In this document: piece by piece, positions 1 to 33,732 of the stretch | How positions within the stretch are numbered: the first letter of the stretch is position 1 | Layout of the letters: each line of letters opens with the position of its first letter | Source: Lachnospiraceae bacterium | GTDB taxonomy: Bacteria > Bacillota > Clostridia > Lachnospirales > Lachnospiraceae | DNA length: 33,732 nucleotides | Direction of reading: 5' to 3' | Assembly (NCBI GenBank): GCA_017436305.1 | Contig: JAFSDJ010000036.1 | Coordinates: 1-33,732 of the forward strand | Notes under the pieces: model-generated | What the model saw: the letters and a program-made list of their open reading frames with translations, nothing else | Database searches by the model: none | What the model was told of the DNA's origin: nothing | Position numbers and translations under genes: made by a program

Positions 1-225
1 CCGGGATGGACGGACCACTGGTGTATCTGTTGGCAACCGATGCCATGGCAGAGTAGCCAAGTCCGGCAGGGATAAACGCTGAAGGCATCTAAGCGTGAAG
101 CCCCCCTCAAGATGAGATATCCCAATTAGTAAGACCCCTTGCAGACTACAAGGTAGATAGGGCCAAGGTGTAAGTGCAGTAATGCATTCAGCTGATGGTT
201 ACTAATAGGTCGAGGGCTTATCCAA
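1..225 (+). rRNA. 23S ribosomal RNA, 3' end (partial)
   Basis: The window opens inside a 23S rRNA gene. The sequence carries the conserved 3'-terminal region: the 'ggatggacggaccactggtg' stretch, 'ggataaacgctgaaggcatc', 'taagcgtgaagccccc', and a terminal 'actaataggtcgagggctta' block. The 5' part lies outside the window. The 3' boundary near 225 is estimated from the conserved ending and is accurate to a few bases only. No 5S gene follows before the terminator at 314-344, so this operon either ends with 23S or has its 5S elsewhere. Confidence 0.97.
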
Positions 226-313
226 AGGAAGATAGGGTAAAGAGATGTTGGAAGATAGGAAGATGAAAGCATTGTTCGGTTTTGAAGATATAACTGTAAG
301 AATACGATTAGAG

Positions 314-344
314 AAAGTACTTTTCATAGAAAAGTACTTTTTTT
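314..344 (+). terminator. Rho-independent terminator of the rRNA operon
   Basis: A perfect 11-bp inverted repeat, AAAGTACTTTT and AAAAGTACTTT, surrounds a 5-nt loop and runs into a T tract ending at 344. It closes the rRNA operon. It also argues against a start codon at 343 for the next gene, since that TTG sits in the T tract. Confidence 0.88.
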
Positions 345-369
345 GCATAAAAGGAAAAGGGATGAGATT

Positions 370-1239
370 ATGGAGTATATTATTTTAGCTTTTCTGTTTA
401 TTGTTATATGTTTTATTATTGTTACATGTGATACAAACCGTTTTGTATTAAAAAAATACGAATTTACAAATGAAAAGGTAACAGATACCTTTCATTTTAT
501 ACTTTTATCAGATCTTCATAATAAATCGTTCGGAAAAGAAAACAAGAAACTTTTAAAAGCAATTGATGAAAGGAAGCCAGATGCAATTCTATGCGCTGGA
601 GATATATTGACTGCTAAACCAGGAAATGATTTTCAGGTTGCAGCAAGGCTTATAAACAGCCTTTCTGAAAAATATCCGGTGTATTATGGGAATGGCAATC
701 ATGAATATCGTTTAAAAGTTTATCCGGAAACATATGGAAATATGGCAGAAGAATATGAAAATGCATTAAATAATAATAATATGTTTCGTCTAATTAACGA
801 AAGTAAGAGCATTAAAGAAAAAAATATTATTATTTATGGATTAGAAATTGAGAAAGATTACTATAAAAGATTTCACAAGGAAACTATGGAAAAAGAGTAT
901 ATTTCATCCTTGTTGGGTCCTATCAGAAAAGAAGCATGTACTATATTAATTGGTCATAATCCGGAATATTTTGAACAATATGCACAGTATGGAGTAGATT
1001 TTGTTTTGGCTGGACATGTACATGGGGGTGTTGCTAGAATTCCGTTTCTTGGTGGGGTGATATCTCCATCTCTTAGAATATTTCCAAAGTACGATGGGGG
1101 AATTTTTAAAATAAAGAAACAGGATGGTGGAATTTCCACTATGATATTAAGTAGAGGATTAGGGTGTCATACTATTCCGGTACGATTTTTAAATCCTGGA
1201 GAATTAATAGAAATTACTATAAGAAGTGAAAAAAGATAA
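370..1239 (+). CDS. Membrane-anchored metallophosphoesterase (YkuE/YaeI-like)
   Basis: A 289-residue calcineurin-like phosphoesterase. An N-terminal hydrophobic helix (about residues 3-20) is followed by the five usual metal-binding motifs in order: SDLH (47-50), AGD (76-78), GNHE (109-112), a later GHNP, and AGHVHGG near residue 220. This architecture is typical of the YaeI/YkuE group, whose characterised members hydrolyse phosphoester or pyrophosphate bonds of lipid-linked substrates at the membrane; the substrate here is unknown. ATG 370 is chosen because AGGAAAAGGGATGAG lies just upstream. An in-frame TTG at 343 would lie in the rRNA terminator. The gene stands alone between that terminator and the scpAB promoter. 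Confidence 0.9.
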   Translation: MEYIILAFLFIVICFIIVTCDTNRFVLKKYEFTNEKVTDTFHFILLSDLHNKSFGKENKKLLKAIDERKPDAILCAGDILTAKPGNDFQVAARLINSLSEKYPVYYGNGNHEYRLKVYPETYGNMAEEYENALNNNNMFRLINESKSIKEKNIIIYGLEIEKDYYKRFHKETMEKEYISSLLGPIRKEACTILIGHNPEYFEQYAQYGVDFVLAGHVHGGVARIPFLGGVISPSLRIFPKYDGGIFKIKKQDGGISTMILSRGLGCHTIPVRFLNPGELIEITIRSEKR

Positions 1240-1324
1240 AATGCAGGAAATATTGCAAAATACTATAAAATGTGTCTGCTGTAAAATGGAACACAAAATA
1301 TTGTGCTGAATTTTCATAAATTAC

Positions 1325-1353
1325 TTGAAAAGCATTTGGTTTTATTATAAAAT
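1325..1353 (+). promoter_or_regulatory. Candidate sigma-A promoter for scpAB
   Basis: TTGAAA (1325-1330) and TAAAAT (1348-1353) are separated by 17 bases, 40 bases before the scpA start. It is a close match to the housekeeping consensus in the right place. The surrounding DNA is AT-rich, so chance matches are possible. Confidence 0.5.
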
Positions 1354-1392
1354 GGTTAACGGACGCGATTTTTGCAGAAACAGGAGAAACAT

Positions 1393-2142
1393 ATGGCATT
1401 GGAAATAAAACTGCAGGTATTTGAGGGGCCCCTTGATTTACTCCTGCATTTAATCGAAAAGAATAAAATTGATATTTATGATATTCCGATTGTGGAAATT
1501 ACAGAGCAATATTTAGAATATATTCGTCAGATGCAAAGAGAGGATATGAATATCATGAGTGAGTTTCTGGTTATGGCAGCCACTTTAATTGATATTAAGT
1601 GTAAAATGCTCCTTCCAAAAGAAGTGAATGAAGAAGGAGAAGAGGAAGATCCCAGAGCTGAGCTTGTACAAAAATTGTTGGAATATAAAATGTATAAATA
1701 CATGTCTTATGAATTAAAGGACAGGCAGGTAGATGCTCAAAGAGTACTGTTTAAGGAACCTTCCTTGCCAAAGGAAGTGGAAGAATACAGACAGCCTGTG
1801 AATTATGAACAATTAATTGGGGATATGAATTTGTCAAAGCTTCATGAAATTTTCAAGTCTATTGTGAAAAAACAGACAGATAAAATCGATCCGATTCGTA
1901 GCACCTTTGGAAAGATTGAAAAAGATGAAGTTGATATGGATGCAAAAATGATTTACGTAGAAAAATTTGTAAGGGCTCAAAGAAAGTGTAGCTTTGAAAA
2001 GCTTTTTGATGGACAAGTATCAAAAATGGAAATGATTGTAACCTTTTTAGTTATTTTAGAGCTGATGAAGGTTGGTAAAATCAATATTGAGCAGGAACAG
2101 ATTTTTGATGATATTATAATTACTGCAAAAGAAGCAGCATAA
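1393..2142 (+). CDS. scpA: Segregation and condensation protein A
   Basis: A 249-residue ScpA kleisin, which bridges the heads of the SMC dimer and with ScpB forms the bacterial condensin acting in chromosome compaction and segregation. The N-terminus shows the family signature: 'FEGPLDLLLHLIEKNKIDIY' then 'IPIVEITEQYLEYI'. A middle segment is rich in Glu and Lys, and the winged-helix C-terminus includes 'VTFLVILELMKVGKINIEQE'. ATG 1393 is chosen because CAGGAG ends 6 bases upstream; an in-frame TTG at 1372 has no ribosome site. scpB follows after 14 bases, so the two are co-transcribed. Length is normal for the family. Confidence 0.96.
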   Translation: MALEIKLQVFEGPLDLLLHLIEKNKIDIYDIPIVEITEQYLEYIRQMQREDMNIMSEFLVMAATLIDIKCKMLLPKEVNEEGEEEDPRAELVQKLLEYKMYKYMSYELKDRQVDAQRVLFKEPSLPKEVEEYRQPVNYEQLIGDMNLSKLHEIFKSIVKKQTDKIDPIRSTFGKIEKDEVDMDAKMIYVEKFVRAQRKCSFEKLFDGQVSKMEMIVTFLVILELMKVGKINIEQEQIFDDIIITAKEAA

Positions 2143-2156
2143 AGGCAGGAACTTAA

Positions 2157-2720
2157 GTGGAAAAGAAAAAAGCAATTTTAGAATCCATTCTGTTTTCAAT
2201 GGGAACTTCCGTAGATATTACCCAATTAGCAGAAGTAATTGAAGAAAACAAAAAAACAACTAGAAAATTGTTAGATCAGTTAAAGGAAGAGTACGATAGA
2301 GAAGATAGAGGAATCACACTTATGAAGTTAGAAGATTCTTATCAGATGTGTACAAAGCCGGATATGTATGAATATCTTATTAAAATAGCAAAAACACCGA
2401 AGAAATTTGTATTGACTGACACAGTTCTTGAGACCCTTTCTATTGTGGCATATAAGCAGCCGGTAACAAGAATTGAAATTGAAAAAATCCGTGGAGTCAG
2501 TTGTGATCATGCCATTAATAAGCTTATTGAGTATGATTTAATTACAGAAGTTGGAAGACTGGATGCGCCGGGAAGACCTCTTTTATTTGGTACTACAGAA
2601 CAGTTTTTAAGAAGCTTTGGTGTAAAGAGTTTAGAGGAGCTTCCAGAATTAAACCCTGACAGAATGGCAGAGTTCAAAGAACAGGCAGAACAGGAAGTGC
2701 AGTTGAAACTGGATATTTAG
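2157..2720 (+). CDS. scpB: Segregation and condensation protein B
   Basis: A 187-residue ScpB, the paired winged-helix partner of ScpA in the SMC-ScpAB complex. Recognisable segments are 'KKAILESILFSMG' at the N-terminus and, in the second winged helix, 'TLSIVAYKQPVTRIEIEKIR' followed by 'GRPLLFGTTEQFLRSFG'. Translation starts at GTG 2157, with AGGCAGGA 7 bases upstream. It is the last gene of the pair and is followed by a strong terminator at 2769-2798. Confidence 0.96.
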   Translation: MEKKKAILESILFSMGTSVDITQLAEVIEENKKTTRKLLDQLKEEYDREDRGITLMKLEDSYQMCTKPDMYEYLIKIAKTPKKFVLTDTVLETLSIVAYKQPVTRIEIEKIRGVSCDHAINKLIEYDLITEVGRLDAPGRPLLFGTTEQFLRSFGVKSLEELPELNPDRMAEFKEQAEQEVQLKLDI

Positions 2721-2768
2721 AGTTTTAGATTATTTTAGAGAATATTGGTTAATAAAGGAAAATGAAAG

Positions 2769-2798
2769 GCAGACAAAGTATATTTTGTCTGCTTTTTT
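2769..2798 (+). terminator. Rho-independent terminator after scpB
   Basis: GCAGACAAA and TTTGTCTGC form a perfect 9-bp stem around a 6-nt loop and are followed directly by six T residues. The hairpin lies over an in-frame ATG at 2762, which makes that codon an unlikely start for the next gene. Confidence 0.88.
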
Positions 2799-2839
2799 CA
2801 TATATTGAGGTGAATGTTTTTGCTTTTGAGGTTGAAAAT

Positions 2840-4135
2840 TTGAAAAAAATTAGAAGGGGTAAGGTATCAGCTATTGTACTGGCTTTATTGATTGAAATAA
2901 GTTGTACAGCTGGTATGTTTGAACAGCCATTAATTTACGTATGTGCGGAAAATATTAAGGAACAAAATTCAGATGACCAGACAACAGAGAGCCATAACAT
3001 TGAAAGTCAGATAGCGGACAGTCAGTTGGCGGACAGTCAAACAACCGACAGCATACCTGAATTACCGCTTTATGCCCGGTCAGCACTTTTGTTGGATGCA
3101 AATAATAACCGTGTTTTGTATGAGGAAAACGGCTATCAGATTATGGCAATGGCATCTACGACTAAGATTATGACCTGCATCCTGGCAATTGAGTCAGGGA
3201 GGCTTGAAGAGGAAGTTGCAATTAGTAAAAATGCCCAGAAAATGCCCAAAGTACACTTAGGTATGCGCGAAGGAGAAAAATATAAATTGGAGGACTTGTT
3301 ATATTCTCTTATGTTGGAATCCCATAATGATTCAGCAGTTGCCATTGCGGAGCATTTAGGAGGAAGCGTGGAAGGATTTGCAAATATAATGAATGAAAAA
3401 GCGAAGGAACTTGGTTGTAATAATACATATTTTATTACACCAAATGGTCTTGATGCGAAAAAAAATGGGAAATTTCATTCCACCACTGCAAGAGACCTGG
3501 CAGTAATTGCCGCATATGCAATTCAAAATGATGAGTTTTTAAAAATCATCGGTACAAGAAACTATTCCTTTTCGGAACTTTCCGGGAAAAGAAGCTATCA
3601 GATAAGTAATAAAAACCGTTTTTTAGACTTGATGGATGGAGCAATCGGTGTTAAAACCGGGTTTACATGTGAGGCAGGCTATTGCTTTGTAGGGGCTTTA
3701 AAAAAAGATGGGAAAACTTTTATATCAGTGGTATTAGGTGCCGGATGGCCACCAAACAAAAACTGGAAGTGGAGTGATACCAAGCAACTGATGAGTTTTG
3801 GAGTGGAGAATTATTTTTCGAAGAATATTTACCAAAAAAACAACTATTCAAGAGTGGATGTGTTAAATGGAGTGAAAAAACAGGTGGAAATAGGAGTAGA
3901 ACAGAAGGAAATATCTTTACTTTTGTCTCAGTATGATAAGGTAGAAATAAAGAAGGAACTGCCCGAAATACTGGAAGCACCAATAGAGAAGGGAGCGATT
4001 ATTGGATATGAAAAATATTATGTAAACGACCAACTTTATACCCAGATTCCTATTAAAATAAAAGAATCTACGGAAGCCTATACTTGGTCGTATTGTATAA
4101 AGAAATTGATACAACTTTTTTGCGTTCATTTATAA
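2840..4135 (+). CDS. D-alanyl-D-alanine carboxypeptidase (PBP5/DacF type, S11)
   Basis: A 431-residue low-molecular-weight penicillin-binding protein that trims the terminal D-Ala from peptidoglycan stem peptides outside the membrane. The catalytic motifs are complete: STTK (106-109, serine nucleophile and lysine), SHN (161-163) and KTG (272-274). The N-terminus has a basic start and a hydrophobic signal segment (about 9-25). A low-complexity linker follows (about 40-72) in which SQ-ADSQ-type units recur. The C-terminus resembles the PBP5 C-terminal beta domain and ends in a short hydrophobic/basic tail that may hold it to the membrane. The start is TTG 2840, with GAGG 8 bases upstream; an ATG at 2762 lies in the terminator. 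Function is secure, the start less so. Confidence 0.9.
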   Translation: MKKIRRGKVSAIVLALLIEISCTAGMFEQPLIYVCAENIKEQNSDDQTTESHNIESQIADSQLADSQTTDSIPELPLYARSALLLDANNNRVLYEENGYQIMAMASTTKIMTCILAIESGRLEEEVAISKNAQKMPKVHLGMREGEKYKLEDLLYSLMLESHNDSAVAIAEHLGGSVEGFANIMNEKAKELGCNNTYFITPNGLDAKKNGKFHSTTARDLAVIAAYAIQNDEFLKIIGTRNYSFSELSGKRSYQISNKNRFLDLMDGAIGVKTGFTCEAGYCFVGALKKDGKTFISVVLGAGWPPNKNWKWSDTKQLMSFGVENYFSKNIYQKNNYSRVDVLNGVKKQVEIGVEQKEISLLLSQYDKVEIKKELPEILEAPIEKGAIIGYEKYYVNDQLYTQIPIKIKESTEAYTWSYCIKKLIQLFCVHL

Positions 4136-4208
4136 AAAATTCCAAGATAATTTTCTTTAAAAAAGCTTTAAAAAATCCATTTTTTATCTAGTCTAAGAAT
4201 AAAAATTA

Positions 4209-4217
4209 TGTTATACT
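4209..4217 (+). promoter_or_regulatory. Candidate extended -10 promoter of the carboxyltransferase/Na+ pump operon
   Basis: TGT-TATACT matches an extended -10 element and lies about 75 bases before the first gene of the five-gene cluster. No convincing -35 is present, as is usual for extended -10 promoters. The leader then carries a small possible hairpin (CTTG and CAAG near 4230-4245). Confidence 0.45.
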
Positions 4218-4294
4218 TGCTAAGGATGCTTGCAGACAAACAAGCGAGCAAATATTGTTCTTATTTAAATTAATATAAAATGGAGGTCCAAAAA

Positions 4295-5725
4295 ATGAGT
4301 AATTCTTCACAAGCGAGTCAAAGAATTGCAGCTTTACTCGACGACAACAGTTTCGTTGAAATTGGTGCTATGGTTACAGCAAGAGCAACTGATTTTAACA
4401 TGAAACCAACAGAAACTCCTTCTGATGGTGTTATTACCGGATATGGAGTAATTGATGGCAATCTTGTGTATGTTTACAGCCAAGACGCTTCTGTATTAAA
4501 CGGAACAATTGGTGAAATGCATGCAAAGAAAATTGCCAACCTCTATGACCTGGCTATGAAAACAGGTGCACCTGTTATCGGTTTAATCGATTCTGCCGGT
4601 CTTAGATTGCAGGAAGCAACAGATGCTTTAAATGCTTTTGGTGAAATTTATATGAAGCAGACATTAGCATCAGGTGTTATTCCACAGATTACAGCGTTAT
4701 TTGGTACATGTGGCGGTGGTCTTGCAATTGTACCTACATTAACTGATTTTACATTCATGGAAGAAAAATCAGCTAAATTATTCGTAAACTCTCCAAATGC
4801 ATTAGATGGAAACAATGCTTCTAAACTTGATACTGCAGCAGCAGATTTCCAGAGCAAGGATAGTGGAGTAGTTGATGTAGTTGGTGATGAGGCAACTATC
4901 TTAGGTCAGATCAGACAACTTGTTTCACTTTTACCTGCAAACAATGAAGACGATATGTCTTACATAGACTGTATGGATGATTTAAATCGTGCATGTGAAA
5001 ACCTTGAAGCATGTGCTGGCGATACTGCGTTAGCATTATCAAGCATTGCAGATAACGGTGTATTCTTTGAAATTAAAGAAAACTATGCAAAAGATATGGT
5101 GACCGGATTTATTCAGTTAAATGGTGTTACTGTAGGTGCGGTAGCAAATCGTTGCGAAGTTTACAATGCAGAAGGCAAAGTAGAAGAGAAATTTGACAGC
5201 ACACTTTCTATTAAAGGATGCTACAAAGCAGCAGACTTTATTAACTTCTGTGATGCATTTAACATTCCGGTATTATCCTTAACAAATGTAAAAGGATATG
5301 AAGCTACTGTTGGTTCTGAAAAAGGTATTGCACAGGCAGTTGCAAAATTGACTTATGCTTTTGCAAACGCAACAGTTCCAAAGGTAAACGTAATTATTGG
5401 AAAAGCTTACGGAAGTGCTTATATTGCAATGAACTCCAAAGCAATTGGTGCAGATATTACTATGGCATGGCCAAATGCTGAAATCGGCACTATGGAAGCA
5501 AAATTTGCAGCACAGATTATGTATCAGGGTGAAGGCTCAGAGGTAATCGCAGAAAAAGAAAAAGAATATGCAGCACTTCAGACAAGTGCTCAGAGTGCAG
5601 CAAAACGTGGTTATGTAGACCAAATCGTAGAAGCAGTAGATACAAGAAAATATGTAATCGGTGCTTTTGAGATGCTGTTTACAAAAAGAGACGACCGCCC
5701 ATCTAAAAAACATGGAACAGTCTAG
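4295..5725 (+). CDS. Acyl-CoA-type carboxyltransferase (MmdA/transcarboxylase 12S-like), divergent
   Basis: A 476-residue two-halved crotonase-fold carboxyltransferase, of the kind that moves a carboxyl group between biotin and an acyl-CoA. Both halves have the expected Gly-rich oxyanion loops: 'GTCGGGLAIVP' in the N-half and 'KAYGSAYIAM' in the C-half, followed by 'MAWPNAEIGTM'. Typical MmdA/PccB proteins are somewhat longer (about 510-520) and carry a 'VPGFLPG'-like segment in the C-half. Here that place reads 'NVKGYEATVGSEKGIAQA', so the substrate may not be methylmalonyl-CoA. ATG 4295 follows TGGAGGT by 7 bases; the upstream in-frame ATG 4280 would overlap that site. It is first of five genes with an OadG-like protein, biotin carrier, OadB and OadA-like protein. 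Confidence 0.85.
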   Translation: MSNSSQASQRIAALLDDNSFVEIGAMVTARATDFNMKPTETPSDGVITGYGVIDGNLVYVYSQDASVLNGTIGEMHAKKIANLYDLAMKTGAPVIGLIDSAGLRLQEATDALNAFGEIYMKQTLASGVIPQITALFGTCGGGLAIVPTLTDFTFMEEKSAKLFVNSPNALDGNNASKLDTAAADFQSKDSGVVDVVGDEATILGQIRQLVSLLPANNEDDMSYIDCMDDLNRACENLEACAGDTALALSSIADNGVFFEIKENYAKDMVTGFIQLNGVTVGAVANRCEVYNAEGKVEEKFDSTLSIKGCYKAADFINFCDAFNIPVLSLTNVKGYEATVGSEKGIAQAVAKLTYAFANATVPKVNVIIGKAYGSAYIAMNSKAIGADITMAWPNAEIGTMEAKFAAQIMYQGEGSEVIAEKEKEYAALQTSAQSAAKRGYVDQIVEAVDTRKYVIGAFEMLFTKRDDRPSKKHGTV

Positions 5726-5742
5726 AAAGGATGATACTTCAT

Positions 5743-6492
5743 ATGAAAAAAATATTGATAGTATTATGTATGGTTACCTGTCTTTTTAGTCTGACAGCAT
5801 GTGGTAGTGAAGAGACTCAGGATCAGGAAGTTGCAACTGCACTTATGACAGAAGATGAAGCAAAAGATATGGCTTCACAGTTAATTGGTGAGATTGCAGA
5901 TGTGGTAGATCAGGGTCTGGCATCACAATTTGAAAGTGATCCAACACTTTCTTCCGTATTTGAAAGCTGGACTGAAACAATAGAAGACGTTGGAACTTAC
6001 AAAGAAATTACAGGTTATAAAGAAATCAACATTGATGATGAACAGGTTCAGGTTGTTGCTATTATTGCCTGTGAAAATGGAGAAGCTACAGTAGATATCA
6101 TTTTAGATGAAACTCTGCAGATTTCCAGTGTAACAACATCTGAGGTGAAAAGCTTCGGAGAATTAATGAAAGGTGCTGCGTTAAATACTGTTCTTGGTAT
6201 GGGAACTGTATTCGTAGTATTGATTTTAATTATTTTCATTATTAGTGCTTTTTCTTTCATTCCTAAAATCGAAGCAGCTTTGGCTAAAAAGGGAACAAAA
6301 GAAGAAGAGACAACAAAAGCAGTTGAAAAAGCAGTTGCACAAATTGTCGAAAATGAAGAACTTTCTGATGATACTGAATTAGTTGCAGTTATTGCAGCAG
6401 CAATTGCAGCTAGCGAAGGCGCAACTTCCACAGATGGATTTGTTGTAAGAAGTATTAAGAGAAGAAGTACAAACAAATGGCAGAGAGCCTAA
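5743..6492 (+). CDS. OadG-like gamma subunit fused to an extracellular lipoprotein domain
   Basis: A 249-residue composite membrane protein. The N-terminus is a lipoprotein signal with lipobox LTAC (Cys20). Residues about 30-140 form a soluble domain that would face outside and loosely resembles the DUF3887 family. A single transmembrane helix follows (about 150-174, starting 'LGMGTVFVVL'), typical of the small gamma subunit of Na+-translocating decarboxylases. The cytoplasmic tail is Glu/Lys- and Ala-rich and ends in a basic 'RSIKRRSTNKWQRA' segment. Gamma subunits usually assemble the alpha and beta subunits. Start ATG 5743 gives a proper signal peptide, with AAAGGA about 11 bases upstream; ATG 5731 is an alternative. 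The OadG call rests on the helix, tail and position in the operon. Confidence 0.8.
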   Translation: MKKILIVLCMVTCLFSLTACGSEETQDQEVATALMTEDEAKDMASQLIGEIADVVDQGLASQFESDPTLSSVFESWTETIEDVGTYKEITGYKEINIDDEQVQVVAIIACENGEATVDIILDETLQISSVTTSEVKSFGELMKGAALNTVLGMGTVFVVLILIIFIISAFSFIPKIEAALAKKGTKEEETTKAVEKAVAQIVENEELSDDTELVAVIAAAIAASEGATSTDGFVVRSIKRRSTNKWQRA

Positions 6493-6513
6493 TATATAGG
6501 AGGATTATGTAAG

Positions 6514-6903
6514 ATGAAAAATTATACAATTACCGTTAATGGCAACGTATATGATGTAGTAGTAGAAGAAGGCGCAAGCACAGGTGCTCCTGTTGCAGCT
6601 CCAAAAGCAGCACCAGCAGCTCCAAAGGCAGCTCCAAAGGCAGCTCCTAAGGCAGCACCGGCAGCTCCTAAAGCAAGCGGTGCAGCCGGCAGTGTTAAAA
6701 TCGAAGCCGGTGCAGCTGGCAAAGTATTTAAGATTGAAGCAAGTGTTGGTCTGGCAGTAAAAGCAGGCGACCCGGTTGTTGTATTAGAAGCAATGAAGAT
6801 GGAAATTCCGGTTGTTGCTCCTCAGGACGGAACTGTAGCTAGCATTGATGTAGCTGTAGGTGACCCGGTTGAAGCTGGTGCAGTACTTGCAACATTAAAC
6901 TAG
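6514..6903 (+). CDS. Biotin carboxyl carrier protein (1.3S / GcdC / MmdC-like)
   Basis: A 129-residue free-standing biotin carrier. A short N-terminal segment (1-22) of the kind found in decarboxylase gamma/delta carriers leads into a flexible Ala-Pro-Lys linker (about 24-57). The biotinyl domain follows, with the canonical 'EAMKMEIP' hairpin; Lys95 is the predicted biotinylation site. It would shuttle carboxybiotin between the two carboxyltransferases of the cluster and the OadB pump. This fits the OadA-like protein of the same operon, which lacks its own biotin domain. RBS AGGAGG precedes ATG 6514. Confidence 0.95.
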   Translation: MKNYTITVNGNVYDVVVEEGASTGAPVAAPKAAPAAPKAAPKAAPKAAPAAPKASGAAGSVKIEAGAAGKVFKIEASVGLAVKAGDPVVVLEAMKMEIPVVAPQDGTVASIDVAVGDPVEAGAVLATLN

Positions 6904-6942
6904 GAGTAAATTCCTAAGCTAGAAAAACAGGAGGTCAACAAA

Positions 6943-8091
6943 ATGCAATACATAATGGAAACATTAAACAATCTGGTGCATCAGACAGCATTTTTCAACT
7001 TATCTGTTGGAAATTACATCATGATTGCAGTAGCTTGTGTATTTCTGTATTTGGCGATTGCAAAAGGATTTGAACCACTTCTTTTAGTACCAATCGCATT
7101 TGGTATGCTGTTAGTTAATATCTATCCGGATATTATGGCTCCTATTGGTGAAAATGGAGAGGCTGGCGGTTTACTGTATTATTTCTATCTGTTGGATGAA
7201 TGGGCAATTTTACCTTCCCTGATTTTCATGGGGGTAGGTGCTATGACTGACTTTGGTCCGTTAATTGCTAATCCAAAGAGCTTTTTACTTGGTGCGGCAG
7301 CACAGTTTGGTATTTTTTCAGCATATTTTGGTGCTATTGCACTTGGATTTAATGATAAAGCTGCAGCTGCTATTTCTATCATTGGTGGTGCTGACGGTCC
7401 TACATCTATTTTCCTTGCAGGAAAATTGGGACAAACAGCACTTATGGGACCAATTGCTGTAGCGGCATATTCTTATATGTCACTTGTTCCAATTATTCAG
7501 CCACCGATTATGAAACTGTTAACAACTGAAAAGGAAAGAAAGATAAAGATGGATCAGCTTCGTCCTGTATCCAAGTTAGAAAAAATCTTATTCCCAGTAA
7601 TTATTACTATTGTTGTATCTATGATTCTTCCTACAACAGCACCACTTATTGGTATGCTTATGTTAGGTAACTTATTTAGAGAATCAGGTGTTGTTAGGCA
7701 GCTTACTGATACAGCTTCAAATGCACTTATGTACATCGTAGTTATTTTGCTGGGTACTTCTGTAGGAGCTACTACAAGCGCAGAAGCATTCTTGAACTGG
7801 GATACAATCAAAATCGTTATTCTTGGTTTGATTGCATTTGCTTTCGGTACTGCTGCAGGTGTATTATTCGGTAAGTTGATGTGTGTTGCAACCGGTGGAA
7901 AAGTAAATCCACTGATTGGTTCAGCTGGTGTTTCTGCAGTTCCTATGGCTGCCAGAGTATCGCAGAAGGTTGGTGCGGAAGCAGATCCTACAAACTTCTT
8001 ACTGATGCACGCAATGGGACCAAACGTAGCAGGTGTTATCGGTACAGCAGTAGCAGCCGGAACCTTTATGGCAATTTTTGGTATTGTATAA
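6943..8091 (+). CDS. Na+-translocating decarboxylase beta subunit (OadB/GcdB/MmdB family)
   Basis: A 382-residue polytopic membrane protein of the sodium-ion-translocating decarboxylase beta family. It decarboxylates carboxybiotin and couples this to Na+ export. The hallmark '[19 protein letters not shown]' is present, with Asp151 as the conserved membrane aspartate implicated in Na+ and proton handling. The C-terminus has the matching family segment '[20 protein letters not shown]' and '[18 protein letters not shown]'. The start at ATG 6943 has AGGAGGT 6 bases upstream. Its presence implies that the cluster either pumps Na+ by decarboxylation or runs backwards, using the Na+ gradient to carboxylate. 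Confidence 0.95.
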
Positions 8092-8165
8092 AAGGTGTGA
8101 AGATTTAGAATTTAAATGAAAAGCAGTTGGGGAAACCCACATAAATATTTCAGGAGGAAATAAAA

Positions 8166-9572
8166 ATGGCAGAGAAAAAACCGATTAAAATTACGGAAAC
8201 AATATTACGTGATGCACACCAGTCTTTAATCGCAACAAGAATGCCAACCGAACTGATGCTTCCTATCTTAGATAAGATGGATAAAGTAGGTTATCATTCC
8301 ATTGAATGCTGGGGCGGTGCAACATTTGATGCTTCCCTTCGTTTCTTAAAAGAAGATCCATGGGAAAGACTTAGAAAAATCAAAGATGGTGTTAAAAATA
8401 CAAAGCTTCAGATGTTATTCAGAGGTCAGAATATTTTAGGATACCGTCATTATGCTGATGATGTGGTAGAATACTTTGTACAGAAATCTATCGCAAATGG
8501 TATTGATATTATTCGTATTTTTGACTGCTTAAATGATATTCGTAATTTAGAAACAGCAGTTAAAGCTACAAATAAAGAAGGTGGTCATGCTCAAATCGCT
8601 CTTTCTTATACATTAGGTGATGCTTATACATTAGATTACTGGAAAGATATGGCTAAGAGAGTAGAAGATATGGGAGCTAACTCTTTATGTATTAAGGATA
8701 TGGCAGGTTTATTAGTACCTTACAAAGCAACCGAATTAGTAACTGCTTTAAAGAGTGCTACAAAACTTCCGGTTCAGTTACATACACACTATACTTCCGG
8801 TGTAGCTGGTATGACATACTTAAAAGCTGTAGAAGCTGGTGTTGATGTTATTGACTGTGCAATGAGTCCATTAGCTATGGGTACTTCACAGCCTGCAACA
8901 GAAGTTATGGTTGAAACTTTCAAAGGAACTCCTTATGATACCGGTTTTGATCAGAACTTACTTGCAGAAATCGCAGATTACTTCAGACCATACAGAGACG
9001 AATGTCTTGCTAACGGATTATTGAATCCAAAGGTTATGGGTGTTGATATTAAGACATTATTATATCAGGTACCAGGCGGTATGTTATCTAACATGGTTTC
9101 ACAGTTAAAAGAACAGAACGCAGAAGATAAGTACTATGATGTATTACAGGAAATCCCAAGAGTTCGTAAAGACCTTGGTGAACCGCCACTTGTAACACCT
9201 TCTTCACAGATCGTTGGTACACAGGCTGTATTTAACGTACTTATGGGAGAACGTTACAAAATGGCTACAAAAGAAACAAAAGCTGTACTCCGTGGCGAAT
9301 ATGGTCAGACAGTTAAGCCGTTTAATAAAGAGGTTCAGGATAAAGTTATTCCAGGCGAAAAGGTTATTACCTGTCGTCCGGCTGATTTATTAGAGAATGA
9401 ACTTGATAAGATTGAAGGCGAAATGAAAGAATGGAAGCAACAAGATGAAGATGTATTATCATATGCATTATTCCCACAGGTTGCTACTGACTTCTTCAAA
9501 TACCGTCAGGCACAACAGGAAAAGGTTGATGTCTCTGTAGCTGATACAAAGAATGGAGCTTATCCGGTGTAA
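8166..9572 (+). CDS. OadA/transcarboxylase 5S-like carboxyltransferase (pyruvate/oxaloacetate type) without biotin domain
   Basis: A 468-residue TIM-barrel carboxyltransferase interconverting pyruvate plus carboxybiotin and oxaloacetate. It carries 'ETILRDAHQSLIATRM' (metal-site Asp16), 'IKDMAG' (Lys177, the carbamylated lysine position of the family) and 'QLHTHYTSG' (His206 and His208, metal ligands). The conserved PYC/OADA C-terminal domain follows to about residue 440. Full OadA (about 590 residues) ends in a biotinyl domain; that domain is absent here, so the separate 129-residue carrier must serve it. The pairing with an acyl-CoA-type carboxyltransferase recalls the 5S/12S/1.3S transcarboxylase of propionibacteria. 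AGGAGGA precedes ATG 8166 and a terminator follows. Confidence 0.93.
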   Translation: MAEKKPIKITETILRDAHQSLIATRMPTELMLPILDKMDKVGYHSIECWGGATFDASLRFLKEDPWERLRKIKDGVKNTKLQMLFRGQNILGYRHYADDVVEYFVQKSIANGIDIIRIFDCLNDIRNLETAVKATNKEGGHAQIALSYTLGDAYTLDYWKDMAKRVEDMGANSLCIKDMAGLLVPYKATELVTALKSATKLPVQLHTHYTSGVAGMTYLKAVEAGVDVIDCAMSPLAMGTSQPATEVMVETFKGTPYDTGFDQNLLAEIADYFRPYRDECLANGLLNPKVMGVDIKTLLYQVPGGMLSNMVSQLKEQNAEDKYYDVLQEIPRVRKDLGEPPLVTPSSQIVGTQAVFNVLMGERYKMATKETKAVLRGEYGQTVKPFNKEVQDKVIPGEKVITCRPADLLENELDKIEGEMKEWKQQDEDVLSYALFPQVATDFFKYRQAQQEKVDVSVADTKNGAYPV

Positions 9573-9596
9573 GTTCAAGTTAAAGAGATAGTAAAT

Positions 9597-9634
9597 ATCC
9601 CCGACTATGAGTTTTCTTAGTTGGGGATGTTTTG
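9597..9634 (+). terminator. Rho-independent terminator of the carboxyltransferase operon
   Basis: ATCCCCGACT and AGTTGGGGAT form a 10-bp stem with one G-T pair around a 12-nt loop, followed by TGTTTTG. It closes the five-gene operon. Confidence 0.8.
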
Positions 9635-9705
9635 TTCTATAGGATTAGGGTTTAAAAGTGTAGTGTAAGAATACATAATAAAACAGCAGGATAGGAGAGT
9701 AAATC

Positions 9706-10146
9706 ATGACCGAAATAGTCAAAAAGGAAATCAAACCATATGAAAGAGGCGTCCATTATTACGAAACAGATCAGATGGGAATTGTACATCATTCTAATTA
9801 TATTCGCTGGTTTGAGGAGGCCAGAACAGACTTTTTATGTCAGATTGGTTTACCTTATGACGAGATAGAACGCAAGGGAATTATGGTTCCGGTGTTGGGA
9901 GCGTCCTGTAAATATAAAAAGGCTATTTGCTTTGGAGATAATTTTTTAATTCATCTGAAGATTACCTTTTTTAACGGCGTCCGTTTTAAAGTGACTTACG
10001 CGGTCAATGACAAAGAAACAGGCGAACTTCATGCCACAGGCGAAACAGAACACGGATTTGTCAACAGCAACATGGTTCCAATAAGAATGAGAAAGGAATA
10101 CCCGGATATGTACGAAACGATGGCAGCTTATGTTGAGACAGAGTAA
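9706..10146 (+). CDS. Acyl-CoA thioesterase, 4HBT/YbgC hotdog family
   Basis: A 146-residue single-hotdog thioesterase. The N-terminal signature 'HYYETDQMGIVHHSNYIRWF' carries the catalytic-type Asp22 and the following His-Ser-Asn-Tyr segment of 4-hydroxybenzoyl-CoA thioesterase/YbgC proteins. The length matches the family (about 130-150). It would hydrolyse short or medium acyl-CoA or acyl-ACP thioesters in the cytoplasm; the substrate cannot be read from sequence. It stands alone, with AGGAGAG before ATG 9706, and may be monocistronic. Confidence 0.9.
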   Translation: MTEIVKKEIKPYERGVHYYETDQMGIVHHSNYIRWFEEARTDFLCQIGLPYDEIERKGIMVPVLGASCKYKKAICFGDNFLIHLKITFFNGVRFKVTYAVNDKETGELHATGETEHGFVNSNMVPIRMRKEYPDMYETMAAYVETE

Positions 10147-10249
10147 ACAAAACTTCTTATAAAAAGTACCAATACAGTAACGCCCCCAAAAAGGCTCCTC
10201 CCCAAATAACAAACAAGCCCTCCAAACAGGAAAAGCTTACCAATAACCA

Positions 10250-10336
10250 GCCCAAGCCCTGCTTTGGCTGTCTCTGAGCAAACCTTGACAACGGGTGTTG
10301 TAGGTTGCGAAGAGACAGTCTAAGCAGGGCTTGGGC
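10250..10336. repeat. Long imperfect palindrome (about 87 bases)
   Basis: The left arm 10250-10275 and right arm 10311-10336 are 26 bases each and pair with about two mismatches; 'GCCCAAGCCCTGCTT' and 'AAGCAGGGCTTGGGC' pair perfectly at the base. Inside, GCAAACC (10278-10284) pairs with GGTTGC with one bulge, and ACAAC with GTTGT. The whole folds into one long GC-rich stem. No T tract follows, so it is not a standard terminator. The rest of the 10147-10491 gap holds a promoter and operator-like site; 10147-10249 shows nothing I recognise. Confidence 0.85.
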
Positions 10337-10371
10337 GTTCTAATAACAGTATCCTAACAAACATTTTTGAG

Positions 10372-10400
10372 TTGACATAATATTTATTTTATATTAAAAT
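10372..10400 (+). promoter_or_regulatory. Promoter of the TetR-family regulator gene
   Basis: TTGACA (10372-10377) and TAAAAT (10395-10400) lie exactly 17 bases apart, about 90 bases before the TetR start. The -35 is a perfect consensus match. Confidence 0.7.
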
Positions 10401-10429
10401 AACATGTGTGTGATAACGCATGTTATTTT
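10396..10429. promoter_or_regulatory. Inverted repeat over the -10/start region, possible TetR operator
   Basis: AAAATAACATG (10396-10406) and CATGTTATTTT (10419-10429) are perfect 11-bp inverted repeats with a 12-base spacer, beginning inside the -10 hexamer. A site in this position would block its own promoter if bound by the TetR-like product, as is common in that family. The right arm continues into a T-rich run, so an attenuator hairpin is the alternative. Confidence 0.5.
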
Positions 10430-10491
10430 TTATATTTTTTTACTTACAAAATAAAACCACCAAAAGAACTAAGAGAAAGGGCAGAACATAT

Positions 10492-11043
10492 ATGGCAAGG
10501 AAAGAAACAACAACAAGAGCAGATATTGTGAGAGCAGCTTTTGAAATTACAAAAGAAGAAGGTCATGGAATGCTGACAGCAAGAAGACTGGCGGCGAAAA
10601 TTGGATGTTCTACCCAGCCTATTTTTCGTGTATATAAAAATATGGACGAGCTTTATGCACAGGTTTATGATGAAGTTATCGAATATTTTTCCGTATTTTG
10701 TGAGGAATTTCCGCAAGTGGACAGTACTCCATTTATAAATTTAGGAATGGCTTATATTAAATTTGCCGAAGTACAGCCTAATTTATTTGAAGTGTTGTTT
10801 CTGTCAAAAAGCAGATATGGGAAAAGCTTATATGAATTGTTAAATGGTAAAAATGGCTCTTTAGTGAAAGAGATTAATAAAGCAAAGCTGGCTGGAGCAA
10901 AAAGTCCGAGCCAGTTATTTATGCAAATGTGGATTTTTATTCATGGAGCAGCCTGTATGGTTATTACCGGAGATTATGATCTGGATGAAGCAGAAACATT
11001 GAATTTGTTAAAAGCATCATACAAGGCATACTATCAGGCATAG
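10492..11043 (+). CDS. TetR/AcrR-family transcriptional regulator
   Basis: A 183-residue regulator. Residues about 10-56 form a TetR-type helix-turn-helix, with 'ADIVRAAFEITKEEGHGMLT' leading into 'ARRLAAKIGCSTQPIFRVYK'. The rest is an all-helical ligand-binding or dimer region that I cannot assign to a ligand. ATG 10492 is preferred because GAGAAAGGG precedes it; an in-frame codon at 10420 lies in the right arm of the operator-like repeat. A promoter and inverted repeat just upstream suggest autoregulation. The next gene, an RpiR regulator, begins 12 bases downstream, so the two are probably co-transcribed. Confidence 0.88.
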   Translation: MARKETTTRADIVRAAFEITKEEGHGMLTARRLAAKIGCSTQPIFRVYKNMDELYAQVYDEVIEYFSVFCEEFPQVDSTPFINLGMAYIKFAEVQPNLFEVLFLSKSRYGKSLYELLNGKNGSLVKEINKAKLAGAKSPSQLFMQMWIFIHGAACMVITGDYDLDEAETLNLLKASYKAYYQA

Positions 11044-11055
11044 TGGAGGTAATTT

Positions 11056-11988
11056 ATGGAAAATCAAAATGATATTATTACCAGAATAAATGAAAAGTTC
11101 GGAACCATGAGTAAAAGTCATAAGGCAATTGCAGCATTTATTACAGATCATTATGACCAGGCGGTTTTTATGACTGCTGCAAAGCTTGGAAAAACATTGG
11201 GAATCAGCGAATCCACAGTAGTACGTTTTGCATCAGGACTTGGTTATGACGGATATCCTGAATTTCAGAAAGCGTTGGAAAACTGGGTAAAGAATAAATT
11301 AAATTCTGTACAAAAAATAGATGCAAAATACGGAAAAAGTACCCAATCAGAAATTTTAACCTCGGTACTGACTTCTGATATGAATAAAATTGCAGATACA
11401 ATCGAAAATTTAGATCCCGTTGCTTTTGAAACAGCAGTAGATACTATACTGGCAGCAAAGCATGTTTATATTGTGGGAATCAGAAGCTGTGAACCTTTGG
11501 CAGATTTCTTAAGCTTTTATCTTACAATGATACGTGGGGATGTTATCTTAGTTAGAACAACCTCGGTAAGTGAAACTTTTGAACAGATGATCAGAGTCAA
11601 TGAAGAAGACGTAGTAATCGGTATTAGTTTTCCAAGATATTCCATGAGAACCTTAAAAGCCATGGAATTTGCAAAAGACAGAAATGCCAGGGTAATTACT
11701 ATTACTGATACGGTACATTCTCCCATGAATATGTATTCTTCCTGTAATTTATTGGCAAGAAGTGATATGGTTTCCATTGTAGACTCCCTTGTAGCCCCGC
11801 TTAGTGTTATTAATGCGCTTGTAGTGGCACTTTGCTTAAAATGTCCTAATGATGTGAAAGCAAATCTGGAAGAACTGGAACGTGCATGGGGCAATTATCA
11901 GGTTTATTTAAATGATGAAATTGACTTTATCGACGAGGAAACAATGTTAAAAAATCCTCTCACAAAGGAAGAAATAAAACATGAGTAA
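11056..11988 (+). CDS. MurR/RpiR-family transcriptional regulator (HTH plus SIS)
   Basis: A 310-residue regulator with an N-terminal RpiR-type helix-turn-helix (about 1-80; 'KLGKTLGISESTVVRFASGL') and a C-terminal SIS sugar-phosphate-binding domain (about 120-260; 'AAKHVYIVGIRSCEPLADFL'). Members sense phosphosugars and control sugar or cell-wall sugar genes. No sugar operon is adjacent, so its target is not evident. GGAGG precedes ATG 11056. The last 8 bases overlap the next gene, which indicates translational coupling. Confidence 0.92.
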   Translation: MENQNDIITRINEKFGTMSKSHKAIAAFITDHYDQAVFMTAAKLGKTLGISESTVVRFASGLGYDGYPEFQKALENWVKNKLNSVQKIDAKYGKSTQSEILTSVLTSDMNKIADTIENLDPVAFETAVDTILAAKHVYIVGIRSCEPLADFLSFYLTMIRGDVILVRTTSVSETFEQMIRVNEEDVVIGISFPRYSMRTLKAMEFAKDRNARVITITDTVHSPMNMYSSCNLLARSDMVSIVDSLVAPLSVINALVVALCLKCPNDVKANLEELERAWGNYQVYLNDEIDFIDEETMLKNPLTKEEIKHE

Positions 11989-13246
11989 AATTTGTATTGT
12001 AGGTGGCGGACCAGCCGGAATGATAGCGGGAGTTTTTGCTGCAAGAGAAGGCGGTAAAGTTACTTTAATTGAGCAAAATGAGAAGCTTGGAAAAAAACTT
12101 TTTATTACAGGAAAAGGCAGATGTAATGTAACAAATGCCTGTGAAGTGGAAGAGTTATTTTCCGGCATGATAACAAATGAAAAGTTTATGTACAGCGGTT
12201 TTTATGGGTTTGATAATCAGAGTGTCATGAACTTTTTTGAAGAACTGGGAGTTCCTTTGAAAATAGAAAGAGGTAATCGGGTATTCCCTGTTTCAGATCA
12301 TTCATCGGATATTATTAAGGCTTTACAATATGAGCTTAGAAGACTTGGAGTAGAGGTTTTACTAAATACCAAAGTAAAGGATTTACAAATATATAATGCT
12401 TTAGGTTTAAACGGAGAAGCAAACAGTAAGCCAAGGGTAACCGGTGTAGTACTTGATGATGGAACTATTATAAAAGCCGATAAAGTACTTCTTGCCACAG
12501 GTGGAATTTCATACCCAACAACGGGTGCTACCGGAGATGGACATAAAATGGCAAAGAACGCAGGACATAAAGTAACAGAACTTTATCCGGCCTTGGTGCC
12601 TTTAGAGATAAAGGAAAAATGGTGTCATCAGTTACAGGGGTTGTCTTTAAAAAATGTATCAGCCAGAGTAAAACAAGGGAAAAAAGTGCTTTATGAAGGT
12701 TTTGGTGAAATGCTTTTTACCCACTACGGAGTCAGTGGTCCTTTAATGTTAACAGCCAGTAGTTTTCTAACCAAAAAGCTAGACCAGCCGGCAGAACTGA
12801 TTTTAGATTTAAAGCCGGCACTTTCTGAAAAACAGTTGGACGACAGACTGATTCGAGAATTTGAAGCAAATTATAATAAACAGTTTAAAAATATTTTGGG
12901 AAGCCTTTTTCCCGCTAAATTGATACCAGTTATGATAGATTTATCACCAATTTCGGCTGAAAAAAGATGCAATGAAATTTCCAAGGAAGAAAGAAAAAAA
13001 TTCTTGGAGCTTATTAAGCATTTTACTATGACTATTATGGGAACAAGAGATTTTAAGGAAGCTATTATTACCCAGGGTGGATTACATGTAAAAGAAATAA
13101 ATCCATCTACTATGGAATCAAAAAAAGTTAGCGGCCTATACGCTGCGGGAGAGTTGCTTGATTTAGATGCCGTAACGGGCGGATTTAATTTGCAGATTGC
13201 CTGGTCCACCGGATATCTGGCAGGCTTGGCAATGAGTGAAGGATAA
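11981..13246 (+). CDS. HI0933/BaiN-type NAD(P)/FAD-dependent oxidoreductase
   Basis: A 421-residue flavoprotein. The N-terminus has a Rossmann FAD motif, 'IVGGGPAGMIAG', then 'LGKKLFITGKGRCNVTNAC', characteristic of the HI0933 family. A second nucleotide-binding-type segment near residues 165-185 contains 'LATGGISYPTTGATGDG'. The C-terminus has 'AGELLDLDAVTGGFNLQIAW'. The family is widespread in Clostridia but the substrate of most members is unknown; one relative (BaiN) has been linked to bile-acid reduction, which cannot be inferred here. It is the third gene of a tightly packed set and is followed by cmk. Confidence 0.92.
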   Translation: MSKICIVGGGPAGMIAGVFAAREGGKVTLIEQNEKLGKKLFITGKGRCNVTNACEVEELFSGMITNEKFMYSGFYGFDNQSVMNFFEELGVPLKIERGNRVFPVSDHSSDIIKALQYELRRLGVEVLLNTKVKDLQIYNALGLNGEANSKPRVTGVVLDDGTIIKADKVLLATGGISYPTTGATGDGHKMAKNAGHKVTELYPALVPLEIKEKWCHQLQGLSLKNVSARVKQGKKVLYEGFGEMLFTHYGVSGPLMLTASSFLTKKLDQPAELILDLKPALSEKQLDDRLIREFEANYNKQFKNILGSLFPAKLIPVMIDLSPISAEKRCNEISKEERKKFLELIKHFTMTIMGTRDFKEAIITQGGLHVKEINPSTMESKKVSGLYAAGELLDLDAVTGGFNLQIAWSTGYLAGLAMSEG

Positions 13247-13319
13247 AAGGAACTGTTCGATAGAAAGAAATACCGGAAACCAGTGGTCAGGAAGAAAAAA
13301 AGAAAGGTTGGAGCATAAA

Positions 13320-13976
13320 ATGAGTTATAGTATTGCAATTGATGGGCCTGCCGGAGCAGGTAAGAGTACTATTGCAAAGAAGATTGCAAAGAAAAAAGGA
13401 TTTATATATGTAGATACAGGTGCAATGTACCGCGCAATGGCACTTTATTTAATCAGAAAAGGAATTAAACCTTCTGAATCAGAAAAGATAAGTAAGGCAT
13501 GCAAAGATGCCGATATTACAATCAGCTATGAAAATGACGAGCAGATTGTGTGGCTTAACGGAGAAAATGTAAATCCATATCTTAGAACTGAAGAAGTTGG
13601 AAATATGGCTTCTGCAAGTTCTGTTAATAAAGATGTACGGATAAAACTTGTTGAGCTTCAGCAAAAGTTAGCCGCTACTAACCAGGTTGTAATGGATGGA
13701 AGAGATATTGGCACCTGTGTACTTCCTGATGCAGATGTAAAGGTATACTTAACAGCCAGCTCCAAAGTCAGGGCAAAACGTAGATATGATGAACTAACGG
13801 CAAAGGGAGAAGCTTGTGATATTGACGCTATTGAGAAGGATATTATTGAGCGTGATGAAAGAGATATGACAAGGGAAATGTCTCCATTAAAGCAGGCTGA
13901 GGATGCTACTTTAGTGGATAGTTCAGACATGGATATTGAACAGGTTGTGGAAGCAATTCTTGGTTTGTGTAAGTAG
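13320..13976 (+). CDS. cmk: (d)CMP kinase
   Basis: A 218-residue cytidylate kinase that phosphorylates CMP and dCMP with ATP for nucleotide recycling. It shows the P-loop 'IDGPAGAGKSTIAKKIAKKK', 'YVDTGAMYRAMALY' for nucleotide recognition, 'DGRDIGTCVLPDADVKVYLT', and the LID-region arginines in 'RDERDMTREMSPL'. The start at ATG 13320 has an AAGGTTGGAG site; an upstream in-frame ATG at 13236 would overlap the previous gene. The order flavoprotein, cmk, ispH, S1 protein is a recurrent clostridial neighbourhood. Confidence 0.96.
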   Translation: MSYSIAIDGPAGAGKSTIAKKIAKKKGFIYVDTGAMYRAMALYLIRKGIKPSESEKISKACKDADITISYENDEQIVWLNGENVNPYLRTEEVGNMASASSVNKDVRIKLVELQQKLAATNQVVMDGRDIGTCVLPDADVKVYLTASSKVRAKRRYDELTAKGEACDIDAIEKDIIERDERDMTREMSPLKQAEDATLVDSSDMDIEQVVEAILGLCK

Positions 13977-14051
13977 AACTGGATTAAATTGAAAAGTGCG
14001 AATTTGAAGTAAAGTATTTTGAGAAAATAGAAGATCAGAAAGGAAAAAAGC

Positions 14052-14900
14052 ATGGAAGTAAAAACCGCAAAAACAGCAGGGTTCTGCTTTGGAGTAAAAA
14101 GAGCAGTAGAACAGGTTTACGAACAGATTGCAAAAGGCGGGAAAATTTATACACTAGGCCCGATTATCCATAACGATGAAGTTGTAAAGGATCTTGAAAA
14201 AAAGGGCGTTACAGTATGTGGAGGCTTAGAAGATTTAAAAACAAAAGAAGAAGGAACTGTTATTATCCGTTCTCATGGTGTGGAAAAGAGGGTTTATGAT
14301 GAAATCGAAAGACTGGGATTTACCCTAATTGATGCAACCTGTCCTTTTGTAAAAAAGATTCATAGAATTGTGGAAGAAGAAAGTAAGAAGGGAAACCATA
14401 TTATTATTATAGGAAGTGCAAACCACCCGGAAGTAGAAGGAATTATGGGCTGGGCAAAAGGTGATGTTACCGTAATTGGAACCAAAGAAGAAATGGAAAA
14501 TTTCACGATGGAACAGGGAAAAAAAGCCTGTATTGTTTCCCAGACGACATTTAATTACAATAAATTTCAAGAATTGGTTGAAATTTTTCAAAAAAAAGGT
14601 TATGATGATATTGTTGTGAATACCATATGTAACGCAACAGAGGAGAGACAAACTCAGGCAAGGGAGATTGCCAGAGAAGTAGATGTTATGATAGTGATAG
14701 GCGGTACTCATAGTTCCAATACGCGCAAACTTTACGAGATTTGCAAGGAAGAATGTGAGAACACTTATTTTATACAAACACTGAGCGATTTAGAGAAGGA
14801 ACAGATCGGGTCCGCAAGTTCGGTGGGAATTACCGCAGGGGCATCCACCCCAAATAATATTATTGAGGAGGTTCAAAATTATGTCAGAATTAACTTTTGA
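14052..14900 (+). CDS. ispH: 4-hydroxy-3-methylbut-2-enyl diphosphate reductase
   Basis: A 282-residue IspH (LytB), the last enzyme of the MEP pathway. It reduces HMBPP to IPP and DMAPP with a [4Fe-4S] cluster. The three cluster cysteines are present: Cys12 ('GFCFGVKRAV'), Cys96 ('DATCPFVKK') and Cys193 ('NTICNATEERQ'). The substrate-binding 'RSHGV' and 'GSANHPEVEG' segments are also present. In many Clostridia IspH is fused to S1 domains in one polypeptide. Here the reading frame stops, and the S1 gene begins in another frame 20 bases before the stop, so the two are split but coupled. Confidence 0.97.
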   Translation: MEVKTAKTAGFCFGVKRAVEQVYEQIAKGGKIYTLGPIIHNDEVVKDLEKKGVTVCGGLEDLKTKEEGTVIIRSHGVEKRVYDEIERLGFTLIDATCPFVKKIHRIVEEESKKGNHIIIIGSANHPEVEGIMGWAKGDVTVIGTKEEMENFTMEQGKKACIVSQTTFNYNKFQELVEIFQKKGYDDIVVNTICNATEERQTQAREIAREVDVMIVIGGTHSSNTRKLYEICKEECENTYFIQTLSDLEKEQIGSASSVGITAGASTPNNIIEEVQNYVRINF

Positions 14901-16035
14901 ACAAATGTTGGAAGGATCATTAAAAACAATTAAGAATGGAGATGTAATCGAAGGTACAGTCATAGATGTAAAGTCAGACGAAGCTATCCTGAATATTGGA
15001 TATAAATCAGACGGTATTCTTACAAGAAATGAATATACAAACGAACCGAATGCTGATTTGACAACTATCCTGACACCAGGTGATACATTAGAAGTAAAAG
15101 TTGTAAAAGTAAACGATGGAGAAGGACAGGTTCTTCTTTCATACAAACGTCTTGCAGCTGAAAAAGGAAACAAGAGAATTCAGGAAGCATTTGAAAACAA
15201 AGAAGTATTAACAGCAAAAGTTGCTCAGGTTTTAGAAGGCGGCTTAAGTGTTGTTGTTGATGAAGTTCGTATTTTTATTCCGGCTAGCTTAGTATCTAAC
15301 GTATATGAAAAAGATTTATCAGGCTATGCAGGAAAAGAAATTGAATTTGTTGTAACAGAGTACAATCCAAAGAGAAGAAGATACATTGGCGACCGCAAGC
15401 AGCTTTTAGTTGCTAAGAAAGCAGAAATGCAGAAAGAATTATTAGAAAGAATCAAAGAGGGCGATGTAGTAGAAGGTACTGTTAAGAATGTAACAGACTT
15501 TGGTGCATTCATTGATTTAGGTGGTGTTGACGGATTACTCCACATTTCAGAGATGTCATGGGGCCGTGTTGAAAATCCAAAGAAAAATTTCAAGGTAGGA
15601 CAAGTTTTAAATGTTCTTATTAAAGAAATTGAAGGCACAAAGATTGCGCTTAGCTTAAAATTTGACGAATTAAATCCTTGGAAGGACGCGGAAAAGAAAT
15701 ATGCAGTTGGCGATACAGTAACAGGTACTGTAGCAAGAATGACTGATTTTGGTGCTTTTGTTGAATTAGAAGCAGGTGTAGATGCACTTTTACATGTATC
15801 TCAGATTTCTAAAGAACACATTGAAAAACCAGCTGATGTTTTAACAATTGGACAGGAAGTAACAGCTAAAATTGTTGACTTCAACGAAGCTGACAAGAAA
15901 ATCAGCTTAAGTGTAAAAGCTTTATTTGCTCCTGAACCAGTTGAAGCAAAAGAAGAAGTAGAAGATGACGCAGATGTTGTATCTGTTGATATTGATGCAG
16001 TAATCGCAGCAGAGGCAGAGGCTTCAGAAGAATAA
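14881..16035 (+). CDS. S1 RNA-binding domain protein (ribosomal protein S1-like)
   Basis: A 384-residue protein with four S1 OB-fold repeats: about residues 15-90, 98-175, 190-262 and 274-350. The last two are the most canonical ('GTVKNVTDFGAFIDLGGVDG' and 'GTVARMTDFGAFVELEAGVD'). A short acidic tail follows. It corresponds to the S1 protein that helps place mRNA on the ribosome, in the four-domain form seen in Firmicutes. GAGGAGG lies inside the ispH coding region, 8 bases before ATG 14881, and the start overlaps the end of ispH by 20 bases. A continuous IspH-S1 fusion is the usual arrangement in relatives. Confidence 0.92.
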   Translation: MSELTFEQMLEGSLKTIKNGDVIEGTVIDVKSDEAILNIGYKSDGILTRNEYTNEPNADLTTILTPGDTLEVKVVKVNDGEGQVLLSYKRLAAEKGNKRIQEAFENKEVLTAKVAQVLEGGLSVVVDEVRIFIPASLVSNVYEKDLSGYAGKEIEFVVTEYNPKRRRYIGDRKQLLVAKKAEMQKELLERIKEGDVVEGTVKNVTDFGAFIDLGGVDGLLHISEMSWGRVENPKKNFKVGQVLNVLIKEIEGTKIALSLKFDELNPWKDAEKKYAVGDTVTGTVARMTDFGAFVELEAGVDALLHVSQISKEHIEKPADVLTIGQEVTAKIVDFNEADKKISLSVKALFAPEPVEAKEEVEDDADVVSVDIDAVIAAEAEASEE

Positions 16036-16053
16036 AAAAAGGCGGGTGTTTTA

Positions 16054-16839
16054 ATGCCGGTTTATGATTATGAATATTTTAAGGATGCGGTGTTTGGGCT
16101 TACTAAAATAGATTTGAATGCATACAAAGAAAAGCAGATGAAACGCCGTATTGATACATTAATTGCAAAAAATGGAGTTGTAGGATACGATAAGTATATT
16201 CAGCTTTTAAAAACTGATAAAACTAAGTTTGATGAATTTGTAAATTATCTTACGATTAATGTATCAGAATTTTATCGAAATCCGGAACAGTGGAAAGTGT
16301 TAAATGAAGAAATTTTCCCGGATTTAATCAAAAAGTTTGGAAGGAATTTGAAGATATGGAGTGCTGCCTGTTCTACAGGTGATGAGCCATATTCTTTGGT
16401 AATGGCATTATCTAAGCATTTACCACTTTCTCAAATAAAGATTATTGCGACAGACATTGATAAGCAGGTAATTGCCAAGGCAAAAGTAGGCTTATACAAT
16501 GAAAAAAGTATTGCCTCTGTTCCAGCGGAGTTTAAAACGAAGTATTTTACCAAGATTGGTCCTTCTTATCAGATTTCTGATGAGATTAAATCAAGAGTGG
16601 AGTTTCGGGAGCATAACCTGTTAAAGGATTCCTATGAAAACAACTGTGATTTGATAGTATGCAGAAATGTACTGATTTATTTTACAGAGGAAGCAAAAGA
16701 AGAGATTTTTATCAAATTCAATAAGTCCTTGAAAAAAGGTGGATGTCTTTTTATTGGAAGTACAGAACAGATTATTAACTATAAGGATTTGGATTATAAG
16801 AGAAGAAATTCTTTCTTTTATGAGAGAAATGAAAGTTAA
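16054..16839 (+). CDS. cheR: CheR-type protein-glutamate O-methyltransferase
   Basis: A 261-residue methyltransferase. An N-terminal helical region contains 'NVSEFYRNPEQW' (about 69-80), whose Arg-Asn sits where CheR contacts substrate. The SAM-binding fold follows: 'WSAACSTGDEPYSL' (102-114), 'ATDIDKQVI' with acidic Asp134, 'CRNVLIYF' (203-210) and a C-terminal 'GGCLFIGSTEQI'. CheR methylates chemoreceptor glutamates using SAM. No other chemotaxis gene lies in the window, so the target receptor and even a chemotactic role are unproven. It starts 18 bases after the S1 gene and ends at a bidirectional terminator. Confidence 0.92.
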   Translation: MPVYDYEYFKDAVFGLTKIDLNAYKEKQMKRRIDTLIAKNGVVGYDKYIQLLKTDKTKFDEFVNYLTINVSEFYRNPEQWKVLNEEIFPDLIKKFGRNLKIWSAACSTGDEPYSLVMALSKHLPLSQIKIIATDIDKQVIAKAKVGLYNEKSIASVPAEFKTKYFTKIGPSYQISDEIKSRVEFREHNLLKDSYENNCDLIVCRNVLIYFTEEAKEEIFIKFNKSLKKGGCLFIGSTEQIINYKDLDYKRRNSFFYERNES

Positions 16840-16843
16840 ATAT

Positions 16844-16880
16844 AAAAGCTGTATTGGTGAAATAACCGATACAGCTTTTT
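16844..16880. terminator. Bidirectional rho-independent terminator
   Basis: AAAAGCTGTATTGGT (16844-16858) and ACCGATACAGCTTTT (16865-16879) pair over 15 bases with one G-T pair and a 6-base loop. T runs stand on both strands, so it serves both the cheR operon and the convergent minus-strand gene. Confidence 0.88.
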
Positions 16881-16886
16881 ATAATG

Positions 16887-18014
16887 CTATCTTTTATTTT
16901 CGTGAATCAGCATATCCAGTACATGAAGAGCATACTGAGTAAAGGTTTGGGGACTTTTTTTCATTTCATCTGTTAGTTCAAAGAATAAATTAAAATCTTT
17001 ATAATCCTTCTTAAAAATAGGAGTAAAGACAGTGTCCCATTCAGGCAGATAAGTGCCTTCTTTTTTTGTATAACAAGTAGCGGCAGTAGCCTGCTTTCTA
17101 TAATCTTTATCTACATAAGTAGCTACAGATTTATGTAATGCCATATCTTCTAAAGGAAGATAGTAATATTCCTTATAATCAGAGTAAAAATATTTCAGCT
17201 CTCCAATGTGACAAGGAACTTTTAAAAAACCTTCATTTCCCTCACCACTAAAGTGACAGCCATTTCCATGAAGAACAATGGGTTTTGGAAATGGGGTATG
17301 GAATTTGATTTTCATAATGATTTCGTGGCATAGGTTATTGGATAAATCTTCATAGTGGTTCGCTTGTACTTTTACTACTTTAAAAGGCACTAATAGGATA
17401 TCCATATATGATAAAAGAGGAAGGAGTCGGAACATTCCCTGCATATCGTCGCTGTTATGAAGAAGTAAAAGCTCTCTAAGCTCAGGATTTTTCGTTTCTA
17501 CAAATTCCTTATAAATCGCAATTAATTCACCACCATTGTATTTATCCTCTCTGGAAATATCTAAAAACTGTTCCAGTGTTTTTTGCTTGCAGTTTTCCAA
17601 GTGAAGAATGGACTTAAAACCGGCAATACGCTTGTAAATATCAATGCCTGTCATTTCATGAGATGAGCCATCTCCACCAAAAGGATGAGGAATCTCAAAT
17701 TCCTGACACTTTTGCTTTAAATATGGCAGGTCAAAATTGTTTCCGTTGTAATGGATTAAGGTATGATAAGATTTACAAAGAGTTAAAAATTCCTGCAAAA
17801 TAAGTGGTTCCTCAATATAGTCCTCTGCAAGATATTGAATTAACTGCCAGTTTCCTTCTTCATAGCACAAACAGCCAATCAAGTAAAGATAAGAAGAATT
17901 TGCTGAAAAACCGGTGGTCTCAATATCTACAAATAATATTTTGTTTAGTTCGTCTATATGTTCTAAAGAATAGGTTTGTTCATTAAAACTAATAGGTTTT
18001 TTTATAATTTTCAT
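16887..18014 (-). CDS. YprB-like ribonuclease H-fold (DnaQ-type) exonuclease
   Basis: A 375-residue protein with a DEDD-type exonuclease domain in its first ~200 residues: 'FVDIETTGFSANSSYLYLIG' (Asp30, Glu32), 'HYNGNNFDLPYL' (Asp95), and 'HNSDDMQG' (His186, Asp189/190). This is the YprB arrangement of Bacilli and Clostridia, whose physiological substrate is not established. The C-terminal ~170 residues have no motif I recognise. It is the only confident minus-strand gene in the window. Its start at 18014 is supported by AGGAGAGG upstream on that strand. It converges with cheR at a shared terminator and diverges from rnfC. Confidence 0.88.
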   Translation of the reverse strand: MKIIKKPISFNEQTYSLEHIDELNKILFVDIETTGFSANSSYLYLIGCLCYEEGNWQLIQYLAEDYIEEPLILQEFLTLCKSYHTLIHYNGNNFDLPYLKQKCQEFEIPHPFGGDGSSHEMTGIDIYKRIAGFKSILHLENCKQKTLEQFLDISREDKYNGGELIAIYKEFVETKNPELRELLLLHNSDDMQGMFRLLPLLSYMDILLVPFKVVKVQANHYEDLSNNLCHEIIMKIKFHTPFPKPIVLHGNGCHFSGEGNEGFLKVPCHIGELKYFYSDYKEYYYLPLEDMALHKSVATYVDKDYRKQATAATCYTKKEGTYLPEWDTVFTPIFKKDYKDFNLFFELTDEMKKSPQTFTQYALHVLDMLIHENKR

Positions 18015-18271
18015 ATTGCCTCTCCTAGGTGCAGGATGTAATCTGTGTTGCTGTTTAAGAATTTTGGTATCTAATCAGTCAGATGGAACATACTGCATAT
18101 TTTGTATAAATGAAATACATGTCTTATCATAGCATATTTTGATTTATTTTCCAATGTGCCCTAGTAAAGTGAATGAAAATTTTTATCATTTTATGTAGTA
18201 TTTTCCATTAAATAATAGTAAAATAGTCTTATGAATTTTTATATAGAAGCTAGAAGAAAGAAGGGCAGAAT
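18015..18271. promoter_or_regulatory. Divergent intergenic region between yprB-like gene and rnfC
   Basis: This AT-rich 257-base interval must hold the start signals for both divergent transcripts. TAAAAT at 18219-18224 is a possible -10 for rnfC, but no convincing -35 stands 17 bases before it. I see no strong inverted repeat or riboswitch-like structure. Confidence 0.4.
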
Positions 18272-19591
18272 ATGGGAGGAAGATTGACTTTTCGTGGAGG
18301 AATTCATCCATATGACGGGAAGGATTTAAGCAAGGATAAACCGATTAAAGATGTAAATCCAAAAGGTGATTTGGTATATCCTTTATCACAGCATATAGGG
18401 GCACCGGCAGTGCCTATTGTAGCTAAGGGAGATAAAGTTTTAGCAGGACAAAAAATTGCAGAGGCAAAAGGCTTTGTTTCTGCGCCTGTTTATGCTACCG
18501 TGTCAGGTACTGTAAAAGCCATTGAACCCCGCAGAGTTGTAGTTGGGGACAATGTGATGTCTATTGTAATAGAAAATGATGGGGAATATAGGGAAGTCAA
18601 ATATTCGAGGGTATTGCCTCTTGAGAAAATGACAAGAGAGGAAATAATAGAGAAAATTAGAGAGGCAGGTATTGTAGGTATGGGCGGAGCAGGTTTCCCT
18701 ACTCATGTAAAGCTGTCTCCAAAGGAACCGGACAAAATCGACTATGTAATTGTAAACTGTGCCGAGTGTGAGCCATATTTAACCTCTGATTATAGAAGAA
18801 TGATAGAAGAACCGGAAAAAATTGTGGAAGGCTTAAAGGTTTCTCTTTCTCTTTTTAAAAATGCAAAAGGAATTTTAGCAGTAGAAGATAATAAAAAAGA
18901 CTGCATTGAAATTTTAAAGAAGCTTACAAAGGATGAGGACAAGATTTTTGTAAAAGCTTTAAAGACAAAATACCCTCAGGGAGCGGAGCGACAGCTTATT
19001 TATGCTACAACCGGCAGGGCAATTGATTCCACAAAGCTTCCGGCAGATGCAGGTTGTATTGTGAATAATGTAGATACAGTAGTTGCTATTAATCGGGCAG
19101 TCAGAGAAGGAAAACCGTTAATGCATCGAATTGTAACGGTAACGGGAGATGCTATAAAGGACCCGAGAAATTTCAGAGTGCGTATTGGTACAAACTATCA
19201 TGAGCTTATTGAGGAAGCGGGCGGCTTCGTTACAGAACCAGAGAAAATTATTTCCGGTGGACCTATGATGGGATTTGGTATTTTTGATTTGGACGTACCT
19301 ACTACCAAAACCGCATCTGCACTATTATGTCTTACAAAGGATCAGGTATCTGCCATGGAGCCGGGACCTTGTATTAATTGCGGAAAATGCGTTGAGGCCT
19401 GCCCGGGAAGGGTTGTACCAAGCCGTCTGGCGGATTTTGCAAACCATTATGATGAAGAAGCCTTTTTGAAATGGAACGGCATGGAGTGTTGTGAATGTGG
19501 CTGTTGCAGTTATATTTGCCCTGCAAAACGACCTTTGACACAATCTATAAAATCTATGAGAAAAATCATATTAGGCAAAAAGAAAAAATAG
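18272..19591 (+). CDS. rnfC: Rnf complex subunit C (NADH-binding, Fe-S)
   Basis: A 439-residue RnfC, the cytoplasmic NAD(H)-binding subunit of the ferredoxin:NAD+ oxidoreductase. The N-terminus has the family's sandwich/biotinyl-like domain. A flavin/NADH-binding Rossmann segment follows with 'GMGGAGFPTHVKL' (136-148). Two [4Fe-4S] sites stand near the C-terminus: Cys367-370-373-377 and Cys406-409-412-416. The Lys-rich extreme end is normal. It is the first gene of rnfCDGEAB, whose order matches the clostridial/acetogen type. Start ATG 18272 has a GAAGAAAGAAGGG site upstream. Confidence 0.97.
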   Translation: MGGRLTFRGGIHPYDGKDLSKDKPIKDVNPKGDLVYPLSQHIGAPAVPIVAKGDKVLAGQKIAEAKGFVSAPVYATVSGTVKAIEPRRVVVGDNVMSIVIENDGEYREVKYSRVLPLEKMTREEIIEKIREAGIVGMGGAGFPTHVKLSPKEPDKIDYVIVNCAECEPYLTSDYRRMIEEPEKIVEGLKVSLSLFKNAKGILAVEDNKKDCIEILKKLTKDEDKIFVKALKTKYPQGAERQLIYATTGRAIDSTKLPADAGCIVNNVDTVVAINRAVREGKPLMHRIVTVTGDAIKDPRNFRVRIGTNYHELIEEAGGFVTEPEKIISGGPMMGFGIFDLDVPTTKTASALLCLTKDQVSAMEPGPCINCGKCVEACPGRVVPSRLADFANHYDEEAFLKWNGMECCECGCCSYICPAKRPLTQSIKSMRKIILGKKKK

Positions 19592-19603
19592 GAGGACAAA
19601 AAC

Positions 19604-20536
19604 GTGAGTGAACTTAGAAAAGTTTCATCAAATCCCCATATCCGGTCTAGTGTAACCACTAGCAAGATTATGTTATATGTGATTTTAGCGTTAGCACCGG
19701 CTACCTTTTTTGGAATTTACAATTTTGGTATACACGCACTGGTTCTAGTTTTAGTAACAGTTGCATCCACTGTATTATCAGAAACCATTTTCAATAAAAT
19801 ATGTAAAAAGAAAAATACAATTGGAGACTTATCAGCCGTAGTAACAGGGCTTTTACTGGCGCTTAATTTACCGCCTATGGCACCCTGGTGGATCGGTGTA
19901 ATTGGTGGTGCATTTGCCATTGTTGTAGTAAAGATGTTATTTGGAGGACTTGGACAAAACTTCATGAATCCGGCTTTAGGAGCAAGATGTTTTCTTGTTA
20001 TCTCCTTTACTTCCATTATGACAAACTTTGAATGTGACGGTTATACGGGAGCAACGCCTCTTTCGGCATTAAAGGCTGGAGAAGAAGTGGATGTGTTATC
20101 CATGATAATCGGTAAAACAGCCGGAACTATTGGAGAAACTTCCATGATTGCCATTTTAATCGGGGCATGTATTTTAGTGGCTTTGGATGTAATTGATTTA
20201 AAGGTCCCGTTTAGCTATATTATTTCTTTTGTGTTTTTTATTGTATTATTTTCAGGTCACGGATTTAATTTATCTTACATAGGTGCCCAGCTTGCAGGCG
20301 GCGGTCTGATGCTTGGTGCATTCTTTATGGCAACCGATTATGTAACAAGACCGATTACAAAAAAGGGACAGTATGTGTATGGCGTTATCCTTGGTATTTT
20401 AACCGGAATTTTCCGAATTTTCGGTGCCAGTGCAGAAGGTGTTTCCTATGCCATTATTTTAGGAAACCTGTTAGTACCTTTGATAGAAAAAGTTACTCTT
20501 CCCAAAGGATTTGGTAAAGGAGGAGAAAAAGCATGA
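19604..20536 (+). CDS. rnfD: Rnf complex subunit D
   Basis: A 310-residue integral membrane subunit, homologous to NqrB, carrying covalent FMN in the ion-pumping core. Several long hydrophobic helices span the protein. 'DGYTGATPLSALKAG' near residues 144-158 contains the TGAT-type site where FMN is joined to threonine in this family. Later 'GAFFMATDYVTRPITKKGQ' is a conserved RnfD segment. Translation begins at GTG 19604, with AGGAGG 7 bases upstream. Its end overlaps rnfG by 4 bases (ATGA). Confidence 0.96.
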   Translation: MSELRKVSSNPHIRSSVTTSKIMLYVILALAPATFFGIYNFGIHALVLVLVTVASTVLSETIFNKICKKKNTIGDLSAVVTGLLLALNLPPMAPWWIGVIGGAFAIVVVKMLFGGLGQNFMNPALGARCFLVISFTSIMTNFECDGYTGATPLSALKAGEEVDVLSMIIGKTAGTIGETSMIAILIGACILVALDVIDLKVPFSYIISFVFFIVLFSGHGFNLSYIGAQLAGGGLMLGAFFMATDYVTRPITKKGQYVYGVILGILTGIFRIFGASAEGVSYAIILGNLLVPLIEKVTLPKGFGKGGEKA

Positions 20537-21150
20537 AAAACATGATGAAAGATACATTGATTCTTTTTATTATTACGCTGATAGCAGGATGTGCCCTTGG
20601 CGTTGTTTATGAGATAACAAAGGAGCCTATTAATAATCAGGAAATAAAGGCGCAAAATCAGGCATGTCAGGAAGTATTTCCGGATGCTGTGGAATTTGAA
20701 GAAGTACAGGATGAAAATTTAGATGAAACAGTAAAAGCGCTTGGATTTGACCAGGTGACTATAGAAAAGGTGCTTCATGCCAAGGATGCAAATGCAGCTG
20801 ATATTGGAGTGGTACTGACTGTTACCGATCACGAAGGCTATGGGGGAGATATTCAGTTTATGATGGGAATTAGGGCAGATGGTACTTTAAACGGTATCTC
20901 CATCTTATCCATTGCGGAAACCCCGGGGCTTGGTATGAAAGCAGAGGAAGTGTTAAAGCCGCAGTTTGAAAATAAGAAAGTAGAGAGATTTACTTATACC
21001 AAATCCGGTGCTATGTCTGATGACGAAATTGATGCTATAAGCGGTGCTACTATTACAACCAATGCAGTAACAAATGGAGTAAATGCAGGCCTTGCTTATT
21101 TCCAGACAAAATATGCAGATGGAATGAAGGGAGGAAGCGGCAATGAATAG
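20533..21150 (+). CDS. rnfG: Rnf complex subunit G (covalent FMN)
   Basis: A 205-residue subunit with one N-terminal membrane helix (about 7-27) and an external FMN-binding domain. 'DAISGATITTNAVTNGV' (about 166-182) carries the S-G-A-T-x-T motif whose threonine binds FMN by a phosphoester bond. 'ETPGLGMKAE' is also conserved in the family. It moves electrons between RnfD and the other subunits. It overlaps rnfD by 4 bases and rnfE by 8 bases. Confidence 0.96.
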   Translation: MKNMMKDTLILFIITLIAGCALGVVYEITKEPINNQEIKAQNQACQEVFPDAVEFEEVQDENLDETVKALGFDQVTIEKVLHAKDANAADIGVVLTVTDHEGYGGDIQFMMGIRADGTLNGISILSIAETPGLGMKAEEVLKPQFENKKVERFTYTKSGAMSDDEIDAISGATITTNAVTNGVNAGLAYFQTKYADGMKGGSGNE

Positions 21151-22048
21151 TGGAAAAGAAAGACTAATAAACGGTATTGTAAAAGAAAATCCAACCTTTG
21201 TGTTAATGCTCGGTATGTGTCCCACACTGGCGGTTACTACTTCAGCTATGAACGGTCTGGGAATGGGACTTACTACAACAGTTGTTCTTGCTCTAAGTAA
21301 TGTGTTTATTGCAATTCTTAGAAATATTATTCCGGATAAGGTGAGAATTCCGGCATTTATTGTTATTATTGCTTCTTTTGTAACGATGTTAGAGCTTTTA
21401 CTGGAGGGCTTTATGCCATCTTTATATGATGCTCTTGGAATTTACATTCCCCTTATTGTAGTAAACTGTATTATTTTAGGAAGAGCAGAGGCTTATGCCT
21501 CTAAAAATCCGGCAATTCCATCTTTTTTTGATGGACTTGGAATGGGACTTGGCTTTTCTTTTGCCTTAACCTGTATTGGTGCAGTTAGAGAATTGTTAGG
21601 GGCAGGAGATGTTTTCGGATTTCACCTAATGCCTACAGCAGATCATCCTTGGATGATTGGAGGTAATGAAGTAGCATTTTTTACACCGGCCAGCATTTTT
21701 GTATTGGCACCGGGGGCGTTTTTCGTGCTTGCATGCTTAGTTGCTATCCAGAATAAGATTAAAATGGATGGCGAGAAGAAAGGCAAGGATATGAGTAAAA
21801 TCGGTTCCGGTTGTAGTGATGACTGCTTAAACTGTGGTGAAACAGGATGTAGTGGACGGAAATTTTATGATCCAGAGGGCAGCGATGGTCCTGTAGGGAA
21901 AGCTTCCGGGAACAGTGAGGATAAAAAGAAAATCAGCGAAGATAAACAAGATGGAAAGAGTGAATCTCAGAATGAAAACACTGAGGCGAAACAGGGAGAA
22001 ATAGAAGAGACGAAAGAAACTAAGAAGGAGGAAGGCAAAGATGAGTGA
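21143..22048 (+). CDS. rnfE: Rnf complex subunit E with Cys-rich, charged C-terminal extension
   Basis: A 301-residue RnfE; the family is usually about 200-235 residues. The membrane core (about 1-205) has six hydrophobic helices and the two cysteines that with RnfA hold the intramembrane [2Fe-2S] site: Cys26 ('GMCPTLAVT') and Cys109 ('VNCIILGRAEAYA'). After residue 215 comes an unusual tail: Cys224-x3-Cys228-x2-Cys231-x4-Cys236, then about 60 residues of Lys, Glu, Asp, Ser and Asn with no hydrophobic content. The four cysteines look like a metal or Fe-S site. Its end overlaps rnfA by 8 bases. The core identification is secure; the role of the tail is unknown. Confidence 0.95.
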   Translation: MNSGKERLINGIVKENPTFVLMLGMCPTLAVTTSAMNGLGMGLTTTVVLALSNVFIAILRNIIPDKVRIPAFIVIIASFVTMLELLLEGFMPSLYDALGIYIPLIVVNCIILGRAEAYASKNPAIPSFFDGLGMGLGFSFALTCIGAVRELLGAGDVFGFHLMPTADHPWMIGGNEVAFFTPASIFVLAPGAFFVLACLVAIQNKIKMDGEKKGKDMSKIGSGCSDDCLNCGETGCSGRKFYDPEGSDGPVGKASGNSEDKKKISEDKQDGKSESQNENTEAKQGEIEETKETKKEEGKDE

Positions 22049-22616
22049 TCTAATTTTAATAGCAATTGGCTCGGCACTTGTAAGTAATGTTGTACTAAGC
22101 CAGTTTTTAGGACTTTGTCCATTCCTTGGAGTTTCCAAAAAGGTGGAAACGGCAGCAGGCATGGGAACCGCGGTTATTTTTGTTATTACACTGTCTTCCT
22201 TTGTGTGTAGCGTCATATATAAGTATATATTAACACCTCTTGATATTACTTATTTACAGACCATTGTTTTTATTTTGTTGATTGCAGCACTGGTGCAGTT
22301 CGTGGAGATGTTTCTAAAGAAATATATGCCACCTCTTTATGAATCATTAGGTGTTTATCTTCCACTGATTACAACAAACTGTGCGGTATTGGGTGTGGCA
22401 CTTACCAATGTGCAGAAATCCTATGGTATTTTAGAAAGTGTGGTAAATGGGTTTGCCACCGCTTTTGGATTTACCATTTCCATTATTATTCTTGCTGGAA
22501 TCAGAGAAAAAATGGAATACAATGATATACCGGCTCCTTTTAAAGGAATGCCTATTGTGTTAGTAACAGCAGGACTTATGGCAATTGCATTTTGCGGCTT
22601 TTCAGGCTTGTTATAG
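22041..22616 (+). CDS. rnfA: Rnf complex subunit A
   Basis: A 191-residue six-helix membrane subunit, homologous to NqrE. 'VVLSQFLGLCPFLGVSKKVE' holds Cys26 and 'LITTNCAVLGVAL' holds Cys114, the pair that with RnfE coordinates the membrane Fe-S cluster. The length is standard. Its start overlaps rnfE by 8 bases and rnfB follows after 12 bases, preceded by AGGAGGG. Confidence 0.97.
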   Translation: MSDLILIAIGSALVSNVVLSQFLGLCPFLGVSKKVETAAGMGTAVIFVITLSSFVCSVIYKYILTPLDITYLQTIVFILLIAALVQFVEMFLKKYMPPLYESLGVYLPLITTNCAVLGVALTNVQKSYGILESVVNGFATAFGFTISIIILAGIREKMEYNDIPAPFKGMPIVLVTAGLMAIAFCGFSGLL

Positions 22617-22628
22617 GAGGGCGGATAA

Positions 22629-23426
22629 ATGAATATTACAGGAATTTTAATTGCTACTTTGGTAGTAAGTGTTATAGGGTTATTTATCGGTCTGTTTTTA
22701 GGTGTGGCCGGAATTAAATTTAAGGTGGAAGTAGATGAAAAGGAGGAAGCAGTATTAGCAGCACTTCCCGGAAATAACTGTGGTGGATGCGGCTTTCCAG
22801 GCTGTTCCGGGTTAGCAGCGGCTATCGCAAAGGGCGAGGCAGCAGTCAATGCCTGTCCTGTTGGAGGAGAAACGGTTGGAGCAAAAATCGCTGAAATTAT
22901 GGGTGTGGAAGCAGAGGCAGGAGAAAAAATGGTTGCCTTTGTAAAATGCGCCGGAGACTGTGATAAGGCAAGAGTGGATTATGATTATACCGGTGTAGAA
23001 GACTGCCAGATGTTATCTTTTGTGCCAAATGGCGGACCGAAAAGCTGCAATCAAGGTTGTTTAGGGTATGGCTCCTGTGTGAAGGTATGTCCTTTTGATG
23101 CCATTCATGTAGTAAATGGTGTGGCTGTGGTAGATAAAGAAGCTTGTAAGGCTTGTGGAAAGTGTATTGAAGCTTGTCCGAAGCATTTAATTGAGCTGAT
23201 TCCTTATAAGAGCAAATATGCGGTAGCCTGCTCTTCCACAGAGAAAGGACCTGTTACTATGAAGGAATGTCAGGTGGGCTGTATCGGTTGTGGAATTTGC
23301 GTAAAGCAGTGTGAGCATGATGCAGTTTCTGTGTCGGATTTCCATGCAGCTATTGACCAGGAAAAATGTGTTGGTTGTGGTGCTTGTGAGAAAAAATGTC
23401 CGAAGAAGAGTATTGTGAGTTTGTAA
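22629..23426 (+). CDS. rnfB: Rnf complex subunit B (ferredoxin-accepting, multi Fe-S)
   Basis: A 265-residue subunit that takes electrons from reduced ferredoxin. One N-terminal membrane helix (about 4-28) is followed by a Fe-S domain, Cys51-Cys54-Cys59 with Cys76 ('NNCGGCGFPGCSG'). A middle Cys-rich segment and ferredoxin-like [4Fe-4S] motifs come next: 'CLGYGSCVKVCP', 'CKACGKCIEACP', 'CIGCGICVKQC' and 'CVGCGACEKKCP'. The abundance of clusters is typical of clostridial RnfB. It ends the operon. No strong simple terminator follows; instead a long hairpin element lies at 23453-23608. Confidence 0.97.
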   Translation: MNITGILIATLVVSVIGLFIGLFLGVAGIKFKVEVDEKEEAVLAALPGNNCGGCGFPGCSGLAAAIAKGEAAVNACPVGGETVGAKIAEIMGVEAEAGEKMVAFVKCAGDCDKARVDYDYTGVEDCQMLSFVPNGGPKSCNQGCLGYGSCVKVCPFDAIHVVNGVAVVDKEACKACGKCIEACPKHLIELIPYKSKYAVACSSTEKGPVTMKECQVGCIGCGICVKQCEHDAVSVSDFHAAIDQEKCVGCGACEKKCPKKSIVSL

Positions 23427-23427
23427 A

Positions 23428-23667
23428 TGGTGTATGATACTGATGTAAGAACGTCAACTGGTACATACTGCCTTTGCAGGTTCTGATATGCTGAACATTC
23501 CAGTAAGCCTCTAAACAATGGATTGTGTCAGCAGTGGCTTTCACAATCTGTAGAGTCTTACTTCCATAGCATATAAGTCACCTGTAAAAGCAGCATGTAC
23601 CAGTTGACTGGACTATGACTGCTATATGAGGCATTTACAAGCTAAGGGAAAGCCTTGGTGTATGATA
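23428..23667. repeat. 12-bp direct repeats flanking the hairpin element
   Basis: TGGTGTATGATA occurs at 23428-23439, directly after rnfB, and again at 23656-23667, on either side of the long hairpin. Such flanking copies could be a target duplication left by an inserted palindromic element, but they do not abut the hairpin arms (14 and 47 bases away). Chance is not excluded. Confidence 0.6.
23453..23608. repeat. Long imperfect hairpin element (about 156 bases) after rnfB
   Basis: The outer arms, 23453-23481 and 23580-23608, pair over 29 bases with three mismatches; 'GTCAACTGGTACAT' and 'ATGTACCAGTTGAC' pair perfectly. Inside, ATATGCT pairs with AGCATAT, GTAAG with CTTAC, CTCTA with TAGAG, and GATTGTG with CACAATC around a loop near 23528-23541. 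Paired blocks are spread along the full length, so the element looks like one extended RNA stem rather than a terminator. No reading frame of substance is present. It fills most of the 307-base gap between rnfB and the aminopeptidase gene. Confidence 0.85.
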
Positions 23668-23696
23668 GAGTCAGGCAGTAAAAATAGGGATATAAT
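23668..23696 (+). promoter_or_regulatory. Candidate promoter of the M18 aminopeptidase
   Basis: A perfect TATAAT (23691-23696) stands 38 bases before the start codon, with a weak -35 (GAGTCA, 23668-23673) 17 bases earlier. Confidence 0.45.
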
Positions 23697-23733
23697 AACG
23701 ATGTAAAATGATTAAAAAGGAGAGTATAACAAA

Positions 23734-25113
23734 ATGAAAAGAGAAAGTATCTGGAATAAGTATTCTAAGAAGCAGTTAGAGGAATTGGAAGTGCTGAGTA
23801 ATAATTACAGAAAATTCCTTGATGAAGGAAAAACAGAAAGAGAATGTGTGGCACAGATTGTAAATCGTGTGGAAGAAGAAGGTTATGTTGAGCTTGAAAG
23901 ACTGCAAAAGGAGAAAAAGCAGTTAAAGGCCGGAGATAAGGTTTATGCAGTGAATATGGATAAAAATGTGATTTTATTTAATATTGGTACTGAAGGCTTT
24001 GAAGCCGGTATGAATATTTTAGGGGCTCATATTGATTCTCCAAGACTGGATATTAAACAGAATCCTTTGTATGAAGAAGGAGACTTTGCTTATCTGGATA
24101 CTCATTATTATGGTGGTATTAAGAAATATCAATGGGTAACTATTCCACTGGCTATTCATGGAGTTGTTGTGAAAAAGGATGGTACTTCCATTCTTATAAA
24201 TGTTGGTGAGGATGAGGATGATCCGGTATTCTTTATTTCGGATTTACTGGTTCACCTGGCAGCAGAACAGATGGAGAAGAAAGCAAATAAGGTAATCGAG
24301 GGCGAGGCACTTGATATTATTGTGGGAAATAAGCCTTTAGAAAAAGAGGAAAAGGAAAAAGTTAAGGCCGGTATTTTAAAAATCTTAAAAGAGGAATATG
24401 ACATTGAGGAAGAGGATTTTATTTCTGCGGAATTAGAAGTTGTACCGGCAGGAAAAGCAAGAGAAGCGGGTTTTGACACAAGTATGATTTTAGCTTACGG
24501 CCAGGATGACAGAGTGTGTGCTTACAGCTCTTTAGAGGCTATGTTAAACGTAGATCAGGTAAAGCGTACAGCGTGCTGTATTTTGGTTGATAAAGAGGAA
24601 ATTGGAAGTGTTGGCGCAACCGGTATGCAGTCTAAGTTTTTTGAAAACTGTGTGGCAGAATTAATGGATTTAACCGGAGAATTTTCTGAATTATCTTTAA
24701 GGAGATGTCTTGCAAATTCCAGAATGTTATCTTCTGATGTGGGAGCAGGATTTGATCCGAGCTTTGCTTCAAGCTTTGACAAAAACAATGTGGCTTACTT
24801 AGGACACGGTATGATTTTAAAGAAATTTACCGGTGCCAGAGGAAAGTCCGGTTCTAACGATGCCAACGCAGAATATATTGGATTCCTTAGAAAGATTATG
24901 GAGGATGAAGATGTTACTTTCCAGACAGCAGAGCTTGGAAAAGTAGATGCAGGCGGTGGCGGAACGATTGCGTATATTCTTTCCTTATATGGTATGAACG
25001 TCATTGACTGTGGTGTGCCTGTGTTAAATATGCATGCCCCATATGAGGCAACCAGTAAGGCGGATCTTTATGAAGTAAAGAGAGGGTATGAGGTCTTTTT
25101 AAAAGCTGAATAA
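23734..25113 (+). CDS. M18-family zinc aminopeptidase
   Basis: A 459-residue dinuclear metallo-aminopeptidase (aminopeptidase I / ApeA group) that removes N-terminal residues from peptides in the cytoplasm. Metal and catalytic motifs appear in order: 'GAHIDSPRLD' (His99, Asp101), 'AYGQDDRVCAYSS', 'DKEEIGSVGATG' (the Glu-Glu pair), 'SSDVGAGFDPS', and the final His in 'VLNMHAPYEATSK'. Length agrees with the family (about 430-470). AAAAAGGAGAG precedes ATG 23734. It appears monocistronic, with its own promoter and a terminator at 25168-25234. Confidence 0.94.
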   Translation: MKRESIWNKYSKKQLEELEVLSNNYRKFLDEGKTERECVAQIVNRVEEEGYVELERLQKEKKQLKAGDKVYAVNMDKNVILFNIGTEGFEAGMNILGAHIDSPRLDIKQNPLYEEGDFAYLDTHYYGGIKKYQWVTIPLAIHGVVVKKDGTSILINVGEDEDDPVFFISDLLVHLAAEQMEKKANKVIEGEALDIIVGNKPLEKEEKEKVKAGILKILKEEYDIEEEDFISAELEVVPAGKAREAGFDTSMILAYGQDDRVCAYSSLEAMLNVDQVKRTACCILVDKEEIGSVGATGMQSKFFENCVAELMDLTGEFSELSLRRCLANSRMLSSDVGAGFDPSFASSFDKNNVAYLGHGMILKKFTGARGKSGSNDANAEYIGFLRKIMEDEDVTFQTAELGKVDAGGGGTIAYILSLYGMNVIDCGVPVLNMHAPYEATSKADLYEVKRGYEVFLKAE

Positions 25114-25167
25114 GTGATTATTTTCAATTCAAGAGTAGCAAGAAATTATAGTGAGCTTGTTATAGAA

Positions 25168-25234
25168 AACAGATGACTGTAAAGCAATGTCATGAAGGAT
25201 AGATGACATGGGCTGTAAGGTTGTCTGTTTTTTT
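25168..25234 (+). terminator. Terminator-like branched hairpin after the aminopeptidase
   Basis: The outer stem AACAGATGAC / GTTGTCTGTT (one mismatch) encloses an inner perfect stem ATGTCAT / ATGACAT, and seven T residues follow. The inner stem sequence recurs: CAATGTCATGA (25185-25195) is the exact reverse complement of TCATGACATTG (25305-25315) further down the same 275-base gap, which may allow alternative folding or mark a protein site. Confidence 0.7.
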
Positions 25235-25332
25235 GCATAGTTCATGCAACCTTTTGCCAACAAAACGAGTATTAAGTGTAAGAGAAGCTTTTTACTGTAA
25301 CTTTTCATGACATTGATGTTAAGTAAAGTTTA

Positions 25333-25361
25333 TTGTAATAGTTTTGTGCAATTTATATAAT
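25333..25361 (+). promoter_or_regulatory. Promoter of the XRE-AbrB regulator gene
   Basis: TTGTAA (25333-25338) and a perfect TATAAT (25356-25361) are separated by 17 bases, 27 bases before the start codon. Confidence 0.6.
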
Positions 25362-25388
25362 TTTATATATTAAGGCAGGAGAGTAAGA

Positions 25389-25772
25389 ATGATGATTGGA
25401 AAAAGACTAAAGAGACTGAGAAAAGAAAAAAACTTTTCTCTGGAGTACGTGGCAGAAAGATTAGATGTATCACGTCAGACTATAGCAAAATGGGAAGCAG
25501 ACGAAACACTGCCGGATATATTAAAATGCAAAAAACTAGCAGATTTATATGAAACTTCTTTGGATGAGCTTACATTAAGTGAAAATGAGCTGGAAAGTAA
25601 GTTAAAAACAGGAAAGTATGTGTTTGGTATTGTAAGGGTAGGAGAAAATAATCAGGTTACTATACCACAGAAGGCAAGACGGGTACTGCATATTCAACCG
25701 GGAGACCAGTTATTGGTGCTTGGCAGCGTTGAGCAGGGAATGACTATTATGAAGGTGAACGAACTGAATTAG
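25389..25772 (+). CDS. Fused XRE helix-turn-helix and AbrB/SpoVT-type regulator
   Basis: A 127-residue regulator with two DNA-binding modules. Residues about 5-60 are a Cro/CI-type HTH ('LDVSRQTIAKWEADETLPDI'). Residues about 78-125 form an AbrB-like swapped-hairpin domain ('GIVRVGENNQVTIPQKARRV' then 'GDQLLVLG'). AbrB-type domains in Clostridia act in stationary-phase and surface-gene control; what this one binds is unknown. AGGCAGGAGAG precedes ATG 25389. It lies directly before the surface-protein array, with a tandem 12-bp repeat just after its stop, which makes it a candidate controller of the array. Confidence 0.87.
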   Translation: MMIGKRLKRLRKEKNFSLEYVAERLDVSRQTIAKWEADETLPDILKCKKLADLYETSLDELTLSENELESKLKTGKYVFGIVRVGENNQVTIPQKARRVLHIQPGDQLLVLGSVEQGMTIMKVNELN

Positions 25773-25774
25773 GA

Positions 25775-25800
25775 AGAGTGCATATAAAAGAGTGCATATA
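25775..25800. repeat. Tandem 12-bp direct repeat, possible operator
   Basis: AGAGTGCATATA occurs twice with a two-base spacer (25775-25786 and 25789-25800). It lies two bases after the XRE-AbrB stop and just before a TTGACA at 25803. Repeat spacing of 14 bases and this position suggest a regulatory site for the array; direct proof is absent. Confidence 0.55.
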
Positions 25801-25802
25801 GA

Positions 25803-25833
25803 TTGACATTATCACAGAGGGGAAGGTTAAAAT
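25803..25833 (+). promoter_or_regulatory. Tentative promoter of the surface-protein array
   Basis: A perfect TTGACA (25803-25808) is followed by TAAAAT (25828-25833), but the spacer is 19 bases, longer than optimal. It lies about 60 bases before the first array gene. Confidence 0.35.
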
Positions 25834-25894
25834 GGATAGGAAATAAAAGAGTCATAAACTGGTGAAATGTTGACTAAAAAAGGAGAATACTTAG

Positions 25895-27258
25895 ATGGAG
25901 TTGTGGAGAGAAAAAAAGAAAATACGAGTTTTTGTAGTGTTATTAACGATGACTATATTTGTGTCGGGCAATGGAATGACAGTGCTTGCGGAGACAATTA
26001 GTGAAAATGATGTATGGAAAAGTAAGAAAGAAGCTGAGGATAGTGTCTCTGTATCAGAAAACAATAATGAAGAGTTTTATACAGAAGAAAATGGAGACAT
26101 AATAGAAGGCAGTATGATTTCGGTTTCAGATAATCAGGTAGGTGCTGTGGCAGCAGTGCCGGATGGGACACCGAAAAATCCAGTTAATGGTTTAAACGTG
26201 CAAGCTCAAAATTTTGATGCAGGATCCATTACGAATCCAAAACATAATTGTACGGGAAGCGAAGATGTAAATGATACCACCAAATGAAGCTATGTGTATT
26301 TTGGAAGTTATCCTCAGACAGAGGTAACGAATTCAAATATAAAAATTCTTATTGATTGAGCAATATCCGCAGGGCGAGGAATGGAGGCTTATGCAGGAAC
26401 TGATGTGTGGGTTAATGGTACTTTTTACAATACGGCATTTTCCGTTAAGGAACAAAATGCTATCGTTGCACAGAATGTAATAAATGAAAAACATCCTGAT
26501 TATAAAACACCAGGAGGAAACAATACTACGGACAAAGTTTTTTTATTGTCTATAAAGGAAGCTGTGAATAGTGATTATGGTTTTTGCAGTAATTCTCAGA
26601 ATAAGTGTGTAAGCCGTCAGATTCAGACAACAGGTTATGGAACAGCAAGGGGAGTAAGAGGCAATGGTAGTAATGAGAAATATGTTAATAACGTCGGGTG
26701 GTGGTTACGTTCTCCGGGCTACAGAAGTGATTTCGCAGTGCAGTTTCATCCTGGTGGTAGCATCTTAAACGGTGGGATATGGGGGATTATTGGAGTAAAG
26801 GAGTAGTTTCGATATTACATGAAAATATCTCATCAGATTTATTATTCTCCACAGATGATGGAACCAGTGGTGAAGCAGGAGAAGAAGGTGCAAAAGTCAG
26901 TGTTCCAAAAGCCAGTGTTTTAGGCGGAACCTATCATATACTACAAACATAAAGCTTTCATCCGACACAGTTGGTTCTCAAATATATTACACTACAGATG
27001 GAAGCGCTCCGAGTAAGACAAATGGAATGATATACAAAGGAAATATTATAATCAATAGTGCCACAACTTTAAAAGCTGTGGCAATAAAAGAAGGAATGTA
27101 TGATAGCGATATTATGACGGAACAATATATTATTTCATTGAATGAAAGTGGAGAAGATAGTGGAAACTACACCTTATCTCAAGGTAAAAAAGCAAGCATA
27201 TATTTATGTGTATGCCCAAAATGGTGTATACAAAAAGGTAAAAGTAACAGTAAAATAA
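25895..27258 (+). pseudogene. Array copy 1: decayed DUF6273-type secreted protein
   Basis: A degraded member of the family seen intact downstream. It begins well, with AAAAGGAG, a signal peptide (MELWREKKKIRVFVVLL...) and 'ETISEND'. It then has two in-frame TGA codons: 26285-26287, where relatives have the Trp of 'TTWSYV', and 26357-26359. An in-frame deletion of about 80 residues joins 'DVWVNGT' to 'FYNTAFS'. 'WWLRSPGYRSD' is intact, but the frame shifts near 26803 and again near 26950. A chitobiase-type segment ('IYYTTDGSAPS') follows in a third frame. A large deletion then joins 'GKKAS' to the final 'YVYAQNGVYKKVKVTVK', recoverable only after another shift. TGA is a normal stop elsewhere here, so recoding is unlikely. 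Confidence 0.88.
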
Positions 27259-27319
27259 AAGAAGAGGAAAAATGTGAAACAGAGATTGATAAGAGAAAAG
27301 CGTAAAAATCAAATTTATG

Positions 27320-27390
27320 GCTTTTCCGCTACGTGGAAGGAAGCACTACAAGAATGCTAAATGCCAGTCAGTATGCCAATGCAAAAGTAA
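27320..27390 (+). pseudogene. Possible remnant of a further Big-domain 3' end
   Basis: Translated in the frame of the next gene, this stretch reads 'FRYVEGSTTRMLNASQYANA' and then KVK. It recalls the family's 'FRYESSNTKVATV' and 'YAQNGVYKKVKV'. It shares TTCCGCTACG with the 3' modules of the intact copies. It may be a scrap left when an extra copy was deleted. Similarity is short and partly degenerate. Confidence 0.25.
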
Positions 27391-27416
27391 AATCAGACCA
27401 CACAAGGAGAGAGAAC

Positions 27417-29519
27417 ATGAGGAAAAAAGCAACAAAGCTGCAACAAATAACGCGCCTTTTATCCCTGCTTTTAACAGGTGCAATATTTATTACTACACAG
27501 GGATTTACAGTCGTGGCGCAAACCGTTAGTGACAATGAGATAATAGCAATGGAAAATGGAGAAGCCAATGCTTCCAAACCCAGTGAAGATTGTATATCAT
27601 CAAATTCCATTAGTGCAAATGCGGTACAGGCTGCAACAGAAAGCCTGTGGCTTGACCCGTTGCATCACTGTACAAACTTAGGCGCTGAAACAGACACCAC
27701 AACATGGAGTTATGTCTGGTTTGGGACCTATCCGCAGACAGAGATAACCGATAGTGAGATTACATCTGCCATTGACAGTGCCATTAAAGACGGTCTTGGT
27801 ACAGTGGCAGATGCCGGTAGTGATGTATGGGTAAATGGTGTAAAATACAGAAGAATCAGTAAAGCGGATGCTACCTTTGGAGGTCGGTTTGGTGACAATA
27901 CATATCGCTATTTTAAATGGGAAAAGATAAAATGGCGAGTACTGAAAAATGAGGGTTCCACATTGTTTGTAATGGCAGATATGGGCTTGGATTGTGAACA
28001 GTATCATAAATCTGTGGTAAAAGTTACATGGGAAACCTGTGATTTAAGGAAGTGGTTAAATGACAGCTTCTATAATGCAGCTTTTACTGCTGATGAGCAA
28101 AAGGCTGTTATTCTTCAAGATGTAGTAAATGACGATAATTGGATGACGTATGCAGACGGTGGAAATGATACGAAGGACAATGTATATTTATTGGCTATTG
28201 ACGAGGTTAGGAATCTGGATTACGGATTTTGTATTGCAACTGCTAATTTTTCCCCAAGTCGACAACTGCAGATAAGTGATTATACGGTTGCAAAAGGTTC
28301 AAGTAGAAGTGAGTGGGAGGCATATCTGGGAACTACTAATTGGTGGTTACGTTCACCCGGTTCTAGAGGTCGTGATTTAGGAGAGGTAGGTTATGCTTCT
28401 GATGCTGCTACGTGTAGCTATGTAGGTGAGGTTAATCTGGAGGGTACAGGAGTTACCTTTAATGGTTGGGCAGTTGTTCCGGTTTTACATATCGACATAA
28501 AATCGGACCAGTGGTCTGTGTCAGAAGATAACACGGAAAAAAACATTGAAACCGTACAGACACCAACAGCAAGCGTAGCAGGTGGAAGCTATAATGAAGT
28601 ACAGAATGTAACCTTATCTACTAAGACAAAAGGGGCAACCATCTACTACACCACAGATGGAAGCAAACCAAGTATAGCTAATGGCACAAAGTACAAAACT
28701 GCCATTACCATTGACAAATCACAAACATTAAAGGCAATTGCAGTAAAATCCCGCATGAAAGACAGCGAAGTTATGACAGAGCAGTATACAATTTCATTAC
28801 CGGAGAAGAAAGAGGAAGACAAAAATACAGGTGAAACCGGCAATGTTGACGATAGCGGAAGTGGAAGTGAAACCGGGAAGCAAAATGAAACTGCTACAAC
28901 AGTAGAGGAAGCAGAAAAGAAAATCACCTCTACCAATACAGACAAAGGAGACGTAACAGGCTCCAAATTTTCTTCCTTACAATTAAAAGCAACAGGAAAA
29001 AATAAATCCGTTAAGCTTACATGGAAGAAAGTAAAAGACGCAGACGGCTATATTGTTTATGGAGCAAAATGCGGAAACTCCATGAAGAAAATCAAAACCT
29101 TAAAAGGCAATAAAAAAGTAAGCTACACCCAAACGAAATTAAAAAAAGGTAAATTTTATAAATACATGGTTGTAGCATACAAAAACGTAGATGGTAAAAA
29201 ATGTACCATAGCTACATCCAAATCGGCCCATGCGGTAACAAACGGCGGAAAATACGGAAATCCAACAAAAGTAACCGTAAAATCCTCTAAAATGACTATC
29301 AAAAAGGGCAAGAAAAAGACAATCAAAGCTTCTTACACCTTGCCAAAAGGAAAGAAAGCAAGCATACATATTGCAAAATTCCGCTACGAAAGCTCTAATA
29401 CAAAGGTAGCAACAGTAAGCAAAAAAGGTGTAGTAAAAGCTAAGAAAAAAGGCACTGCCTACATCTATGTATATGCCCAGAATGGTGTTTACAAAAAAGT
29501 GAAAGTAACAGTAAAATAA
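27417..29519 (+). CDS. Array copy 2: secreted DUF6273-type protein with chitobiase-like, FN3 and Big_2-like modules
   Basis: A 700-residue secreted protein. The signal peptide spans about 1-35, followed by 'QTVSDNE' and an acidic linker. A DUF6273-like domain (about 95-360) has 'WSYVWFGTYPQTEI', 'YRYFKWEKIKWRVL', 'RKWLNDSFYNAAF' and 'WWLRSPG' (309-315). A variable stretch (316-354) precedes 'PVLHID'. Then come a chitobiase/hexosaminidase C-terminal-like module (about 381-461; 'IYYTTDGSKPS'), an acidic hinge, an FN3-like domain (about 516-608) and a very Lys-rich Big_2-like domain (about 615-700). No LPXTG, S-layer or membrane anchor is visible. ATG 27417 follows AAGGAGAG; the longer frame from 27333 lacks a ribosome site. 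Function unknown; the central domain resembles C-type-lectin-like binding domains. Confidence 0.85.
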   Translation: MRKKATKLQQITRLLSLLLTGAIFITTQGFTVVAQTVSDNEIIAMENGEANASKPSEDCISSNSISANAVQAATESLWLDPLHHCTNLGAETDTTTWSYVWFGTYPQTEITDSEITSAIDSAIKDGLGTVADAGSDVWVNGVKYRRISKADATFGGRFGDNTYRYFKWEKIKWRVLKNEGSTLFVMADMGLDCEQYHKSVVKVTWETCDLRKWLNDSFYNAAFTADEQKAVILQDVVNDDNWMTYADGGNDTKDNVYLLAIDEVRNLDYGFCIATANFSPSRQLQISDYTVAKGSSRSEWEAYLGTTNWWLRSPGSRGRDLGEVGYASDAATCSYVGEVNLEGTGVTFNGWAVVPVLHIDIKSDQWSVSEDNTEKNIETVQTPTASVAGGSYNEVQNVTLSTKTKGATIYYTTDGSKPSIANGTKYKTAITIDKSQTLKAIAVKSRMKDSEVMTEQYTISLPEKKEEDKNTGETGNVDDSGSGSETGKQNETATTVEEAEKKITSTNTDKGDVTGSKFSSLQLKATGKNKSVKLTWKKVKDADGYIVYGAKCGNSMKKIKTLKGNKKVSYTQTKLKKGKFYKYMVVAYKNVDGKKCTIATSKSAHAVTNGGKYGNPTKVTVKSSKMTIKKGKKKTIKASYTLPKGKKASIHIAKFRYESSNTKVATVSKKGVVKAKKKGTAYIYVYAQNGVYKKVKVTVK
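28362..28478 (+). other. Hypervariable segment of copy 2
   Basis: The stretch between the conserved WWLRSPG and PVLHID codons. Its protein pattern 'SDAATCSYVGEVNLEGTGV' follows the same A-A / G-x-V / G-x-x-V spacing as copies 3 and 4 but shares few residues with them. It is longer than in the other copies. Confidence 0.55.
28947..29519 (+). repeat. 3' FN3-Big module repeat (copy 2)
   Basis: This segment, from 'GDVTGSKF' to the stop, recurs at 31156-31728 and, cut by the window end, at 33448-33732. Copies 3 and 4 are nearly identical; copy 2 is clearly related but more diverged, by eye about four bases in five alike. Such long direct repeats can recombine. Confidence 0.85.
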
Positions 29520-29580
29520 CAGATTGTCTGAAATAATTGTTTTAAAACCAAATAACTTTTAACATGAACGGAGAGAGAAC

Positions 29581-31728
29581 ATGAGAACAAAAATGGAGAC
29601 AAAACCAAAAGCAATGTGGTTTTTATCAATGTTTTTAGTATTTGTAATGCTAATTACAACACAGGGATTTATGTCCGTTGCAGGGACAGTTAGTGAGAAT
29701 GAGATGACAGGAGAAAATGCAGAGCAGATAAATGATGAGCAGACAAATGAAGAACAGATAGATGTTGAGCAAACAGACGCAGAGCAACCGGAAAATCAAA
29801 GCGTTGAAACAGAGGAAGAGGGTTCAGATGCTTTACCTCAAGCAATTTCTACCAGCGAAAACAGCATACAGGCAGGCAGCGGCACTCCGGCAGACCCGGT
29901 ACATAACTGTACAAAGCAAAACGATGGTACAGATACTACCACATGGAGCTATGTGTATTTTGGAAGTTATCCCCAATCAGAGGTAACAGATACAGCCATT
30001 ATAACAGCCATTGATAGTACAATTTTGGTAGGCAATGGTACTACCGCATATGCAGGCACAGACGTATGGGTAAATGGTACAAAATACCGCAGAATCAGTA
30101 AAAGCGATACAAATAATGATGAATATTTTGATGAGGCAACAAACAACGGATATCGCTACTTTAAATGGGAGCGAATCAAGTGGAGAGTACTTGATAATAA
30201 CGGAAGCACACTGTTTGTAGTAGCAGATAAAGGGCTGGATTGTAAAAACTATAATGATGTGAAAACATATATTACATGGGAAAACAGCACCATAAGAGAA
30301 TGGCTCAATAATAGCTTTTATAATACAGCTTTTTCAAGTAATGAGCGAAATGCAATTGTTGCACAGAATGTAGTAAATGATGATAATCTTCATTATGATT
30401 CAGAAGGCGGAAATAATACTACCGATAAGGTGTATTTGTTATCAATAGATGAAGTAACCAAAGAAAGTTATGGATTTTGCAGTGAGTATGATACATATTC
30501 AGCAAGTCGCTGGATGCAGCCAAGTAATTATGCTCGTGCAAGAGGTGCATTGAAAATTGCTAGTGGTATTCAAGAAGGAAATTCTGTGTGGTGGCTGCGC
30601 TCGCCCGGCTGGGGTGCGGACGCTGCCGCGAATGTCCTTAGCCTCGGTTTCGTTAGTAGGTCTGGTCAAGGTGTCGTCAAGCGTGATGAAACGGTTTCCC
30701 CAGCTTTGCACATAAATCTGTCATCCGATATCTGGTTCATGACTGATGATGGCACCAGTGGGGATGGAGGAGGACGTATACTGACAGCATTTACGGTAGT
30801 CAAAGCAAAAACAACCTATAATCAGGGTGAAAGCTTAAACGTAGATGATTTGGAAGTAACAGCCAAGTATGATAAGGGTACAAGCAGGTCAGTTGCTGCA
30901 AATGAATACACTACGAATGCGAAGACAATTGACATGAACACCCCGGGAAAAAAAACACTGACTGTTTCTTATACAGAAAATAATATTACCAAAACAGCAG
31001 ATATTACCATTACAGTAAACAAGACAGAGACTAAGCCAAGTATACCTGGAAATAAAGAAAATCCGGAAACACCGGAAAAACCTGCATCTTCGGAAAATAC
31101 AGCATCTACTGTAGAAGCAGAGGAAGAAAAAGTCATATCCACCAATACAGACAAAGGTGACGTAGCAGGCTCAAAATTTTACAAACTCCGCTTAAAAGCA
31201 ACCGGCAAAACCAAATCCGTAAAGCTTACATGGAAGAAAGTAAAAGACGCAGACGGATACATCATTTATGGTGCAAGATGTGGACAGTCCATGAAAAAAA
31301 TCAAAACCATAATAGGTAACAAAAAAGTAACCTATACCCAGAAGAAGCTTAAAAAAGGGAAATATTACAAATACATGGTTGTGGCATACAAAACCATAGA
31401 TGGCAAAAAATATACCATCGCCACATCCAAATCAGCCCATGCAGTCACGAAGGGCGGAAAATACGGCAATCCAACAAAGGTTTCCGTAAAATCTTCCAAA
31501 ATGACAATCAAAGTGGGAAAGAAGAAAACAATCAAAGCTTCCTACACCTTACCAAAGGGCAAAAAAGCAAGTATCCATATCGCCAAATTCCGCTACGAAA
31601 GCACTAACACAAAGGTTGCAACCGTAACAAAAAAAGGCGTGGTAAAAGCGAAGAAAAAAGGAAGTGCTTATATTTATGTATACGCACAAAATGGCGTTTA
31701 CAAAAAAGTGAAAATAACAGTAAAATAA
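29581..31728 (+). CDS. Array copy 3: secreted DUF6273-type protein with Ig-like, FN3 and Big_2-like modules
   Basis: A 715-residue secreted protein. The signal peptide (about 1-38) is followed by 'GTVSENE'. An acidic linker has EQ-rich units (N-D-E-Q-T-N-E-E-Q). The DUF6273-like domain (about 120-385) includes 'WSYVYFGSYPQSEV', 'WERIKWRVLDNNGSTLFVVA' and 'VWWLRSPGWG'. A variable stretch (344-373) precedes 'PALHINLSSD'. Instead of the chitobiase-like module of copy 2 it has a Big_3-type Ig-like domain (about 400-480; 'YNQGESLNVDDLEVTAKYDK'). The FN3-like and Lys-rich Big_2-like domains then follow, nearly identical to copy 4. RBS ACGGAGAG precedes ATG 29581, 61 bases after copy 2, so the genes are probably one transcript. 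No wall anchor motif is seen. Confidence 0.86.
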   Translation: MRTKMETKPKAMWFLSMFLVFVMLITTQGFMSVAGTVSENEMTGENAEQINDEQTNEEQIDVEQTDAEQPENQSVETEEEGSDALPQAISTSENSIQAGSGTPADPVHNCTKQNDGTDTTTWSYVYFGSYPQSEVTDTAIITAIDSTILVGNGTTAYAGTDVWVNGTKYRRISKSDTNNDEYFDEATNNGYRYFKWERIKWRVLDNNGSTLFVVADKGLDCKNYNDVKTYITWENSTIREWLNNSFYNTAFSSNERNAIVAQNVVNDDNLHYDSEGGNNTTDKVYLLSIDEVTKESYGFCSEYDTYSASRWMQPSNYARARGALKIASGIQEGNSVWWLRSPGWGADAAANVLSLGFVSRSGQGVVKRDETVSPALHINLSSDIWFMTDDGTSGDGGGRILTAFTVVKAKTTYNQGESLNVDDLEVTAKYDKGTSRSVAANEYTTNAKTIDMNTPGKKTLTVSYTENNITKTADITITVNKTETKPSIPGNKENPETPEKPASSENTASTVEAEEEKVISTNTDKGDVAGSKFYKLRLKATGKTKSVKLTWKKVKDADGYIIYGARCGQSMKKIKTIIGNKKVTYTQKKLKKGKYYKYMVVAYKTIDGKKYTIATSKSAHAVTKGGKYGNPTKVSVKSSKMTIKVGKKKTIKASYTLPKGKKASIHIAKFRYESTNTKVATVTKKGVVKAKKKGSAYIYVYAQNGVYKKVKITVK
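30610..30699 (+). other. Hypervariable segment of copy 3, DGR-like codon pattern
   Basis: Thirty codons between 'WLRSPG' and 'PALHIN'. Aligned by hand with copy 4 over 22 codons, it differs at 14 first, 11 second and 8 third positions. Seventeen of 22 codons end in C or T. The stretch is GC-richer than the surrounding gene. This is what adenine-directed mutagenesis of AAY codons produces. Confidence 0.6.
31156..31728 (+). repeat. 3' FN3-Big module repeat (copy 3)
   Basis: Direct repeat of 28947-29519 and of the partial 33448-33732. The near identity with copy 4 suggests recent duplication or gene conversion. Confidence 0.85.
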
Positions 31729-31840
31729 AGAGGATGTCTGAAACAGTTGTTTTAAAGCCATGCAGACACCGAAGAAAGAATGCGTTAATAGGGGAAAAAA
31801 TTACGCTTCTAGTAATTTTTAACAAGAACGGAGAGAGAAC

Positions 31841-33732
31841 ATGAGAACAAAAGTGGAGACAAAACCAAAGGCAATGCGTTTAGTATCTTTGTTTTTAGTA
31901 TTTGTGATGCTAATTACAACACAGGGATTTACGTCTGTTGCAGGAACAGTCAGTGAGAATGAGTTGACAGGAGAAAATGCAGAGCAGATAAGTGATGAGC
32001 AGACAAATGAAAAACAGACAGATGTTGATCAAACAGGCGCAGAGCAATCGAAAGATTCAAATCAACCGGAAAATCAAAGTGCTGAAAAAGAGGAAGAAGC
32101 GGATAGTGTCAATGGGGAAAAAGAAGACGCAGATGCTTTGCCTCAAGCAATTTCTATCAGCGAAAATATCGTACAGGCAGGTAACGGCACTCCGGCAAAC
32201 CCGGTACATAACTGTACAAAACAAGACGATGGTACAGATACCACCACATGGAGCTATGTGTATTTTGGAAGTTATCCCCAAAGTGAAGTGACGGATACGG
32301 CTACTATTAATGCTATTGAGGCTGCCATAGCAAAGAATGAATCTGAAAATGAAACGTATATCGGTGAAAAAGCAGACACCGGCACAGATGTATGGGTAAA
32401 TGGTACAAAATACCGCAGAATCAGTAGATGGCAGACAGAAGAAGATGATTTTTTTGATGAAGTAACAAACAACGGTTATCGCTATTTTAAATGGGAACGA
32501 ATCAAATGGAGAGTACTTCAAAACAATGGAAGCACACTCTTTGTAGTAGCAGATAAAGGACTGGACCGTAAAGTGTATAATTACTGGGATGAAAGCATTA
32601 CATGGGAAAACTGCACCATAAGAAAATGGCTCAATAACAGCTTTTACAATACCGCATTTTCAAGTAATGAACAAAATGCAATTGTTACCCAGAATGTAGT
32701 AAATGATGATAATCCACAGTATGGTACAGAGGGTGGAAATAATACTACGGATAAGGTGTATTTATTATCAATAGATGAAGCGGCCAATGCAACTTATGGA
32801 TTTTGCAGTGATTGGAATACAGAATCAGCAAGTCGGTGGATACAACCAAGCAATTATGCTCATGTAAGAGGAGTAGGTACATTTAGTAGTTATCGGGGGA
32901 ATAAAGATACTTGCTTTTGTTGGCTACGTTCGTCCGGCAAGTATACAAATCATGCCGCGGAAATCTATCACTATGGTTACGTCTATCGATATGGCGTCTA
33001 TGTCGACAGCATTTACAGTGGCGCCGTTTTGCCGGCTTTACACATAAATCTGTCATCTGCTGCCTGGTCCATGACAGATGACGGCACCAGTGGAGATGGT
33101 GGTGAAGAACGTATAATGACAGCATTTACAGCGGTCAAAACAAAAACAACCTATAATCAGGGGGAAAGCTTAAACGTAGATGACTTGAAAGTAGCAGCAG
33201 AGTATCACACCGGAACAAGCAGGGTAATTGGTGCAAATGAATACACTACAAATGCAAAGACAATTGACATGAACACTCCGGGAACCAAAACACTGACTGT
33301 TTCCTATACGGAAAATAACATTACCAAAACAGCAAACATAACCATTGCCGTAAACAAAACACAAGCTACTCCAAGCACACCGGAAAATACCTATACTACG
33401 GTAGAGAAAGAAGAAGAAAAAGTCATATCCACCAACACGGATAAAGGTGATGTTAAAGGCTCAAAATTTTATAAACTTCGTTTAAAAGCAACCGGCAAAA
33501 CCAAATCCGTAAAGCTTACCTGGCAGAAAGTAAAAGACGCAGACGGTTACATCATTTATGGTGCAAGATGTGGCAAGTCCATGAAAAAAATCAAAACCAT
33601 AAAAGATAACAAAAAAGTAACCTATACCCAGAAAAAGCTGAAAAAAGGAAAATATTACAAATACATGGTTGTGGCATACAAAAATGTAGATGGAAAAAAA
33701 TACACTATCGCCACATCTAAATCAGCCCATGC
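31841..33732 (+). CDS. Array copy 4: secreted DUF6273-type protein (partial, runs off the window)
   Basis: An open frame of 630 codons without a stop to the window edge. The 5' leader and first codons are nearly identical to copy 3 (ACGGAGAGAGAACATGAGAA). The signal peptide is followed by 'GTVSENELTGE', then a longer acidic, Gln-rich linker. The DUF6273-like domain contains 'WSYVYFGSYPQSEV', 'YRYFKWERIKWRVL', and 'CFCWLRSSG', where copies 1-3 have a second Trp and a Pro. The variable stretch (367-397) is rich in Tyr. 'PALHINLSS' and the Ig-like module follow, then an FN3-like domain that is cut at 'TSKSAHA'. By comparison with copy 3, about 95 residues are missing. Confidence 0.87.
   Translation, partial: MRTKVETKPKAMRLVSLFLVFVMLITTQGFTSVAGTVSENELTGENAEQISDEQTNEKQTDVDQTGAEQSKDSNQPENQSAEKEEEADSVNGEKEDADALPQAISISENIVQAGNGTPANPVHNCTKQDDGTDTTTWSYVYFGSYPQSEVTDTATINAIEAAIAKNESENETYIGEKADTGTDVWVNGTKYRRISRWQTEEDDFFDEVTNNGYRYFKWERIKWRVLQNNGSTLFVVADKGLDRKVYNYWDESITWENCTIRKWLNNSFYNTAFSSNEQNAIVTQNVVNDDNPQYGTEGGNNTTDKVYLLSIDEAANATYGFCSDWNTESASRWIQPSNYAHVRGVGTFSSYRGNKDTCFCWLRSSGKYTNHAAEIYHYGYVYRYGVYVDSIYSGAVLPALHINLSSAAWSMTDDGTSGDGGEERIMTAFTAVKTKTTYNQGESLNVDDLKVAAEYHTGTSRVIGANEYTTNAKTIDMNTPGTKTLTVSYTENNITKTANITIAVNKTQATPSTPENTYTTVEKEEEKVISTNTDKGDVKGSKFYKLRLKATGKTKSVKLTWQKVKDADGYIIYGARCGKSMKKIKTIKDNKKVTYTQKKLKKGKYYKYMVVAYKNVDGKKYTIATSKSAH
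32939..33031 (+). other. Hypervariable segment of copy 4, Tyr-rich, DGR-like codon pattern
   Basis: The stretch between 'WLRSSG' and 'PALHIN'. Codons TAT, AAT, CAT, ATC, CAC, TAC, GAC and AGC dominate, almost all of the NNY type. Fixed GCC-GCG, GGT/GGC and GTC codons stand in between, at the same places as in copy 3. Confidence 0.6.
33448..33732 (+). repeat. 3' FN3-Big module repeat (copy 4, truncated by window end)
   Basis: Matches the start of the module at 31156-31728 with only scattered base differences. The array may continue beyond the window. Confidence 0.85.

Follow-up and report, generated by a model that had tools for sequence, protein, structure and literature searches.

The end of the window, by which we mean the whole 33,732-nucleotide stretch of a Lachnospiraceae genome analysed here, is occupied by a tandem array of genes for DUF6273 (PF19789) proteins (copies 1 to 4, assigned with Pfam). 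The question raised by this array is whether the short segments in which its members differ sharply were written by a diversity-generating retroelement (DGR) and, if so, where that element is to be found. DGR targets are mostly binding proteins, and a preliminary description of the DNA had proposed that the related segments of all four copies are or were such targets.

The DUF6273 array and its variable segments

DUF6273 scores above the curated cut-off in copies 2, 3 and 4 and in one piece of copy 1, the broken first member of the array, whose second open frame holds the DUF6273 match and whose third holds Fn3_assoc (Table 1). Inspection by eye shows that copy 1 is interrupted by two in-frame TGA stops followed by a frame change, and it looks like a pseudogene. 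Next to the array lie rnf genes and a gene for an M18 aminopeptidase, and the ten window genes that were scanned are chromosomal in appearance. The N-terminus of copy 3 resembles a signal sequence by eye, and its fn3-like stretch scores below the Pfam cut-off; since copy 4 is still open where the contig ends, any Big_2 part of it would lie past the contig. The signal-like N-terminus, together with the Big domains after the variable segment, suggests that copies 3 and 4 may encode secreted or wall-associated binding proteins. For the fold around the variable segment, a sequence search of the PDB found no match. An IgA protease from the gut is reported to carry an N-terminal DUF6273 domain (PMC12402451), so that the domain occurs beyond DGR targets.

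Table 1. Members of the DUF6273 array and the segments within them (window positions)
Feature	Positions	Strand	Description	Basis
Copy 1	25895..27305	+	Broken DUF6273 gene, three open frames: 25895-26287, 26381-26806, 27027-27305	ORF list
Copy 2	27417..29519	+	DUF6273, CHB_HEX_C_1/Fn3_assoc, Big_2; segment host-type, not DGR-type	Pfam; GC3
Copy 3	29581..31728	+	DUF6273 (292 aa, 29881-30756), Big_3, Big_2; 715 aa	Pfam
Copy 4	31841..33732	+	DUF6273, Big_3, fn3-like stretch; ORF open at contig end	Pfam, ORF list
Copy 3 variable region, template-homologous segment	30592..30708	+	Core 30610-30696	Ungapped match to G001 template (71/117 bases), adenine-mask tests, GC3
Copy 4 variable region, template-homologous segment	32921..33040	+	Core 32939-33028; one codon longer than in copy 3	Codon comparison with copy 3, C30, C9 and template; GC3
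IMH-like 3' end, copy 3	30700..30708	+	C where the template has A	
IMH-like 3' end, copy 4	33032..33040	+	Two bases differ from copy 3	

Over the 22 codons that start at positions 30610 and 32939, there are 14 differences between copies 3 and 4 at first codon positions, 11 at second and 8 at third, and each copy has 17 codons with C or T as their last base, exactly as had been counted by hand before. In the whole 29-codon core the difference rates at positions 1, 2 and 3 are 0.59, 0.55 and 0.41, whereas in the flanks the third position is the highest (0.17, 0.16 and 0.29 upstream; 0.12, 0.09 and 0.25 downstream). Over 35 codons from WLRS, GC3 amounts to 0.57 in copy 3 and 0.54 in copy 4, compared with 0.289 in nine other window genes, and these stretches come 6th of 681 and 2nd of 596 among the sliding windows of their respective genes. 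Such islands are as expected if template sequence overwrote the variable regions (VRs). No GC3 island was found in the segment of copy 2 (28362-28478; GC3 0.23), and the shared GC-rich frame is missing, by eye, from this segment as well as from that of copy 1 (26720-26803). Both were rejected as DGR targets, copy 2 for want of an island and copy 1 by eye for want of the frame, which confines the proposal to copies 3 and 4.

A DGR cassette in a sister genome and the adenine mask of its template

The genus was represented by six genomes, G000 to G005, of which G000 is the genome of the window. When a frame pattern derived from the variable segments was run against 61 genomes, it matched five, four of this one genus (G000, G001, G003 and G004) and one more distant. 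Searching the remaining five genomes of the genus for RVT_1 led to contig C22 of G001, where an Avd gene, a 119-base A-rich template repeat (TR) and a reverse transcriptase (RT) gene lie in a row, followed by a gene for a DUF6273 protein of 1706 residues. The Avd protein is matched by PF22296 (43.6 bits against a cut-off of 40) and by phrog_3206, 'Avd protein of DGR'. The RT carries GNQTSQ and YMDD; among solved structures its best relative is 8ub7 (E 1.4e-40), which we take to be the DGR enzyme of Bordetella phage BPP-1. Between the TR and the VR of the adjacent DUF6273 gene, 20 of 37 adenines and none of the 82 other bases are changed. With Avd, TR, RT and a VR bearing adenine-specific changes, the cassette is a DGR; it sits between asnS and asnA, both named by NCBIfam.

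An RT similar to the G001 enzyme at E <=1e-40 is present in 17 of 299 sampled genomes of the family, a relatedness by sequence that is no proof of a DGR for each. The best 80 of 107 relatives were kept. TR/VR-like pairs were seen in 56 of 88 loci, at least one of them (L127) chance-like. Six other clostridial DGR targets (L080, L082, L083, L085, L086 and L089) have a VR of the WLRS or WSRS type that lies within about the first 120 residues and is followed by 313-826 residues. A phage source of the DGR was dropped after scans that reach phages of similar sequence: the RT scan of viral contigs gave eight relatives, all at <=45% identity, none of 43 stretches was confirmed in the scan with the DUF6273 alignment, and two exact frame patterns had no matches.

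The adenine columns of the G001 TR were used as a mask (35 adenine against 52 other columns). G000 has eight DUF6273 matches, and the GC-rich frame is present in four of its DUF6273 loci, namely copies 3 and 4, one on contig C30 and one on C9. These four VRs vary at 33 of 35 adenine columns as against 23 of 52 others (Fisher p=6e-7), and the excess is seen within codon positions (17/18 versus 3/11 at position 1, 16/17 versus 4/12 at position 2). Copies 3 and 4 alone differ at 30/35 adenine and 15/52 other columns (p=1e-7), and the six pairwise tests among the four VRs, which share sequences and are not independent, give p from 1e-7 to 0.021. Set against the TR directly, the adenine bias is modest: 24/35 versus 20/52 for copy 3 (p=0.005), 26/35 versus 18/52 for C9 (p=0.0003), 16/35 versus 12/52 for C30 (p=0.02) and 17/35 versus 14/52 for copy 4 (p=0.03). 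At the 16 AAY codons of the template, 55 of 64 third bases in the four VRs are C or T (13 in copy 3, 14 in copy 4, 16 in C30 and 12 in C9), compared with 118-125 of 230 flanking third bases per copy, in agreement with the earlier suggestion of NNY codons at these sites.

The same mask holds for the other species, with a mean entropy over 12 VRs of G002 to G005 of 1.45 bits at adenine columns against 0.42 elsewhere (p=2e-12), and of 1.48 against 0.41 when two more VRs are added. The TR was compared with 26 loci, two being repeat picks of the same place. G003 C13:333830, G004 C22 and G004 C321 were set aside for having no full ungapped match (<=51/119), and 19 of 23 segments made up the adenine-bias set, those outside it being copy 2 (host-type), G001_C19a and G003_C38 (other length) and G002_C60 (a stop cuts the frame). 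Among the 19, G001_C19b is the sole VR lacking the bias (p=0.32). The two VRs on contig C55 of G002 differ from each other; the second has an indel, which puts its counts partly out of register. At the 3' end, the nine bases marked in Table 1 for copy 3, which we take by name to be an IMH and presumably to act as one, are identical in 18 of 20 complete VR rows (the exceptions are copy 4 and G001_C19b), and GCT stands in all 20 where the TR has GAT.

A host-type paralogue on contig C70 of G000 has no adenine bias against the TR in an ungapped comparison (21/35 versus 27/52, p=0.3). Compared with the four G000 VRs themselves it gives p of 0.049, 0.15, 0.3 and 0.015, for which reason pairwise bias on its own is weak evidence. 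Taken over the whole set, the differences in the G000 segments concentrate at the adenines of the G001 template, and copies 3 and 4, by following this mask, are or were DGR targets. A variable loop shaped by ordinary positive selection and recombination among paralogues, with no retrohoming, would likewise show first- and second-position changes beside flank-like third positions, as expected from diversifying selection. We regard such an origin as very improbable: a mask taken from the template of another species works within codon positions, GC-rich frame codons recur in the VRs of all six genus genomes, the host-type paralogue has neither a GC3 island nor a bias against the TR, and the adenine-only changes of the G001 TR/VR pair, in the same gene family, strongly oppose it. 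Third positions vary at 16 of the 29 columns of the four G000 VR cores, which exceeds adenine-only writing from one template; older or different templates or later drift may be the cause.

The cassette site and the history of the variable regions

The draft assembly of G000 totals 2.6 Mb, consists of 107 contigs and is 84% complete. No DGR RT was found in it: two proteins exceed the RVT_1 cut-off and both were rejected as the DGR enzyme, one being a group II maturase (TIGR04416) and the other PADLOC RT_UG26. The UG26-type RT, on contig C20 (L002, 1306-2532), matches the PADLOC model almost end to end (E 8e-161) and is a candidate defence RT, and on C70 (L001 and L030) a group II intron maturase lies directly upstream of a DUF6273 gene with a host-type segment. 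Avd was found in two of the six genus genomes, G001 and G002, and not in G000. The pattern search for a TR in G000 returned three places, all of them VRs, and the DNA search with the G001 TR, from which two G002 C4 matches were left out, returned in G000 the VRs and weak, chance-level rows only. At C56, the eighth DUF6273 locus, the best TR-like match in the contig piece is 58 of 117 bases. The preliminary description had called for an RT, an Avd gene and a template, and had held that a genome with no RT or template would speak against it. None of the three was found in the G000 draft, so formally that is the state of this draft, and all three are present in G001; the relatives explain the discrepancy. 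Present DGR activity in G000 is not supported, given that no RT, Avd or TR was found and that the non-adenine sites have diverged, while absence of the cassette is not proven by an assembly that is 84% complete and breaks at DUF6273 repeats.

RTs of G002 to G005 were judged by eye from translations. The place held by the cassette in G001 could be followed in its relatives. In G000, asnS is directly followed by asnA on one contig (NCBIfam names), and the site is closed. G002 retains a partly deleted cassette downstream of asnS (C75, L042, 9204-10035), beside a gene for a 1930-residue DUF6273 protein. It has two deletions: the Avd match stops at residue 102 where the RT match starts at 103, and residues ~125-204 of the RT are missing. 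A search of this cassette for a template found none left (best match 42/117 bases). In G005 these two genes, likewise named by NCBIfam, share a contig and are separated by other genes, and Avd was not found there. In G003 and G004 the contigs break at the site, and absence of the cassette from these two was dropped as a case of loss for this reason and because G004 has two fresh-looking VRs. They lie on contig C83 (L026, 97-2943), which begins 97 bases ahead of a 948-residue ORF with two DUF6273 segments whose VRs differ at 22/35 adenine and 2/52 other columns (p=1e-9). The predicted protein would have two surfaces of the DGR type, both derived from a single template, and G004 may well keep the element.

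The closed asnS-asnA site, together with the lack of any RT, Avd or template found in G000, makes the VRs of the window most likely orphans, and we hold it very probable that copies 3 and 4 carry orphan DGR VRs, inherited as a fixed repertoire. By the established workings of DGRs, an error-prone RT with Avd would have copied an A-rich template RNA, reading adenines as any base, and in trans the resulting cDNA would have taken the place of the segment within the DUF6273 domains of several paralogues; once the cassette was lost, the VRs would have been passed on as a fixed set, now drifting as ordinary coding sequence. The VRs would then be surface binding sites, and the element lost from G000 rather than left unassembled. 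It is possible, if doubtful, that a DGR is present and active in the species on a stretch missing from the 84% complete draft, with the VRs as live targets, as contigs C23 and C30 break off within DUF6273 genes and C9 shortly after one, where a cassette may lie, and as the four flank-grouped copies each have a different VR. Against a live element stand the closing, in G000, of the locus that holds the cassette in relatives, the failure to find a DGR RT, Avd or TR in the draft, and the 13-17 of 52 non-adenine columns at which G000 VR pairs differ, compared with 2 of 52 in the G004 C83 pair.

The timing of the writing was approached through the flanks. In a flank tree rooted on copy 2, the four VR-bearing copies of G000 form one clade (support 89) and 18 copies of other species stand apart (support 80). 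In G003 the corresponding syntenic site, recognised by its rnf genes, M18 aminopeptidase and HTH gene, holds just one DUF6273 gene, and this carries a VR of its own. From the clade and this single gene, the copies probably arose in the G000 lineage and were written afterwards, and flank gene conversion could give the same tree. Third positions of the cores differ by 0.31-0.41 between G000 VR pairs, above the downstream flank in six of six pairs and above the upstream flank in two of six. This divergence and that of the non-adenine sites mean that the last writing was not recent or that the templates differed, the G000 VRs not being the product of recent writing from one template. Of 21 VRs, only that next to the G001 RT has the two markers of the G001 TR (codon 33 base 3 and codon 35 base 1), so that the other 20 derive from other template versions or have drifted.

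The VRs could also have been acquired in finished form, through gene conversion with some other DGR target or transfer from one, no DGR ever having acted in the lineage. The lack of DGR parts found in G000 and the existence of a relative with TR and RT fit this possibility, yet four flank-grouped copies each with a different VR would need several donors, and we consider it unlikely. With orphan VRs written in place as the preferred reading, writing would have followed the gene duplications.

What has become of the written variants is illustrated by G003 C13 and G005 C24, whose VR cores encode the same protein, with 0, 0 and 4 differences at positions 1, 2 and 3 of 29 codons, compared with 35, 36 and 83 in 573 codons. 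At the gene's own rate, the probability of no change in the 58 first- and second-position sites is ~0.025; the pair was chosen after the fact, and its protein-identical VR is a hint of selection and no proof. As a tentative scheme, a lineage would amplify a secreted binding protein, the DGR would write each copy in trans, and after its loss the variants would be kept as a selected repertoire, in which the G003/G005 VR, the same in protein and different in DNA, would be a locked variant.

Relation to known DGR systems

The earlier DGR reading was right in kind and narrows to orphan, probably frozen VRs in copies 3 and 4 of G000. Among the top-listed papers of the open literature searched, without subscription papers and preprints, no report of this genus or array was found. 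DGR targets of the DUF6273 type have been published before, as have target genes left over from a DGR. A genus in which one cassette is intact, another is broken and further sites are closed, and whose VRs differ in age, opens to study the fate of hypermutated proteins after loss of the mutator, and also allows asking whether selection retains particular VR variants.

The G001 element is like known DGRs in its Avd, its A-rich TR, its RT (GNQTSQ, YMDD), its adenine-specific change and the differing 3' ends of TR and VR. G000 differs from them, with only VRs found, and these internal, with Big-type domains after them. Such an internal VR had been called unusual; it is uncommon, but the tentaclins provide a published precedent (PMC10743442). 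Tentaclins and the DGR targets of Faecalibacterium prophages (PMC10743442, PMC11792537) have their VR in DUF6273, as copies 3 and 4 do, and tentaclins have Ig-like domains after it, like the Big domains here; in models of the phage DUF6273 targets, which are built as C-type lectins, the VR forms a surface hairpin (PMC10743442). These are phage genes, whereas the array has rnf and M18 genes as neighbours and the G001 cassette is flanked by asnS and asnA. Multiple VRs are given for 271 of 948 DGRs (PMC6642488), one template serving several targets as proposed here, although the G000 targets are spread over several contigs and their template was not found; a large survey states that it would miss VRs away from an RT (PMC8144416). 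A further parallel to G000 is Treponema denticola, in which target genes persist in isolates without RT and TR (PMC4891356), isolates being compared there and species-level genomes of one genus here, with a tandem array and a protein-identical VR in two species.
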